DNA from: Alphaproteobacteria bacterium
GTDB lineage: Bacteria > Pseudomonadota > Alphaproteobacteria > Rickettsiales > SXRF01
Direction of reading: 5' to 3'
Length of the DNA: 64,000 bases
Assembly (NCBI GenBank): GCA_025362975.1
Contig: JANYES010000004.1
Coordinates: 142,390 to 206,389 of the forward strand
The notes under the pieces were generated by a model. It did no database searches, was not told the origin of the DNA, and saw only the letters and a program-made list of their open reading frames with translations. The first letter of the stretch is position 1, and each line of letters begins with the position of its first letter. A program made the translations under genes and the position numbers. Below, piece after piece: positions 1 through 64,000 of this stretch.

Positions 1-2
1 AG

Positions 3-1370
3 GCGATCTTCCTCGAAGGCTCCAAAGCTGTTGCAGCTGGCCTGAACCCGATGGACCTGAAACGCGGCATCGACCTCGCGGTTGACGCAGTCGTTGCGGA
101 AATCAAAAAGAAATCGAAGCCGGTCGGCTCGAAAGATGAATGGGCGCAGGTTGCTACCATCTCCGCCAACGGCGACCATGAAGTCGGCCAGAAAATCGCT
201 GAAGCGATGGAAAAAGTGGGCCGTGAAGGCGTTATCACTGTTGAAGAAGCCAAAGGCCTCGAGTTCGAACTCGACGTGGTTGAAGGCATGATGTTCGACC
301 GTGGTTACCTTTCCCCGTACTTCGTGACCAACTCTGAAAAGATGGTCGTTGAACTGGAAAACCCATACCTGCTGATCTTCGAAAAGAAGCTCTCCGGCCT
401 CCAGCCTATGCTGCCCCTGCTTGAAGCAGTCGTTCAGCAGCAGCGCCCGCTCCTCATCATCGCAGAAGATGTTGAAGGCGAAGCGCTTGCTACCCTCGTA
501 GTGAACAAACTCCGTGGCGGCCTCAAAGTCGCTGCTGTTAAAGCTCCTGGCTTCGGCGATCGCCGCAAAGCCATGCTTGACGATATCGCAGTCCTCACCG
601 GCGGCGAAGTCATCAGCGAAGACCTCGGCATTAAACTGGAAAAAGTAACCCTGCAGAGCCTCGGCCGTGCGAAAAAAGTGGTCATCACCAAAGACGATAC
701 CACCATCGTTGACGGCGCTGGCGACAAGAAGCTCATCGAAGCACGTTGCAGCACGCTGCGCGCCCAGATCGAAGAAACCACGTCGGATTACGACCGTGAA
801 AAAATGCAGGAACGCCTCGCTAAACTCGCTGGCGGCGTAGCTGTACTTAAAGTCGGCGGTTCGTCGGAAGTTGAAGTGAAAGAACGCAAAGACCGCGTTG
901 ACGATGCGCTGCACGCGACCCGCGCAGCCGTTGAAGAAGGTATCGTCCCAGGCGGCGGCACCACCCTTCTGTACGCATCGCGCGCTCTTGAGAACATCAA
1001 GACCGACAACGACGACCAGAAAGCCGGCATCAACATCATCCGCCGCGCCCTTCAGGCTCCGCTTCGCCAGATCATCGAAAACGCCGGTCTCGACGGCGCT
1101 GTCGTTGCGGGCAAGATTCTGGAAAGCAAAGACACCAACTACGGTTTCGACGCTCAGAAGCTTGAATATTGCGACCTGATCAAGGCCGGTATCATCGACC
1201 CGACCAAAGTCGTTCGCTCTGCCCTGCAGGGTGCCGCTTCGGTTGCCAGCCTCCTGATCACCACCGAAGCCCTCATCGCAGAAATGCCGGAAGACAAGAA
1301 GTCTGGCGGCGGTTCTGGCGGCATGGGTGGCATGGGCGGTATGGGTGGCATGGGCGACATGGACTTCTAG
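3..1370 (+). CDS. groL: 60 kDa chaperonin GroEL, 5' end outside the window
   Basis: This is the large subunit of the GroEL/GroES chaperonin, the cytosolic ATP-driven folding cage. The frame is already open at base 3 and reads into the conserved [12 protein letters not shown] segment, so the ATG at 51 is internal. About 455 codons are present, against roughly 545 for the family, so about 90 N-terminal residues, including the first ATP-binding loop, lie outside. The apical domain, the [11 protein letters not shown] segment and the Gly-Gly-Met tail that lines the cavity floor are all visible. A strong terminator follows at 1403. The identification is certain. groES would be expected just upstream but cannot be seen. 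Confidence 0.98.
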
Positions 1371-1402
1371 TCCCAGCCCGGCTCCTAAGTCTCAAATGCA
1401 AC

Positions 1403-1430
1403 AAAGGGCGGCCCTCGGGTCGCCCTTTTT
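1403..1430 (+). terminator. Rho-independent terminator of groL
   Basis: An 11-bp stem (1403-1413 with 1418-1428, one G-T pair) closes a CTCG loop and runs into a T tract. It begins 33 nt after the groL stop codon. Confidence 0.9.
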
Positions 1431-1551
1431 GTTTCCAGCACCCATTGTCAGTGCCGCAGCTTGTCACAATCCATAACCTCCCTAATTTTCTGAACTATCT
1501 TCCCAGCCAAACCAATTACTAATACCCATTAAATGCTTTCTTCACATAACC

Positions 1552-1579
1552 TTAACAAAATCCCTGACAGCCTTATGTT
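1552..1579 (+). promoter_or_regulatory. Possible sigma-70-type promoter for the 1609 gene pair
   Basis: A TTAACA box (1552-1557) and a TATGTT box (1574-1579) are separated by 16 bp, in an AT-rich stretch 30 bp before the start codon. The boxes match consensus only partly. The rest of the 238-bp gap after groL holds the terminator and nothing else I recognise. Confidence 0.25.
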
Positions 1580-1608
1580 AGAATCTTATGGTGAGGAATA
1601 GTGTTTAA

Positions 1609-2763
1609 ATGAGGAAAAATTTGGCGCACGAAACCAAGTTAACACCTGATAAATCAAAAGAAATTAAAGAGCCAATCGGCCAACCCTTTGACGCATCTGC
1701 ATCACCCTTTTCGGCAAAAAATAACTCCGATAACAGAAAAACCCGCGCCGACCTCATCCCCGACATGATACCTATTGGCAGTGCCGCTGCCGAATCCGGC
1801 ATCAATGTGACCGCTGATGAAGGTCCCCGCAGCTTTATATCAAAGGGCGAACGGGTGCATAAATGGGGTTCCTACCTCGGCATTGACTGGATATTCAACA
1901 CCCTTGCCGGCGTCAGCTTTGCTTATTGGGGCAACCACACTGAGATGGGCCAAAAATTATGGAGCAAACCGCTTACCAACGAATTCACCTACGCCCTAAA
2001 GCCCTTAATCAAAAACCCTGAATATCTCAAGGCCAGCGTAGCCAAGGGCAATCTTTTCATGTCGATCATCGCAGGTGGCATGTTCACCATTCCGCCGCTG
2101 ATGCTGCTGGAAACGAATAAAAACAAACGCGACATTACCCAATGGCTCGACGAAAAGATTTACGGCAAAGAAGCCGTCGAAAACGACCCTAAATTCGCTA
2201 AAGCCTACGAAGAAATTATGAACGAGCCGAAAAAAGACTTCGCCTCCGGCATGCTTTCGCGCGGCGCAGCGCTTGCACCGCTGCTTGCAATGATCATGTT
2301 TACCCCTACACGTAAACTAACCGATAAGATCTATTTTGACCACGTGGCCAAAGCCAGTGAATCGGCAGCCAATAAGCTTGGCTTCACCGCAGAAAACAGC
2401 TTCAAGAACGTCAGCCGTGAAGTTGCCAATGAACGTTGGAAATTCATTCACGACGGCGTAGCGATGGATTTTGGCCTTGGCATTCCATACGCGGTGTTGC
2501 ATGCGTTCTTTTACAATAAATTTGCCGGTAAGTGCGCCGACAAAAATAGCGTTTCAAAAGAAGAAACGCTGAAAGATAATCTAACCGCAACGAATACAAT
2601 TAATGCGCCGATTGCGGAAACAGGTTTTGACAATTCGCCGCCCACTCAGTCTTGGACGAAAAAAACCAAACCGGCGGAGAAATACGATATCGCCACTGTG
2701 AAACCCGGCTTCGCTGAGAAAGCCGCCGCTGATAAATCAACGGTGGAGGCGCACCACATATGA
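1609..2763 (+). CDS. Hypothetical membrane protein, first of a tandem paralogous pair
   Basis: I do not recognise this 384-aa protein. It has a polar N-terminus of about 80 residues, then hydrophobic segments near residues 85-105, 145-165, 205-225 and 285-300. A charged loop in the middle (MLLETNKNKRDITQWLDEK) is followed by a polar, disordered-looking tail after about residue 310. The start ATG has a TGAGGA ribosome-binding site at 1592-1597. It overlaps the next gene by 4 bp (ATGA). That gene shares the same hydrophobic layout and the motif 'MLE.nk....i.kWL.e', so the two arose by duplication. Neither has catalytic-looking motifs. A structural or complex-forming membrane role is only a guess. 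Confidence 0.8.
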   Translation: MRKNLAHETKLTPDKSKEIKEPIGQPFDASASPFSAKNNSDNRKTRADLIPDMIPIGSAAAESGINVTADEGPRSFISKGERVHKWGSYLGIDWIFNTLAGVSFAYWGNHTEMGQKLWSKPLTNEFTYALKPLIKNPEYLKASVAKGNLFMSIIAGGMFTIPPLMLLETNKNKRDITQWLDEKIYGKEAVENDPKFAKAYEEIMNEPKKDFASGMLSRGAALAPLLAMIMFTPTRKLTDKIYFDHVAKASESAANKLGFTAENSFKNVSREVANERWKFIHDGVAMDFGLGIPYAVLHAFFYNKFAGKCADKNSVSKEETLKDNLTATNTINAPIAETGFDNSPPTQSWTKKTKPAEKYDIATVKPGFAEKAAADKSTVEAHHI

Positions 2764-3836
2764 GCGACCTTCACCTCAATGACTTGATGTCCACCGATAA
2801 GGAATATGTAGAAGCCCCACAGGACATCGCTAAAGATGAAAAACGCGAAAAGCTTAAGCAGGAAATTTTATTTGATAAAGCTGTCTATGGAGGTATTTCT
2901 TATGCTGCACAGGCCGCTACCGGTATAGCCCTGCTACGCTGGCTGAAATATGGTTCCGGCAAGGCGCACTTCGAAAAAGCAGCTCGCTGGCTTGGCCCAA
3001 AAATCTTCAATCGCCCAACGATTGAGGAAGCGGCGAAAGAAGTTAGCACACCACTTATCGTGTCCACTATGATCATGGTCGGCAACACTTTCATGCTTCC
3101 GGTGAAGATGCTTGAAAACCGTAAAGTTGGAATCGTGAAATGGTTACATGAGCGTGATGTCGCTAAACAGGAAGCAGCTGGCAATCCACAAACTGAGGAA
3201 GAAAAAGCGCACGACGCACAGCTGTTCAAAGAACTCGAAGCGCAACCGACACAATCATGGAAGTCGCTGCTTGGCGGACGTGCGTTCGGTCTTGCCGCCG
3301 TGTTCGCCGCCACTTTCGCTATTGGCAATAGCCGCAATGAAGCGATGCAGAAATATTCTGCCGACGCTATCTTGAAAGGCGCTGATGCCATCGGCTTGAA
3401 AAAATTGGCGAAGAATGAAACGGTGCGCCAGTATTTCTACCTTGGCTTCGTAGACCTGTTTTATTCTGCGGTCGCGACTGCTGGCCTGTATCTATACAGC
3501 CATACAATCGCACCGCCAAAGAAAGATAAAACTTCCACCGAGCCAGGAAAGCCTGGAATTAAACCGCATAAGCCCACCATTAGTGAAGAGCTTACGGAAT
3601 TGATGGTAATGAATAATCAGATACCTGACATCAAACCTAAGACAGCCAAACCAACCACAGCAGAAGTTGTTGCTGCACCGCAGGAAGAATTACCGGCCCC
3701 AGCCGCAAACACCAACTTCACCGACAAAGTGACAAAAAAACCCTCCGCCACTGTACCCAGTGAGATCCATACAAAACGCTTAGCAGCACAGCAAAAGTCT
3801 GATGATGTAAAATCCTGGGACCGCTCCCCTGCTTAA
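2760..3836 (+). CDS. Hypothetical membrane protein, second of a tandem paralogous pair
   Basis: This 358-aa protein of unknown function is translationally coupled to its upstream paralogue by an ATGA overlap. Shared features are a polar N-terminus, a hydrophobic segment around residues 42-58, a long helix ending LPVKMLENRKVGIVKWLHE (compare IPPLMLLETNKNKRDITQWL in the partner), a variable charged insert, a second hydrophobic pair (FGLAAVFAATFAIGN and FVDLFYSAVATAGLYLYS) and a Pro/Lys/Thr-rich tail of about 100 residues. Coupled expression suggests the two products work together, perhaps as a hetero-oligomer in the inner membrane. That is inference. No homologous family name came to mind. Confidence 0.8.
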   Translation: MSDLHLNDLMSTDKEYVEAPQDIAKDEKREKLKQEILFDKAVYGGISYAAQAATGIALLRWLKYGSGKAHFEKAARWLGPKIFNRPTIEEAAKEVSTPLIVSTMIMVGNTFMLPVKMLENRKVGIVKWLHERDVAKQEAAGNPQTEEEKAHDAQLFKELEAQPTQSWKSLLGGRAFGLAAVFAATFAIGNSRNEAMQKYSADAILKGADAIGLKKLAKNETVRQYFYLGFVDLFYSAVATAGLYLYSHTIAPPKKDKTSTEPGKPGIKPHKPTISEELTELMVMNNQIPDIKPKTAKPTTAEVVAAPQEELPAPAANTNFTDKVTKKPSATVPSEIHTKRLAAQQKSDDVKSWDRSPA

Positions 3837-3893
3837 ACTTATTTTCTGGGTTTCAAATCTAATTATTCCGGTTAAACAATACTTACAGGTTAC

Positions 3894-3984
3894 GTTCCTA
3901 GCTCGGAGAACCATTTTGAAGGCTAGGGACTACCCTTGTTCCCCCATTCCGTAAAAGGGCTGAGGGAACAAGGTTTTATTTTTT
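3894..3984 (+). ncRNA. Candidate small RNA or orphan structured transcript with terminator
   Basis: Two hairpins stand in tandem in an otherwise gene-free gap. The first pairs 3894-3903 with 3921-3930, about 9-10 bp with G-T pairs. The second pairs 3934-3943 with 3964-3973, 10 bp and perfect (CCTTGTTCCC with its complement), and runs into TTTTATTTTTT. The second has the form of a strong Rho-independent terminator. The first is too structured to be chance leader sequence. It could be the 3' end of a short regulatory RNA, or simply the terminator of the upstream operon, whose stop codon is at 3836. It does not match what I remember of 6S, SRP or tmRNA. Confidence 0.45.
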
Positions 3985-4017
3985 CCAGCCCCCATTAGTT
4001 TTTCTTGCAGAATACCC

Positions 4018-4046
4018 TTGACTTACCCCCGAAAACCCCTTAAAAA
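4018..4046 (+). promoter_or_regulatory. Probable promoter of rpmB
   Basis: A TTGACT -35 box (4018-4023) and a TAAAAA -10 box (4041-4046) have the ideal 17-bp spacing and end 39 bp before the rpmB start. The -35 is close to consensus and the -10 is weaker. Confidence 0.5.
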
Positions 4047-4085
4047 AGCGCCTCATTCTAATTAAAGCGATAAAAAAGGTATTTT

Positions 4086-4385
4086 ATGTCAAGGCGTTGC
4101 TCTATCACCGGAACCGGTTCACAGTACGGGAACAAAGTTTCCCACTCCAACCACAAAACCCGCACCCGCTTCATGCCGAATCTCCAGCACGTTTCGCTGG
4201 TGAGCGACATTCTCGGCACGTCGGTTCCCTTACGCGTTACCGCGCACACCCTGCGTTCGATCGAACACAACGGCGGCCTCGACAGCTACCTGCTCAATCA
4301 CCGCGTTGCCGTGCTCACGCCGCAAGCTGCAAAGCTGAAACGCCAGATCAAGCGCAAAATCGCTAAGACGAAAGCTGTCGCTTAA
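4086..4385 (+). CDS. rpmB: 50S ribosomal protein L28
   Basis: This 99-aa basic protein carries the L28 signature MSRRCSITGTG..YGNKVSHSNHKTR near the N-terminus and the KT..RFMPNLQ core. It is a structural protein of the large ribosomal subunit. The length matches alphaproteobacterial L28, which is longer at the C-terminus than the E. coli form (78 aa). It lies downstream of its own likely promoter and 20 bp before a methyltransferase gene on the same strand. The identification is secure. Confidence 0.97.
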   Translation: MSRRCSITGTGSQYGNKVSHSNHKTRTRFMPNLQHVSLVSDILGTSVPLRVTAHTLRSIEHNGGLDSYLLNHRVAVLTPQAAKLKRQIKRKIAKTKAVA

Positions 4386-4405
4386 TTCCAAACTGAAGGC
4401 TTATC

Positions 4406-5146
4406 GTGGATCCAGTTATTTACGATGAGATGCTTGAGCAAGAGAATAAGCACTGGTGGTTTCTCGCGCGCCGCGCGATTGTGTCATCCGTTTTAAAGCG
4501 CATCAAACTTCCCGCCAATCCCAAAATTCTCGATGCTGGCTGCGGCACAGGCGGCAATTTGCGCATGCTGTCCGAATGCGGTGGCGAACTCTATGGTTTT
4601 GAACTCAACGATAAAGCCCGAGGACACGCCCAGTCGCTCAAACTCGGTACTATTGAATCCGGCATCCTACCTAACGGCATCCCCTTCGGCGATACCAAAT
4701 TCGACCTGATTGGTTTCTTCGACGTGCTCGAACATATCGAAGACGACAAGACCGCCCTCAAAGCCGTTGTCGACCGTTTAGCGTCCGGCGGTTTGCTGTG
4801 TATGAACGTTCCCGCCTATCAATGGCTCTTCACCCGCCATGACCGCCTGCACCACCATTTTCGCCGCTACAACCGCACCCAGATCATCGGTATGCTCAAA
4901 GCAGCGGGCCTGACGGTCGAATTCGCCAGCTACTGGAATTTCCTGCTCTTCCCCATCGCCATGCTCGTACGCCTGTTCGATGGCATCGGTTACCCCAAGC
5001 ACCACGCCATTGGCGCTGGCCAGCCCTCGCCCTTAATCAACGCCGCCCTGCTTTCCATCGTATCGGCAGAAAGCCATATATTACCACATATTAACCTACC
5101 CTTCGGTCTTTCTATCCTTTTAGTGGCACGAAAACCTGCGCTCTGA
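4406..5146 (+). CDS. Class I SAM-dependent methyltransferase
   Basis: The 246-aa protein has the Rossmann-type SAM-binding motif ILDAGCGTGGN near residues 40-52, an acidic residue closing strand 2 (GFELN), and the motif IV segment DLIGFFDVLEHIEDD near 100-115. The C-terminal third is hydrophobic and may lie against the membrane. This Methyltransf_11-like architecture is common in polysaccharide and lipid-glycan loci, but the substrate cannot be read from sequence. The start is a GTG. The next gene, a glutamine-synthetase-like ligase, begins 12 bp after the stop, so the two probably form an operon and may act in one pathway (inference). Confidence 0.85.
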   Translation: MDPVIYDEMLEQENKHWWFLARRAIVSSVLKRIKLPANPKILDAGCGTGGNLRMLSECGGELYGFELNDKARGHAQSLKLGTIESGILPNGIPFGDTKFDLIGFFDVLEHIEDDKTALKAVVDRLASGGLLCMNVPAYQWLFTRHDRLHHHFRRYNRTQIIGMLKAAGLTVEFASYWNFLLFPIAMLVRLFDGIGYPKHHAIGAGQPSPLINAALLSIVSAESHILPHINLPFGLSILLVARKPAL

Positions 5147-5157
5147 TAGAATAACGC

Positions 5158-6261
5158 ATGGATTTTCCTCAAGATACATCCCCGGCCAAAGCCGAAGCCC
5201 TTCAACTCGCGCGCGCGCGCATCGTTGAACTGCAATCCAAAATCAAAAGTGAGTACGGCCTCGATGTACGCTGCGGCATCGAGCTTGAGTTTAACGGCGC
5301 CAAAGGCGGTCACGCAAAATTGCTGCACACTTCCGTCCTCAAGGGCATCATGAAAGATGTCCCCTTCTTCACTGAAGCTGTCAACGATTCTAAAAACGAT
5401 AGTATGCAGAATTTAATCGCCGCCATCGGCACGCCCATCGCTGGCCTTATCGGCGCTTCGGAGAGTGTCGCCTGCGCCGCCGTAATGTCGGCCGTGGCAA
5501 TCGCCTTCATCAAAATCATTCCCGGCACTATCGCCCGCCAGTACGAAGTTAAATTCGATACCTACGACAAGGATGGAAAAATTTTCGGCGACCTGAGCGA
5601 ATTGTCCCAGTCGGTGCGTTCGACCCGGGCATTATTGAATGAACAAGAGAGCAAAAAAGCGCTCGGCGTCCGCGACGTAAATTTCCACTCGAGAAAATAC
5701 TACAATCCTTTGCGTCTTGGATATGCCTCCTGCCTTTCAATGCATGTGAATATGAGCTTGTGGGAAAAAGACGGCAAAAACGTGACAAGCGACGCCGACA
5801 TCAACCGCAACTGCGGTCAGGCAATCCTCGACATGCAGCACGAAGCGGCGCTGGGCATGATAAATACCAAAAACGCCTACGATATCGCCCTGCCAAAAGG
5901 GTTTTGCGGCCCTAAAACCATCGATATTTCGACGAAAAAAGGCGGCTACACGTTGTCTGACCGCGGCTGGAACGGAACCGATAGCAAACGCCATGAAAAC
6001 CGCATGCCGCGCGCCGACTCCGACCCTGAGTTTGCCATCGTCACTTCGCTGGGCGCGCTGTATGAAGGCCTGCAGCGCCACGCGAGCGAACAAAAAGACG
6101 GCATCACCACCGCCGACATCGCCGACCGCGCCATTCCCAAAAGTTTGGATGAAGCCGTAGAGCGCTTCGGCAAAAGCCAGATTTGCGAACGCGTGCTGGG
6201 TAAGGATCTTTTTGACAGCATGCTCAAATGCCACCAACCGGAAAAGTCCCTCGCTATCTAG
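5158..6261 (+). CDS. Divergent glutamine-synthetase-fold amide ligase
   Basis: I assign the 367-aa product to the glutamine synthetase/carboxylate-amine ligase superfamily from motifs in the right order. These are CGIELEF at about residues 39-45 (the metal-binding E-x-E strand), [12 protein letters not shown] at 126-137 (compare GQxE), [13 protein letters not shown] at 194-206 (the HVHxSLW catalytic histidine strand), and [15 protein letters not shown] at 280-294 (the R..E.R.pgAdaNPYLa segment). The usual N-terminal beta-grasp domain is short or absent, and at 367 aa it is smaller than GlnA (about 470). It is unlikely to be housekeeping GlnA. A gamma-glutamyl-amine ligase or another ATP-dependent amidation is possible. 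It follows a methyltransferase in an apparent operon and overlaps the convergent cobT by 4 bp. Confidence 0.7.
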
Positions 6262-8060
6262 CGCTCAGAAAACAGCTTGACCAGCTGCTCTGTCATCGTT
6301 TCACCAAGCTTTTCGATCTCCGAAATTGTCACCGCGCGCTTGTAATACCGCGTCACATCATGCCCGATGCCGATGGCGACAAGCTCAATCGGCAATTGAT
6401 TTTCTACCTTGGCGATCACCTCGCGCAAATTCAAATCGAGATAGCTGCCGTTATTAAGCGACAACGTCGAATCGTCCACCGGCGCGCCGTCGGAAATCAC
6501 CATCAGGATGCGGCGCTGCTCGGGACGTGCCAGCAACCGGTCGCACGCCCATAAAATCGCCTCGCCGTCGATGTTTTCTTTGAGAACGCCTTCCTTCAGC
6601 ATCAGCCCGATATTCTTGCGCGCCTTGCGCCAACTGATATCGGCAGGTTTGTAAATGATATGACGCAAATCATTAAGCCGCCCGGGATGCGCTTGCTTGC
6701 CGTCCTTCATCCATTGCTTGTAGGAATTGCCGCCTTTCCACTCTTTCGTGGTAAAGCCGAGGATTTCGCATTTCACGCCGCAGCGCTCCAGCGTGCGCGA
6801 AATAATATCGGCGCTGAGCGCTGCAATCGTAATCGGCCGCCCGCGCATAGAACCGGAATTATCAATCAGCAAGGTCACAATCGTATCGCGGAACTCCGTG
6901 TCTTTCTCGCGCTTATAAATCTGCTCATATTCAGGATGGATGATAACGCGCGTCAGCTTGCGGCTGTCGATCAACCCATCATCCTCATCGAAAATCCAGT
7001 GCCGCGCCTGCTGCGCGAGCAGGAAACGCTGCAATTTATTAGCAAGCCGCGCCGTCACCGTCTGAAATTGCCCAAGCTTCTGGTCGAGCTGTTTGCGTAA
7101 ACCCTCCAGCTCGGTAGAACTCGCCAGCGACGACGCCAGCACAATCTCGTCAAACTCCCGCGTATACGCATGATACGGGCGCGTCTGCACTGTGTGTTCC
7201 TTGCTGTTATAAGGATACGGCGTTTCCGGCGTTGCCGTCACGCGCTCGCCCTTATCCATCATCGCTTCTTCGCTGCTCATGCCGCCCGCCTTCACCGGCA
7301 GTTCGCTCGGCGCGGATTCCGCTTCCTCCGTCGATGGCAGCGGGGCCGACATCGTCGCCTGCGTTTCGCCGTCTTCTTCCGATTCGCTCAGTGCCTGCGC
7401 GGCACCGCCATCGCCCTGCGTTTCGTCCGGCTTACCGGGATTCATCACCCGCGTCAGCACGTCGATCAGCTCCAGCGACAGCGAACCGAATTTCTGCTGG
7501 TCGCTAATTTTCGCACGCATCTTTTCCAGAATCGGCGCCGCCTCGCCCATCGATTCTTCCGCGCGCTCCAGCGAACGCTCAAGGAACGATGCCAGCTGCA
7601 TGCCCTGCACATTCTTGCGCACCAGCAATTCCAGCAGGCTCGACAGCGGCATTTCTTCCGCGTGCAAATTTTTCTGCATCGCGTCGCGCTCAAACCGCTT
7701 GGCCAGATTATGCCGCACCCCAGCCATATCCTGCCCGCCAAGCGTTTCCACCCGGATATGCTCCAGCATATCGAACACCGCCGCCGCATCCTGCGTCGAA
7801 GGCCGCGACTCGGCATGCTGCCCGATACTGTGATGGCGCAGCAGCAACGCCGCACGATCCGCATGCCCGCGCACCGTCGATAACGCATCGCCCGTAGGCA
7901 TTTCCGCAATCTGCGCCAGCGCGATATCAGGCTTCGTCGGCGACCCCACAAAATCCACAATCACCTTCTTATCCGCCACGAGCGCGCGCGTCGTCGATAA
8001 CAGCGCGTTTTTATAATCGCTGAACTGCTGATCGCTGAACTCGGAATTTTTCAGTGGCAC
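6258..8060 (-). CDS. cobT: CobT-type cobaltochelatase subunit (VWA domain)
   Basis: This 600-aa protein is the CobT family partner of the AAA+ ATPase CobS. With CobN, the pair inserts Co2+ into hydrogenobyrinic acid diamide in aerobic cobalamin synthesis. A helical N-terminal CobT domain is followed by an acidic, Ser/Glu-rich linker (about 210-260) and a C-terminal von Willebrand A domain. The MIDAS motif DNSGSM (D400-S402-S404) and the late SDGAPVDD segment are intact. It lies 2 bp downstream of cobS. The bolA/J-protein/cobS/cobT order recurs in alphaproteobacteria, and no cobN or other cob gene is in this window, so the target here may not be the corrin ring. Confidence 0.93.
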
Positions 8061-8062
8061 GA

Positions 8063-9025
8063 TTAAAGAACAGTGTTAAAGCAGCGCTGGTAATATTCCG
8101 CGATAATCCCGCGCTCATTCTCATCGCATTTGTTGAGGAACGTCAGCTTGAACGCGAGGTGCACGTCATTAAAGATCTCCGCGTTTTCCGCCCAGTTGAT
8201 CACCGTGCGCGGCGACATGACGGTGGTTAAATCGCCGTTCATGAAACCCTCACGCGTAAGCTGCGCCATTGCGATCATGCTTTTTATCGTCTCTTTGTTT
8301 TTCGCCATGTCCTTCACCTTGGACATCACCACTTTCAGCTCATCTTCGGCTGGCAGGTAATTCAGAGTCGCCACGATATTCCAGCGGTCCATCTGCCCTT
8401 GGTTGATCGGTTGGGTGCCATGATAAAGCCCAGTCGAATCACCAAGCCCTACAGTATTTGACGTCGCGAACAAACGGAAATACGGATTCGGCGACAGCAC
8501 GCGGTTCTGGTCCAGCAGCGTCAGCTTACCCTGCACTTCCAGCACGCGCTGAATCACGAACATCACGTCCGGACGGCCCGCGTCATACTCGTCAAATACC
8601 AGCGCCACCGGGCGCGTCAGCGACCACGGCAAAATGCCTTCCTGAAACTGCGTCACCTGCTTGCCTTCCTTAAGCGTAATCACATCGCGCCCGACAAGGT
8701 CGGTGCGGCTGATATGGCTATCGAGGTTCACACGGATGCACGGCCAGTTGAGGCGCGCCGCCACCTGCTCGATATGCGTCGATTTCCCGGTGCCGTGATA
8801 ACCCTGCACCAGTACGCGCCGGTTATGCGTAAACCCCGAGAGAATTGCCTTAGTCGCCTCCGGTTCAAAGTGATAATCCGGGTCGATCTGTGGCACGTGT
8901 TCGTCGCTGTTGGTAAACGCGCTGACAGGTTGGTGCCATTTAAACCCGAACAGCTTTTCGGTAGAGACGATTTTATCCGGTGTGGCAGGAGCTTCCATTG
9001 TGTCTTTCAAAACGGCTTTGGTCAT
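8063..9025 (-). CDS. cobS: CobS-type AAA+ ATPase of cobaltochelatase
   Basis: The 320-aa protein is a MoxR-like AAA+ ATPase. The Walker A motif GYHGTGKS lies at residues 75-82, the Walker B ALVFDEYD at about 141-148, sensor 1 follows in RLFATSNT, and a sensor 2-type segment in [11 protein letters not shown]. It also has the CobS N-terminal segment [11 protein letters not shown]. It forms a ring that drives metal insertion together with CobT, which follows immediately downstream. The start ATG overlaps the stop of the upstream small gene (ATGA), so translation is probably coupled. Confidence 0.95.
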
Positions 9026-9357
9026 CTGTTTTTCTTACGTTTGTTAGTGTTGGTTGGTTTCGGTTCTTCGGTTTTCGTAGTGATTTCGGTGCCCGCCTGT
9101 TCAAGCGTCTGGCGTTCACCTGGCGTGAGTGGTTTGCCGATCTTGCGCTGGTTACGCGTCACGCAGCTATTATACGCGGCTGCACCCTTTTGGAACTGAT
9201 GCCCGCATATCGCGTCGACGTTTTTGGACGACCATTTTTCAGTTCCCGGCTGCGCCTGCGTTTCCCACGCATCGGAATGCGGGCTGTGCAGCGCATAAGC
9301 TTCGGTGACAAATAACATAAAACCTCCAATCGCTAACGTGGCATATTTCGTAAACAC
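9022..9357 (-). CDS. Small secreted hypothetical protein between the J-domain gene and cobS
   Basis: The open frame runs from an ATG at 9420, but a GTG at 9357-9355 is preferred. It is preceded by a GGGGGA ribosome-binding site, and translation from it gives a signal peptide (hydrophobic core ATLAIGGFMLFVTE, likely cleavage after AYA). The mature part of about 85 residues has two cysteines (ICGHQF and SCVTRN) that could form a disulfide, and a Lys/Thr/Pro-rich tail ending KRKKNR. The stop overlaps the cobS start. I do not recognise the family. The periplasmic location is inferred from the signal peptide. Confidence 0.6.
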   Translation of the reverse strand: MFTKYATLAIGGFMLFVTEAYALHSPHSDAWETQAQPGTEKWSSKNVDAICGHQFQKGAAAYNSCVTRNQRKIGKPLTPGERQTLEQAGTEITTKTEEPKPTNTNKRKKNR

Positions 9358-9412
9358 AACATTCCCCCGTGAATAGTTAAAATATACACCAAATTCAGAC
9401 CGCCGCAACCGT

Positions 9413-9997
9413 TCAGGCATTTTTCAAATGCTCGCTGAGTTGATGATACGCGACGGTAATCTGCTTAAACGTTTCTTCGTATTTTTTATCGCCTTTGTTG
9501 AGGTCCGGATGGTATTTCTTGACCATATTCCGATACTGCGACTTCAGCTCCTGTTCGGTGAACGGATATTGAATATCCATCGTAGCTAATGCCTTACGCA
9601 ACACGCCGCTCAGCGGCGGCTCCGGCGGCGCCACAGGCTTGCCGGGCCCTCCGGAAAGAAACTCGTACAGCGCGTCATGCAGCTTGAAATAATGCTCATG
9701 CGCCTTGCGCTCGCGGTTTTCACGGTCCCAAGTCGGGCGATGCCCGGTTACTGCGTCACGCACGAAATACTCGATATCGTCCGCGTCCAGCCCGGCGAAA
9801 TAGTCCCATTGCTTGTTGTATTCGCGGATATGGTCGAGGCAATACCAGTTATAATCGTGCAGTTCGTCGCGCGATCTCGGTGCCTTATACGTGCCAGGCT
9901 CCATGCAACCAGAGACCATGCAGGTGTTGGCTTCCTCGACGGGTTTATGCGGGATGTATTCTCCACGCTTTTTTCTTGGCGGTTTTTTACTTTGCAT
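9413..9997 (-). CDS. J-domain (DnaJ-like) protein
   Basis: This 194-aa protein has an N-terminal cysteine-containing module (C26, C31, C53) and a C-terminal J domain with HPD at about 163-165 inside KYHPDLNKGDKKYEETFKQI, the site that stimulates DnaK ATPase. It lacks the Gly/Phe and zinc-finger regions of true DnaJ, so it is a specialised co-chaperone. Members of this family sit between bolA and cobS in many alphaproteobacteria, as here. It is divergent from bolA, with 68 bp between the two start codons holding both promoters. Confidence 0.9.
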   Translation of the reverse strand: MQSKKPPRKKRGEYIPHKPVEEANTCMVSGCMEPGTYKAPRSRDELHDYNWYCLDHIREYNKQWDYFAGLDADDIEYFVRDAVTGHRPTWDRENRERKAHEHYFKLHDALYEFLSGGPGKPVAPPEPPLSGVLRKALATMDIQYPFTEQELKSQYRNMVKKYHPDLNKGDKKYEETFKQITVAYHQLSEHLKNA

Positions 9998-10065
9998 CGT
10001 CGGTCGCAGGTGCCTTATATAATGATTCTTACAGGATACAATACCGTGGAGATAAAATCGAGGTT

Positions 10066-10332
10066 ATGGATCGCAGAAAACGTATAATTTCCCTCTTGAC
10101 TCAGGCCTTTAGCCCGGAATTACTCGAAGTAAACGACGAATCGGCCAAACATGCCGGTCATTCAGGGGCTTCGCCGAGCGGCCAAACCCATTATGATGTG
10201 AGCATTACAGCCGAAAAATTCAAGGGAATAGGCAAAATCCAGCGCCATCAGGCCATTTACAAGCTGCTGGACGAGGAATTTAAGACCGGATTGCACGCAC
10301 TAAGCATCAAGGCAATGGCTCCGGGGGAGTAA
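10066..10332 (+). CDS. bolA: BolA family protein
   Basis: The 88-aa product has the BolA class II KH-like fold, including the conserved H-A-G-H segment (KHAGHSGAS), SITAEKFKG and the IQRHQAIYKLLDEE helix ending with GLHALSIKA. BolA proteins pair with monothiol glutaredoxins and act in iron-sulfur and redox regulation. The frame is open further upstream, but only the ATG at 10066 gives a BolA-length product; a GAGG sits very close to it. The gene is divergent from the J-domain gene, a conserved alphaproteobacterial arrangement. Confidence 0.93.
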   Translation: MDRRKRIISLLTQAFSPELLEVNDESAKHAGHSGASPSGQTHYDVSITAEKFKGIGKIQRHQAIYKLLDEEFKTGLHALSIKAMAPGE

Positions 10333-10344
10333 ATCCACACGGTC

Positions 10345-10364
10345 ATACCGCCGCATGGCGGTAT
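10345..10364. terminator. Perfect 8-bp hairpin between convergent bolA and parA
   Basis: ATACCGCC and its exact complement flank a GCAT loop, 12 bp after the bolA stop. There is no T tract on either strand, so it may only protect the 3' end or work with Rho. Confidence 0.35.
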
Positions 10365-10428
10365 CCGGGTAAAGTCGCGTCCGCGCCGGTATAATTTCTA
10401 CCCGTCTTTAAAGCCAGACCGGCCGAAA

Positions 10429-11124
10429 TTACGCGTCGACCGCTTGCTTGCGGCGAGATTTAGCCTTCGGCGCCACCACCGTTTCTTCTTCCTCTTCTTC
10501 AGGAGCAAACACGCCGAGCAGTTCTTTCACCAGCGCTTTGACTTCGTTCGCCGCAACACTGGACGGGTCCATTTCTGTAGCGGTACGGCCTTCCATCAGC
10601 GACGATGCGAAGAGCACGCGGTTGCCCAGCGTGGTTTCCGCCAGCTCCGGCAGCTCCGCCGCAATGGTCGCAGCAAGGCGCGAATTCGCCGGAACGCGGT
10701 TCATCACCACTTTCACCGGCACTTTTTCATTTTTCGCCACATCGAGCGTCGCCTTGGTCGCCCATAAATCGGTCGGGCTTGGCTGCACAGGAAGTACCAC
10801 GAGATCGGCGCTGCGAATGGCGGTGCGCGCTTCGGTTTCAGTGTGCGGCGGGCTATCGACGATGATAAAGTCGCATGTTTTTTTCAAACGCGAAATTTCG
10901 CTCGCCACGCGCCAGCCAGACAGCGCGTTGAACGTAAGGCCCGTGTAACCTTCGCCCAAACGGTCTTCGCGGATTTTGTGCCAGTACGTGAGCGACCCCT
11001 GCGGATCGATATCGAGCACGGCAACGCGGTTGCCTTTTTGTGCAAGCGCTACGGCGATATGCGCCGCCAGCGTTGTTTTCCCAGCGCCACCTTTTTGTTG
11101 TGCAACGGTAATAACTTTTGCCAT
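10429..11124 (-). CDS. Orphan ParA/MinD-type ATPase
   Basis: The 231-aa protein is a deviant-Walker-A P-loop ATPase of the ParA/Soj/MipZ superfamily. It has KGGAGKT at about 11-17, DIDPQGSLTYW (Walker A' region) and FIIVDSPPHTE as the switch II strand. The ATG at 11124 follows a GAGGGC site; longer starts would add an untypical N-terminus. No parB or parS-like array adjoins it, so it is probably not the chromosomal parAB pair. Orphan ParAs position chemoreceptors, carboxysomes, pili or the division site; which applies here is unknown. The C-terminus is acidic and then Lys/Arg-rich. Confidence 0.85.
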   Translation of the reverse strand: MAKVITVAQQKGGAGKTTLAAHIAVALAQKGNRVAVLDIDPQGSLTYWHKIREDRLGEGYTGLTFNALSGWRVASEISRLKKTCDFIIVDSPPHTETEARTAIRSADLVVLPVQPSPTDLWATKATLDVAKNEKVPVKVVMNRVPANSRLAATIAAELPELAETTLGNRVLFASSLMEGRTATEMDPSSVAANEVKALVKELLGVFAPEEEEEETVVAPKAKSRRKQAVDA

Positions 11125-11230
11125 AATGCCCTCATTGTAACGTCCGATTAATAAAAAATCATTAATCACCATAAGCCCAAATAAAAAGTTTCTCAACTAT
11201 ATTTAGTGTTTCACCTTAGAAAATACACCA

Positions 11231-12160
11231 ATGCATGATGATATCGCTCAGGCGTCGCAACTTTTAAAAGAAGGCAAGCTCGTCGCAATTCCAACAGAAA
11301 CCGTATACGGCCTCGGCGGCAACGCACTTTCCGACACCGCCGTCGCCGCGATTTACGCCGCTAAAAGCCGCCCGCAATTCAATCCGCTCATTGTGCATGT
11401 GCATTCGCAGGCCGCCGCGATGCGCTATGTCGAATTCAACGACCACGCGGAAAAACTGGGCGAACATTTCTGGCCCGGCCCGCTTACGCTGGTGCTGCCG
11501 CGCCGCGCCGATTGCCCGTTATCGTTGCTTGTAAGCGCAGGCATGGACACCGTTGCCATCCGCGTGCCCGCGCATCCGCTCGCGCAGGAAATATTGCGTG
11601 ATTCCGGCCTGCCGATCGCAGCTCCCAGCGCCAACCGTTCCGGGCGTATCAGCCCGACGCAAGCCAGCCACGTGCGCGAAGAAATGGGCGACACCGTCGC
11701 GCTGATTCTCGACGGCGGCCCGTGCGATGTCGGCATCGAATCCACAGTCGTCGGCCTTGCCAGCGGCACACCGAAAATCCTGCGCCCCGGCTCCGTCACC
11801 GCCGCGCAATTATCGCACGTACTCGGCTTTGCAATTGAACACGACACCAGCGGCGGCGTGCAGGCCCCCGGCATGCTCGCCAGCCACTATGCGCCCGATT
11901 CGCCCGTGCGCCTCAATGCGCAAAAAGTCGATGCCGACGAAGCCTTGCTCGCCTTCGGCCCCGCCCTCCCCGGCGCGCGCCACACGCTGAACTTAAGCGA
12001 GCGCGGCGATTTGCAGGAAGCCGCCGCCAATCTCTTCCGCATGCTGCGCCAGCTCGACGCGTTCAAAGCCACGCGCATCGCCGTGATGCCCATTCCCAAC
12101 ACCGGTTTAGGTGCCGCCATCAACGACCGCCTCGCCCGCGCCGCGCACCCGCGCACGTAA
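11231..12160 (+). CDS. L-threonylcarbamoyladenylate synthase (Sua5/YrdC/TsaC family)
   Basis: This cytosolic enzyme makes threonylcarbamoyl-AMP from threonine, bicarbonate and ATP, the first step to t6A37 in ANN-decoding tRNAs. The YrdC domain fills residues 1-200, with PTETVYGLGG near 20-29, the KSRPQFNPLIVHV loop (compare KxRP) and the SANRSG motif. The extra C-terminal domain after 'APGMLASHYAP' (compare the Sua5 linker sPGmkyrHYaP) makes it a 309-aa Sua5-type enzyme. It is divergent from parA. The next gene starts 56 bp downstream on the same strand. Confidence 0.95.
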   Translation: MHDDIAQASQLLKEGKLVAIPTETVYGLGGNALSDTAVAAIYAAKSRPQFNPLIVHVHSQAAAMRYVEFNDHAEKLGEHFWPGPLTLVLPRRADCPLSLLVSAGMDTVAIRVPAHPLAQEILRDSGLPIAAPSANRSGRISPTQASHVREEMGDTVALILDGGPCDVGIESTVVGLASGTPKILRPGSVTAAQLSHVLGFAIEHDTSGGVQAPGMLASHYAPDSPVRLNAQKVDADEALLAFGPALPGARHTLNLSERGDLQEAAANLFRMLRQLDAFKATRIAVMPIPNTGLGAAINDRLARAAHPRT

Positions 12161-12216
12161 CCTCTTGAACCCCGAAGCAACTCAGGTAAGATGCCTGAAA
12201 CCTAACCGAGGCTCTC

Positions 12217-12633
12217 ATGGATAATTACGCAAACGTCTTCATCGAATCCGCCCGCGTGGCGAGCATCATTCCTTTCGGTTCCGAACCGACCTATTTCGCC
12301 ATGTTTTATTTCGGCGGGTTCAACATGCCGCTCGCCACCGGCATCGCCATCGTCGGCGCCACGCTCGGCATGACGTTCAACTGGCTCGTAGGCAAAGCCC
12401 TGCTCGAACTGCACAAGCGCAAAAACTTTAACGTGAACGAATACTGGTACGGCAAATGCCAGGCGCAATTCCAGAAATACGGCGCGTTGTTATTACTGCT
12501 GATCTGGCTACCACTGATGAAACTCATTCTCGTCGGCGCCGGGTTTTTGAACGTGCGCTATTTCCGCTTCGTGCTACCGCTGGTATTTGTCGGCCATTCG
12601 CTGGCGTACGGATATTACCTGTTTAAACATTGA
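12217..12633 (+). CDS. Small membrane protein, YqaA/DedA-like (VTT family)
   Basis: The 138-aa protein has about four hydrophobic segments. The layout resembles the short YqaA-type members of the VTT/DedA superfamily (ATGIAIVGATLGMTFNWLVGK followed by an amphipathic 'W(Y)GKCQAQFQKYG' re-entrant segment and LLIWLPLMKLILVGAGFL). Such proteins are linked to lipid flipping and membrane homeostasis. A GAGG ribosome-binding site precedes the ATG. The family assignment rests on pattern only and is moderately sure. Confidence 0.7.
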   Translation: MDNYANVFIESARVASIIPFGSEPTYFAMFYFGGFNMPLATGIAIVGATLGMTFNWLVGKALLELHKRKNFNVNEYWYGKCQAQFQKYGALLLLLIWLPLMKLILVGAGFLNVRYFRFVLPLVFVGHSLAYGYYLFKH

Positions 12634-12654
12634 GCGCCTGTTTATCTCCATAAA

Positions 12655-12680
12655 AAAAGGGGGCCTGAAAGCCCCCTTTT
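12655..12680. terminator. Bidirectional terminator between the 12217 gene and hppA
   Basis: A 10-bp stem AAAAGGGGGC with its complement closes a CTGAAA loop. It has T tracts in the correct position on both strands, serving the two convergent genes. Confidence 0.9.
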
Positions 12681-12698
12681 CTTTTGGCAGAAAACTAC

Positions 12699-14777
12699 TT
12701 AAGCAGCCAGCAACGCGAGCAGCAAAATCGCCACGATGTTGGCAATCTTAATCATCGGGTTAACGGCCGGGCCAGCGGTATCCTTATACGGATCACCGAC
12801 AGTGTCGCCGGTCACGGCTGCCTTGTGGGCTTCCGAACCTTTGCCGCCGTGATGGCCTTCTTCAATGTACTTTTTGGCGTTGTCCCATGCACCGCCGCCC
12901 GCTGTCATCGAAATGGCGACGAACAAGCCAGTCACGATAATACCAAGCAGCATGGCGCCGAGCGAAGCGAATGCTTCGACCTGCCCACCGACAGCCTTGA
13001 TAATAAAGTACAGGGCAACCGGGCTGAGCACAGGCAGCATCGACGGAATAATCATTTCCCGAATCGCCGCGCGTGTCAACATATCGACCGCTTTGCCGTA
13101 ATCCGGCTTCGCAGTCCCGGCCATAATGCCCGGGATTTCCTTGAACTGACGGCGCACTTCCCCCACGACGGAACCCGCCGCGCGGCCCACCGCCTTCATG
13201 CCCATCGCACCGAACAAATACGGCAGCAAACCGCCCATCAACAGCCCCACGACCACATACGGGTCGGAGAGTACGAACTGGACGTTCAGGTCAGGGAAAT
13301 AATGCTTCAGCTCTTCGGTATATGCCGCAAACAGAACCAGCGACGCAAGTGCCGCCGAACCGATGGCATAGCCCTTCGTGACCGCCTTCGTAGTGTTGCC
13401 CACCGCGTCGAGCGCATCGGTGACTTCACGCACTTCCTTCGGCAGGCCCGACATTTCGGCGATGCCGCCGGCGTTGTCGGTGACCGGACCGTACGCGTCA
13501 AGGGCCACGATGATACCGGCAAGCGCCAGCATTGTGGTTGCCGAAATCGCGATGCCGAACAGGCCGCACTGGCTGAAAGCGAAGATGATGCCGATACAGA
13601 TCACGATCGCCGGCAGCGCCGTTGCTTCCATCGACACAGCCAGACCCTGAATCACGTTCGTGCCGTGACCCGTGGTAGATGACTGCGCAATCGAGCGCAC
13701 CGGGCGGAATGCCGTCGAGGTGTAGTATTCGGTGATCCACACCAGCGCACCCGTGATAACGAGGCCCGAAACCGAGCACGCAAACACGTTGGAGCCGGTA
13801 AACACCAGCTCACCGATGGTAAAGGTGGAGGAGAAGCCGAGGATTTCCTGCGTCGCCACATAGATCACGCCCAGCGACAACACACTGGTAGCGATCAGCC
13901 CCTTATAAAGCGCCGCCATGATGTTGCGGCTTTTACCCAGCTTTACAAAGAACGTGCCGATGATGGAGGCGATAATGCAACCGCCGCCAATGACGAGCGG
14001 GAAGATCATCATCGCCGCTTGCACGTCGCCCACAAAGTAAATCGCAGCAAGTAACATAGTTGCGACCAGCGTCACGACATAAGTTTCAAACAAATCCGCA
14101 GCCATGCCGGCGCAATCGCCGACGTTGTCGCCCACGTTATCGGCGATCACGGCCGGGTTGCGTGGGTCGTCTTCGGGAATGCCCGCTTCAACTTTGCCGA
14201 CGAGATCCGCGCCGACGTCAGCACCTTTAGTAAAGATACCGCCGCCAAGACGCGCGAAGATGGAGATCAGCGAAGCACCAAACGAAAGTGCTACCAGCGC
14301 TTCAAGGATTTTGCGCATTTCAAGATGCATTGATTGCAACGCCGTAAAGTACAGCGCGATACCGAGCAGCCCTAAGCCCACCACCAGCATGCCGGTAACG
14401 GCACCCGAGGTGAACGCGATGCCCAGCGCCGCCTGCATGCTTTTCTTGGCGGCTTCGGCCGTGCGCACGTTGGCGCGCACCGAAATATTCATGCCAATAA
14501 AACCAGCCAGCCCCGACAAAATTGCGCCGATAGCAAAGCCAACGCCGACATACCAGCCCAGTTTGATGCTGAGCAGGATACAGATCACAACACCGACAAC
14601 CCCGATCGCCTGATACTGGCGGTTGAGATACGCGCGTGCGCCTTCTTGAATCGCGGCTGCGATGTTGACCATTTTTTCCGAGCCTGCGGGCGCGGACATA
14701 ATCAAGCGGCCTGCGTAAAGCCCGTAAAGTAGCGAGGCGACACCGCAGACGATAATAAATATCATGGCTGGAGGCAT
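12699..14777 (-). CDS. hppA: K+-independent H+-translocating membrane pyrophosphatase
   Basis: The 692-aa integral inner-membrane protein couples PPi hydrolysis to proton pumping, with about 16 transmembrane helices. The PPi-binding motif DVGADLVGK and the following [23 protein letters not shown] metal-binding segment are intact, as are the later acidic clusters around [12 protein letters not shown] and [14 protein letters not shown]. The segment [10 protein letters not shown] carries lysine where K+-dependent enzymes have alanine (GNTTAA..KG), which marks the K+-independent H+-pumping subfamily. The ATG at 14777 has a GAAGGATT site; the open frame extends 36 codons upstream without resemblance to the family. 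Confidence 0.95.
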
Positions 14778-14939
14778 AGTCTGTAATCCTTCGTTGTGAT
14801 TTTTAAACTTTGGTTTTCTTAGTCCTGTTGTCTGCGAAAAAAAAGCAGCGACCAAAGTCATGGCAGAAGGAAAAAGACTATGCAAGCGGCATTTAAACCG
14901 CGCAAATTAGTGAAAGAAAATTAATTCGGGCGTGGGCGC

Positions 14940-16327
14940 TTAGTAGTCGCCGATCTGGTTGCGGCGTGAATTGACGCTATCGCCAAACGCACGCATCGAG
15001 AAATTTCGTTGCAGGTTGGGAATGAGTTCCGGATAGCGCTCATGCGTATCGCCGTGCTCCTTGCCTGCCATCGTTTTGAGCAGCGCGGTGTCGATGCCGG
15101 GGTCTTCCATCTGCGTGCCGAGATTGCCCGGCAGCACGCTGAAACCGTGCACATGCGTGAGGAAATTCAGTTCCGCATTAGTCAGCGCATTTTCCACGCG
15201 CGATTGCTTTGAGTGTTCCAGATTGAACGCATCGAGCACAAGGTCGCGCACGCTGGAAAGGAGCAGCACCGCTGCTTCGCGTTTGCTTTCCTGCGTCGCC
15301 CACTGGCCATCGGGGTTGATGTCCTTATCCATCTGCGACAGGAATTTCTGGATGTTTTGTTCCGTCGGCTGGAAATTGGCGAGCAGGTCGGAGTCGTTGC
15401 CGATGCGGTGCATGCCGTGGCGCGCCATCTGTGCTACGATCAGCGCGCGCAGGTTGCGCAAATCCGGCAGCTTGTGCGGCGCGTCGCTGTTGGCGGTTTC
15501 TTTGCTGAAATCATACATCGGCGGATTGGCGTGCGTCAGGTTATAGATATCGACATAGTCGGTACATTTGAAACGGTCCGAATGGAAGTTGCGCACGATT
15601 TTGCTGGCCATCATGTTCAGCGCGTTGTCGCGGTAAACGTTGAGCTTGCCTTCGGGGCTGTCGTTGCCATTGCCGTTGATCGGGTTGGTGTTGAGCAGCA
15701 GCGGAATCTCCAGCATGTTATGGCTGATGACAAGCGTCACACGCACCTTTTCACCGTGCGGCACCTTGTCGATTTCGCCGCGGATTTTTTCGAAGTTTTC
15801 GGATAGCGCGTCGATAACCTCTCGTACATCTCCTCTTTAGTATAGTCATGATAGAGGATGAAATCGTTGGCGAGATATTTCTGGGCGTTCGCATCGGTCA
15901 TGAATGCCTTCACCTCTTCAGGTGGAATGGGCAGCGTTTGTTCTTCGCTGAAGGCGTCGACGTCCTTGGGCTTGCCGTTGGGATTTTTAAGCACGATCAG
16001 CCCGGCGCCATTATCCAGCACCGCTTTGTGCATGATCGGGATCAGCGCGGGCTCGAATTTATTTTTATAGTCATACTCACTGCTGCCATTGGCTTCGATG
16101 CCGAAATCGATATCGCTGGATTTGCGCCCCGGATACGGGAAGCGCACACCGTCGCTGCGGTCGAGCTGGCGCATCAGCGTCGAGCCGAAAATAACCAGTT
16201 TCGCGCCGGGCCATTGCTTGGTCATCGTGTCAGGTTGGTCCTGCAGGCGGTCGATGAAATCGCCCTTCATTAAGCTGCGTAATTCAAGGCGCAACGGGTC
16301 CTTGATGTGACTCGAAAAAATAGACAT
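14940..16327 (-). pseudogene. Frameshifted nucleotidyltransferase-fold protein
   Basis: Two adjacent frames make one protein if one base is restored near 15821-15824. The 5' part (ATG at 16327 with an AGGATT site) carries LVIFGSTLMRQLDR..SSDIDFGIEA, the G-S...D-x-D signature of the nucleotidyltransferase superfamily. It reads to KEEMYE and then drifts into a basic, non-native tail. The other frame continues as EVIDALSENFEKIRGEIDK..GEKVRVTLVI, likely supplying the third catalytic strand, and runs to 14940. Repaired length would be about 462 aa. The C-terminal 300 residues are mostly helical and unfamiliar. An antitoxin/toxin-like or tRNA-modifying role is possible but unproven. A consensus error is as likely as true decay. 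Confidence 0.7.
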
Positions 16328-16405
16328 GCTAATCCTGCACTGCATGGTGCGCTAACCGGGGTTAGCGCATGTTACGCTTGATTTTTAAAGCTGCCTGTAC
16401 ACCTT

Positions 16406-16690
16406 TTACCGGACAACTGCTTTGGGCAACGCTATTAAGCAATCATGATGGTTGTAAGATTGTGACCCACCAAAATGACTGGGGCAGTGACCCAAGGGAG
16501 TCTGATATGACGGAGGGACACTAACGAGGGAACAATATCTCTTACTACCGTCAGTGAAACCATTCTTATCCGTGCCAAATTTTATAACATAACAGTGGAT
16601 CGGTTTGTGTACCGTTTTGGCGCTAGCCATGCTTGTCGACAGAATCAAAGAGGTAATAAATACCACCGACACTACGGATATGAACTTCAT
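16406..16690 (-). CDS. Small secreted cysteine-containing protein
   Basis: This 94-aa product has a clear signal peptide (MKFISVVSVVFITSLILSTS, cleavage after ASA) and a mature part of about 70 residues with four cysteines (HCYV, RYCS, GHCP, HDCL) that could form two disulfides. A strong GAGGAG ribosome-binding site precedes the ATG. It is more AT-rich than its neighbours, which hints at recent acquisition. I do not recognise the family. Confidence 0.55.
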   Translation of the reverse strand: MKFISVVSVVFITSLILSTSMASAKTVHKPIHCYVIKFGTDKNGFTDGSKRYCSLVSVPPSYQTPLGHCPSHFGGSQSYNHHDCLIALPKAVVR

Positions 16691-16839
16691 TTTGTACTCC
16701 TCTGCTGGATTTGCTTGTTATATTATTGCAAATATTCATCGCATTATACATCTATAATAACATCTAATCAATTAATCACACATTAACTGCCGGGATATTA
16801 CACCCCGGCAGCGTCTCTTAATGTGACAGTTCTAAGAAA

Positions 16840-17382
16840 TTAAGCTGAAAGCTTTAGATTTTTGCCGCGCTCGATGGCTTGCTGAATCAGCTCAGCAGCC
16901 CCGTCGGCGTCTTTCCAGCCGGTGACCTTCACCCATTTGTTGGATTCGAGATCCTTGTAATGCTCAAAGAAATGCGCGATCTGCTGAATCAAAATCGGCG
17001 GCAAATCTTTATACGTCTGCACTTCATTATAAAACGGGTGCAGGCGCGACTGCGGCACCGCGAGAATTTTCTCATCTTCGCCGGACTCGTCTTCCATTAT
17101 CAGCGCGCCAATCGGGCGAACCGCGATCACGCAACCCGGCATCAGCGGGCGGCGGCCCACGACCAGCACGTCCGCCGGATCGCCGTCACCCGACAGGGTG
17201 TGGGGGATGAAACCATAGTTACAGGGATACTGCATGGCGGTGTGCAGGAACCGGTCCACGACCAAGGCGCCCGACTCTTTGTCCATTTCGTATTTAATAG
17301 GTTCCGAACCTTGCGGGCATTCAATCACGACGTTGATGTCCCACGGGGCATTTTTACCAATCAATATTTTCTTCATATCCAT
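16840..17382 (-). CDS. ppa: Inorganic pyrophosphatase, family I
   Basis: This 180-aa cytosolic enzyme hydrolyses PPi to two phosphates with Mg2+. The family signature DGDPADVLV holds three metal-binding aspartates, and [14 protein letters not shown] and the [15 protein letters not shown]-terminal segment are standard. Two in-frame ATGs lie two codons apart, and either could be the start. The membrane enzyme hppA lies only 2 kb away, so this region carries both the energy-conserving and the purely hydrolytic route for PPi. Confidence 0.97.
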
Positions 17383-17412
17383 AGCAGTTTATTATAACCT
17401 CTTTTTGGGCCC

Positions 17413-17976
17413 TTACTTAACGGTCTGGGCCATTGCGATGATTTTATCCTTGCCCACCACGCCCGTGACTTCCGCCTTGAGCTTGCCGTCGCGGCCGAAG
17501 AACCCGATATACGGAATCACCCCGGTAAACCCGCTGCCAGTGGCGCGCATCGCACTTGATATCCTCCGAAATAGTCCCCGGTCAACAACATATGGCGAGA
17601 AGGCTGTATTATAATCGTGATAGACCAGATACTGGCTCAGCTTGCGCGGCTGGTCGTCCAGCGAAATGAACACCGGCGTCACCGAATCCAGCTCGTGGCT
17701 CCTCACCATCTCCACCAGCGTCGGCATCACCTGCCGGCAGTAATAACACCACGAAGCATACCCCACCAGCATCACCGGCTTCTTGTCATTCGTCACCATG
17801 TCCGCAACCTGCTGCGGCTCAAGCGTGACGATCTTGCTTTCGATGTGCTTGACCTCCTCCAGCCGTGGCTCATATTCAAGGTATGGCTGGAAGGCGATAA
17901 TGACCCCCACGATCACCAGCGTGATAGCGAAGGTATTGATTAAAAATCGAATATCATCGGGACGTTTCTTTTTCAT
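17413..17976 (-). CDS. Membrane-anchored thioredoxin-like protein
   Basis: The 187-aa protein has one N-terminal transmembrane helix (about residues 11-28) and a thioredoxin fold facing the periplasm, with the redox motif WCYYC (C77, C80) after VGYAS. The cis-proline region appears as GVIPYIGFFGRDGK. It resembles TlpA/DsbE-type anchored thioredoxins, although CYYC is an unusual active-site dipeptide. It lies 21 bp downstream of the SDHAF4-like gene and is likely cotranscribed with it. The partner protein is unknown. Confidence 0.85.
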   Translation of the reverse strand: MKKKRPDDIRFLINTFAITLVIVGVIIAFQPYLEYEPRLEEVKHIESKIVTLEPQQVADMVTNDKKPVMLVGYASWCYYCRQVMPTLVEMVRSHELDSVTPVFISLDDQPRKLSQYLVYHDYNTAFSPYVVDRGLFRRISSAMRATGSGFTGVIPYIGFFGRDGKLKAEVTGVVGKDKIIAMAQTVK

Positions 17977-17996
17977 AAGAGTCCTTACGGCCGGGG

Positions 17997-18146
17997 CTAA
18001 AAATCGACGCAGCGGCCGTTGATTTCCCAGTCGTCATAGCGCGTGGGGTCGGGGCCTTCGCGGCCTCCGAACTCGTTGGGCTGGGCGGGCTTTTTGCCCG
18101 GTTTTGCTTGCGCCGGCGCAGGCGGCTGGGCTTTGGGGGTTTTCAA
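17997..18146 (-). CDS. SDHAF4-like succinate dehydrogenase assembly factor (DUF1674), 49 aa
   Basis: This gene is below common ORF-length cut-offs. Read on the minus strand from a TTG at 18146, it gives a Lys/Pro/Ala-rich N-terminus followed by NEFGGREGPDPTRYDDWE and then INGRCVDF, ending at TAG. That C-terminal block is the diagnostic core of DUF1674 (E-x-GG-x-GPEPTRYGDWE-x-KGRC-x-DF). The eukaryotic member SDHAF4 binds flavinylated SdhA and promotes complex II assembly. A weak AAGAG site lies 8 nt upstream of the TTG. It precedes the thioredoxin gene and is divergent from rsmB. A lone sdhA lies 32 kb away in this window. Confidence 0.88.
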   Translation of the reverse strand: MKTPKAQPPAPAQAKPGKKPAQPNEFGGREGPDPTRYDDWEINGRCVDF

Positions 18147-18196
18147 TTATTTACTCTTAGGTTATGATATGCCATAAATGGCGCGAAGAAGCATAA

Positions 18197-19522
18197 GTGT
18201 ACCAAAAAATGATTCCAAAACAAAACCCTATTTTGTCACCCAGCGCGCGCATCTGCGCCCTCGGCGCTCTGGTGCAAAGCATTGATAAACAAAAGCCTCT
18301 CGATTCGGCGTGGACCTCGGACCGCCATTTCACCTCGCTCAGCCCATCTGACCGCGCCTTTGCGCAGATGCTCGCCAAAACCGCGCTCCGCCGCCTAGGC
18401 CAGATCGACGATATCCTCAACCGCTTCTTAGAACGCCCCCTGGCCGCCAGCGCCTCGCGCATCATGCACACGCTGCGCCTCGGCGTCGTCCAGCTCGTCT
18501 GGCTCGACACCCCGCCGCATGCCGCCGTCCACAGCGCCGTCGAAATGACCAAACAGTTAAAAATGGAAAAATTCGGTGGCCTCGTAAACGCCGTCCTTAA
18601 AAAAGTTTCCACCGAGGGCAAAGCCATCGCCGAACAACAGGACGCTGCCAAGCTCAACACCCCCGACTGGCTCTGGGACACATGGGTCAAAGCCTACGGC
18701 ATGGAAACCACCCGCCTCATGGCCGAAGCCCATCTCAAAGAACCCCCGCTCGACATCTCCGTCAAAAGCGACCCGAATTTCTGGGCCGAACAGCTCGGCG
18801 GCGTGGCTCTGCCCATCCCCGGCTCCGTCCGTCTGCGCGACACCCGCAACATTACTCAGCTTAAAGGCTTCGCCGAAGGCTTCTGGTGGGTTCAGGACTT
18901 AGCCGCCACCATCCCCGCCCGCCTTCTAGGCGACGTCCGCGAAAAACGCGTCATCGATTTGTGCGCTGCACCAGGCGGCAAAACCGCACAGCTCGCCGCT
19001 GGCGGCGCCAAGGTGTCCGCCGTAGACGTGTCCAAAGAGCGCATCGCCATGCTCAAAACCAACGTCCACCGCTTAAAACTCCAAGCCGACTACGTCACCA
19101 CCGATGCTTCCAAATGGCTGCCCGCCTTCGCCCCGGACGCCATCTTACTCGACGCCCCCTGCTCGGCCACGGGTACGCTGCGCCGCCACCCAGACGTCGC
19201 ATGGCACCGCCAGCCCGCCGACATCACCCGTCTCATCGCCACCCAAGCCAAGATGCTACGCCACGCCTTCGAAATACTAAAACCCGGCGGCATCCTCGTA
19301 TACTCCACCTGCTCCCTTCAGCCCGAAGAAGGCGAAGACCAGATCACCTCCTTCCTCGCCGACGTCAAAACCGCCACCCTCATCCCCGTCGACCCCGCCA
19401 TCATCGGCGGTTTGACCGAATGCATCACCCTTCGCGGCGAAGTCCGCACCCTCCCATGCTTCCTGCCCGAGCTGGACGGCATGGACGGGTTTTTTGCAGC
19501 CATTATCAGCAAAAAAGCCTGA
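18197..19522 (+). CDS. rsmB: 16S rRNA (cytosine-967-C5)-methyltransferase
   Basis: The 441-aa enzyme has an N-terminal NusB-like RNA-binding domain (about residues 1-150) and a C-terminal SAM-dependent m5C domain. DLCAAPGGKTAQL is the SAM motif I, and DAPCSATGTLRRHPD carries the motif IV cysteine that releases product. YSTCSLQPEE carries the catalytic motif VI cysteine. The GTG at 18197 or the ATG four codons later could start it. Codon use is C-rich at third positions, like that of the following rpe and valS. The gene lies 36 bp before rpe. Confidence 0.95.
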   Translation: MYQKMIPKQNPILSPSARICALGALVQSIDKQKPLDSAWTSDRHFTSLSPSDRAFAQMLAKTALRRLGQIDDILNRFLERPLAASASRIMHTLRLGVVQLVWLDTPPHAAVHSAVEMTKQLKMEKFGGLVNAVLKKVSTEGKAIAEQQDAAKLNTPDWLWDTWVKAYGMETTRLMAEAHLKEPPLDISVKSDPNFWAEQLGGVALPIPGSVRLRDTRNITQLKGFAEGFWWVQDLAATIPARLLGDVREKRVIDLCAAPGGKTAQLAAGGAKVSAVDVSKERIAMLKTNVHRLKLQADYVTTDASKWLPAFAPDAILLDAPCSATGTLRRHPDVAWHRQPADITRLIATQAKMLRHAFEILKPGGILVYSTCSLQPEEGEDQITSFLADVKTATLIPVDPAIIGGLTECITLRGEVRTLPCFLPELDGMDGFFAAIISKKA

Positions 19523-19558
19523 TTCTTCGATTGCCAAAGGAGCGGCAATTGATATCAT

Positions 19559-20233
19559 ATGCCCATGAGCAAAGTAAAAATCGCCCCATCCATCCTCTCA
19601 GCCGACTTTTCGTGGCTGGGCAATGAAGTCTCCGCCATTACCAAAGCCGGTGCCGACTACCTGCACATCGACGTCATGGACGGCCATTTCGTGCCTAACC
19701 TCACCTTCGGCCCGGCGGTCATCAGCTCCATCAAGCGTTTCACCAAAATCCCGTTCGACGTCCACCTCATGATCGAACCCGTCGACCCTTTCATCGAATC
19801 CTACGTAAAAGCTGGCGCCGACATTATCACCGTGCACGTCGAAGCCGTCACCCATCTCGAACGCACCCTCCAGCTTATTAAATCCTTCGGCGTCAAATGC
19901 GGCGTGTCGCTCGTCCCCAGCACCCCGGCGTGGCACCTTGAATATGTGCTTGATATTGTTGACTTAGTCCTTGTCATGACCGTCAACCCCGGCTTCGGCG
20001 GCCAGGCCTTCATCCCCAGTCAGCTCAAGAAAATCCAGCAGGTCCGCGCCATGATTAACAAGGTTGGCCGCCCCATCGAGCTGGAAGTCGACGGCGGCAT
20101 TAACCCCGAAACCGCCAAGCTGTGCATCGCCGCTGGCGCCGACGTACTTGTTGCCGGCAACGCCGTCTTCGGCGGCAACGAGGTCAAGGACTACCCCCAG
20201 CGCATCGCCCTCCTGCGTGGCGACCCGATCTGA
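19559..20233 (+). CDS. rpe: Ribulose-phosphate 3-epimerase
   Basis: This 224-aa TIM-barrel enzyme interconverts ribulose-5-P and xylulose-5-P in the pentose phosphate pathway. [13 protein letters not shown] at the N-terminus, [17 protein letters not shown] (catalytic Asp and metal-binding His), the DVHLMI strand, [13 protein letters not shown] and [11 protein letters not shown] (second catalytic Asp) are all present. Two ATGs lie two codons apart at the start. yacG follows 2 bp after the stop, probably in one transcript with rsmB. Confidence 0.97.
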
Positions 20234-20235
20234 GC

Positions 20236-20406
20236 ATGACCTGCCCGATCTGCAATAAACCCACCGTCGAGGCTTACAAGCCGTTCTGCTCCAAACGCTG
20301 CACCGATGTCGATCTCGCCCGCTGGTTCAATGAAGCCTATTCCGCCCCCGTCATCGAAATAGACGACGAGCCCGACGAAGAACCGTCCCCCGCCAACGAC
20401 AACTAA
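20236..20406 (+). CDS. yacG: DNA gyrase inhibitor YacG-type zinc protein
   Basis: This 56-aa protein begins MTCPICNKPT and continues to PFCSKRCTDVDLARWFNE, which supplies the four zinc-binding cysteines of YacG (C-x2-C...C-x3-C). The acidic Glu/Asp-Pro tail is typical of the alphaproteobacterial form. In E. coli YacG binds GyrB and blocks DNA binding. The ATG is 2 bp after the rpe stop. In related bacteria it is often next to other small housekeeping genes. Confidence 0.92.
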   Translation: MTCPICNKPTVEAYKPFCSKRCTDVDLARWFNEAYSAPVIEIDDEPDEEPSPANDN

Positions 20407-20504
20407 CCCTGCCGTGTTAATAATCATAAAAACACTTGCAAAAAGATAGGGTTAGCATACAAATAATGCCTCATCAAACCACTCACTTGGCATAACCCAT
20501 TGAT

Positions 20505-23459
20505 ATGAAACAGCTCCCCAAAAACTACGATCATCAAGCCCGCGAATCATTCTGGCAGCAACACTGGGTCGACACCACTGTCCACCACTTCAAAGACGAT
20601 CTCCCCCGCGACCAGACCTTCGTCCTCGACACCCCACCCCCGACCGTATCGGGCGTCCTGCATATGGGCCATATCTTTAGTTATACACAGGCTGACTTCG
20701 TCGCCCGCTATCAGCGCATGTCCGGCAAGGACGTCTTCTACCCGATGGGCTTCGACGACAACGGCCTACCGACCGAACGTCTCGTCGAGAAAATTAAGGG
20801 CGTGCGCGGCTCAGCCATGCCCCGCGCCGACTTCGTCGCCCTATGCCGTGAAGTGGTGAAAGAGGCCGAGGATGAATTCAGGCGATTGTTTAAGAGCGCC
20901 GCCTTAAGTGTTGATTGGCGTCAAGAATACCAAACCATCAGCGATCAATCTCGCCAACTTTCGCAAGCCTCCTTCGTTGACCTCCTGAAAAAGAACGAAG
21001 CCTACCGCGACTTTCGCCCCACCTACTGGGACTGGGTCGACCAAACCGCCATCGCCCAAGCCGAGACCGAAGAAAAAGAACTGCAAGGCGTGCAAATAAC
21101 CATACCTTTCGGCATCATGGATGCCACTCAGTGGTCCAACTCATTCCCCCGCCCAGACTTTAAGTCACTCACCCAAGTCCACGTCATGACCACCCGCCCC
21201 GAGCTACTTGGTGCCTGCGTGGCCCTGATGTGCCACCCGGACGACAAGGACCAGTTCACCGGTAAGGTTGCCGTCAGCCCACTCTTTAACGTCGTGCTGC
21301 CCATCTGCTTCGATGAGAAGGTCGATAAGGAAAAAGGCACTGGGTTTGTGATGTGCTGCTCGTGGGGTGACGACACCGACAAGGAGTGGATTGCTAAATA
21401 CAACCTCGCATGGCGTCCGCTCATCGGATTGGATGGCCGTTTACGGGTAGAGAACCAAGAGGGGGGCATCGCCTTCCGCGCTGGCAGAGATGGCGAAAGC
21501 GGCAAAGCCACCTCTCCGCTCACTAGCGCTAATTGCTTCGACATTACAAAAGCTAAAGAGATCTTCGCCCTAATAGAGGGGGCCAAGCTCATCCGCGATA
21601 TCAAGAACGAAAACAGTGCCAAAGGACGCGTCATCAGGCTGCTTGAGGGGGCTTCACTTCTGGTCCCCACCGGCGATAAACTCGAAACAGTTATCCCCAA
21701 ACTCCAGATGGTCAAATGCGCTGAGCGCTCCGGCACCCCCATTGAAATCATTCCAACCTTCCAGTGGTTCATCCGCATTGTCGATAAAAAGGAACAACTC
21801 CTTGCAAAAGGAGTAGAATGTACGTGGTATCCCGAATACATGCGCATCCGCCTGAACCAGTGGATCGAGGGCCTGAAGGAAGATTGGTGCATTTCGCGCC
21901 AGCGCTTCTTCGGCGTACCGTTCCCTGTGTGGTATTTAAGAAAAGTTGGCGATTCTGACCCAAATAATTGGCAAGCAGTCAGTGCTAATTTTGCGCAACT
22001 ACCTGTTGATCCAACTATTGATTTACCTAAGGGTATTATACCAATTGAAGGTAACGTTAACTTTGGCGATATAGCTGGGCGAGCTTGTGTCGCAATAGAG
22101 GATGTTTATAATATTAAAGGTGAATTGGCATTTAAAGGCGATAATCAGTCGCATATCGATGTAATTGCAGATATCGACGTCCTCGACACATGGGCCACCT
22201 CTTCCATCAGCCCGCAGCTGAATTCTCGTGGTATTTGTAAGGACTTCGCCGTCGATCCTAAACGACATGCTAAACTCTTCCCAGCCGATCTGCGCCCTCA
22301 GGCCCACGAGATCATCCGCACATGGGCGTTCTACACCATCGTAAAGGCCCATCTGCACCAGAACACCATCCCGTGGAAGAACGTAATGATTTCGGGTTGG
22401 TGCCTCGCCGCCGATAAGTCAAAAATGAGCAAATCCAAAGGCAACGTCATCACTCCTGTGGCATTGATTGAGGAAAAGGGCTCCGATGCCGTTCGCTACT
22501 GGGCGTCCACTTCGCGACTTGGCACCGATACTGCATTTTCTGAAGACCTTCTGAAAATAGGTCGCAAACTGGTCACAAAGCTCTGGAACGCCACCGCCTT
22601 TGCCGCCATCAACCTCGATAAAATGACCGGAAAACCGACCACGGCCCAACAGGATTTTGTGAGCGGAATCATTTCGCAGCCCCTCGATTTGTGGGTTCTC
22701 TCCCGTCTCAAGCGCTGCATTAGCATCGCCACGAAAAACTTTGAATCCTTTGAATATTGCGACGCTCGCGTCGCCATCGAAGACTTCTTCTGGAACGACT
22801 TCTGCGACAATTATCTAGAACTCGTCAAAGCCCGCGCTTACGGCGAGACCAAGGGTGACCAGCAATCGGCCCTCTACACCATATATCACTGCTTGGAGAC
22901 CCTCTTGAGGCTGTTCGCTCCCTTCGTCCCCCACATCACTGAAGAACTCTATAGCCATATCTTCGATGACCGCTATGAGTTGGCTGGCTCAGTCCACGCC
23001 CGCGGCACATGGCCCAGGGAAACGGACTATCCTTATGACGCCACCGCCGAGCTGGCCGGTATGGCAGCCGTGGATGTGCTTAATGTCATTCGCAAGGTGA
23101 AGTCCGAATCCAACGTGTCAATCAAAACGCCGGTGCGCATGGTCGAGGTATCGGCCAAGGGCAAGGAAGCCACGTGGACACACTTAAAATCCATTCTCGA
23201 AGACCTCAAAGCCGCTGGCACCGCCGATAACGTTACGGAAGTTCCAGCCGGTTCGCTGGACCATACGACCGACCGGGGCTGGTTCGACGTAAGGGTTATC
23301 TTAACCAAGATCGAAGAACATAAACGTAACGCCGACCAGGCGGATCACCAGAAGCTCGAGGGCAAGGTGGTTCACGGGCCGGGCGCGCCGGATTTGTCCA
23401 AGCATGTGGTCAAAGTTCAGTTGAACGACTTAAAGGAATCGCTGACGCGCCAGAAATAA
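20505..23459 (+). CDS. valS: Valyl-tRNA synthetase, archaeal/Rickettsia type
   Basis: This 984-aa class I synthetase charges tRNA-Val. The HIGH motif reads LHMGH within TPPPTVSGVLHMGHIFSYTQ, and KMSKS lies in DKSKMSKSKGN near residue 645. The stretch KDVFYPMGFDDNGLPTERL is characteristic of archaeal and rickettsial ValRS; ordinary bacterial ValRS has a PGTDHAGIATQ-type sequence here. DTWATSSISPQLNS follows the same pattern. The editing domain lies at about 190-430 and the anticodon-binding domain is C-terminal. A stretch at about 21945-22175 is visibly more AT-rich, with different codon choice, and encodes an unusually long loop before DTWATSS. Confidence 0.96.
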   Translation: MKQLPKNYDHQARESFWQQHWVDTTVHHFKDDLPRDQTFVLDTPPPTVSGVLHMGHIFSYTQADFVARYQRMSGKDVFYPMGFDDNGLPTERLVEKIKGVRGSAMPRADFVALCREVVKEAEDEFRRLFKSAALSVDWRQEYQTISDQSRQLSQASFVDLLKKNEAYRDFRPTYWDWVDQTAIAQAETEEKELQGVQITIPFGIMDATQWSNSFPRPDFKSLTQVHVMTTRPELLGACVALMCHPDDKDQFTGKVAVSPLFNVVLPICFDEKVDKEKGTGFVMCCSWGDDTDKEWIAKYNLAWRPLIGLDGRLRVENQEGGIAFRAGRDGESGKATSPLTSANCFDITKAKEIFALIEGAKLIRDIKNENSAKGRVIRLLEGASLLVPTGDKLETVIPKLQMVKCAERSGTPIEIIPTFQWFIRIVDKKEQLLAKGVECTWYPEYMRIRLNQWIEGLKEDWCISRQRFFGVPFPVWYLRKVGDSDPNNWQAVSANFAQLPVDPTIDLPKGIIPIEGNVNFGDIAGRACVAIEDVYNIKGELAFKGDNQSHIDVIADIDVLDTWATSSISPQLNSRGICKDFAVDPKRHAKLFPADLRPQAHEIIRTWAFYTIVKAHLHQNTIPWKNVMISGWCLAADKSKMSKSKGNVITPVALIEEKGSDAVRYWASTSRLGTDTAFSEDLLKIGRKLVTKLWNATAFAAINLDKMTGKPTTAQQDFVSGIISQPLDLWVLSRLKRCISIATKNFESFEYCDARVAIEDFFWNDFCDNYLELVKARAYGETKGDQQSALYTIYHCLETLLRLFAPFVPHITEELYSHIFDDRYELAGSVHARGTWPRETDYPYDATAELAGMAAVDVLNVIRKVKSESNVSIKTPVRMVEVSAKGKEATWTHLKSILEDLKAAGTADNVTEVPAGSLDHTTDRGWFDVRVILTKIEEHKRNADQADHQKLEGKVVHGPGAPDLSKHVVKVQLNDLKESLTRQK

Positions 23460-23460
23460 T

Positions 23461-23763
23461 ATGGATAACACCCCAGATAACATGATGGAAAGGCACGCCC
23501 ATTACCGCGCCAAATATGACGCGGCTAAGAAGATCCATGTCTATTTCATCCCCGCTATCGACCAGAACGAAAAGCAGAAAATGTACTTTTACGCCATCGC
23601 CAGCGAGATGCTGCATGATGAAATGCTGCGCTCGCTTAAGGTGGGGGTGATTCCGCATTTCGCGGTGGTGGTGGACAAGGGCGTGGGCGAGCCGACGCCG
23701 GAGACCAAAGCCAAAATTAAAGCCTATTACGGCTTCGACCACGATCATTACGCGAACGCCTAG
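23461..23763 (+). CDS. Conserved-looking hypothetical protein, 100 aa
   Basis: The gene begins one base after the valS stop codon, so it is probably translated from the same mRNA. The acidic/basic mixed 100-aa product has no signal peptide or membrane segment. Notable parts are KKIHVYFIPAIDQNEKQKMYFYAIASEMLHDEMLRSLK and a His/Asp-rich end (YGFDHDHYANA). I do not recognise a family. Close coupling to valS suggests co-expression only. It overlaps the convergent MFS gene by 4 bp. Confidence 0.7.
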   Translation: MDNTPDNMMERHAHYRAKYDAAKKIHVYFIPAIDQNEKQKMYFYAIASEMLHDEMLRSLKVGVIPHFAVVVDKGVGEPTPETKAKIKAYYGFDHDHYANA

Positions 23764-24971
23764 TGGGCGATGCCCCGCTTCACGAGGGCTTCAATCCGAA
23801 ACATCACAACCGTAGACAGCCCAAACGCCGCGATGGCCAGCAGCGCCACCGTATCCATACCCGCGAGCCGGCGGTCGGGGGTTTCATAGAGCAGGAACGT
23901 GGCCACCAGCGCGCCAGCGCCACTCATCATATTCTGGGTCGCCGATACCAGCGACATGAACCCGGCCCGTTCATTGGGCCTCGGGATTTTGGAAACAAGG
24001 GCGTTGACAGTGATGTTGCGCGTAGACATGCAGACCATGAACAGGACGAACACGAGCAGCACGGGCACCATCCGCGTCTGCACATAGAAACCGAGGAAGA
24101 CGACAATGCCAAGCAGGATCGTCGCCCACATTGAGGTGATGGCCGACCCGGCGCGGTCCACGATTTTACCCGCGATGCGCATGGAAAACAACGTCGCCAC
24201 ACCGCCGGAGCCGTAAAGCAGGCCGAGCCACTCGCGGGGGTAGCCCATGTTCTGCTGTACATGGGCGGAGATGTTGGGAATCAGCAGGAAGGAGCCGAAC
24301 ATGCCGAACACGGTCATCAGCAGCGCCAGCGGTGCCGCCTTGTTATGGGCGAGGCTGGCAAATAGCGATTCGGTGGCGATGCCGTTGTCGAGGTGGTGGC
24401 GCATGTGCGGCAGAAGCGCGAAAATGGCAATCAGGGTGGATGCGGCCATCAGCGAAATAACGATGAACGGAGACCACAGGCCGAAATGGCGGGCGATCTC
24501 AAGCCCAAGGGGAACGCCCACGATAGAAGCAATGGAAAATGACCCGAAGACTTTGCCTATTGCCTCGCCCCGGCGCTGGGGCGGAAACACGTCGGCGATA
24601 ATGGCTAGCGACGTGGACACCATCGTGCCTGCGAACATGCCGGTGACGGCGCGGATGGCGATGAGCTGCGTGAGGCTGGTGGCGAAGACCATCGACAGCG
24701 TGGTCAGCGTCAGCCCGCAAAGGTTCACCAGCAGCACGCTGCGCCGGTCGAATCGGTCGAGGAATTTAGCTACCGCAATGCCGGTGATGGCTGCCGCCGT
24801 GGAATAGCTGCCGACAATCCATCCGAGGTTGCCGGTGCTGATATGCAGCTTTTCGGCAAAGTCCGGGCCGAGCGGCATGACGATCATGAAATCCCAGATA
24901 TTGATGAACTGCACGCTCGCCATCAGCCATAGGACAAGGCGTTCGAGTTTTGCGGGGGATGGTGTGGACAT
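23760..24971 (-). CDS. Major facilitator superfamily transporter
   Basis: The 403-aa protein has 12 predicted transmembrane helices. The family motif A between helices 2 and 3 is KFLDRFDRRSVLL, and the repeated motif between helices 8 and 9 is GKIVDRAGS. The pattern DFMIVMPLGPDF in helix 1 and the overall length fit the DHA1 drug/sugar-efflux group (AraJ/NepI-like). The substrate is unknown. An ATG at 24971 is preferred; the frame stays open to a TTG at 25007, which would add 12 Ser/Thr/Pro-rich residues. Neither has a strong ribosome-binding site. Confidence 0.88.
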   Translation of the reverse strand: MSTPSPAKLERLVLWLMASVQFINIWDFMIVMPLGPDFAEKLHISTGNLGWIVGSYSTAAAITGIAVAKFLDRFDRRSVLLVNLCGLTLTTLSMVFATSLTQLIAIRAVTGMFAGTMVSTSLAIIADVFPPQRRGEAIGKVFGSFSIASIVGVPLGLEIARHFGLWSPFIVISLMAASTLIAIFALLPHMRHHLDNGIATESLFASLAHNKAAPLALLMTVFGMFGSFLLIPNISAHVQQNMGYPREWLGLLYGSGGVATLFSMRIAGKIVDRAGSAITSMWATILLGIVVFLGFYVQTRMVPVLLVFVLFMVCMSTRNITVNALVSKIPRPNERAGFMSLVSATQNMMSGAGALVATFLLYETPDRRLAGMDTVALLAIAAFGLSTVVMFRIEALVKRGIAH

Positions 24972-25028
24972 GGGAGAAGTTTTGGGGGAGCGGGTGGAGG
25001 AAGTCAAGTGTCACACGTTTATACCGTC

Positions 25029-25048
25029 ATCCCCGCGAAGGCGGGGAT
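25029..25048. repeat. REP-like palindrome next to the IS element
   Basis: The 8-bp perfect stem ATCCCCGC/GCGGGGAT with a GAAG loop is preceded by CGTC. This is the widespread short palindromic intergenic repeat of Proteobacteria. It lies 6 bp left of the insertion sequence, upstream of the MFS gene. A looser relative lies at 61623. Confidence 0.6.
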
Positions 25049-25079
25049 CTAATATGGCAACAGTTTTCCGGACACATTG

Positions 25080-25895
25080 TTAAGCGGATATTTGCATGGT
25101 TTCGTATTCCACTGGTGACAGGTAATCGTTAGCGGAATGGGTTCTGATTCTGTTATAGAACACCTCTATATATTCAAAGATCGCATACTTGGCCTCCTCT
25201 CTGGTTTTAAATTTCTGGTGGTGAGTACATTCCGTTTTCATGGTGTGGAAGAAGCTTTCGGCGACGGCGTTATCCCAGCAGTTCCCCTTTCTGCTCATGC
25301 TCTGGAGGATCGCGTGGTCCCTGATGATTTCCCGATGGCTGGCGGATGCATACTGGCTACCGCGGTCAGTATGCCAGATGAGTCCTTCGCCCGGCTTGCG
25401 CTTCCAGAGAGCCATTAAGAGGGCGTTATTGACCAACTGCGCCTGCATGCGGCTATCCATAGACCATCCAACAAGCTGCCTGGAATAAAGGTCAATCACG
25501 ACAGCAAGATATAGCCAGCCTTCATCTGTTGGAATATAGGTTATATCTCCAACCCAGTAGCGGTTTGGCTGCGTAACCGCAAACTGCCGCGCCAATAAGT
25601 TTGGAGAAATACCCAGGGAATGTTTTGAATCCGTCGTCGCCTTAAACTTACGCTTCGTTTTACATTCCATGCCTGCTGCCGCCATCAACTGGCCGATGCG
25701 CTTGCGACCAGCCACCACACCCTGCCGAGCCAGTTTCCTGACTATGCGACGTGTACCGTAGGTGCCGCGCCCCTCGGTGAAAATCACTTTGATCATTTGG
25801 GTCAACTCCTCATTCTGCTTTTCTCTATTCGTTCCAGGATTGCGTAACCATGCATAGTAACTGCTGCGTGATACCTTCATGAAATCGCACATCAC
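25080..25895 (-). CDS. IS3-family transposase OrfB (catalytic part)
   Basis: This 271-aa open frame carries the DDE integrase core: [13 protein letters not shown] (first Asp), [11 protein letters not shown] (second Asp) and [14 protein letters not shown] (Glu), with an N-terminal HTH_21-type segment ([16 protein letters not shown]). The frame actually extends upstream past the ATG to overlap orfA ([23 protein letters not shown]), so the functional product is an OrfAB fusion made by -1 frameshifting, as is known for IS3 elements. All three catalytic residues are present and nothing is truncated. Confidence 0.93.
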
Positions 25896-25939
25896 TGAAA
25901 TGGGAAAACCGCCCTCGTTAGCCTGTATCCACGCGTACT

Positions 25940-26233
25940 TTACACCGCTTCCCTCGCAAAGTACGCGGCAGCCTTTTTTAACAGGTCGCGCTCCTGTGTC
26001 ACATGCGCCAGCTCTTTCTTTAATCTTTTGATTTCATCAAAATGATGATCGGTCGTTCGCATGGCGTCACCCTTCGGTTTGGAGTATTTTGATATCCAAG
26101 TATGCAGGGTGTTTTCGTTGACGCCTAATTCTTTGGCAACCTGCGATACTGGGCGACCAGATTCAATCGCCAGTGTTACCGATGATTCCCGAAACTCCGA
26201 TGAATAAACGGTGGATTTTCTTTTCTCAGTCAT
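25940..26233 (-). CDS. IS3-family transposase OrfA (DNA-binding part)
   Basis: The 97-aa product has a helix-turn-helix ([22 protein letters not shown], about residues 28-49) that recognises the inverted repeats, followed by a leucine-zipper-like coiled coil ([22 protein letters not shown]). It ends just after the slippery site with FAREAV. It lies first in the IS reading direction, starting 49 bp inside the right inverted repeat. Confidence 0.93.
25973..25979 (-). other. -1 programmed frameshift site of the IS element
   Basis: On the minus strand this reads A-AAA-AAG in the OrfA frame, near the OrfA stop and within the overlap with the OrfB frame. This is the classic slippery heptamer of IS3-family elements. 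Confidence 0.8.
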
Positions 26234-26301
26234 AATAGCTATTCCTTACCTTTCCTCACCCCATTATTACTTCAGGTGAGTTGTCCGGAATACTGTAGCC
26301 A

Positions 26302-26436
26302 CATCAGGTCTGGGTGGTGGTGGCAGGGAGCGCCTCTGGTAAACATTGGTATCGGCCGGAGGAACTGGTGGCCCTTCCGATGTCGATGGCGGAGCAGAAG
26401 ATTATCAAACTATTAGGAATACCTGCAGCAAAGTAA
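26302..26436 (+). pseudogene. 3' remnant of a gene truncated at the IS right end
   Basis: Directly after the inverted repeat an open frame runs for 44 codons to TAA at 26434-26436. It has protein-like content (GKHWYRPEELVALPMS, then MAEQKIIKLLGIPAAK) and no start codon or ribosome-binding site. The matching 5' part is not found left of the IS, where only a short REP-like palindrome separates it from the MFS gene. Insertion with an adjacent deletion would explain this. The family is not recognised. The remaining 249 bp to the next gene hold the inverted repeat and the putative promoter listed separately. Confidence 0.45.
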
Positions 26437-26472
26437 ACAAAATTAGTAATTCAGAAATAAATACGGATTTGG

Positions 26473-26507
26473 CCATATAAGTAATTGCAATACAGATGCT
26501 TATATGG
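26473..26507. repeat. 9-bp perfect inverted repeat upstream of the 26686 gene
   Basis: CCATATAAG and its exact complement are separated by 17 bp. There is an A run on the + strand after it and no matching T tract for a minus-strand terminator, so it could be an operator or an RNA stem. Confidence 0.3.
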
Positions 26508-26587
26508 AAAAAAAGTAACAATTATAAGTGGTGGCGTCATATCAAACCTCAAACGGCTGATATCGCTAACAATTGCGTAAAAATTAA

Positions 26588-26632
26588 TTGTCACAAAACT
26601 GTCATACAAAGAGACGAAAAACCCTTTAGAAT
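26588..26632 (+). promoter_or_regulatory. PHO-box-like direct repeat with -10 element
   Basis: TTGTCAC-AAAA-CTGTCAT (26588-26605) matches the PhoB box CTGTCAT-AWAW-CTGTCAT at 12 of 14 positions in the two repeats, with correct 4-bp AT-rich spacing. A TAGAAT -10 box follows at 26627-26632, 21 bp after the box, farther than in typical PhoB promoters. The gene it would drive starts at 26686. This is sequence resemblance only. Confidence 0.4.
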
Positions 26633-26685
26633 TAACGAATGCGGATTTAGTTGTGTCCGCGGGGAACAATAAAAAGAGTTAACAA

Positions 26686-27225
26686 ATGGCCGCGCCAATT
26701 AAACACTATACGATAGAAGACCTGGAGGCGAATTATAACGACATTCACGCACTCTATGATCTTGCCGAAGAACTCGTCAACACCATCGAAAGCGATTTCG
26801 TTTCCGACCCGGAAATGCAACTAGAAATCGTCGAACCACTGATTAACGAAATCGGCGATGCGGTTGATTTACTCACCCACGAATTTATCCTGATCGCTGA
26901 AAGCAAGAAGAACAAAACTTCGAGCAAAGCCAGCAAAGCACAGGTCGAAAGCGGCCTTCGCAAAATCTTCAACGCGATCAACGATTACCAGAACCGCGTT
27001 CGCGACGTCAGCAAAAAGGCGCATGGCGCCATCATGAACATCGCCGATCCCATCGTGCACAAAATTCAGCGTCATGTGGAACATGTCGTCGTCATCTTCC
27101 TTGAATTCATGTCGATCTCTTTGCAGAGCATCATGAATAAAGCCGAGCTGGAACAGCTGAAATCACGCGACTCACGTGTCGCGCTGATGATGCACCAGTA
27201 CGCGCTTTCACAGCACCAAGGCTGA
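26686..27225 (+). CDS. Hypothetical helical protein, 179 aa
   Basis: The product is almost entirely alpha-helical, with long acidic amphipathic stretches (DLAEELVNTIESDFVSDPE; EIVEPLINEIGDAVDLLTHE) and a hydrophobic segment near residues 130-152 (HVVVIFLEFMSISLQSIM) that could be a membrane helix or a helix-bundle core. An AAAGAG site precedes the ATG. It lies downstream of the PHO-box-like site and downstream of the IS. It is not PhoU by any motif I can see. No close family is recognised. Confidence 0.75.
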   Translation: MAAPIKHYTIEDLEANYNDIHALYDLAEELVNTIESDFVSDPEMQLEIVEPLINEIGDAVDLLTHEFILIAESKKNKTSSKASKAQVESGLRKIFNAINDYQNRVRDVSKKAHGAIMNIADPIVHKIQRHVEHVVVIFLEFMSISLQSIMNKAELEQLKSRDSRVALMMHQYALSQHQG

Positions 27226-27246
27226 TTTTCCGTTTTTTGAATCGTT

Positions 27247-27921
27247 CTAATTAGCTTGTGCTTTTGGCGCGGCCTTTTTCTGTAATATCGGTCCGATATC
27301 CGGCACCACAAGCCTTGGCACAGGCGCGGTGATCGCCTTTGAATCATCGGTTTTAGGCGCTGTTTGCTTGGGCACGCGGGTTGTGTCCTTGTTGATGACA
27401 AGCGCGTTTTTCTGGAAGAGCGGGTTGTCTATCTGGTCGCCCGCGTTGATTGAGAGTTTCTGAGCAATGCCGCCCTGCAGGAACAAGAAGGCGAGTATGG
27501 GCTTTTCCGAGGCGATATCCTGCTCCAGCTCGTTGAGCTTGATATTATGCACCACTTGGTTGATATGCCCATCCGGCTCGATCAGCAGGATGTCCAGCGG
27601 CGCGAACTCAGTCGTGCGCTTGATGGGCATGGTGTAGGCTTCCTTGAAGATCATCATGATCCCGGCGTTTTCGGCCGGAGCGGACAGGTTGAACCAGCCC
27701 GTCTGGCCACCCCGGATATTGGGGTTATAGACGTTCCCGGCTTCACGCACTTCCACATCAAATTTTACGACGGGATTTTCTGGCGGTGCCCACGGTAGCG
27801 CCGCTGGCGGTTTGGCGCGCAGAATGTTCATATCGGTGCGCTGATAGAGGAAGCCGCGCTGCGTGTCGGCATACACGATACACGGCAGGCACAACAGCAG
27901 CAAAAACAGCAGGGCCCGCAT
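27247..27921 (-). CDS. Secreted DUF192-like protein, extended form
   Basis: This 224-aa protein has a signal peptide (residues 1-18, cleavage after VYA). The central 110 residues follow the DUF192 pattern seen in its neighbour: NAGIMMIFKEAYTMPIKRTTEFAPLDILLIEPDGHI aligns with the 'GMLF.fd......W.k.t...lDmlFld..G.I' block, and FLQGGIAQKLSINAGDQI with the closing strand. A Pro/Lys-rich tail of about 45 residues follows. It lies 3 bp downstream of a canonical DUF192 gene and is probably a diverged duplicate. DUF192 proteins are periplasmic or exported and of unknown function. Confidence 0.7.
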   Translation of the reverse strand: MRALLFLLLLCLPCIVYADTQRGFLYQRTDMNILRAKPPAALPWAPPENPVVKFDVEVREAGNVYNPNIRGGQTGWFNLSAPAENAGIMMIFKEAYTMPIKRTTEFAPLDILLIEPDGHINQVVHNIKLNELEQDIASEKPILAFLFLQGGIAQKLSINAGDQIDNPLFQKNALVINKDTTRVPKQTAPKTDDSKAITAPVPRLVVPDIGPILQKKAAPKAQAN

Positions 27922-27924
27922 GCG

Positions 27925-28374
27925 TTACTTGAACGCGGGGTAGATCACATGGTCATCAACTTTGATGCCGAGCTTTTCGGTTGTGCCACCGGTAAGTTCC
28001 AGCACCGCGCGCGAGTCCCGCTTGGCGGAGATGATGTCAGTGGATTCCGGGGTGGTTTTCTGGGCGATATGGATGATTTTGCCGTGGCTGTCGAGGAAGA
28101 GCATGTCGAGCGAGATCTGGGTGTCTTTCATCCACATCTGGGCGTAGTTGTCTTCATCAAAGACGAACAGCATGCCGGTGTTTTCGGGCATCGAGCTGCG
28201 GTGTTTCAGGCCCTCTTCGCGCTGCGGCTGTTCATCGGCGACTTCAACGGTAAAGGGGAGTTTTGTGTGCGCGGCGGTTTCGATGGTCAGCTTGTCTTTT
28301 TTAAAGACAGGCGCGCCTTCAGCAAAGGCTGGAAGGGCAAAAAATAACGAAACAACAGCAGAAAACTTACGCAT
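27925..28374 (-). CDS. DUF192 family exported protein
   Basis: The 149-aa protein has a signal peptide (cleavage around AFA, residue 18) and a full DUF192 domain: EEGLKHRSSMPENTGMLFVFDEDNYAQMWMKDTQISLDMLF, then G(K)IIHIAQKTTPEST and the ending strand LELTGGTTEKLGIKVDDHV. The fold is a small beta-barrel, and the biochemical role is not established. It is the first gene of a two-gene unit with the extended DUF192-like protein downstream. Confidence 0.92.
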   Translation of the reverse strand: MRKFSAVVSLFFALPAFAEGAPVFKKDKLTIETAAHTKLPFTVEVADEQPQREEGLKHRSSMPENTGMLFVFDEDNYAQMWMKDTQISLDMLFLDSHGKIIHIAQKTTPESTDIISAKRDSRAVLELTGGTTEKLGIKVDDHVIYPAFK

Positions 28375-28467
28375 TTAACACTCCTATCCTGTTCAAATTT
28401 AGTAAAATTTCAACGATGTTATGAGATTATGGTGGTCTAGTACAGCGATTTTATATATAATAATCAT

Positions 28468-29613
28468 ATGCCAGGTGTAAGATTTTTTAGCGGTGGACGA
28501 AACGATGCGGGCAAGAAGAGCATTGCCCAGGAAATCGTGCGCATGGAAGTGATGAAAAAAGGGAAGCTCGACTCGCAGGAGCGCTTCAAATTCATCATGA
28601 AGAAAAAGCTCGAAGAGAGCCGCAAAAAAGTCGAACAATCAAAACCCGGCAATCGCCCTATGTCCGAACGGGCGCAGAAAGCGCTGAAGGACATGGCTGC
28701 GAAAAAAGCCGCCAAAGAAGAAAAAGCCATGCGCCGCATGGTCATCGTTCAGCCGAAAACATTTAGCAACGGCCGACTGACCAAAAAGGGCGATATTTAC
28801 GATATCGCGGGCAACAAGGTTGGTAAGGTAAACACCGGCGACGGGCGCATGAACACGTATCTCGGCACGTTCCTTGGTAATTATAAACCGAAATCACACC
28901 GCACGACTGCCATCATTCAAGGCGCCATCGACCAGCATAGCCCGTATTTCATCAACATGCGTAAAATGCAGGCGTTGCAGAACGCCGGTATCGATCCGCG
29001 CACGGGACAACCGCTGAATCAGGACACGATCAACGTGCACGGGGTCCGCTCCGGCGGCGGCACGCTTTACGGCGCAAGCGGCAACGAAGCGAATGGCAGC
29101 GGTTCGGCCTATGCTATGCACGGCGGTTTATACCGCGCGCAAGGCGCCGATCACTTTAAGAAATTACAGGAAATGGAAACCGATATTTACGGCGACGCCG
29201 CCAACGGTATCGGCAGGGGTTCGGCCATCGGCGCCACGGTGCACGGCACGGCTTCGAATAACGTCTGGGGTAACTTCGCGGACAACGCGTGGGGTACTTC
29301 GTTCGATAACGTATTGGGCACGAATAATCAGGACGTCTGGGGTCAGGCGACGGGTAATCCGTATGGCAGCTTCGGCAAATCCGTGCAGTTCTTCGGGACA
29401 GGTAACGGCACCAACCATATCAAAGCGCTGATCAACAGGCTGTCGCAGTTGTTCGGCCTCAATACCAAAGCGGGCCGCCAGCGCGTCAATGCAGCAAGGA
29501 CTACGGCTGGGCCGCGTCCGGGCAGCGGCGGGCCGCGTCCTTCGTCGGGTCCGCGTCCATCGGCAGGTCCGCGCCCGTCGGCTGGGCCTCGTCCTACGGC
29601 AGGTCGCCGGTAA
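28468..29613 (+). CDS. Hypothetical protein with octapeptide repeats and GPRPSA tail
   Basis: I do not recognise this 381-aa protein. Residues 1-90 are very basic, helical and Met/Lys-rich, without a signal peptide. A small middle domain (about 92-185) carries beta-rich text such as GDIYDIAGNKVGKVNTGDG and an IDPRTGQPLNQDT segment. Residues 190-303 are Gly/Asn-rich; from 256 to 303 a glycine recurs every 8 residues in six consecutive octads of the type x-N-V-W-G-x-x-x. Residues 348-378 are five GPRPSA-type hexapeptides or near variants. The design resembles a structural or surface/filament protein that binds acidic polymers through its ends, but that is inference. It is divergent from the DUF192 pair. 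Confidence 0.75.
   Translation: MPGVRFFSGGRNDAGKKSIAQEIVRMEVMKKGKLDSQERFKFIMKKKLEESRKKVEQSKPGNRPMSERAQKALKDMAAKKAAKEEKAMRRMVIVQPKTFSNGRLTKKGDIYDIAGNKVGKVNTGDGRMNTYLGTFLGNYKPKSHRTTAIIQGAIDQHSPYFINMRKMQALQNAGIDPRTGQPLNQDTINVHGVRSGGGTLYGASGNEANGSGSAYAMHGGLYRAQGADHFKKLQEMETDIYGDAANGIGRGSAIGATVHGTASNNVWGNFADNAWGTSFDNVLGTNNQDVWGQATGNPYGSFGKSVQFFGTGNGTNHIKALINRLSQLFGLNTKAGRQRVNAARTTAGPRPGSGGPRPSSGPRPSAGPRPSAGPRPTAGRR
29233..29376 (+). repeat. Six in-frame 24-bp octapeptide repeats
   Basis: Within the 28468 gene, glycines at residues 260, 268, 276, 284, 292 and 300 are exactly 8 apart. Most units follow [DNQ]-[ND]-[VA]-[WL]-G-x-x-x. DNA similarity between units is partial, so this is an old, protein-constrained repeat. 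Confidence 0.85.
29509..29601 (+). repeat. GPRPSA hexapeptide tail repeats
   Basis: About five 18-bp units encode GPRP followed by SA, SS, TA or GSG, immediately before the C-terminal GRR of the 28468 protein. The DNA units are nearly identical and could vary by slippage. Confidence 0.8.
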
Positions 29614-29630
29614 TTATCAAATAATTGGAA

Positions 29631-30290
29631 TTAGGCAGCGTGTGCTTTGCGGCGGCGGCTTGCAACGTATGCGCCCATGCCGATAACAGCGGCGAACATC
29701 GGCAGCGCGCCCGGAAGCGGTGCGTTCGACAGGCCGATGCGGATGTTATCGAATTCATAAGCAACGCCGCTGCTGGAAGCGACGGCGCGGGTGAAGAATT
29801 CGGTTGAGATGAAGTTCACGAACTGGGTGCCGTGAGAGGATTGGTTGCCAGCGATCAACGAGGCGGCATTGATGATCTGCTGGCCGTTGAAGGTGCCGAT
29901 TTCAGTGGCGCCGTTATAGAAAGTCAGCGTGTTGTAGGAATCGACGGAACCCCATTGCATTGCGAAGTAATTAGTCGGCTGGGCGAAGGTGAAGGTTGCA
30001 AGGCCATTGGTGCCGATGCCGACGTATTTGCTGGTGTCGAGGTATGGAGTAGCGGCATTGCCGCTCGTGCCCTGATAGATCTGGGCAGCGTTGCTGAGGA
30101 TTAGCGAGCTGGTAATGCCGGTCAGGCCATACGTGCCGTTGCTGCTGCCGAGAGCGAGCTCGTCGAAGGTTTCAAGGCCGCTGCCGACGAGGGCGTCACC
30201 GATGTAGAATTCCATGACGCTGGCGCACGCCGGGGCGGCGAAGCTGATGACGGCAAGTGCGGCGAGAGCAGATGATTTGAGCATAGACAT
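29631..30290 (-). CDS. Secreted protein with VPLPA-type (PEP-CTERM-like) sorting signal
   Basis: The start ATG at 30290 has an AAAAGGG site; the frame is open 10 codons further. The 219-aa product has a signal peptide (cleavage after ACA), a mature Ser/Thr/Asn/Gly-rich beta domain of about 165 residues (with LETFDELALGSS and FAMQWGSVDSYNTLTFYNG as in other PEP-CTERM proteins), and the C-terminal tripartite signal: APLPGALPMF motif, hydrophobic helix, RRRK cluster. Such proteins are cleaved and exported by an exosortase, often in organisms that make exopolysaccharide. No exosortase gene is in the window. Confidence 0.85.
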   Translation of the reverse strand: MSMLKSSALAALAVISFAAPACASVMEFYIGDALVGSGLETFDELALGSSNGTYGLTGITSSLILSNAAQIYQGTSGNAATPYLDTSKYVGIGTNGLATFTFAQPTNYFAMQWGSVDSYNTLTFYNGATEIGTFNGQQIINAASLIAGNQSSHGTQFVNFISTEFFTRAVASSSGVAYEFDNIRIGLSNAPLPGALPMFAAVIGMGAYVASRRRKAHAA

Positions 30291-30343
30291 ACAGAACCCT
30301 TTTGTGCGGTTTTTCTGCATGATTATTAATCTATATCGCTATG

Positions 30344-30673
30344 CTATTGAATTAGATCACTAGGATTATTGATGAGGTACAGCATATGCCCGGTGAAATA
30401 GGCAATCAGGCCAGAGATCATGGTGATCGCGAGATAGAAACGGCGCTCCCTGAGGGTGATGGTGCCGTTAGGTTCATAGCCGAAAAAGGCGTAGCGGCCA
30501 GTGAAGCTGAGCGCCATCAGGATAATGGCGGTTAAAAGCCAGAAAGCCGGGAGGTGTTTATTCCGGGCGAGGGGATTGTCGTTGATGCGCGAGAAGCAGG
30601 CAAACAGGCAGCCAAGGAAAATCAGGAACGATGGCAGGAACAGCAACGCCCAGAAGAGGGGTTTTTCGGTCAT
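30344..30673 (-). CDS. Small integral membrane protein downstream of trpE
   Basis: The 109-aa protein has three hydrophobic helices (about residues 8-27, 44-62 and 80-100) with a polar loop GYEPNGTITLRERR between the last two. Its ATG overlaps the trpE stop (ATGA), so it is translationally coupled to trpE. No family is recognised. A link to tryptophan synthesis is not implied beyond operon position. Confidence 0.75.
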   Translation of the reverse strand: MTEKPLFWALLFLPSFLIFLGCLFACFSRINDNPLARNKHLPAFWLLTAIILMALSFTGRYAFFGYEPNGTITLRERRFYLAITMISGLIAYFTGHMLYLINNPSDLIQ

Positions 30674-32187
30674 GCGAATTTAATGGCTTCCTCGGCGGCG
30701 CGCATGACGGCGCGGGCTTTGTTGAGTGCTTCCTGATATTCGTCTTCGATCACGCTTTGGGCCACGATTCCACCGCCTGCTTGCACGTGCAGCATATTGT
30801 CTTTCACCAGCGCGGTGCGTAGCGTAATGCAATTGTCCATATTGCCATCGCTGGAGAAATAGCCGATGCAGCCCGCGTAGAAGCTGCGGCGGTTGGTTTC
30901 CAGCTCGTCGATGATTTCCATCGCGCGAATTTTAGGGGCGCCGCTGACGGTGCCTGCCGGGAAACCGGCGATCAGCGCCGAGAGCGCGTCGAAACGCTTG
31001 TCGAGCTGGCCGATGACGTTGGAAACGATATGCATAACGTGCGAGTAATTTTCGATGGTCATCCGCTGGGTTGTTTTGACGGTGCCTATTTCGGCGACGC
31101 GGCTGACATCGTTACGGCCTAAATCAAGCAGCATAAGATGCTCAGAGACTTCCTTCGGATCGGCGAGTAAATCGGCGGCGAGCATGCGGTCTTCTTCGGG
31201 GTCGCGGCCGCGTTTTCGAGTCCCGGCGATAGGGCGGATGGTAACTTCGCCGTTGCGCAGGCGCACGAGGATTTCAGGGCTGGAACCGACGAGGGTGAAG
31301 CTGCCGAAGCTTAAATAAAACAGGAACGGCGAAGGGTTCACCTGACGGAGCGAACGGTAGAGCGAAAACGCGGGCAGGGTGAAGGGCGCGGAAAAACGCT
31401 GCGACAATACGACCTGGAAAATGTCGCCCGCATTCATGTACTCTTTGGCTTTTTCAATCATGGCACCGAAACGCTCGCGCGTGGTGTTGGACTTAAAATC
31501 GGCGATTTTAACGGCTTTATGCTGCGCGGATTGCGGCGCTGGCACGGGCTGGGCGAGCTTATCGAGCACGACCTGAATGCGCTTTATGGCTGCGTCGTAA
31601 GCGCGTGCGGCGTCGGTGCGCTTGGCATCGGCCCAGATGACGGTGACGATGAAAATTTTGTCGCTCACCGAATCGAAGATAACCATGACTTTTGGGCGAA
31701 TAAAGCAGCTATCCGGGATGCCGATGGTGTCGGGCTTGGTGTCGGGCAGCTTTTCCATGAGCTTCACCATGTCATAGCCCATGTAACCTACGAGGCCGGA
31801 GGCCATCGGCGGCAGGCCCGGCGGGATGTCGATCTTGGACTCTTCATAAAGCTTGCGCAAGCTCGTCATGCTGTCTTCTTCACACGGAACAAATTTGGCG
31901 TCATCCATTACTTCATCGTGGCAGATTTCGGCTATGTTGCCTTTGCAGCGCCAGATGACATCCGGGCGAAGGCCGATGACGGAATAACGGCCGCGGATTT
32001 CGCCTTTTTCAACTGATTCAAGCAGGAAGCACGGCGATTTATCGTCTTTCAGGCGCAGCATGGCGGACACGGGCGTGTCGAGATCGCCGGGGCAGGTGGT
32101 CCAGATTATTTGTGAAATACCGTGGCCAAAGTGCTGGTTGAAGTCTTCCTGACTGGGAAAAATATCCGGGTTTGGCGTGGGCAACAT
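30670..32187 (-). CDS. trpE: Anthranilate synthase component I
   Basis: This 505-aa cytosolic enzyme converts chorismate to anthranilate with TrpG, the first step of tryptophan synthesis. N-terminal feedback-binding features (FLLESVEKGEIRGRYSVIG, with the L-L-E-S motif) are present. The chorismate-binding domain contains PSPFLFYL, the SPEILVRL segment, IRPIAGTRKRG, DLGRNDVSRV, FPAGTVSGAPKIRAMEII and the closing QAGGGIVAQSVIEDEY. The start overlaps the ppiD stop (TAATG). trpG does not follow; a small membrane gene takes that place. Confidence 0.96.
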   Translation of the reverse strand: MLPTPNPDIFPSQEDFNQHFGHGISQIIWTTCPGDLDTPVSAMLRLKDDKSPCFLLESVEKGEIRGRYSVIGLRPDVIWRCKGNIAEICHDEVMDDAKFVPCEEDSMTSLRKLYEESKIDIPPGLPPMASGLVGYMGYDMVKLMEKLPDTKPDTIGIPDSCFIRPKVMVIFDSVSDKIFIVTVIWADAKRTDAARAYDAAIKRIQVVLDKLAQPVPAPQSAQHKAVKIADFKSNTTRERFGAMIEKAKEYMNAGDIFQVVLSQRFSAPFTLPAFSLYRSLRQVNPSPFLFYLSFGSFTLVGSSPEILVRLRNGEVTIRPIAGTRKRGRDPEEDRMLAADLLADPKEVSEHLMLLDLGRNDVSRVAEIGTVKTTQRMTIENYSHVMHIVSNVIGQLDKRFDALSALIAGFPAGTVSGAPKIRAMEIIDELETNRRSFYAGCIGYFSSDGNMDNCITLRTALVKDNMLHVQAGGGIVAQSVIEDEYQEALNKARAVMRAAEEAIKFA

Positions 32188-34094
32188 TATTTTAATACTG
32201 CCTGCAACGCAGACTCATTAATGGTGACGGGGTATCGCTGCATCAAATATTGAGCATGTTGTTGCAGCAATTCATTCTGGCCGACCAGTTCTAAACCCTT
32301 GTGGATGTCCTTAAGCGTCGCTTCGCTTTTGGTGTCGTTTTCAGGCGTCGGCGCGGGGATGACGGCATCGACCGTGCCGAGCATATAGTCGCCATTTTTG
32401 GCGAGGTAGGCTTCGCTGCCTTCTTGCACTTTGCGTGTGAACACATCGGCCACGAGCTGCGGCGGCAGGGAGAGATCGCCCGCTGCGTGTGTGCTGCGTT
32501 TGATGGTCACAGTTTTCAGTGTTTGCAGATTGTATTTAGCGATGGCATTGGTGCGCTCGGAAGCTTTCGGGAATTTACTGCTCAGTTCCTTGGCCACTTC
32601 GCCTAAGTGTTTTTCGCGCTCTTCCTTCTGCCAGCCGCTGGCGGCGAGGCCGCGCACTTCGTCGAGCGTACGCAGTCGTTCAGCCGTGGTTTTATCGACG
32701 TGTACGATGTAGTAGACGCCATTTTTGGATGTGGTCATCTGCGAGTCAATACCATCGTCGGTTTTGAAGGCGACGTCTATGAACTTATCGAGGTCTGGCA
32801 GTTCGGCGGATTTGGTGGCGTCCGGCGTTTTGCCTTCGTGGTCGATAGGGCCGACGGTCGCGAGTTTCAGGTTGAATTCCTTCGCGGCTTCGGTGAGCGT
32901 GCTGCCACCGGCGAGCTGGTCCTGAAATTTATTGGCAAGCTTGTTAACCGCGTCGTCGGCACCGCGCGAATTCATTTCTTTTTCAAGCTGGGGTTTGACT
33001 TCTTCAAAAGCGGATACGCTTGGCGCATCGATCGACGTCACTTTAAACACGTGCCAGCCGAACGGGCTTTGCATGGGCTGGGTGAATTCGCCGGATTTCA
33101 GCGAGAAAATCCGGTCGGCGGCGGCTTCAAGCACGGTGCCTTTTTCCACCTTGCCGAGCGAAACGGTGGACTTGTTCATAATGTCGGTTTCTTTGGCGAC
33201 CACATCAAAGCTTTTGCCGGATTTCAGCATAACATACGCTTTTTTTGCGTTGTCTTCGGTTGGGTAGAGCAACTGCTCGACGGCGCGGCGCTCGGGATGT
33301 TTGAACTCATCGAGGCGCTGGTTGTAGGCTTCTTTCAGCTCGGTATCGGAAAGCTTGGTTTCTTTGGATGCGTTGGCGGAGCTTAAGGTGACATAGCTCA
33401 CGGTGCGGTATTCAGGCGCAGTAAATTCTCGGGCGTGGATGTCGTAGTATTTTTTGATCTGGGTTTCGTCGGGCATCGGCACGGCGCTGACGACGGACGG
33501 TTTCAGGGCATAGAAGGTGATTGAGCGGCCTTCTTCGCGGGCTTGCAGCAGCGTGCGCGAAGCCATGTCGGGAACCGGGACCACTGCGCTGAGCGTATCG
33601 ATCAGCATAGTAGTAGCCATTTCATGGCGGATGGTTTCGACGTAGTTTTTTTCCGTGGTGCCCATGTTTTTCAAATTGGTTTCAAACTGGGTTTTGTCGA
33701 AATTGCCTTTTTCATCCTGAAACGCCGGGGTGGTACGGATGCGGCGCACGACGTCGGCATCCGACGGCACGAGGCCCATGTCCTCGGCTTCTTTTTTAAG
33801 CAACGCCATATGGATGAGCTGTTGCAGCACATGGTGCGACAGGCCGCGGTCTTTCAGGATTTCCGGGCTAAAATTATCGCCCATGATGCGGCGCAGATTC
33901 TCTGCCTCGCGGCGCATGGCGCGCACGTATTCGTCGCTGGTGATGGCGGTATCGCCAACTTTGGCGATGGTGAGCTTGCCCGTTGGATTGCGCAGCACGT
34001 CGCCTATGCCCCAGATTCCAAAGGTTATTACCAGGAAGGCCAGCAGCAGTTTCGCGAAGAAGCCGGAAGCGGAGGAGCGCAGGGTGTCTAACAT
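32187..34094 (-). CDS. ppiD: PpiD-like peptidyl-prolyl isomerase/periplasmic chaperone
   Basis: The 635-aa protein is anchored by one N-terminal helix (about residues 11-31, LLLAFLVITFGIWGIGDVL) and has a SurA_N-type chaperone domain, a parvulin rotamase domain near 270-360 (YNQRLDEFKHPERRAVEQLLYPT...FGWHVFKV) and a second degenerate one. It helps fold secreted and outer-membrane proteins in the periplasm. ppiD upstream of trpE and divergent from tpiA is the common alphaproteobacterial order. Confidence 0.93.
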   Translation of the reverse strand: MLDTLRSSASGFFAKLLLAFLVITFGIWGIGDVLRNPTGKLTIAKVGDTAITSDEYVRAMRREAENLRRIMGDNFSPEILKDRGLSHHVLQQLIHMALLKKEAEDMGLVPSDADVVRRIRTTPAFQDEKGNFDKTQFETNLKNMGTTEKNYVETIRHEMATTMLIDTLSAVVPVPDMASRTLLQAREEGRSITFYALKPSVVSAVPMPDETQIKKYYDIHAREFTAPEYRTVSYVTLSSANASKETKLSDTELKEAYNQRLDEFKHPERRAVEQLLYPTEDNAKKAYVMLKSGKSFDVVAKETDIMNKSTVSLGKVEKGTVLEAAADRIFSLKSGEFTQPMQSPFGWHVFKVTSIDAPSVSAFEEVKPQLEKEMNSRGADDAVNKLANKFQDQLAGGSTLTEAAKEFNLKLATVGPIDHEGKTPDATKSAELPDLDKFIDVAFKTDDGIDSQMTTSKNGVYYIVHVDKTTAERLRTLDEVRGLAASGWQKEEREKHLGEVAKELSSKFPKASERTNAIAKYNLQTLKTVTIKRSTHAAGDLSLPPQLVADVFTRKVQEGSEAYLAKNGDYMLGTVDAVIPAPTPENDTKSEATLKDIHKGLELVGQNELLQQHAQYLMQRYPVTINESALQAVLK

Positions 34095-34190
34095 TGGGTA
34101 AGTTCTTGATTATGGTGGTTTGGGAAAAAAGGAGATTTACACGACAAAACAAGATTGTAAAAGGGTTTTTGATACGATAGAAACAAACTT

Positions 34191-34934
34191 ATGCAAAAAA
34201 TAGTCATTGGTAACTGGAAAATGCATGGCGATCCGGCCATGGCCCACACGTTGGCCCTGCAAGTGGCGGATGTGGCCGACAAGTGCACAGAAAAAGCCGA
34301 AGTGGTGCTGTGCCCGCCAGCCATCCTTGTACTGCAACTGGCGACATGGCTGGTCGGTTCGGCCGTAAAAACGGGCGGGCAGGATTGTCATATTCAGCCT
34401 GAGGGCGCGTTTACCGGCGATACCAGCGCTGCGATGCTGAAGCAGGTGGGCTGTAAATACGTGCTTGTGGGGCATTCTGAGCGCCGCAAATTCCACCATG
34501 AAACCAACGCCGACGTGCGGAACAAGGCGGCCCGGGCGATTAAAACTGGCCTTATCCCCGTCATTTGCATCGGGGAAACGGAGGAAGAGCGCAACGCCGG
34601 AAAGGCCAAGGACGTGCTGGGCGAACAGATTCGCGAATGCATCCCTGAAGAAGCGATTTCTCATAATTTTATACTTGCATATGAGCCGGTTTGGGCTATT
34701 GGTTCTGGGAAAACGCCGACCGCCGATGACATTCTGCTAATGCATGACTATATAATATCCCTGACCGCCAAGCGCACTGGGCTGGATCTTGAGCAGATAC
34801 ATGTGTTGTATGGCGGGTCGGTCAAAGGCGATAACGCCAGAGAGATTTTGGCGATTGAGGGTGTCGGCGGCGTGCTTGTCGGCGGCGCGTCACTCAAAAG
34901 TGAAGAATTCTGCCGCATTATTCAGGCGGCTTAG
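34191..34934 (+). CDS. tpiA: Triosephosphate isomerase
   Basis: This 247-aa TIM barrel interconverts DHAP and glyceraldehyde-3-P. GNWKMHG carries the substrate-binding Asn and Lys, VGHSERR the catalytic His, AYEPVWAIGSGKTPT the catalytic Glu and lid loop 6, and YGGSVKGDNA and GVLVGGASL the phosphate-binding loops. It is divergent from ppiD and followed 22 bp later by secG. Confidence 0.98.
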   Translation: MQKIVIGNWKMHGDPAMAHTLALQVADVADKCTEKAEVVLCPPAILVLQLATWLVGSAVKTGGQDCHIQPEGAFTGDTSAAMLKQVGCKYVLVGHSERRKFHHETNADVRNKAARAIKTGLIPVICIGETEEERNAGKAKDVLGEQIRECIPEEAISHNFILAYEPVWAIGSGKTPTADDILLMHDYIISLTAKRTGLDLEQIHVLYGGSVKGDNAREILAIEGVGGVLVGGASLKSEEFCRIIQAA

Positions 34935-34956
34935 AGTAACAAAAGGATTAGGTGCT

Positions 34957-35349
34957 ATGGGTTTTTATACGGTTTTGATGGTAATCCACACGATTATCGT
35001 ATTATTCCTTATTATGATGGTGCTGATCCAGCGCACCGACAGTGACGGCATGGGCGGTCTTGGCGGTGGTGGCGGCAACCAGTTCATGACCGGGCGCGCA
35101 ACTGCAAACCTCATGACGCGTACAACGGCGATTTTAGCCGCTGCGTTCATGATCAGTAGCCTTATCCTTGCTGTGTATGGCAGCCGCATGACGGGCGGTT
35201 CGATAATGGATACGGTGGATACCACGGCAGCGCCGGTAACTGACACTCTGACTAAGGAAACAGCGCCGGAACCGAAAGTCGAAACTAAAGCGGATAAACA
35301 TGCTAAACCGGCGGCCAAATCGGGTCCGTCCGTTCCGAAGCCTGAGTAA
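34957..35349 (+). CDS. secG: Protein translocase subunit SecG
   Basis: The 130-aa protein has two transmembrane helices (about 3-22 and 53-72) around the SecG core LIMMVLIQRTDSDGMGGLGGG followed by FMTGRATANLMTRTTAILAAAF. The Lys/Pro/Ala-rich tail of about 50 residues is typical of alphaproteobacterial forms. It is part of SecYEG in the inner membrane. The correct ATG at 34957 follows an AAAGGAT site; the open frame upstream overlaps tpiA and is not native. Its stop overlaps the next start (TAATG). Confidence 0.95.
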   Translation: MGFYTVLMVIHTIIVLFLIMMVLIQRTDSDGMGGLGGGGGNQFMTGRATANLMTRTTAILAAAFMISSLILAVYGSRMTGGSIMDTVDTTAAPVTDTLTKETAPEPKVETKADKHAKPAAKSGPSVPKPE

Positions 35350-35759
35350 TGACGCGCATTCTTTATATCGAAGATGAAGACGATCTGCGTGGGCTGCGCA
35401 CTCACTTCCTTAGGAGGTCGGGATTTGAAGTTGTGTCGGTTGCGTCTGTTGCGGAAGCAAAAGAAGCGTTCGATGCGCAGCGCGCGGATGTGGTGTTGAC
35501 GGATTATAATCTGGGCCATGAAACAGGTTTGGATTTCGTGCGCAAATTACGCAACGAAGGCGATATGACGCCGGTGGTGTTATTGAGCGCAACCGAGCTG
35601 AGGGATATCAGGAAAGACAACCCGGATTTCGCCGATCTTGCTGTGACGTATCTGGCGAAAGAAGCGAGTCAGGCTATCATCGATATGACTATTAATAGAG
35701 TGCAGCGCAAAGACCGTGTCGGTTCGCGCGTTGGAACAGGGGAATCAAGAGGCTTATGA
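35349..35759 (+). CDS. Single-domain response regulator (receiver domain)
   Basis: The 136-aa protein is a CheY-like receiver with no output domain. [11 protein letters not shown] holds the acidic pocket, [16 protein letters not shown] the phospho-acceptor Asp, VVLLSATE the Ser/Thr switch and YLAKEAS the conserved Lys. No histidine kinase is adjacent. Starts overlap secG (TAATG) and the stop overlaps pyrG (ATGA), so it is embedded in a secG-pyrG operon. A regulator is not usual at this spot. Confidence 0.93.
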
Positions 35760-37417
35760 GCGCGCGTTTTATTTTTATTACCGGTGGTGTGGTTTCCTCG
35801 CTTGGCAAAGGCCTTGCATCGGCCAGCCTTGGCGCGCTCTTGCAGGCTCGCGGGTATAAGGTGCGCTTGCGCAAGCTTGACCCCTATCTCAACGTGGACC
35901 CGGGCACGATGAATCCGAACCAGCACGGCGAAGTGTACGTGACCGATGACGGCGCGGAAACCGATCTTGACCTCGGCCACTACGAACGCTTCACCGGCGT
36001 AAATGCGCGCCGCAGTGACTCGGTGACCACGGGGCAGATTTATTCAACGCTGCTTACCAAAGAACGCCGCGGGGATTATCTCGGCGGGACTGTGCAGGTA
36101 ATACCGCATGTCACGGACCTGATTAAAGAATTTATTCTGAAAGATACGGATAACGAAGATTTCATCCTTTGCGAAATCGGCGGCACGGTCGGCGATATCG
36201 AAGGCCTGCCGTTCCTCGAAGCGATTCGCCAGCTCGGATATGAGCTTGGCCGCGAACGCGTGATGTATGTGCATTTGACGCTGGTTCCGTATATTGCGGC
36301 GGCAAAGGAACTGAAGACGAAACCGACACAGCATTCCGTGAAGGAGTTGCGTTCCATCGGCATCCAGCCGGATATCCTGCTGTGCCGTGCGGATCGTGAA
36401 ATCCCGGTTTCGGAACGCCGCAAAATCGCGCTGTTCTGCAATATTCCGGAAGACGCCGTGATTCAGGCGCTTGACGTCGGATCGATTTACGAAGTGCCAA
36501 AGCGCTACAGCGAACAAGGCTTCGACCGTCAGGTTCTCAAATGCTTCAAGATCGAAGATAAGGGGGCTCCGAATCTTGCGAAATGGGATGATATCCTCAA
36601 GCGTATTGAAAGCCCGAAGGCGGAAGTTACGGTGGCGATCGTCGGTAAATACACCGGCATGGGCGATGCGTATAAATCGTTATCCGAAGCGCTCGATCAT
36701 GCGGGCATCGCCAATCAGGCGCGCGTGCATATTCGCTGGGTGGATGCATCCGGTTTCGAACAGACCGATATTGAAAAAGCCCTCGGCGACGTCAACGCCA
36801 TCCTTGTTCCCGGCGGTTTCGGTGAACGCGGCGTGAACGGCAAGCTGGCGGCGATTAATTATGCACGTGAGCATAAGAAACCGTATCTGGGCATCTGCTT
36901 TGGAATGCAGCTGGCGGTGATTGAATTCGCGCGCAATCAACTCGGCATTACCAACGCCACCTCGACCGAATTCGGGCCTTATGAAGATAAGGACGAGCGC
37001 GGTCCGCTGGTGGGCCTGATGACGGAATGGATGCGCGGTACCGTGCTCGAAACGCGCAGGCATGACGGCGACATGGGCGGCACGATGCGCCTCGGCGCGT
37101 ATGAATGCCACATTGCACCGGGCAGTCTTGCCGAGGAAATTTACGGCGCGCCAAATATTTTAGAGCGTCACCGCCACCGTTATGAGGTCAACATCCAGTA
37201 TCGCGATGCGTTTGAAAATGCCGACATGGTGTTTTCGGGGATTTCGCCGGGCGGAAATCTGCCGGAAATCGTTGAGTATAAAAAACATCCGTGGTTCGTT
37301 GGCGTGCAGTTCCATCCTGAGTTGAAGTCACGTCCGTTCGCACCGCACCCGTTATTCGCGTCGTTTATCAAAGCGGCGATGGGGAATAAAACGGAACTCA
37401 AGAAAAAAGCGGCATGA
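35756..37417 (+). CDS. pyrG: CTP synthase
   Basis: This 553-aa enzyme aminates UTP to CTP using glutamine and ATP. The N-terminal synthetase domain begins [24 protein letters not shown] (P-loop) and includes [21 protein letters not shown]. The C-terminal glutaminase domain has [12 protein letters not shown] with the nucleophile Cys and [13 protein letters not shown] with the catalytic His-x-Glu. It is coupled on both sides by ATGA overlaps. Confidence 0.98.
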
Positions 37418-38061
37418 GCAGGTCAACTGCATCTCTGACGGATAAGATCTCATCGTTCCTCACTAAGCCTGCCGGCAATGGGCAGGACATGGAGGAATGG
37501 CTTTACGAAAAATTCCCCAAGGGCCTCGGCCAGATGACCGAGCATTTCAACGCCAAAGCGGACCCGATAAAGGAAATGTGCGATGACATGTTCGACAGCA
37601 AGCTGCAGGGCAAACACTTTGCCCGACCGGAGTTTGACGAGGAATATACGCGCGTGCAGCGTTTTTTCCACGAGCATAATACGCCGATGATGGTGGCGCG
37701 CGCGGAAGCGTTCGATAGCCTGAGCAGCTATAAAAAACTTTACGACAAAACCAGTTCGCGCCGCGTATTTTTTGAGCAGGAATTCCTGCCGCGCATTAAA
37801 GAGCTGAAAGCTGGCGCACCATACATGACGCATGATTACGAGTTGTTTTACTTAGCGCGCATGCATGGCAAAGGCATCTCAAATCAATACAAGGATATCG
37901 TCAACGGTGATGCGAAGCCGCAGGCGGGTACCTATGCTGCCTATATGCATTTCCTGAACTCTGTGTTAGACACGATGCCTAAACCCCCGGACTGGAACAC
38001 CCGCTTGATTAATCTTACCCATGCCGAAAAGGACATGGATGCACATGGAAAAACGCAATGA
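37414..38061 (+). CDS. Hypothetical protein between pyrG and kdsA
   Basis: This 215-aa soluble, mostly helical protein has no signal peptide, membrane helix or recognisable motif. Its start overlaps the pyrG stop and its stop overlaps the kdsA start, both as ATGA, so it is made in step with both. In most relatives pyrG and kdsA are adjacent, so this is a lineage-specific insertion. Several other hypothetical proteins in this window (39002, 39512, 43580) share the same helical, charged character, but I cannot show homology. Confidence 0.75.
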
Positions 38062-38891
38062 CTAACGGCCTTCGCCATATCCCTATCGGTTCTTTTAAAA
38101 TCGGCAACGACCTGCCGCTCGTGCTGATTGCAGGGCCTTGCCAGATCGAATCGCGCGACCACACGCTGTTCATGGCCGAAGCGCTGATAAAGATGACTAA
38201 TAAATTGCAGATGCCGTTCATCTATAAATCATCATTTGATAAAGCGAACCGCACCAGCATCAAAGGCAAACGTGGCATCGGCCTGATCAAGGCGTTGCCA
38301 ATTTTCGACGAGCTGCGCACCGAGCTGGGCTGCCCCGTATTGACCGACGTGCACAACGAAGAGCAATGCGAAGTGCTGGCGCCGCACGTGGATGTGTTGC
38401 AGATTCCGGCACTGCTGTCGCGCCAGACGGATTTGCTGATGGCGGCGGCGCGCACCGGTAAAGTGATCAACGTAAAAAAAGGCCAGTTCCTTGCGCCAGG
38501 CGACATGCAGAATGTAGTGGAAAAAATGGATTTCGCCGAAAATTCGAATGTCATTCTCACTGAACGCGGCTCAAGCTTTGGTTACAACACGCTCGTAAGC
38601 GACATGCGCGCGCTTCCGATCATGGCTGAAACCGGTTGCCCCGTTGTGTTCGACGCTACGCACAGCGTGCAGCAGCCGGGCGGGCAGGGCGGTTCTTCGG
38701 GCGGGCAGCGTCAATATGTTGCCACACTTGCGAAAGCCGCGGTGGCGGTGGGTGTTGCCGGTGTGTTCATGGAAACGCACCAGGACCCGGACAATGCGCC
38801 GTCGGACGGTCCGTGCATGATGCGTCTTGACGACATGGAGATGCTGCTCGTGCTGCTCAAAGAACACGACAAGCTGGCTAAAAGCCTTTAA
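38058..38891 (+). CDS. kdsA: 3-deoxy-D-manno-octulosonate 8-phosphate synthase
   Basis: This 277-aa enzyme condenses arabinose-5-P and PEP to KDO-8-P for lipopolysaccharide inner core. [13 protein letters not shown] at the N-terminus, [14 protein letters not shown] (PEP/A5P binding), [31 protein letters not shown] and [14 protein letters not shown] are all standard. Its presence implies an LPS-bearing Gram-negative cell. It ends the secG-pyrG operon; 110 bp with no gene follow. Confidence 0.97.
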
Positions 38892-39001
38892 TTCCGCCGG
38901 TTACTAAAGAATCATTTCCCGGTTTACAAATGACTCCCGTTTGTTAGATTAAATAAAAATCGCTACAAAAAAAATATTTCAAATAACAAAGGGAGTGGAA
39001 A

Positions 39002-39481
39002 ATGGTTGATCGTTTCGACGGGGAGCCGCGCGAATGGAGCGCAGGCATCCCGCAAAAATCCAAATTAGCTGAGCAGGAAAAACAAGCATCGCGCGACTTT
39101 TCCAAAAAGTTGCTGACGATGGAAGCGCAGGTGCGCGAATCGCTGGCTTCGCCGGAGGATATGCGCATGATGTCGATGGATACGTTGCAGACGCTTCGCG
39201 CGCTCGATGAGGCGGTAATTGCCTATATCGCGCCGACGGAAGGGACGGGCTTTTCGGTGAAATCCTCGTGGCTGGATGTGCGCAATGCGCGTGTCGCTAA
39301 ATTACTCGAAGCCGCACAGCAGGCTGCCGAAGGCCTGAACCCGGCGGGTGATAAACTTGATTTAGCGCTGAAAAATACGCTCCGGCCCGGCGTTGAAGAC
39401 TTCGTGCGGGCGGCAATAAACTACAAAAATAAACTCGAAGAAAAAAAGCAGGAAACACAAAGAACGTTAGAAGTTGCATAG
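39002..39481 (+). CDS. Hypothetical helical protein, 159 aa
   Basis: The product is soluble, charged and helical throughout, with a C-terminal coiled-coil-like segment (KNKLEEKKQETQRTLEVA). A strong AAGGGAG site precedes the ATG. It sits 30 bp before another hypothetical on the same strand and between kdsA and eno, an accessory insertion in a conserved core block. No family is recognised. Confidence 0.7.
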   Translation: MVDRFDGEPREWSAGIPQKSKLAEQEKQASRDFSKKLLTMEAQVRESLASPEDMRMMSMDTLQTLRALDEAVIAYIAPTEGTGFSVKSSWLDVRNARVAKLLEAAQQAAEGLNPAGDKLDLALKNTLRPGVEDFVRAAINYKNKLEEKKQETQRTLEVA

Positions 39482-39511
39482 CCATTCAGCATCATTATCG
39501 GGGGGTATTTT

Positions 39512-40237
39512 ATGTTGCGCGATCCATCTTTACGGACGGTCTCGAAAGAGACACAAGCTACCATTGCCGCTTATCTCGAAGCGTATGAGGATTATGTCGA
39601 CAACGGCAAAGCGCCAAATTACGAGCACGCCCTGCAGGCGGCGCGCAATCACCTGATCGAGAGCATCAAAACCAACGAACGGCTTGCCTATTTGCATTTG
39701 TTCAGCCAGCCGGAATTCAACCTGGTGTGTGCCGAGCTGGTGAATGATTTGTCGCTGCGCGTGCACGGTGACCACATGACGTACTATGAAAGCGAGCATG
39801 TATTCAAAGCTGAGGAATTTTTCGTGCCGATTACGGAAGATGATTTCGGCATGATCAGTTTAGTAGCGCACCGGCAGGAAGCGATTACGCGCATTCGCAA
39901 AGAGATGTTGGCTAACATCCAGCGTTCATTGGATTACACGCCTGAAAACCTCGCGCTCGGCATTGCGGGTTATTTAGCGCAAAACACTATTCCCGCGCCC
40001 GAAACCAACGGAATGGAAGCGGAGCTTGCCATTAAACGCGACTTCAAGGAAAAAACCGAAGAGTTCAAAGGTGAGGTGGAGGAATTGTTGCGTGATGTGC
40101 CGTTTGAAAAACGCGAGGATGCATCGTATCTGCGCGATCTGGTGATGAATGAAATCATCAGCTCGGAGTCCTACCTGCTACAGGTGAAGAACCATCCGGC
40201 ATACGCCAAGAAGCAGCAAGCGGCACTCGCCGTTTAA
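39512..40237 (+). CDS. Hypothetical helical protein, 241 aa
   Basis: This soluble acidic protein has no signal or membrane segment, with long predicted helices and a notably Glu/Lys-rich stretch (KEKTEEFKGEVEELLRDVPFEKREDA). A GGGGGG-type ribosome-binding site precedes the ATG. It overlaps the convergent 40234 gene by 4 bp. It is probably cotranscribed with the 39002 gene. I do not recognise it. Confidence 0.7.
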   Translation: MLRDPSLRTVSKETQATIAAYLEAYEDYVDNGKAPNYEHALQAARNHLIESIKTNERLAYLHLFSQPEFNLVCAELVNDLSLRVHGDHMTYYESEHVFKAEEFFVPITEDDFGMISLVAHRQEAITRIRKEMLANIQRSLDYTPENLALGIAGYLAQNTIPAPETNGMEAELAIKRDFKEKTEEFKGEVEELLRDVPFEKREDASYLRDLVMNEIISSESYLLQVKNHPAYAKKQQAALAV

Positions 40238-40722
40238 GCTTCGACGGCGAGGCGGTATTTACGGTAGAGCGCGTTGAACTCGGCCAGTGCGCTTTCGAGG
40301 GTGAAGCGCATGTCCATCATGTCCTCATCGTCCAGCCCGACCAGTACGCTGCGGCACAGAGATAGCGCCTCGCGACATACCTGCGCCAGCATATCAACCG
40401 GATTTTCCAGCACGGGGTGCAAGATAGAGTCGTCATGCTTGCGGTGACGGTAGTGATAATGGAAATGGCGCGGGCCTTTGTATTCCATAAGTGCCAGCGA
40501 CACGGGATTTACGATATTGATAAAACGTTGTTGCCAATACAGGCGCTGGATATCTTTGCGCCCGGTGGCGAGCGGGTTCTGCAATATAGTCAGGCAGGCG
40601 TTATCGAGATCGAGAAGGGCTTGCTCAAAATCGTGATCTTCCTGTGGAAGGGCCGTATTTGGGACTTGCGAGGCCTTTGCATATTGCTTTTTAGGAGTTT
40701 TTGTGCGAACAGAAATGGACAT
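40234..40722 (-). CDS. Hypothetical protein, 162 aa
   Basis: The basic N-terminus (residues 1-25) is followed by a helical body; the middle contains a His/Arg-rich patch (RHFHYHYRHRKHDD) that could bind metal or nucleic acid. It is encoded convergently to the 39512 gene. The 226 bp between its start and eno contain the eno ribosome-binding site and AT-rich sequence but no feature I can define. The family is unknown. Confidence 0.65.
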   Translation of the reverse strand: MSISVRTKTPKKQYAKASQVPNTALPQEDHDFEQALLDLDNACLTILQNPLATGRKDIQRLYWQQRFINIVNPVSLALMEYKGPRHFHYHYRHRKHDDSILHPVLENPVDMLAQVCREALSLCRSVLVGLDDEDMMDMRFTLESALAEFNALYRKYRLAVEA

Positions 40723-40939
40723 TGGAATCCTCCGTCTTCAAATACCTATTAATTATAGTCCCTATTTATGTTTTACGTTACGTGATATAAAAAAGCGATG
40801 CCGGGTTGTTTAACGGTATTTTATTTAATTTTTATTATTGTATTACCGAAGGTTCAAATACGGATTTCGCCCCAGCATACGATGGCGAAGCAACGTAACG
40901 ACGGGGCTCAACTCAGGTAAATTAACTAAAATCATTTAA

Positions 40940-42223
<1,284 letters not shown>

Positions 42224-42236
42224 TTTTTGTTATTTA

Positions 42237-42276
42237 AAAGCCGTCTTCCGCTCGCCGGGAGGCGGCTTTTTTTATT
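42237..42276 (+). terminator. Rho-independent terminator of eno
   Basis: An extended stem of 15 bp, including G-T pairs (AAAAGCCG... with ...CGGCTTTT), ends in a run of T, starting 14 bp after the eno stop. The 164 bp from here to the next gene hold no other feature I recognise. Confidence 0.9.
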
Positions 42277-42440
42277 GGCGCGCGCACAGTATTTTTCTAA
42301 TTGATTGGAGCAAAAATCGACACATGCGGTCCTGACATTATTTTGGCCAGTCGCACTGCGCTTAATGCGTGATTCTATTAAAAGTCATTTACCAAAATGT
42401 TTTTGCATAATTGCTGCAATTGTGTAAGCTTATAAACAAT

Positions 42441-42785
42441 ATGGCAAAAAGCGAAACATGGAACGATACACAGCGTCCACTCATTAAACGAGTAGCGGGC
42501 ATGTTCACCCTTATGTTTATCATGTTCTACCTTGCGTTTCACGCTGTCAGCGGCGAACGCGGCCTGTTGGCGTTATTCCGTGAGACGCGCTCGCTGGAAG
42601 TCGTGAAGGCCCAGTTGGCGGACGTGAAGTCCCAGCATCAGGCGCTGGAGCGCAAAGTTCAGTTGCTAAGCGACAGCTCGCTCGACCTCGACCTGCTGGA
42701 TGAGCAGGTGCGCCGGGTGCTCGGCATGGCCAATAAGAATGAGATCGTCTATTTCACCGACGAGAAAATCCCCGCTTCCAAGTAG
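42441..42785 (+). CDS. ftsB: FtsB/DivIC-type septum formation initiator
   Basis: The 114-aa bitopic protein has one transmembrane helix (about residues 18-38) and a periplasmic coiled coil (ETRSLEVVKAQLADVKSQHQALERKVQLL) followed by the DLDLLDEQVRRVLGMANKNEIVYF end that is typical of this family. It links FtsL and FtsQ in the divisome. eno followed by this gene is a conserved alphaproteobacterial pair; pdhA, the usual next gene, is absent here. Confidence 0.9.
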   Translation: MAKSETWNDTQRPLIKRVAGMFTLMFIMFYLAFHAVSGERGLLALFRETRSLEVVKAQLADVKSQHQALERKVQLLSDSSLDLDLLDEQVRRVLGMANKNEIVYFTDEKIPASK

Positions 42786-42818
42786 TCCGTCAGGCAAACA
42801 CTTACAGCAAGTCAGTTG

Positions 42819-42861
42819 ACACTACAAGGGCGCTGCCATTGCTGGAGCGCCCTTGTAGTGT
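42819..42861. terminator. Perfect 16-bp hairpin between convergent ftsB and infC
   Basis: Bases 42819-42834 pair with 42846-42861 without mismatch around an 11-nt loop. The T tract is short on the + strand (TTTAT) and absent on the other. It probably ends both transcripts. Confidence 0.8.
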
Positions 42862-42875
42862 TTATCATGGAAGGC

Positions 42876-43388
42876 TTATTTAGGGCCGACCATCATGCTG
42901 ATCTGCTTGCCTTCGATGCGCGGCGGCGATTCGATCTTCGCGGCTTCTTTCAAGGCTTCCTGAACACGCTCAAGAACCTGTACGCCAAGTTCCTGATGGT
43001 CCATTTCGCGGCCGCGGAAGCGCAGCGTGATGCGAACTTTGTCGCCTTCGTCGAGGAAGCCGAGGACGTTGCGGATCTTGATTTCAAGGTCGTGCTTGTC
43101 GATGGTGGGGCGCAGCTTGATTTCCTTGATCTGGATAACCTTCTGCTTTTTACGCGCTTCATGTGCTTTTTTCTGGATTTCGTAACGGTATTTGCCGTAA
43201 TCGAGAATCTTGCATACCGGGGGGCTTGCGGCGGGGGAGATCTCTACGAGGTCAAGACCGGCGACCTCTGCCATCTTCATGCCCTCATTGACAGAAACGA
43301 CGCCAATCATGTTGCCGTTTTGATCGACCAGCCTGATCGAAGGTGCTGATATTTCGCCATTAACGCGGGGTTCATCAGCCTTACTCAT
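42876..43388 (-). CDS. infC: Translation initiation factor IF-3
   Basis: This 170-aa protein has the N-terminal [18 protein letters not shown] domain, the linker rich in Lys/Arg ([18 protein letters not shown]) and the C-terminal 30S-binding domain [37 protein letters not shown]. It starts at an ordinary ATG with a GGAG site 11 nt away, whereas infC in many bacteria uses a rare AUU/AUA start for autoregulation. The expected rpmI-rplT partners do not follow. Confidence 0.97.
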
Positions 43389-43457
43389 TGTCCCAAAAAC
43401 TCCAGTATATTCAAATGATTCTCCATATCTTGTTGTAAAATGACTCTAGCCCAAAAA

Positions 43458-43491
43458 CCTTAAAGAAAGGTTGGGGGCATTCTACATGCCC
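43458..43491. other. Two short hairpins upstream of infC
   Basis: AACCTT/AAGGTT and GGGCAT/ATGCCC stems sit side by side, 70-105 bp before the infC start. On the infC strand the first is followed by five Ts, a weak attenuator-like shape. Confidence 0.25.
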
Positions 43492-43579
43492 GAAAAGAGG
43501 AAGAAAATCAAGCTGGAAGTGGATTTTCGCGGACCAGGATAAATTCCTTAGTGAAGAATTAACTTAAATTAAGTATTAT

Positions 43580-44365
43580 GTGGAGGAAATAGAGGGAAAT
43601 TGCAATGGCCAAACCGGACGATTGGAGCGATTTTCAGTCCAATACAAGGCCATCCACGGCCACGATCTCGATAGCTCCATTCCCAAAAATGCTTTTGCCA
43701 AAGCCGATGCGGCGGCAATGATCGCCTTCAACGAAATGGCCCGTGGATATACTACGCCGATGGAAGGCGATACATTTTCCGACGCCGAACAGCTCGAACG
43801 TGACCGTGAGGTGGGCCGGGCAAGACTTGCGCTGCCATCGATTCGCGATTTTGTGCAGCAAGGTGATGATGTGAGCAACGCTGGCTGGGCGCATACCATT
43901 GCCGGTACCCATGCGAAGATTGCCGAAGGCGCCTATGATATGATGATGCATCCCGCATACCTCGTCGCACATTTGGACACACTGAAACAAGAAGTCCCGG
44001 CGCTTGCCGAGTATGAAGAGTTCCAGAGGGGGGAGCGCTATGCGGTACACGAGCACGAGCTCAAAGAACGCAGCAACGCTGCACGCAAGGTAACCAAACA
44101 AAAAATGACCGCGCTTGGTTATGAGTTCGGCGGGAAAGAAACCATCGGCGAATTTGCAGGGCGTTTTCAGCGAGAAGTGGGCTTCGACAGTGAAAAAGGC
44201 GGTGACATGATCGCATGGCTGCATTCGCTCGGCTTCGATGTGAGCAAGGGCGACAACGCCAAAACATGGTTTGATAAAATCGGCTTTGAGGCAGGCAAGG
44301 ATAAAAACCTTGAAGAGTATATAACCGAACGCAGGACTTCTTCTGCGCAAGTAGAACGTAGCTAG
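43580..44365 (+). CDS. Hypothetical protein with probable frameshift near the N-terminus
   Basis: The long frame opens at a GTG (43580) but reads poorly at first (EIEGNCNGQTGRLERFSV). A better start is the ATG at 43605, with an AGAGGG site, in another frame: MAKPDDWSDFQSN. Restoring one T in the TTTT run near 43632-43635 joins them as MAKPDDWSDF-SVQYKAIHGHDLDS. The rest is a soluble helical protein of about 250 aa with a near-repeat of helix-loop units towards the C-terminus (FGGKETIGEFAGRFQREVGFDSEKGGDM; LGFDVSKGDNAKTWFDKIGFEAGKDKN). That tail resembles short tandem units of about 25 residues. The family is unknown. Confidence 0.6.
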   Translation: MEEIEGNCNGQTGRLERFSVQYKAIHGHDLDSSIPKNAFAKADAAAMIAFNEMARGYTTPMEGDTFSDAEQLERDREVGRARLALPSIRDFVQQGDDVSNAGWAHTIAGTHAKIAEGAYDMMMHPAYLVAHLDTLKQEVPALAEYEEFQRGERYAVHEHELKERSNAARKVTKQKMTALGYEFGGKETIGEFAGRFQREVGFDSEKGGDMIAWLHSLGFDVSKGDNAKTWFDKIGFEAGKDKNLEEYITERRTSSAQVERS

Positions 44366-44391
44366 GAGAGCAAGATAGGTGCAAAATTCGA

Positions 44392-44499
44392 ATGGGCGTA
44401 TTTAATGAAGGAAACCTCCCTCACCAAAGACCGCAGCGACCAAAGACCATGTATGTGAACCTGCTGCCGGGTAAAACCGAAGGCTTGCGCCGCGGATAA
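44392..44499 (+). CDS. Possible 35-aa small protein
   Basis: The frame MGVFNEGNLPHQRPQRP... to ...GLRRG ends in TAA and fills the gap between the 43580 gene and the thrS terminator. It is basic and Pro-rich and has no good ribosome-binding site at normal spacing (AGGAGAG is about 20 nt away). It may be chance. Confidence 0.25.
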   Translation: MGVFNEGNLPHQRPQRPKTMYVNLLPGKTEGLRRG

Positions 44500-44531
44500 A
44501 AAACTCCACCTCCTGTTTCAAGGAGGCGGAG
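44498..44531 (-). terminator. Rho-independent terminator of thrS
   Basis: On the minus strand CTCCGCCTCCT pairs with AGGAGGTGGAG (one G-T pair) and is followed by six Ts. Confidence 0.9.
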
Positions 44532-44559
44532 CATTCTTAGCTTAGCCCAACTGCTGAAT

Positions 44560-46503
44560 TTAGTTTGGTGGGGTTGCTTCGGAAACGAGCGCGGCTTTAG
44601 CCTCGTCAAAAGACATAGATTCCTGTTTTTCTGAACCGAGGCGGCGGATCGAGACGGAACCCGTTTCCGCTTCCTTTCCACCCACGACAAACAGGTTCGG
44701 AATTTTATGGAGCGAGTGGTCGCGCACCTTGTAGTTGATCTTTTCGTTGCGGATATCCAGCTCGGCGCGGATACCGGCTTTGAGCAATTCAGCGTGAATC
44801 TGTCTGGCATAATCGTCCGCCGCTTCGGTGATGGTGGCCACGACCACTTGCGTTGGCGCAAGCCAGAGCGGGAATTTGCCGGAATATTCTTCGATCAGGA
44901 TGCCGATGAACCGTTCCAGCGAGCCGAGAATGGCGCGGTGAAGCATGACCGGGCGTTGCTTACTCCCGTCAGGTGCGACGTAAGTGGCGTCGAGGCGTTC
45001 GGGGAGTACGAAGTCAACCTGAAGCGTGCCGCATTGCCAGTCGCGACCGATAGCGTCGCGCAGGACGAATTCGAGTTTCGGGCCGTAAAACGCGCCTTCA
45101 CCCGGGTTGAGTTCGCATTCAAGGCCAGCGGCGTTGACGGCTTCCTTAAGTGCGTTTTCAGCCTTGTCCCATGTGGCGTCTTCACCGGCGCGTGTCGGTG
45201 GACGGTCGGAGAATTTCACCTTTACGTCGGTAAAGCCGAACGCTTGGTACACTTCCTTCAGCAGCGCGCAGAAGGCGACGGTTTCGGAGGTGATCTGGCT
45301 TTCCATGCAGAAAATATGCGCGTCGTCCTGCACGAAGCCACGGATACGCATGATGCCGTGCAAGCTGCCAGACGGTTCGTTGCGGTGGCAGGAGCCGAAT
45401 TCGGCCATGCGCAGCGGCAGTTCGCGGTAAGACTTCATGCCTTGGTTAAATATCTGGATGTGGCACGGGCAGTTCATCGGCTTAACACACAACGTGCGGT
45501 CTTCATCTGAGTTTGAGACGAACATGTTTTCGCGGAACTTTTCCCAGTGGCCGGAGGCTTCCCAGAGGGAGCGATCGACAAGCATCGGGGTTTTAACTTC
45601 GATGTAGCCATTGGCGCGGATTTTAGTGCGCACGTAGTTTTCCACAGCTCGGTAGATTGTCCAGCCTTTGTCGTGCCAGAAGACCATGCCGGGTGAATGT
45701 TCTTCGATGTGGAACAAATCAAGTTCCTTGCCTAACTTGCGGTGATCGCGCTTGTCGGCTTCTTCCAGAATGGTGAGGTAGGCTTTAAGTTCTTTTTCGT
45801 TGGCGAACTGTACACCGTAAATGCGGGTGAGCTGTTTGTTCTTGCTGTCGCCGCGCCAGTACGCGCCTGCGACGCGCATGAGTTTGAAGGCCTTGGATAG
45901 ATGCGTGAAATTCGGCACGTGCGGGCCACGACATAAATCCACGAATGAGTCGTCGCCTTCGCCCTGACGGTAGATAGAGATTTTGCCCGCTTCGGTGGTG
46001 TCCCCGGCGGGGGCGTTTTCTATAATGTCCACCTTGTATGGCTCGCCGCGCGATGTGAACAATTTAATCGCGTCTTCGCGGCTCCACATTTCGCGGCGTA
46101 CGGTTTTGCCTTCGTCCATGATCTGGCGCATGCGCGCTTCTATTTTTTCGAGGTCTTCGGACGATATCGGGTTTTCGGTTTCGATATCGTAATAGAAGCC
46201 GTCATCGACTGTCGGGCCGATGGCGAGTTTGGAGCCGGGGTACATTTCCTTGACGGCGCGGGCAAGCACTTGCGCGGTGGTAGTGTGGCGCAGGATTTCT
46301 AAGCCCTCGGGCTGTTTAGGGGTGAGGATTTCAATGCGGGCGTCATGGTCTACGATCAGGTAGATATCGCGCTGCACGCCGTCGACTTTCATCGCCAATG
46401 CCGCTTTGGCAAGGCCTGCGCCGATGGAAGCGGCGATCTCGTCGCCGGATACCGGGCCGGGGTATTCGCGCTTGCTGCCGTCGGGGAGGGTAATGGTGAC
46501 CAT
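44560..46503 (-). CDS. thrS: Threonyl-tRNA synthetase
   Basis: The 647-aa class II synthetase has an N-terminal TGS domain ([13 protein letters not shown]), the SAD editing domain (with [10 protein letters not shown]), and the catalytic core: FVQDDAHIF motif 2 region, [12 protein letters not shown] with the zinc-binding Cys, [26 protein letters not shown]. The C-terminal anticodon-binding domain begins around WLAPTQVVV. The length is standard. A GCCCCTAGGGGC palindrome lies about 25 bp upstream of the start, and its role is unclear. Confidence 0.98.
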
Positions 46504-46656
46504 AGGTTATTCCGCTTCAATTGTTACGCCCCTAGGGGGCGGAAATTATAGGATAAAGGAGGATTAAGCTTTAATGGGTTAAGGGACGTTGTCAAGCAGT
46601 TGCATTTTGAATTGTTCTATTTTATTAATGCGCTTTAATTTTTAGCGAGCATTGTG

Positions 46657-47838
46657 ATGATTGACGACACCGCCGATACTCTGCCTTCCGTAAATAAGGC
46701 CCAATTAATACAGCAGGTAAACCTCTGGTTTAACGCCCGCATTGAAATATGGTGCAAGGCGTTCGATTATTTTGACCGGAAAGATGGCAGCAAAGCGGTT
46801 GAGGATATTTTAAAACGCGGGCTGAAATGCAACACCGGCGAGACGAGGGCGTTCCTTGCGGGCAATGTCACGGATGGAAAATGCGTCGAGTACCGCGGGA
46901 AGCTGGAAGCGGCTGGCATTATCGATGGCGAAGGCAGAATGATTCCGCCGACGCTGCATAAAAAGCTGCGTCCGGAGCCGGTCAAGAAGGTGAAGCAAGT
47001 CAAGCATTACGAGATTCCGTGGAAAGTAAAGCCGGATACCGTCGACGATACGGTGGCTGCGTTAAAGCAAACTGAGGACCAGATGCACGTGGCGCTTGTG
47101 GCGCTGATGGAAGATATCGGTGTGCAGGCTGCGCGCGGTGGCATCAATATACACCTGATCGATCTGATCGGCTCTATCAAGACGCAGTTGTTCGAGCACG
47201 ATGCGGCGGAAATTACGCCGGATATGCTTAAACCAGAGGTAGACTCACAGTTAAAATACCTGCGCGGCGTTGCGTTCAGGGATAGCAGCGAACTAAAGCG
47301 CCTGCAGCAGAAATTGCAAGGGCAGAAGGTCATCGCCCATGAAGATAGCGAGCGCATGGAAAAGCTTGAAAAGAGCGTCGCGTCGCTGGCACCAGAAAAG
47401 CTTGCGGCGACTGCGATCAATCTTAATAAGCTGGACCTGCCGCATTGCGCCGGGCTAGTGAGCGATTACCTGAGGCTTGAAGAAATCGAAGAAACGTTGG
47501 CTAGCCTTCGCCATAACCTGTCGGAAACGATTCATGGCAAGCATGAAGACAGTTTCGCGGCTAACGTTAACGGCGCGAAGCGCAAGGCGACGTTGCTCGC
47601 GGCGTGCGCCGATCAATACGATAATTTGCAGGAGTTACTGGAAGACCCTGTAGGCGAAAAACAACAGGCGATCGCCGATGCGTTGAAGGCGTTTCTGGAA
47701 AAGGAGTACCCGAAAACCCTGAGGCCGGATGCGCTGAAACCTGTGGCTGACGTAATCAATGCCGAGCTGGCTGCAAAGAAAAAAGACAAAAAGCCTACGC
47801 GGGCGTTCCCTGAAAAAAGCGAAGGCCCGGCTCGCTAA
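46657..47838 (+). CDS. Hypothetical protein, 393 aa, coiled-coil-rich
   Basis: The protein is soluble and mostly helical. The first 110 residues look like a folded domain (WFNARIEIWCKAFDYFDRKDG; NTGETRAFLAGNVTDGKCVEYRGKLEAAGII). A Lys/Pro/Val-rich linker follows, then about 200 residues of coiled-coil character, with a Lys-rich tail. A GTG lies directly before the ATG chosen here. It overlaps the convergent 47835 gene by 4 bp. I do not recognise the family. Confidence 0.75.
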   Translation: MIDDTADTLPSVNKAQLIQQVNLWFNARIEIWCKAFDYFDRKDGSKAVEDILKRGLKCNTGETRAFLAGNVTDGKCVEYRGKLEAAGIIDGEGRMIPPTLHKKLRPEPVKKVKQVKHYEIPWKVKPDTVDDTVAALKQTEDQMHVALVALMEDIGVQAARGGINIHLIDLIGSIKTQLFEHDAAEITPDMLKPEVDSQLKYLRGVAFRDSSELKRLQQKLQGQKVIAHEDSERMEKLEKSVASLAPEKLAATAINLNKLDLPHCAGLVSDYLRLEEIEETLASLRHNLSETIHGKHEDSFAANVNGAKRKATLLAACADQYDNLQELLEDPVGEKQQAIADALKAFLEKEYPKTLRPDALKPVADVINAELAAKKKDKKPTRAFPEKSEGPAR

Positions 47839-48466
47839 CGCGCGCGCCGTGTTTTCTCGGACGCGATAGCATCCGGCTGGCGGCTGGCAATGGTTGCCAG
47901 CGATTGCAAGCTGACGAGGAACTGGGTGAATTCATCGCCAAGGGTGTGATGCTCGGGCATTTCAGCATCAATAACTTTAGCGCGCAGCCTCGCGATGAGC
48001 GGCGGGAATTGCGTCATGGCTTCGTGGATCGTTTCGAGGTCGTCATGGTCGGGTTTTTTGCCGCGCTCTAACTGTTCCAGCATCCGCAGGAAGCGGCCCA
48101 CCATTTCGATAGACGACTGGAAATCGCGGTACATTTCAAGCTGGGCATCAAACAACATGACGCTGTCGTGCCTGGCAGCCCCTTTTTGCGGTGGGACCAT
48201 TCTGCTTTTAACATCGTGACGGTTCCGTCGATCCTGCCGTTTTCCAGATCGCCGTCGGCGATGGGCACGTTCATTTTGCGACCCATATCCTCCGCTGTTT
48301 CTTCCATCTTGCTGCGGGCGATGGAGACGACGACCGGCAGGGTTTTGTTCGGCATTGTATCGCACAGCCATTCACGTAAGCGTTGTTCACCGGCTTCGTC
48401 TATATTCTGGTCGAGGTATGTCGTGATCAGGTTGCGCAGGCGTGAAGGAAGAAGCGGGTTCGGCAT
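47835..48466 (-). pseudogene. Hypothetical protein gene split by a frameshift
   Basis: The 5' frame starts at an ATG (48466) as MPNPLLPSRLRNLITTYLDQ and reads well to HRKKG. It then continues only as nonsense (LPGTTASCC...). The other frame reads poorly upstream and becomes protein-like from AARHDSVMLFDAQLEMYRDF to the stop at 47835. Restoring one G in the GGGG run (minus strand, about 48179-48182, next to five As) joins them as RKKG-AARHDS, a 210-aa helical soluble protein. Either a recent pseudogene or a homopolymer consensus error. No function is recognised. Confidence 0.65.
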
Positions 48467-48472
48467 CGCGGT

Positions 48473-48880
48473 TTACTTTTTCTTGGATTTCGCCGGAGCC
48501 GGTTGCGGCGGATAAACCTGCATGCGGGTCGGGTAATTGTCCGAGGTGAATTGCAACAATCCGGATTCAACGCTTTTGGATGTGTTCACCTGACAAAAGC
48601 TGTCGAGCCATTCCATGACTTTCATCACATCGTGGCCGGGTACGATATCGTAGGTATTCGGGGTCAGGTAATTATAACCTGAGAGCCAGCCGCTGATATA
48701 AAGCTCGTCGGCGGCGTTGCGGCCATTATGCAGCGGTAATTTGCGGTCTTCGGAGTATTGGGGGCAGGAAATGTAGTTCAGGGTCTGGTAAAGGCCTTTC
48801 TCGTCGGCGGCGATGGCCGAATAGGAGGAAAAGGCGGTTATTAGGAGGGCCAGAAGGCGGTAATCAAGGGGTGCGCGCAT
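48473..48880 (-). CDS. Secreted protein resembling Rap1a/HdeA-type periplasmic proteins
   Basis: The ATG at 48880 has an AGGAAG site and gives a 135-aa protein with a signal peptide (MRAPLDYRLLALLITAF..., cleavage after AIA). The mature part has LYISGWLSGYNYLT and a C-terminal VMEWLDSFCQVNTSKSVESGLLQF block, the pattern (GY..G...WLd.yC..np...) of Rap1a/Tai-like periplasmic proteins. Two cysteines (ISCPQ and SFCQ) probably form the disulfide. The tail is Pro/Lys-rich. The family call is moderate; it could be an uncharacterised relative. Confidence 0.65.
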   Translation of the reverse strand: MRAPLDYRLLALLITAFSSYSAIAADEKGLYQTLNYISCPQYSEDRKLPLHNGRNAADELYISGWLSGYNYLTPNTYDIVPGHDVMKVMEWLDSFCQVNTSKSVESGLLQFTSDNYPTRMQVYPPQPAPAKSKKK

Positions 48881-49017
48881 AATATTACTTCCTGTAATTT
48901 CATGCCAATGTAAGGTTTTATCCCGATATGTGGTAGTAAAAAATGGCGACACGTAACAAATCTGTAATAAAAGCGTGATATCATTAAATAAAGGTACATT
49001 CAGGGGATATCCGACGC

Positions 49018-49878
49018 ATGGTCGACGCGCCTAAAAAGCCGGATCTTTTAAACAGTCTCAAAGACGCCAAAGGGGCATTCGATTTATTTGCGGAAGCAAA
49101 TGAGTTTCGCAAGTCGCCCAAGCGTGTGCTTGATCCCGATGCCGATATCAAATTCCTTAAAAAACTGGACAAAGAAAAGAACAATCCGGTCCTGCGCGAT
49201 GCCGTTTCCAGCGCGATCACCGAGCCGCTGAACAAGTTGCCTGGCGGTTTCCGCATGGGCGTGGCAGCGAAGCCGCTGATCGACGCGGTAGCGCCCATGA
49301 TCAATTATTTTGCCCAGGACATGATGAGCACGGCAGCCAATGTAGCGCCGGTTATAGAGGAAATATTTACGGCCGGGCCGCCAAGGATGGAGACTCCTGC
49401 GCCCGTATTTGAAATAAGCGCGCCTGTGGTTGAAGAACCGGCCTTCGTTCCGACACCTGTGTTGCCGCCGGAACCGGTGGTGGTAACGGCCCCCAAAGTT
49501 GAGGCACCTGTGGTTGAACCTAAGGTAGAACAGCCGAAAGTTGAACCGCCCAAGCCTGCGCCGGAGGTAGCGCCTGCGCCCGTCGAGAAAAAAGCGCCAC
49601 CCGCCATAAAAAAAGCAAAAGTGGCTGAGCTTAAAAAATCGGATGAAGAACTGACAGGTCTGGACGCAATAAAGCGTGCGTTCGACAACAACCCGTTCTT
49701 CAAAAAAATCAAAGGCGCGGTGGAAGAAGCAGCTACCGGACTTGCTGGTGTGACAACGGATAACCTGACCTATCCGAGTGGCGCTCCGGGCATGGACGCC
49801 ATGAAGACGACAGACAAAGCCGCGACCGAACAAATTGCGACCGAGAAAAAAGACACCGCGCCAATATTGCGCAAATAA
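49018..49878 (+). CDS. Hypothetical protein with Pro/Val/Glu-rich spacer
   Basis: The N-terminal 110 residues are helical and soluble. Residues 120-205 form an extended PVVEPKVEQPKVEPPKPAPE-type spacer of the kind seen in TonB and other wall-spanning proteins, followed by a Lys-rich stretch and a 60-residue C-terminal segment (GLDAIKRAFDNNPFFKKIKG). There is no signal peptide or membrane helix, so periplasmic spanning is doubtful. An unstructured linker in a cytoplasmic scaffold fits better. The family is not recognised. Confidence 0.75.
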   Translation: MVDAPKKPDLLNSLKDAKGAFDLFAEANEFRKSPKRVLDPDADIKFLKKLDKEKNNPVLRDAVSSAITEPLNKLPGGFRMGVAAKPLIDAVAPMINYFAQDMMSTAANVAPVIEEIFTAGPPRMETPAPVFEISAPVVEEPAFVPTPVLPPEPVVVTAPKVEAPVVEPKVEQPKVEPPKPAPEVAPAPVEKKAPPAIKKAKVAELKKSDEELTGLDAIKRAFDNNPFFKKIKGAVEEAATGLAGVTTDNLTYPSGAPGMDAMKTTDKAATEQIATEKKDTAPILRK

Positions 49879-49894
49879 TCCCGATATAAAAAAA

Positions 49895-51703
49895 TTAGTA
49901 AGCGCGTTCTTCTGGCGGGAAGGAAATCGGCGTGCGGGTCAGCATGTCTTCCGCGTGCAGGCGCACGGGGCGGATGGTGAAGCGCGTGTTCCCATGATCA
50001 TCGACGAAGCAGACGCTATGCGCCAGACAACCGGCGTCGTCACGCGTCGGGAAATCCTGACGCCAGTGCGCGCCGCGGCTTTCGCAGCGTTCGTAGGCGC
50101 TGGTCATGGCGGAGGAGGCTTGACGCAGCAGGTTATCGGTTTCCAGCGCTTCGATAAGGTCGTTATTCCAGATTAGCGAAGTGTCCGCGACATGCAGCTC
50201 GTGCTGCATCATGCCCCAGAGTGTGCGCAGCTCTTTCTGGCCGTTAAAAAGCAGATCGTTTGTGCGGAAAATACTGGCGTTGGCTTGCATCACGTTCTGC
50301 AATGATTTGCGGATTTTGTTAGGCCGCATGTTGCCGCGCGCGGTGCGCAGATCGTCGAAGCGGGTGATCAGCGGTTCCAGTAATTCGCTGGAAATAACTT
50401 TGTGGCTTGCGCCGTGGACGATGCTGTCGGCAGCGAATTCACCGGCGGCTTTGCCGAACACGATCAGTTCAAGCAACCCATTGCAGCCGAGGCGGTTGGC
50501 GCCGTGCACGGAGGTGCAGGAAGCTTCGCCGATGGCGAGCAGGCCTTCGATGATGCGCTCGCTACCCTTGCTGTCGATGGTGACGACCTGACTTTGCATG
50601 TTGGTCGGGATTCCGCCCATGGTGTAATGAACCGTGGGAACGACGGGAATGGGTTGGGTGTAGATGTCTACCTGTGCGAAAGTCTGGGCGATATCCTTGA
50701 TGCTTGGTAACTTGCTATCGATAACATCGCGGCTCAGATGCGCGAGACTTAAATACAGATGGTCCTTTTTGGGGCCGCAACCGCGGCCAGCCATGATTTC
50801 CTGAATCATCGAGCGCGAAATAACATCGCGCGAGGCAAGTTCCATTGACGACGGCGCATAGGTGGACATAAAACGTTCACCGTCGCCGTTAAGCAGGAAC
50901 GCGCCTTCGCCGCGCGCGCCTTCGGTGATGAGGATGCCGCTATTATAAAGTCCCGTCGGATGAAACTGGATGAATTCCATGTCCTGCAACGGAAGCCCTG
51001 CGCGAAGGATCATAGCGTTGCCGTCGCCGGTACAGATGCTGGAGGCGGTGGTGGAGGCATAGGCCTGACCGAAACCGCCGGTGGCGATGATGGTCTGGTG
51101 CGCGCGGAAGCAGTGTAACTCACCGGTTTCAAGTTCCCATGCGAGCATGCCCCGGCAGATATTTTCGTCGTCAAAAATTAAATCAAGCGCCATGTACTCG
51201 ATGAAAAATTCCACATCGTGGCGCATGGAATGCGTGTAGAGCGTATGCAGCAACGAATGCCCCGTGCGGTCGGCAACTGCGCAGGCGCGATAGGCGGTGC
51301 CGCCTTTGCCGTAATCGGACGACTGGCCGCCATACGCGCGCTGGTAGATCTGGCCGCTGTCGTCGCGGGTGAAGGGCATGCCCATGTGCTCGAGTTCGGC
51401 GATCGCCTCCGGCGCTTTTTCGCACATGAAGGCGATGGCATCCTGATCGCCCAACCAGTCGGAACCGCGAATGGTGTCGTACATGTGCCAGCGCCAGTCG
51501 TCGGGGATGCGGTTGCCGAGCGCGGCGTTGATGCCGCCTTGCGCCGCCACCGTATGGCTTCGTGTCACGGGCACTTTGGAAACGCACGCCACGGTGATAT
51601 CAGGATCGCGCTCGCATGCCGCCGCCGCTGCACGCAATCCCGCACCGCCGCCGCCGACAATCAGCACGTCATGGTAATGGGTAATCAGCTTGTAGGTGGT
51701 CAT
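49895..51703 (-). CDS. sdhA: Succinate dehydrogenase flavoprotein subunit
   Basis: The 602-aa flavoprotein of complex II oxidises succinate to fumarate. The FAD-binding [10 protein letters not shown] near residues 18-27, [17 protein letters not shown] with the His that binds FAD covalently, the SdhA-specific [61 protein letters not shown] and [13 protein letters not shown] are present. The end TFSIRPVR-like [10 protein letters not shown]...FPPEERAY also fits SdhA, not aspartate oxidase NadB. sdhC, sdhD and sdhB are not adjacent. The neighbours are a hypothetical gene (convergent) and nadC (divergent), which is unusual. Confidence 0.93.
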
Positions 51704-51777
51704 TCTTACTTTGTTACTGGCAATGGAGCGTGAGATGTTATACTAGATGAATAACGAAAAACCAACGGGAATACCTT

Positions 51778-52644
51778 ATGGATAAAGATCCTTTTAAAGA
51801 GCAGCTTAGATCTGTCATCGAAGCAGCACTCGCTGAGGATATCGGCTCAGGGGATATTACGTCCGAATTGCTGATTCCTGAGGATGTGCAGGCGCAGATG
51901 AGCTTTATCGCCCGCGAGGGAATGGTGGTGTGCGGCACGTCAGTGCCCGGCGAAGTGTACAAGCAGCTTAGCAGCGAAGTCGAAGTGGATGAAATATCCG
52001 ATGACGGAACGCTAGTTCCGGCGGGTACGGTGCTGGTAAAAGTAGCGGGTCCGGCACGTAAAATCCTGACCGGCGAGCGCGTATGCCTGAACATCATGCA
52101 GCGCATGTGCGGTATCGCGACAATTACCCATGTCTACGCCGAAGCGGTGAAAGGCACGAAAGCCACGATTCTGGATACGCGCAAAACCATGCCCGGCATG
52201 CGCCAGCTGGATAAATACGCGGTGCGCACCGGCGGCGGGCGCAACCACCGCATGGGGCTGGATGACATGGTACTCATTAAGGACAATCACGTGGAAATCG
52301 GCCTTCGCACAGGCGGACTTTCCATTGGCGAGCTTGTGGCCAAAGCCCGTCACGAAGTGGCGCAGAATATCCCCATCATTGTGGAGTGCGACACGTTGGA
52401 GCAGGTGGCGGAAGTGATCGCCGCAAAGCCGGATCGCATTTTGCTCGATAACATGAACACCCGCAAACTCAAGGAAGCAGTCAAGCTGGTAGCGGGCCGC
52501 GTGCCGTTGGAATCGTCGGGCGGGGTGACGCTGGAGATGGTGCGCGAGATTGCGGAAACCGGGGTGGACTTTATCTCCGTCGGTAAGCTTACGCACTCGG
52601 CACCTGCGGCGGATATCGGTGCCGACATCACCTATTATTCTTAA
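51778..52644 (+). CDS. nadC: Nicotinate-nucleotide pyrophosphorylase (carboxylating)
   Basis: This 288-aa enzyme converts quinolinate and PRPP to nicotinate mononucleotide in NAD synthesis. ALAEDIGSGDITSELL at the N-terminus, ERVCLNIMQRMCGIAT, ATILDTRKTMPGMRQLDKYAVRTGGGRNHRMGL (binding site Arg/Lys), KDNHVEIG, VECDTLEQV, ESSGGV and ISVGKLTHSAPA are diagnostic. The 74-bp gap to divergent sdhA holds both promoters. nadA and nadB are not in the window. Confidence 0.97.
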   Translation: MDKDPFKEQLRSVIEAALAEDIGSGDITSELLIPEDVQAQMSFIAREGMVVCGTSVPGEVYKQLSSEVEVDEISDDGTLVPAGTVLVKVAGPARKILTGERVCLNIMQRMCGIATITHVYAEAVKGTKATILDTRKTMPGMRQLDKYAVRTGGGRNHRMGLDDMVLIKDNHVEIGLRTGGLSIGELVAKARHEVAQNIPIIVECDTLEQVAEVIAAKPDRILLDNMNTRKLKEAVKLVAGRVPLESSGGVTLEMVREIAETGVDFISVGKLTHSAPAADIGADITYYS

Positions 52645-52700
52645 GACTATATTTACCATGCGCGGCTATCATCGCGTTTTCATTGTGGTCGAGCGTTGAT

Positions 52701-53513
52701 ATGATTTCTGCCCATGATAATCATAACCGGCATTCAGGGTTTTCCCTGATCGAAATGGCTGTCGTCATCACGATCATCGGCTTGATTATCGGTAGTATCG
52801 TCGCCGGTGCTTCGATGATCCGCAATGCGCGCATCGCGCAAACCATCACGCAGCTTTCCCAGATATCCGACGGCATCAATCAATTCCGCGATAAATACCA
52901 GCAATTGCCGGGCGATATGTATAACGCGACGTCCTATTGGGGAACGAATGCTGCATGCCCGAGCCAGCCATCCACCAAACACAAGGATACTTGCAACGGC
53001 GACGGAAGCGGATATATCGAAAATGGAAATGAAAGCTTCTATGCATGGCAGCATCTTGCCGATGCTGGCATGATTAACGGCACTTATTCCGGATCATACA
53101 CCGTGGGTACGCCAAGGCCAGGTGTGGATTGTCTCCCAGCAAGCATCGGCGGGTGCTTCGGCATAGGTTTCATACCGGCAAACCGGGGTGGCAGCTGGCA
53201 GCTATGGGCGGACCATTATCCAAGGCTTGTACCAATTCATATTGTTTCGCTGGGCAATATCATGACGTCGCACAGCTATGAAGAACCATACCCGCCGCTG
53301 ACAGGAAGCGACGTGCGCGATATCGACGCCAAGATTGACGACGGCGCACCCGCCACGGGAAATATCACCACACGTCCGGGCTATTGCCTTCCTATCGCCG
53401 GGGAACCTTGTTTTTACCCAAGCCCCTGCATTACGGATGCAACCGAGACAGCATTGTACAACACGGCGACTTTTGGTGACCCTTGCAACCTTGATTTCAC
53501 GTTGAGTTTCTAA
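52701..53513 (+). CDS. Prepilin-like protein, paralogue 1 of 3
   Basis: The 270-aa protein has a type IV prepilin signal: short polar leader, cleavage G^FSLIEMAVVITIIGLIIGSIV with Glu at +5. It would be processed by PilD and assembled into a pilus or pseudopilus. The body holds motifs shared by all three local paralogues: KYQQLPGDMYNATSYWG, then CNGDGSG (like a Ca2+-binding loop) and near the end DIDAKIDDGAPATG. An ATG at 52701 is preferred over the upstream TTG. It is encoded convergently to the other two. Confidence 0.87.
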   Translation: MISAHDNHNRHSGFSLIEMAVVITIIGLIIGSIVAGASMIRNARIAQTITQLSQISDGINQFRDKYQQLPGDMYNATSYWGTNAACPSQPSTKHKDTCNGDGSGYIENGNESFYAWQHLADAGMINGTYSGSYTVGTPRPGVDCLPASIGGCFGIGFIPANRGGSWQLWADHYPRLVPIHIVSLGNIMTSHSYEEPYPPLTGSDVRDIDAKIDDGAPATGNITTRPGYCLPIAGEPCFYPSPCITDATETALYNTATFGDPCNLDFTLSF

Positions 53514-54311
53514 TTACATTCCCAGCAGGAATATCAATGAGCACGTGTAGGTGCCATTGGTCGTAGTGACATAACTCTGCGCGGTTTGCGTGGTGTCGTT
53601 GGTAGTGCAGGTAGGAAGCTGCAAGGTGCGCCATGCGCGCACGATGCCGGTGCCGGGCATGCCATCGTCGATCTTCTGGTCAATGGCGAAAGCTTCGGAT
53701 GAAGACAACACCGGCGCGCGCGCCATGTTATTGGCGACATACCCGCCGAGCGTCAGGATATGGCCGTATTTATCGCCCCAGAGCCTCGTGCTGGTGGTGG
53801 TCAGGCTGTAATAAAGCAAGGTCCAGCCCGAGCCGGGAAGGGAGGAAGAGGGTATGTTGATCCCGGGCCTGCCTTCGATCAGCGCGCCGGGATTGACAGT
53901 GCCGGGATAACCGAGAGATAGCATGCCCGCGTTAGCCATTTGCTGCCACGCGCGGAACCATTCCTGCGTATTGGACAAGCTACCGTTGAAATCGCTGCTG
54001 CCGATAGTACCATTACCGTCACCGTTGCAGGTGGGAACTTTGGGGGTAATGGTCACAGGCGAATTTGGGCAGGTCGTGTCGGAACCCCACATGCTTTCGG
54101 CATTATTCATATCGCCGGGGAGTGCCAGGAATTTATCTTTGAATTCGTTGACTGACTTCACGTAAAAATCGTATTCGCCGATCATGGTTTGGATGTGGGC
54201 GGATCGGATCATCGTAACTGCCGTAAAGATAGCGCCAACGATGAGGCCAATAATCGTCATCACGATGGCCATTTCCAGCAATGTAAAACCTTTGTCGCGT
54301 GTGCGCATCAT
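53514..54311 (-). CDS. Prepilin-like protein, paralogue 2 of 3
   Basis: The prepilin signal RTRDKG^FTLLEMAIVMTIIGLIVGAI is followed by the family motifs KFLALPGDMNNAESMWG, CNGDGNG and AIDQKIDDGMPGTG in a 265-aa protein. The start at 54311 overlaps the stop of paralogue 3 (ATGA), so the two are translated in step. No assembly ATPase, platform protein, secretin or peptidase gene is nearby, so these would rely on machinery encoded elsewhere. Confidence 0.87.
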   Translation of the reverse strand: MMRTRDKGFTLLEMAIVMTIIGLIVGAIFTAVTMIRSAHIQTMIGEYDFYVKSVNEFKDKFLALPGDMNNAESMWGSDTTCPNSPVTITPKVPTCNGDGNGTIGSSDFNGSLSNTQEWFRAWQQMANAGMLSLGYPGTVNPGALIEGRPGINIPSSSLPGSGWTLLYYSLTTTSTRLWGDKYGHILTLGGYVANNMARAPVLSSSEAFAIDQKIDDGMPGTGIVRAWRTLQLPTCTTNDTTQTAQSYVTTTNGTYTCSLIFLLGM

Positions 54312-55096
54312 AACCCCGTGAGGAAAAATAGCCCGCATGCGGGTGATTTGTAATTATTATTGTAAGTCGAGCTGGCAGCGGTATCGGACGTGGTGCAGTT
54401 GGGCATGATCGCGGATTTCGCCGTCATCACGCTCCCGCTGGCGGGCAAGCCGTCATCCATTTTCGCATCGACCATGTAAGCTTCTTCGGGCAGCAGGAAC
54501 GAACCGCGCGCATAATCGCCGGTGCGCTTGGTGCCCACAACGATCATGTGGTTATACAGCGCCTGAAAATAATTTGGGTCGGCGGTGAAGTTCTGCGGCT
54601 GAACGTACAGCACAGTGTACCCACCGTTTTCATAGAGCGATGCAGGAACGTTAGTGCCGGGCAGCGCTTCGTAGGTGCTGCCGGTGCCTGCCATGCCGGT
54701 GAATGTGAGCTTGATGAACCCGGCATCGGAAAGTTGCTGCCATGCGGTGAAGAGTTCGGAATCGCGGGTGGTGCCAAGCCAGCGGTCGGCGATATGGCCG
54801 TTGCCGTCGCCGTTGCAGGTTTTGGTGGCGGGGAGGGTGGAATAAGCGGGGGTAGGGCAGCCGGTGGCCGAGCCCCAGAAATTTTCTGCATCGGGGAAGT
54901 CGCCGGGCAGGTAATGGTATTTATCCTTGAACGATTGCATGGCGTTGGAGTAAGTTTCGATGTCACTCATCAGGCTTTGCAGCTTGGCATTTTTGATGGC
55001 CGTAGAACCAGCGAGGATGCCGCCCACCAGCAAGGCGATGATCGTCAGCACGATGGCAAGCTCGACAATGGTAAAACCTTGATGATTTTTATGCAT
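54308..55096 (-). CDS. Prepilin-like protein, paralogue 3 of 3
   Basis: The 262-aa protein has MHKNHQG^FTIVELAIVLTIIALLVGGIL as the prepilin leader and helix, then KYHYLPGDFPDAENFWG, CNGDGNGHI and MVDAKMDDGLPASG. The ends of all three proteins carry two late cysteines (MPNCTTSD... and ACGLFFL here) likely to form a C-terminal disulfide loop. It is first in the minus-strand pair and 124 bp from the Fur-family gene on the other strand. Confidence 0.87.
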   Translation of the reverse strand: MHKNHQGFTIVELAIVLTIIALLVGGILAGSTAIKNAKLQSLMSDIETYSNAMQSFKDKYHYLPGDFPDAENFWGSATGCPTPAYSTLPATKTCNGDGNGHIADRWLGTTRDSELFTAWQQLSDAGFIKLTFTGMAGTGSTYEALPGTNVPASLYENGGYTVLYVQPQNFTADPNYFQALYNHMIVVGTKRTGDYARGSFLLPEEAYMVDAKMDDGLPASGSVMTAKSAIMPNCTTSDTAASSTYNNNYKSPACGLFFLTGL

Positions 55097-55219
55097 TTTT
55101 TGGCTATACGAGGCTGGATTGCGCGATTACTGGCCAGTATAGGCTTAAGGTGTTAAAAAACGGTTGTCATATTGGTATCTTAGGCAGCAAGACTTGCCTT
55201 ACAGGAAATTCTGTGTAGA

Positions 55220-55681
55220 TTGCTGCTAACAGTTGAAGAAACGAAAGGGACGAGCTTGCGGGATAACGTATCCAGAATCGAGGCGAAATGCATCGAGAAG
55301 GGCCTCAAGATGACGGGCCAGCGCCGCATTATTGCCAAGGTCCTGTCGGAGTCGACAGACCATCCGGACGTTGAGATGCTATATCAGCGCGCCGTGATCG
55401 CCGATCGGCATATCAGCATCGCCACCGTTTACCGCACCGTAAAATTATTTGAAGAAGCGGGCATCACCCAGCGCCACGATTTCGGCGACGGGCGCTCGCG
55501 TTACGAGGAAACGTCGGAAGAACATCACGATCACCTGATCGATTTGAAAACCGGCAAGGTGATTGAATTCACCAGTGAAGAAATTGAAGTATTGCAGCAA
55601 ACCATCGCTAAAAAGCTAGGCTATCGTCTTGTGGACCACCGCCTTGAACTTTTCGCAGTGCCGCTGGACTCGAACGGATAA
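55220..55681 (+). CDS. Fur-family metalloregulator
   Basis: The 153-aa protein has the winged helix of Fur (MTGQRRIIAKVLSE; ISIATVYRTVKLFEEAGI) and the His-rich dimerisation domain EEHHDHLIDLKTGKVIEF. The latter lacks the CxxC structural zinc site (HLICxxCG in E. coli Fur), as in many alphaproteobacterial Fur/Mur proteins. The target metal (iron or manganese) cannot be told. The frame begins at a TTG (55220); a second TTG at 55256 has a better AAAGGGA site. It directly precedes olsB (2-bp gap), so it may be cotranscribed with ornithine-lipid genes. Confidence 0.92.
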   Translation: MLLTVEETKGTSLRDNVSRIEAKCIEKGLKMTGQRRIIAKVLSESTDHPDVEMLYQRAVIADRHISIATVYRTVKLFEEAGITQRHDFGDGRSRYEETSEEHHDHLIDLKTGKVIEFTSEEIEVLQQTIAKKLGYRLVDHRLELFAVPLDSNG

Positions 55682-55683
55682 TA

Positions 55684-56496
55684 ATGCTCGCCATCAAACC
55701 CCCCTCATCACTTCACGACCTCGGTCGCCCTGTTGCGGGCAACCTTGAAGTCATCATCGCCAGCAAACCCGAAGAGATCGAAGCCGCCCAGCGGTTGCGT
55801 TACCGCGTGTTCTGCGAAGAAATGGGAGCGAAGCCCAGCAAGGAAATCGAGCTATCGAAACGCGACATGGATGCTTTCGACGACGTGTGCGACCATTTGC
55901 TGGTCGTTGAGCACCAAGGCGACGGCGAAGCCATCGTTGTCGGCACGTACCGCTTATTGCGCCGTGCCGCCATGGCGAAAATCGGCCGATTTTACAGTGA
56001 AAGCGAATACGATATCAGCGCCGTGGCCACGTATTTCAAAGGCGAAATCCTCGAAGTGGGCCGTTCCTGCGTTGACCCAAAATTCCGTAATCGCGCCGTG
56101 ATGCAGCTTCTATGGCGCGGCATCGGCGCTTATGTGGCACGTTTCGACTGCGCTGTCATGTTCGGTTGCGCCAGCTTCCACGGCACTGACCCGATGGTGC
56201 ACGCGCAGGCGCTTTCTTACCTGTTCCACTACCACACCGCCCCGAAAGAACTCTGCCCGGTGGCGCTGCCGGAACGTTTTGTGAACATGAACCTGATGCC
56301 TAAGGAAGAGATCAACGTGAAAGAAGCGTTCTCGGCCTTACCGGCACTCATTAAGGGCTACCTGCGCCTCAGCGGCTATATCGGCCTCGGCGCCGTCATC
56401 GACCCGGATTACAACACCACCGACGTCAGCATCGTCGTCAAAACCGATCTCGTCACCGAAAAATACGCCCAGCGTTACGGGACACTGGCGGATTGA
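55684..56496 (+). CDS. olsB: L-ornithine N-alpha-acyltransferase
   Basis: The 270-aa GNAT-fold enzyme transfers a 3-hydroxyacyl chain from ACP to ornithine, the first step of ornithine-lipid synthesis. AAQRLRYRVFCEEMGA, the EVGRSCVDPKFRNRAVMQLLWRGI acyl-donor block and MFGCASFHGTDP match the OlsB family. Ornithine lipids replace phospholipids under phosphate limitation in many alphaproteobacteria. It lies between the Fur-type gene and olsA and overlaps the latter by 1 bp. Confidence 0.92.
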   Translation: MLAIKPPSSLHDLGRPVAGNLEVIIASKPEEIEAAQRLRYRVFCEEMGAKPSKEIELSKRDMDAFDDVCDHLLVVEHQGDGEAIVVGTYRLLRRAAMAKIGRFYSESEYDISAVATYFKGEILEVGRSCVDPKFRNRAVMQLLWRGIGAYVARFDCAVMFGCASFHGTDPMVHAQALSYLFHYHTAPKELCPVALPERFVNMNLMPKEEINVKEAFSALPALIKGYLRLSGYIGLGAVIDPDYNTTDVSIVVKTDLVTEKYAQRYGTLAD

Positions 56497-57332
56497 TGCT
56501 CGGCAACTGCAAGGCAGCGATTAAACTGGTGCTCTTGCTTGCGTGGCTCGCTTTCGGCATGATTCCGCTCTTCATCGCTTATAAGCTCAAAAAATACCAT
56601 GTACGCGACTGGGTGATGAGTGTGGGCAGCAGCGTGATTCTCAAGATTCTCGGCATCCGCGTGCATGTCACCGGCAGCCCGGCGGAAATCCGCCCGCTCT
56701 TACTTGTCAGCAATCACATTACCTATCTCGATATCTGGGTGCTCAACAGCAAAGCCTATGTGCATTTCACGCCTAAGATCGAAATCAGCAAATGGCCCTT
56801 CATCCGCTCCATTACCAATATGAGCGGCTCGGTTTACGTTGAGCGGCAAGCAAGCCGCATCAGCGACGGCAGGACAAAGCTCGCGGCCGCGCTTGCCAAG
56901 GGCGAAATGATCTGCCTGTTCCCGGAAGCCACGACCGGCAATGGTCTGCGTGTGCTGCCCTATAAATCCAGCTTTTTCAGCCTGACCGAAGAGCCCATCG
57001 ACGGCAAAGAACTCACCGTGCAGCCGATTGCCATCACCTACAGCTACATTCGCGGATTACCGGTCGATACCACCCAGTGGCCCAATATTGCATGGTACGG
57101 GGATATGGAATTGATGCCCCATCTATGGAACCTGCTTAAAATGACGCCCATCGACGCCGAGCTGGTGTTCCTCAGCCCCACCACCCTTGCCCTGCACGGG
57201 GATCGCAAAAAATTAGCTGCCCATTGTCAGAAACTAACTGAAGAAGCCATCGAAACCCTTCGTGGCCGCCAGCGCCATGCGCCTGTAAAAAAGCACAGTT
57301 TCAACCCCCGTTCGGTGCGGGTGAAAGACTGA
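56496..57332 (+). CDS. olsA: Lyso-ornithine lipid/1-acylglycerol-3-phosphate O-acyltransferase
   Basis: This 278-aa PlsC-family membrane-associated enzyme adds the second acyl chain. The N-terminal hydrophobic segment LVLLLAWLAFGMIPLFIAY anchors it. The catalytic motif is SNHITYLD (H-x4-D, about residues 72-79), followed by the GSVYVERQA block and LFPEATTGNG in place of the usual FPEGT. Placement after olsB identifies the substrate as lyso-ornithine lipid, though activity on lysophosphatidate is possible. The start ATG overlaps the olsB stop (TGATG). Confidence 0.92.
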   Translation: MLGNCKAAIKLVLLLAWLAFGMIPLFIAYKLKKYHVRDWVMSVGSSVILKILGIRVHVTGSPAEIRPLLLVSNHITYLDIWVLNSKAYVHFTPKIEISKWPFIRSITNMSGSVYVERQASRISDGRTKLAAALAKGEMICLFPEATTGNGLRVLPYKSSFFSLTEEPIDGKELTVQPIAITYSYIRGLPVDTTQWPNIAWYGDMELMPHLWNLLKMTPIDAELVFLSPTTLALHGDRKKLAAHCQKLTEEAIETLRGRQRHAPVKKHSFNPRSVRVKD

Positions 57333-57430
57333 AATTAGATTGCATTTTAACTAAATCCGGACGTTAGTTAACGGGCGGTTAATATCCGCGGCCGTATACT
57401 AAAAGCTACATCCCATCTCAGGAGCTGCTT

Positions 57431-57811
57431 ATGGTTTCATCCATCGATATTTCACTTTCCGGTTTGAATGCGTCCAGCAAGCGCCTTGAAGTGAGCGCCA
57501 ACAATATCGCCAACCAGTTCAGCACAAAAAGCGCCGATAGCAGCGGTCAGGTGAGCGACACCCCGTACACGCCCCAGCGAGTCGATACGATATCGCTCAG
57601 CTCAGGCGGCGTCGCAGCGCAGGTAAACAACATTAACCCGGCCAGCACTGCCGCGCCGGATGCGGAGGGCAACATCACGCAGCAGCCCAACGTAGATCAG
57701 GCAGACCAATTAGTGCAGTTGAACATTGCGTCCTATGATTTCAAAGCGAACCTGAAAGCGATTCAGGCGCAGGACAACAATTTCAAAAGCCTGCTCGACA
57801 TCTTAAGCTGA
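57431..57811 (+). CDS. Solitary FlgC-like flagellar rod protein
   Basis: The 126-aa protein begins with the flagellar rod/hook N-terminal signature ISLSGLNASSKRLEVSANNIANQ and ends PNVDQADQLVQLNIASYDFKANLKAIQAQDN..LLDILS, matching the FlgC C-terminal helix layout (PNVDxxxE.v.l..As..y.aN). It is of FlgC length. No other flagellar gene is within the window, so it is either a detached rod component or a specialised paralogue. A GGAG site precedes the ATG. Confidence 0.8.
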   Translation: MVSSIDISLSGLNASSKRLEVSANNIANQFSTKSADSSGQVSDTPYTPQRVDTISLSSGGVAAQVNNINPASTAAPDAEGNITQQPNVDQADQLVQLNIASYDFKANLKAIQAQDNNFKSLLDILS

Positions 57812-57815
57812 CAAT

Positions 57816-58073
57816 CTAAACGGTAGGGAATTTTTCTTTGGGTTTTGCCATCGGCAGTCCGGTGGGCACCCTTGGTTCATCCGGTGCGGGCACGCTGCCA
57901 GCTTCGGATACGAATAAAGCGGAAAGCACACGGTCTAGACGTTCTTTGGAAAAGTCGGGAGTAGCGAATTCCTGGGAGGTGGCGGCAAGTAGCTTCAGAT
58001 TATTTTCAGACCGAGCGCGGCCAGCACTGATTCTGTCTCTCAACCCTGCAACCCGTGTCGATACATCAACCAC
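57816..58073 (-). CDS. Hypothetical protein, 85 aa
   Basis: This small soluble protein has an amphipathic N-terminal helix (VDVSTRVAGLRDRISAGRARSENNLKLL) and a Pro/Lys-rich end. It starts at a GTG with an AGAGG site 8 nt upstream. It is convergent with the FlgC-like gene, 5 bp apart. No family is recognised, and a chance frame is possible. Confidence 0.5.
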   Translation of the reverse strand: MVDVSTRVAGLRDRISAGRARSENNLKLLAATSQEFATPDFSKERLDRVLSALFVSEAGSVPAPDEPRVPTGLPMAKPKEKFPTV

Positions 58074-58147
58074 TAGCTGAACCTCTACATTGCTGACTTA
58101 CTAAACCATGCATACCACAGTTTTCGAGCAAATGCAAATGGACGAGG

Positions 58148-58693
58148 GTGCAAACAATTATGCTTAAAAATAGTGATATTAGCCCATGTACTTTATCGGC
58201 AGATCAGTTATCCTGTTTGGCGTTCAATCGTCAGAATGAGAATAACATGCTCGAAAACAAGCTTAATCGCTCCCACGAACGCCTTCAGGAATATTGGGAA
58301 AAAATAAAAGATAATCGTCATTATCCCAGCGAAAACGAAATAAATCCAGATGATCTTGAGGATATCTGGGCTTCCTGTTTCTTAGTCAGTATTGACGACG
58401 TCACCCGCCGCCTTGGCTATCGCTACAGCTATCTGGGCGAAGATCTGATCGAAGCTTACGGCGACGACATCAGCAATCCCGATATCGCTATGAAGCTCGT
58501 CTCCACCTCCAATTCCGGAATGATCGAGAAATTCGATGAGGTTATCCGCACGGAAGTGCCCGTGATCGACGAGTCGGAATTCGTAAACCTTAAGCATTTA
58601 AAAGTACGGTACAGAACTTGCTTATTGCCACTCGGGACCAAAAGCGGTGCAGTCTCCCACATTATCGGCTGCATGCGCTGGAGGGTCTATTAA
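58148..58693 (+). CDS. PAS_5-type PAS-domain protein
   Basis: The 181-aa product fits the alphaproteobacterial PAS_5 family: RLQEYWEKIKDNRHYPSENEINPDDLEDIWASCFLVSID is the domain start, then the strand RRLGYRYSYLGEDLIEAYGDDISN. It has no attached output domain. These proteins are thought to be sensory or regulatory, but the ligand is unknown. A GTG at 58148 or the ATG four codons later is the start. Next to it on the same strand is a 147-aa hypothetical. Confidence 0.75.
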   Translation: MQTIMLKNSDISPCTLSADQLSCLAFNRQNENNMLENKLNRSHERLQEYWEKIKDNRHYPSENEINPDDLEDIWASCFLVSIDDVTRRLGYRYSYLGEDLIEAYGDDISNPDIAMKLVSTSNSGMIEKFDEVIRTEVPVIDESEFVNLKHLKVRYRTCLLPLGTKSGAVSHIIGCMRWRVY

Positions 58694-58699
58694 GCTCTT

Positions 58700-59143
58700 A
58701 TGTCGGGAAAAGTGGCAAACATGAAGAATTTCAAGCCCATTACCTTCGTCCATAAAGACGTGCTGGATAGGCAGGTCAGCAAATACCGCGTCTACACCGA
58801 CCATAAAAATTACATCATCGTAGAAGCTGACAACGCGCAGAGCGCGTTTGAAAAATGCGGCGTCATCAATCCGCAGCGCCTCCTGAAAGATGATCTTTTC
58901 CTCGATAACGTCGTGTCGCTGGAAAGCCATTTGCTGGTGCCGATGGCGGCAACGACGGTCGATAAAAAAGAAGAAATGGCCGCTGTGCCGCTAGAGCAAG
59001 CGGTGGTTGCAGCCGCGGCTGTTGCGGCGTCTTCAAACGATGTCCCGGCGGTCGACGCGCCAGAAGCGGATGTCCCCGCCGATATGCCGGTGCCGGACGG
59101 CGCACTCAGCAGCGACGACGTCAACAAGCTCCTCAATCAATAA
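58700..59143 (+). CDS. Hypothetical protein with Ala-rich linker and short C-terminal motif
   Basis: The 147-aa protein has an N-terminal domain of about 80 residues (KDVLDRQVSKYRVYTDHKNYIIVEADNAQSAFEKCGV) that looks like a small alpha/beta sensor, then an Ala/Val/Pro-rich linker, and ends GALSSDDVNKLLNQ. That end resembles the LSQDEIDKLL peptide found at termini of FliM-type flagellar switch proteins and other receiver-binding proteins. It starts 7 bp after the PAS_5 gene and is probably in the same operon. The link to signalling is inference. Confidence 0.7.
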   Translation: MSGKVANMKNFKPITFVHKDVLDRQVSKYRVYTDHKNYIIVEADNAQSAFEKCGVINPQRLLKDDLFLDNVVSLESHLLVPMAATTVDKKEEMAAVPLEQAVVAAAAVAASSNDVPAVDAPEADVPADMPVPDGALSSDDVNKLLNQ

Positions 59144-59177
59144 TTATATTCTGGCAATAATTACTTTCTAGCAATAA

Positions 59178-59999
59178 TTATTTCTTCGGGCGGTTTTTAA
59201 ACGGATAGGCCATCTGTGCAAAGAAGCTATGCGGCATGTCCTTGTCGGTGGTGCCGTAATGCTGCGGCAGTTCGCCCTCAGGCATGTAGAACGTGCCGAA
59301 AATAATATCCAGCAGCGGGAAGGTGGGGGCGAAGTTTTTATCCATGCCTTCTTCCTGCGACGTATGGTGCCAGCGGTGAAACACCGGGCTGGAAAACAAA
59401 TAGCGGAACGGCCCAAACGTCCAGTTCAAATTCGCGTGCACCATGGCGGAATAAATCAGGTTAAACACCCCCATCAGCCCCACGGATTCCGGCGAAAACC
59501 CTATAATAAGCATCATCGCGTCCACAAGCGTAAAAGTCAGCCACACATTGACCGGGTGGAACCGGTACGTCGAATGCCAGTCCACCATTGTAGGCGAATG
59601 ATGGATTGCATGAAAACGCCACATTTCCCTGCCGTGAAACCAGCGATGGGTCCAGTACAGGATGAAATCCGACACAAGGAAAATAACCGCCGCCTGCACC
59701 CAAACGGGCCAGCGCGACAACGGCCCGAAGCCGAATTCGAGATAGTATTTAATCTGCGCTGGCGATTCGCTGTGAAACAGCATAATAATGCCCAGCGACA
59801 AATACCCCGCCTGCACAAAGCGCGTCAGAATAGGTAAAGCAAGGAAATACACCACATCCGTGATTTGCGCTTTCTTGAACCATGACTGTCCGGGATTGCA
59901 CGGCATCAGCCGCTCGCCTATGCCGAAGACAACAAAAAATCCTGCCATCCAGATGAGCATTTCGGCAGATGAGTTGAGAATTGCGTTGAGCAGGTCCAT
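59178..59999 (-). CDS. Sterol desaturase/fatty acid hydroxylase family protein
   Basis: This 273-aa integral membrane di-iron enzyme has four or five hydrophobic segments. The histidine boxes are HRWFH, FHAIHH and FHRWHH, with further histidines (FHPVN, HYG), as in the ERG3/fatty-acid hydroxylase superfamily. Substrates in bacteria include sterols, carotenoids, ornithine lipids and sphingolipid-like molecules; OlsE-type members hydroxylate ornithine lipids, and olsBA lies 2-4 kb away, so that is a plausible but untested role. Confidence 0.9.
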   Translation of the reverse strand: MDLLNAILNSSAEMLIWMAGFFVVFGIGERLMPCNPGQSWFKKAQITDVVYFLALPILTRFVQAGYLSLGIIMLFHSESPAQIKYYLEFGFGPLSRWPVWVQAAVIFLVSDFILYWTHRWFHGREMWRFHAIHHSPTMVDWHSTYRFHPVNVWLTFTLVDAMMLIIGFSPESVGLMGVFNLIYSAMVHANLNWTFGPFRYLFSSPVFHRWHHTSQEEGMDKNFAPTFPLLDIIFGTFYMPEGELPQHYGTTDKDMPHSFFAQMAYPFKNRPKK

Positions 60000-60043
60000 A
60001 AAACGAAAATAGCCCTAAAGGCTTTAAAAAAGGTAAAGCGGCT

Positions 60044-60238
60044 GTGCTCATTCTAACAAATAAGCCTATTACAAAAACACAGATGAACGATGCAGCGCGG
60101 CAGCGTGTGGTGATCGCAAGGAAGAAAACAGTCGAAGCCGCTGTGCCGGAGGAGATCAGGAAAGCCCTATGGGCGGCGGAGTTGCCTCATAAATTTACAT
60201 CCAAAATCACACGCGAAGATCGTGCCGCCGAACGCTAG
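60044..60238 (+). CDS. Possible small basic protein, 64 aa
   Basis: The frame starts at a GTG (or ATG at 60083) without a clear ribosome-binding site. It encodes a basic helical peptide ([25 protein letters not shown]...[11 protein letters not shown]). It overlaps the convergent DUF1289 gene by 4 bp. Composition is protein-like, but evidence is thin. Confidence 0.4.
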
Positions 60239-60408
60239 GTCTCGGTCGAAAGCTGGCGATGCCTCAGCGTTTCAAGCACTTTGGTTTTTTCCGCATCATT
60301 CATATACAGCCACATACCTACTTCCTGGACGGTGCGTTTACACCCGCGGCAAAACCCCGTGGGTTCATCGATCGTGCAGACGGAAATGCAGGGTGAGGCG
60401 ACAGACAT
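60235..60408 (-). CDS. DUF1289 family small cysteine protein, 57 aa
   Basis: This is a gene under the usual length cut-off. From ATG 60408 it reads [20 protein letters not shown], then [16 protein letters not shown] and [16 protein letters not shown], ending TAG. The four cysteines in SPCxxVCxxDxxTGxCxGCxRTxxE, followed by W....D.E...vl..L, are the DUF1289 signature (putative Fe-S or zinc-binding Fe-S protein). The function is unknown. It is common in alphaproteobacteria. Confidence 0.88.
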
Positions 60409-60440
60409 GAGTGATTATAACATGAAGCCCAAGGCGGTTT

Positions 60441-60791
60441 CTAGACCGGTTTCGGCTTTTTGAGCTTTGTTTTACGCCGTTTCGCCTTGGGGAAGAGATA
60501 ATGGTCGAGGATATGGCGTTTCATGCTGCGAATCATGTCCTCGGACACGTTCGACGTGAAATAGCGCAACAGGATATAGCGTTCGGCGTCGATCACCTCC
60601 TGAAAAAACTTACGCTGTTTGCGCGATTGCAGCAGGATACCTGTGGCGGCGTTTTCCGATTTGAGATCGTTTTTCAGCTCGCGGACGAAGGCCAGATCAA
60701 ACAGCGGGAAGGTAAAGGCAAGAAGATCTTCGTTATCGTTCGAAGCGACCGGCAGATAAATGACATTGCGGTTAATGACTAAATCTTGCAT
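60441..60791 (-). CDS. Hypothetical protein, about 116 aa
   Basis: The soluble product starts at the ATG at 60791 (MQDLVINRNVIYLPVASND) or six codons earlier. It has a helical centre and a very basic end (FPKAKRRKTKLKKPKPV) suited to nucleic-acid or membrane binding. There is no family I recognise. It is divergent from the 60897 methyltransferase. Confidence 0.65.
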   Translation of the reverse strand: MQDLVINRNVIYLPVASNDNEDLLAFTFPLFDLAFVRELKNDLKSENAATGILLQSRKQRKFFQEVIDAERYILLRYFTSNVSEDMIRSMKRHILDHYLFPKAKRRKTKLKKPKPV

Positions 60792-60896
60792 AAACACACC
60801 ATAGCGCAAACTACATATAGTTTCAAATTAAAATCAACAGTAGCTATCTAAAAAAAGCTGCGCTATGAAATTGCGATCTCATTTTAGGTGCACACT

Positions 60897-61610
60897 ATGT
60901 TCGATTGGACGACCATAACCGAGGATCCGAGCGATATGCGAACCGGCATTCAGATGCAGGCGTTTCTCGCGTCGATCCTCGAGTTTTTCCCGCAGAAGCG
61001 CATGGATTTCCTGCTGCAGTATTTTGCTGGCGTGCGCGTCATGGATATCGGCGCGGGCGAGCATACGCCGGAGGTTTACCGCGAAGACCGCTTGGAGCAC
61101 GGCGCGATCTGCAAGGTAGCGACGCATGCGGTGGGCATCGAAATCAACCAGAAGTTGTGCGATCATTACAACGCGAAGGGGTTCGATTTTAAATGCGTGG
61201 ACGCCACCTCCGCTATCGACCTCGGCGAGCGCTTCGACCGCGTGTTCATGGGCGATGTGGTGGAGCATGTGAATAATCCGGTGGCGCTGCTTGAATTCGC
61301 CAAGCGCCATTTGAGGCCGGGCGGGTCCATCCTGATGACGACGCCGAATCCGTTCTGCCTGTCATTCATGAGCTCGCGCTGGCGCAAGCGCAGCTACCGC
61401 CCGTTTTTCATGGCGAATTTCGAGCATATGTCATGGGTGACGCCCACCAACGCCAATGAAATGGCGCGCCGCAGCGGGCTGAAACTGACGCGGATTTACT
61501 TCCCGAAATCCAGCCGCAAGTTCTTCCAGAAGATCACGACCCTGATCCTGCATGCCCTGAACATGCCGGAACTGGCGCATAAAGAATACATCTACGAATT
61601 TTCGGTCTGA
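60897..61610 (+). CDS. Class I SAM-dependent methyltransferase
   Basis: The 237-aa protein has the SAM motif RVMDIGAGEHTPEVY near residue 50, an acidic end of strand 2 (VGIEINQKL) and DRVFMGDVVEHVNNP, a Methyltransf_11/23-type core. LRPGGSILMTTPNPF is the post-motif strand, with an adjacent basic patch. A substrate is not evident; the neighbouring glycosyltransferase at 62449 suggests surface glycan modification. A GTG start three codons earlier is possible. Confidence 0.87.
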   Translation: MFDWTTITEDPSDMRTGIQMQAFLASILEFFPQKRMDFLLQYFAGVRVMDIGAGEHTPEVYREDRLEHGAICKVATHAVGIEINQKLCDHYNAKGFDFKCVDATSAIDLGERFDRVFMGDVVEHVNNPVALLEFAKRHLRPGGSILMTTPNPFCLSFMSSRWRKRSYRPFFMANFEHMSWVTPTNANEMARRSGLKLTRIYFPKSSRKFFQKITTLILHALNMPELAHKEYIYEFSV

Positions 61611-61622
61611 TTACGAACTGCC

Positions 61623-61642
61623 ACCCCGTCGAATGACGGGGT
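61623..61642. terminator. Perfect 8-bp hairpin between convergent genes
   Basis: ACCCCGTC and its complement flank a GAAT loop, 12 bp after the methyltransferase stop. There is no T tract; it may be a REP-like repeat or a weak terminator. Confidence 0.4.
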
Positions 61643-61675
61643 CCGCCTATCCGCGCGGTAGCATGCAACCACATG

Positions 61676-62407
61676 TTACCTAAACCAGCTCTGGAATGTT
61701 GTAATCGCCCAGCCGGTGCCTTTGGCGGCACCCGTGCCGAGCGTATCGGTCACGTTGTAGGCGGTGCCGGAGGCTTGTCCGCCTTTATTACCGTCCGTGT
61801 GGGACGTATCGCCTTTTTGCGGTTGCGTGCCGCCGCCGTTATTTCCACCGCCGCCGCTCATATTAGGCATATGCATTTTGGGAGCCTCTATATTGACCGT
61901 CGGGCCGGTAATGTTTACATCGCCGACATTGACATCGGGCATGTTCACCCCGCTCCCGCTGGTCGAGGGCGAGCCACCGGTATAAGATGCGCCGCCATCA
62001 AGCCCGCCGCCGCTCGTGCCGCCCCAGCTCCATGATGGGTTTTCCAGCGCGCAAGTGAGCATCGCATTCGGTTTCAGGCGGCACCAGCCTTCGTCGCCGG
62101 AACGTTTGCAGGCATAGCCGCGGATTTTGCCGCCGCTGCCCTGAATATTGTAATCCTCGCTGAACGGGCGGCAGGCGGATTTGGATTTGCTGATAAACGG
62201 TTCGCCGACCTTGATTGTGCCTTTGCCGCTGAAGCTTGCCCAGTCATAGGTTTTGTCCGGGTCGATAGTGTCCATCACGTAATCGAAGATTTTTTCGTGA
62301 TACGACTGCTCGGCTGAGGAAAGCTGGTTAAGCGTCGAGGCATGGCCAGCGGAAACGCTAGCCAGCGGTAAAAGACCGAATATGGCGATTGCTTGAAGTT
62401 TTCTCAT
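61676..62407 (-). CDS. Secreted Gly/Asn-rich protein with cysteine domain
   Basis: The 243-aa protein has a signal peptide (cleavage near GHA, residue 23). A domain of about 100 residues carries CRPFSEDYNIQGSGGKIRGYACKRSGDEGWCRL, the pattern of the rickettsial RT0821/Lpp0805-type surface antigens (C.....i.v.G....a.G.aC...dG.W). Residues 150-182 alternate V-N-x-P/G-x-V-N (VNMPDVNVGDVNITGPTVNI), a beta-helix-like rhythm, then a Gly/Asn/Thr-rich stretch leads to a tail ending TTFQSWFR, a terminal aromatic as in outer-membrane proteins. It is probably cell-surface associated. Confidence 0.7.
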   Translation of the reverse strand: MRKLQAIAIFGLLPLASVSAGHASTLNQLSSAEQSYHEKIFDYVMDTIDPDKTYDWASFSGKGTIKVGEPFISKSKSACRPFSEDYNIQGSGGKIRGYACKRSGDEGWCRLKPNAMLTCALENPSWSWGGTSGGGLDGGASYTGGSPSTSGSGVNMPDVNVGDVNITGPTVNIEAPKMHMPNMSGGGGNNGGGTQPQKGDTSHTDGNKGGQASGTAYNVTDTLGTGAAKGTGWAITTFQSWFR

Positions 62408-62448
62408 ACTTTATTGTAACAAAAATACCTTATTTTTTCAATGTTGTC

Positions 62449-63480
62449 ATGCACATCCTGCACGCGCTTTTTACACGCTACCGTGGCGGCCTGGAACAGG
62501 CCTATGTTAATGATACCGAGGCATTAAAAGCCCGCGGGCACCAGATTACGCTGGTTTTGCGTGAGGATGCGCTCTACCGGGAGGAAGCTGCCGCCGTCGC
62601 CCATAACGTCATGGTGGTGAACCCAAATGGGTTTTACGATATTTTCGCCATCCTGAAAATCCGCGAAAGCCTTAAAAAACTGCGCCCGGATTGCATTGTG
62701 GCCCATAACGGCCGCGCTATAGCGCTGCTGGCCTATGCGTCGTGGGGCCTGAAAATCCCGCTCTGCGGTGTAAGCCACAGCTATAAAACCGCGCGCGCTT
62801 TCCATGCCAATAAGCTGATCGTGCTGTCGGAACACATGCGCGCGCATTTTGCCAAGGCAGGTTTCACCAAGCCGATGTCGATCATCCCTAACCTGATGCA
62901 CCTGCCGCCCAAGCGTGAATTTACCACACCCGGTTCGCCCGTATTGATCGGCGCCATCGGTCGTTTTTCCGAGGAGAAAGGCTTTGCCGATTTCTTCGAA
63001 GCGCTTGCGTTGCTGAAAGCGACGGGGCTGAAATTCGGTGTGCGCCTCGGCGGCGACGGACCGGAACACGATAACCTAAAAGCGCTGGAAGCATCGCTGG
63101 GCTTGACAGGTTTAATCGACTGGCAAGGCTGGGTCAGCGACAAGGCTGAGTTCTACAAAGGCATCGACATCCTCTGCATTCCCTCGCGCGAGGATAGTTT
63201 TCCAATGGTGCTGCTGGAAACGCTGGCCTACGGCGTGCCGATTGTGGCCACAGATGCGCCGGGTCCGGCAAGCGTGCTCACCGACGGCGTAAACGGATTC
63301 GTCGTGCCGCGCCGGGATGCGAAGGCGCTGTCGGCTGCATTATACCGCGTAGCGAGCGAACCAAAACTGGCAGAATGGATTGCAGCGGAAGGTTTGATGA
63401 AAGCTGAAGAGTTCGGTTTCGACCACGTCGCAACGCGGTGGGACGAAGTGCTGCGCGAATTTATCGTATCAGGAAAATAA
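62449..63480 (+). CDS. Glycosyltransferase family 4 (GT-B fold)
   Basis: The 343-aa protein begins MHILHALFTRYRGGLEQ, the donor-independent N-terminal Rossmann half with the GG loop. The C-terminal half has GAIGRFSEEKGFADFFEAL, RLGGDGPEHDNL, WQGWVSDKAEFYKGIDILCIPSREDSFPMVLLETLAYGVPIVATDAPG with the E-x7-E motif of GT4 enzymes. It uses an NDP-sugar to build LPS or exopolysaccharide. The open frame upstream of 62449 is not used. The stop overlaps ubiB by 20 bp. Confidence 0.93.
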   Translation: MHILHALFTRYRGGLEQAYVNDTEALKARGHQITLVLREDALYREEAAAVAHNVMVVNPNGFYDIFAILKIRESLKKLRPDCIVAHNGRAIALLAYASWGLKIPLCGVSHSYKTARAFHANKLIVLSEHMRAHFAKAGFTKPMSIIPNLMHLPPKREFTTPGSPVLIGAIGRFSEEKGFADFFEALALLKATGLKFGVRLGGDGPEHDNLKALEASLGLTGLIDWQGWVSDKAEFYKGIDILCIPSREDSFPMVLLETLAYGVPIVATDAPGPASVLTDGVNGFVVPRRDAKALSAALYRVASEPKLAEWIAAEGLMKAEEFGFDHVATRWDEVLREFIVSGK

Positions 63481-64000
63481 TTCCGAAAACGGTGGCAACA
63501 ATAAGCGCCGTCCAGCCGAACCAGAGCCACGGTTCGTTGCTGTTTTTTCGTTGTTTGCCGATGAGGTCGATGCTATGCGGATGTAGGCGGATGCCATCAG
63601 GGCTGCTGAAATTATGCACGGCCTGTTCAAAACGCTCCAGCATCGACGGCAGTTTCATGGCGATATCGTAACCCTGCTTCGCCGCGCCCTTAACCTTGCC
63701 TTTAAGGCCGAAGCTTTCCACGGCCCATTCCTCAATCATCGGCGCGGCAAGTTCCCACATGTTCAGGTTGGGATTGAGCATGCGCCCAACACCTTCCGTC
63801 ACCAGCATCGTTTTTTGCAGTAACAGCAACTGCGGCTGCGTTTCCATTTCGAATTCAGCAGCGATTTTGAACATCTGTCCAAGCAGCACCGCCACGGAAA
63901 TTTCATTCAGCGGTTTGCCGGTGATGGGGCGCGCAACCGCCATGCAGGCTTGCGTAAACGCTTCAATGGATTTACCTGCTGGCACATATCCGGCTTTGAA
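63461..64000 (-). CDS. ubiB: UbiB (ABC1/ADCK family), 5' end outside the window
   Basis: About 179 C-terminal codons are visible. The frame runs out through the right edge, so the GTG at 63985 is internal (AGYVPAGKSIEAFTQACMAV). The stretch ISVAVLLGQMFKIAAEFEMETQPQLLLLQKTMLVTEGVGRMLNPNLNMW is the UbiB pattern after the kinase-like core, and the C-terminus has one membrane helix (WLWFGWTALIVATVFGIIFLI) after a cytoplasmic linker. UbiB supports ubiquinone synthesis; ubiE and coaBC normally adjoin it and would lie beyond the edge. Confidence 0.93.
   Translation of the reverse strand, partial: FKAGYVPAGKSIEAFTQACMAVARPITGKPLNEISVAVLLGQMFKIAAEFEMETQPQLLLLQKTMLVTEGVGRMLNPNLNMWELAAPMIEEWAVESFGLKGKVKGAAKQGYDIAMKLPSMLERFEQAVHNFSSPDGIRLHPHSIDLIGKQRKNSNEPWLWFGWTALIVATVFGIIFLIR

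Follow-up and report, generated by a model that had tools for sequence, protein, structure and literature searches.

An archaeal-type valyl-tRNA synthetase in a large-genome member of the Rickettsiales and its probable acquisition on the stem of the order

The window (the whole stretch of DNA that was analyzed, 64,000 nucleotides) encodes an archaeal-type valyl-tRNA synthetase (ValRS). This is very probably the housekeeping ValRS of a large-genome lineage of Rickettsiales, the type having displaced bacterial valS in the stem lineage of the order and having been inherited vertically since. The archaeal type of the Rickettsia ValRS is a long-known trait; what is new is the order-wide depth of the trait and its sister group. 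The gene is ordinary in itself, a housekeeping and presumably essential valS with a complete reading frame from ATG to stop codon (Table 1). From what is known of the family, the enzyme would activate valine with ATP in its class Ia catalytic domain (HMGH and KMSKS) and charge tRNA-Val, and its editing domain is predicted to remove mischarged threonine.

Among the NCBIfam models, the window protein passed the cut-off of archaeal-type ValRS (NF009687; 929.8 bits, cut-off 738) and missed those of alt_ValS (NF000540; 763 bits, cut-off 900), bacterial-type ValRS (NF004349; 447.3 bits, cut-off 704), and the general ValRS model (TIGR00422; 579 bits, cut-off 612.1), the last of which does not separate the types, as 12 of 15 named-locus genomes pass it and the Rickettsiales row L009 reaches 694.6. 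Pfam domains PF00133 and PF08264 were found. PF10458, the bacterial C-terminal tRNA-binding arm, gave no match in a Pfam scan of the window ValRS and was found in the bacterial-type controls L062 and L032 but not in a third, L044, which is short (806 amino acids [aa]). The solved chain scoring best by sequence is the Thermus ValRS 1gax (2e-58).

Motifs were compared between the window protein and 25 of the other 86 alignment rows, giving 22 archaeal-type and four bacterial-like rows (L042, L044, L045, and L062). At the editing site, the Lys and Thr of the bacterial-like rows correspond to Met and Cys, respectively, in the archaeal-type rows (Ala in place of Cys in L119 only), while two Asp residues are kept in all 26 rows. 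The equivalent positions in the 1gax alignment are Lys270, Thr272, Asp276, and Asp279 of Thermus, which we take to be editing-site residues. The archaeal-type HIGH and NGLPTER forms and the Met/Cys editing-site signature are all present in the window ValRS, as are DWCISRQRFFG (residues 460 to 470) and DTWATSSISPQLNS. Together with the profile scores, these motifs bear out the sequence-only reading, which had called the gene archaeal type. Relative to the Rickettsiaceae-like L009, the window protein carries extra segments at residues 210 to 224, 320 to 355, and 516 to 552 and in the tail; several of its extra segments are common to rows of its own family or order, and four of the five remaining family rows in the alignment also have the tail, which L009 lacks.

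Table 1. Positions in the window of valS, its motifs and domains, and nearby genes
Feature	Position	Strand	Basis
valS, archaeal-type valine--tRNA ligase, complete, 984 aa	20505..23459	+	ORF, NCBIfam, Pfam, solved-chain match
HIGH region TPPPTVSGVLHMGH, archaeal-type form, residues 43-56	20631..20672	+	alignment
GFDDNGLPTER, residues 82-92 (bacterial-like rows: GTDHAGIATQ or GTDHASIATQ)	20748..20780	+	alignment
Editing-domain motif TTRPELLG, residues 229-236	21189..21212	+	alignment
Editing-site motif GTGFVMCCSWGDDTD, residues 278-292	21336..21380	+	alignment, 1gax match
KMSKS, residues 640-644	22422..22436	+	alignment
Anticodon-binding domain PF08264, residues 728-879	22686..23141	+	Pfam
C-terminal tail, residues 932-984	23298..23456	+	alignment
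rpe, ribulose-phosphate 3-epimerase, upstream neighbor	19559..20233	+	domain scan
yacG-like ORF, PF03884 on residues 39-84, upstream neighbor; true start probably later	20122..20406	+	domain scan
100-aa ORF, starting two bases beyond the last base of valS	23461..23763	+	ORF list
Transposase-like ORF, integrase core (rve) and HTH_21 domains	25083..25895	-	
Membrane H+-pyrophosphatase and soluble pyrophosphatase genes	12699..14885 and 16840..17382	-	

The source genome contains a single ValRS, as judged by TIGR00422 over 3,256,751 bases in 28 contigs (98.31% complete), so that the search for a second, bacterial-type valS, advised by the sequence-only reading, turned up none; another copy might strictly still lie in an assembly gap. 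The other TIGR00422 matches are open frames of 1154, 856, 504, and 446 aa, all taken to be related synthetases of class Ia. The 1154-aa frame is an isoleucyl-tRNA synthetase (IleRS) that passes TIGR00392, and the 856- and 504-aa frames are read, by size and by the part of the profile matched, as leucyl- and methionyl-tRNA synthetases (LeuRS and MetRS). The idea that IleRS and ValRS might have been replaced together was also considered; passing TIGR00392 does not fix the type of the IleRS.

The gene order RsmB-Rpe-YacG-ValRS-orf100-MFS is identical in the same-genus genome G002. In the other four family loci, G007 retains the 100-aa ORF, G008 has both this ORF and the MFS gene, and G006 and G010 have neither, so that the ORF lies beside valS in three of the five family loci examined (G002, G007, and G008). 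It has no Pfam match and is probably cotranscribed with valS. Outside the family, no valS neighbor was shared among 22 other loci, except for a weak RsmB-like match at the edge of L085. Among the loci examined, gene order around valS is thus conserved within the genus, to some extent across the family, and not outside it. A transposase-like ORF lies near the valS region. Genes for a membrane H+-pyrophosphatase and a soluble pyrophosphatase lie near each other upstream of rsmB-rpe-valS in an arrangement that is the same in G002.

The source assembly has a contamination estimate of 3.56%, and the gene might on that account be a contaminant or a recent import in this assembly alone. This is scarcely credible, as the G+C content of valS (0.534; GC3, 0.639) fits that of the window (0.539; median GC3, 0.69 over 12 genes), the gene order recurs in G002, and the valS type is common to the family and order.

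The order of the window genome is the Rickettsiales, shared with Ehrlichia, Rickettsia, and Wolbachia, because of the joins in an RpoB tree and the presence of named genomes of these genera in the same order. RpoB was recovered from 26 of 30 genomes searched (it was not found in G002, G013, G076, or G422), giving 25 distinct sequences (G125 and G426 are identical), and this single-gene tree was built under LG+G4. Order member G034 joined Ehrlichia canis and E. ruminantium, and order member G026 joined the Rickettsia endosymbiont of Bradysia (both 100/100); the window genome grouped with G007, G031, and G019 (100/99). The long-branched order members G017 and G030 fell away from the rest, in a join flagged by the program. 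Furthermore, E. ruminantium (G428), E. canis (G429), the Bradysia Rickettsia (G430), and Wolbachia wPpe (G432) match the same-order genomes G466, G551, G514, and G652, respectively, in the position of valS and the length of its frame. Larger and G+C-richer genomes and a predicted free-living life are described for basal Rickettsiales in parts of PMC9352585 and PMC10847448, and passages of the latter give sizes often of >2 Mb and a G+C content averaging 40 to 52%, with a maximum of 61%, for the basal families. The family of the window genome appears to be one of these basal, large-genome families. The sequence-only reading had placed the gene in an alphaproteobacterial context, which is true and incomplete, the genome being itself rickettsialean.

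Archaeal-type ValRS is nearly universal in the sampled order. Among relatives, 33 of 37 genomes (the source genome included) pass the NF009687 cut-off; G011 (698.9 bits) and G018 (364.6 bits) have partial sequences below it, and G012 (87% complete) and G014 (55% complete) gave no ValRS match. In an order survey of 260 genomes, sampled under a completeness limit of 85, NF009687 matched at an E value of ≤1e-100 in 248 and scored above the cut-off in 236, the other 12 matches falling under it. Bacterial-type NF004349 was matched in none of the 260 at an E value of ≤1e-180, a limit that could miss a fragmented bacterial copy; of the 14 genomes in the control set, 9 scored above its cut-off. When the 12 order genomes lacking an NF009687 match were searched again at an E value of ≤1e-10, none rose above the cut-off. 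Most of their matches were IleRS, LeuRS, or MetRS like; G627 and possibly also G599 and G475 contain fragments that resemble ValRS. One genome, G585 (0.7 Mb, one contig, 97% complete), gave IleRS-, LeuRS-, and MetRS-like matches and no ValRS match; its genus code (g322) is that of the genome matching Wolbachia wPpe. In Wolbachia wPpe (L091, from G432; G652 is apparently the same genome), the ValRS frame is broken by a stop, through either sequencing error or decay.

In a class survey of 386 genomes, 15 scored above the NF009687 cut-off, comprising all four from the order of the window and 11 of the 382 others (G055, G069, G076, G098, G115, G125, G172, G188, G282, G298, and G352); 16 of the 386 gave no match at an E value of ≤1e-95. 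The 11 genomes outside the order, together with a genome of 3.26 Mb and a window of 54% G+C unlike those of classical Rickettsiales, could suggest that the window lineage belongs to the Alphaproteobacteria outside the Rickettsiales and obtained the gene on its own, in which case the transfer would be wider than known. This is most improbable given the RpoB joins of G034 and G026, the named Ehrlichia, Rickettsia, and Wolbachia genomes that match members of the order, the nesting of the window ValRS within the Rickettsiales-type clade, and the description, in part of PMC10847448, of basal Rickettsiales in the size and G+C ranges given above.

A scan of genome contigs, with search patterns that favor Rickettsiales-like motifs, kept the best 80 of 587 relatives. 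In a quick tree of 87 rows (LG+G4), 40 Rickettsiales-type rows grouped together (98), with five other alphaproteobacterial rows (G076, G125, L085, G282, and G352) as sister (99). Next out (100) was a group of 12 rows from Actinobacteria, Acidobacteria, Paraburkholderia, Hydrogenedentes, Bacteriovoracaceae, and a second alphaproteobacterial set (G055, G069, G188, G298, and G098); Clostridia, Dependentiae, Chloroflexi, and others lay further out, and DPANN archaea and G115 lay beyond them. A first careful tree (50 rows, LG+C20+F+G4) recovered the Rickettsiales with the sister set (100/99), the Rickettsiales alone (73/79), and the Rickettsiales and sister set joined with the second group (only 94/68), while deeper forks, including the position of DPANN, were not settled. 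A second careful tree (47 rows), denser in Rickettsiales, gave one Rickettsiales-type clade of 34 rows that includes the window (98/98), with five other alphaproteobacterial rows as its sister (100/99). The 34 rows comprise 24 from the order of the window by kinship, 6 with Rickettsiales names, and 4 that carry no such label (L070, L073, L074, and L075). The rows omitted from both careful trees include the divergent G115 and the fast rows from G017 and G030, the latter two falling within the Rickettsiales-type clade of the quick tree. No tree contains G172 or the fragment G415.

The window ValRS falls outside the bacterial-type rows in the 87- and 50-row trees, and its place inside the Rickettsiales-type clade upholds the claim that it is of the kind known from Rickettsiales. 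As the 34 rows form one clade, the type was acquired before the sampled families of Rickettsiales diverged. Distances in ValRS and RpoB are correlated (Mantel r, 0.73; P = 5e-5; 20,000 permutations) across 11 of the 14 Rickettsiales-side genomes with both genes (G017, G030, and the interrupted G432 were excluded). In addition, the sister-set genomes G282, G352, and G125 and the genome of L085 lie outside the Rickettsiales rows by RpoB, the last grouping with G217 rather than with family f76. From the shape of the tree, an archaeal-type gene probably displaced the bacterial valS on the Rickettsiales stem, the donor probably being another bacterium that already had this type of ValRS, and descent within the order would have been vertical afterwards.

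Direct uptake of the gene from an archaeon by the rickettsialean ancestor is unlikely. The type is present in archaea, a Woesearchaeota row scoring 1063.6 bits with NF009687, and in a control set of 14 genomes, among them four archaea, 4 (perhaps the archaeal ones) are above the NF009687 cut-off. Nevertheless, the rows closest to the Rickettsiales-type ValRS are bacterial in all three trees, and in an approximately unbiased (AU) test a single clade of the Rickettsiales, the sister set, and the five DPANN rows was rejected (log likelihood lower by 51.06; p-AU, 0.0102), a P value that is post hoc since the groups were defined from the quick tree. The R. prowazekii ValRS, grouped with that of tupanvirus, also lies among bacterial sequences in a part of PMC11304981. 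Because grouping with the sampled DPANN was rejected, there is no support for a direct archaeal donor, the five DPANN rows being the archaeal sampling in the trees. The archaeal type of the enzyme, as given in the sequence-only reading, stands.

Archaeal-type ValRS was probably gained at least twice in the Alphaproteobacteria, since an equally post hoc test rejected the Rickettsiales, the sister set, and the second alphaproteobacterial set as one clade (log likelihood lower by 171.57; p-AU, 4.5e-08). The second gain would be a separate entry of an alt_ValS-like type. Two types occur within single genera, with G098 of archaeal type versus G203 and G357 in the bacterial range in genus g90 (family f84) and G188 of archaeal type versus G274 in the bacterial range in genus g166 (family f63); G203 and G274 are on the bacterial side of the quick tree. 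Such mixing points to an alt_ValS-like gene having recently taken the place of the entire bacterial-type gene. G069 carries ValRS of the two types, archaeal and bacterial (L031 and L032), on separate contigs, with 4% contamination, and this double set reflects either a transitional state or contamination.

The archaeal type thus changes from a curiosity of Rickettsia to a derived character common to almost all of the sampled order, including its large-genome lineages, and may serve as a simple presence/absence marker for Rickettsiales. The expectation that the occurrence of this gene could date or widen the transfer held in part. The acquisition now predates the divergence of the sampled families, but presence in this genome does not widen the transfer because the genome belongs to an order already known for the type; the story is widened instead by the sister versions in non-Rickettsiales Alphaproteobacteria. 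Among the titles listed in a literature search, none deals with ValRS across basal Rickettsiales, the main texts of PMC9352585 and PMC10847448 lack the terms “valyl,” “valS,” and “tRNA synthetase,” and the portions covered of PMC2905365, PMC4810243, and PMC1182365 have no bearing on the archaeal type of the Rickettsia ValRS.

The tree suggests a path of transfer from bacterium to bacterium. More speculatively, the archaeal type may have moved about among bacteria and been exchanged between the stem of the Rickettsiales and a few other lineages of Alphaproteobacteria, although this is less likely than not. If so, the stems of donor and recipient must have coexisted, so that the sister relationship would link their relative ages and might help in the relative dating of Rickettsiales and other Alphaproteobacteria. 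If, in addition, the archaeal type became fixed before even the large-genome lineages radiated and the mitochondrial ValRS is of bacterial type, the trait would be a discrete character against a position of mitochondria inside Rickettsiales; VARS and VARS2 are given as bacterial in a part of PMC8879553.

Records of mobile elements were also searched. Viral contigs scanned with the window protein gave no relative, and the 67 phage records with a match were all at <60% identity (22.5 to 27.9% in the ten listed), some of the listed matches being large bacterial sequences. The G352 protein matched 63 plasmid records, all at <60% identity, and the first five listed (Nonomuraea, Streptomyces, Burkholderia glumae, Variovorax, and Paraburkholderia) were 39 to 43% identical; the Nonomuraea record, at 11.85 Mb, is hardly a plasmid. 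By their similarity, the listed sequences are taken as archaeal type, and valS on plasmid records of the other four suggests that the type can ride mobile replicons.

Compared with known systems, the window ValRS agrees with the NF009687/PRK13208 type in its score above the cut-off, its HIGH, NGLPTER, KMSKS, and editing motifs, and its lack of a PF10458 match. It is longer (984 aa) than the archaeal-type ValRS of the Rickettsiaceae-like G026 (820 aa). The Ehrlichia, Wolbachia, and Rickettsia enzymes L080, L090, and L084 (47-row tree) and L081 (quick tree) form one clade with it; L080 and L084 carry the same motif signatures, and L080, L081, and L084 are 45 to 46% identical to it. Enzymes of other Alphaproteobacteria (G282, G352, G125, and L085) are 50 to 51% identical and, with G076, form the sister clade. 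The alt_ValS enzymes (NF000540) of Arthrobacter, Paraburkholderia, and others belong to the same archaeal-type superfamily and also pass NF009687, but score 1447.8 (Arthrobacter) and 1376.7 (Paraburkholderia) with NF000540, whereas the window protein falls below that cut-off. Bacterial-type ValRS (NF004349) catalyzes the same reaction with the same class Ia fold as the archaeal type, and the bacterial-like rows differ from the window in having PPPNVTG, a GTDHAGIATQ-like motif, and Lys/Thr at the editing site.
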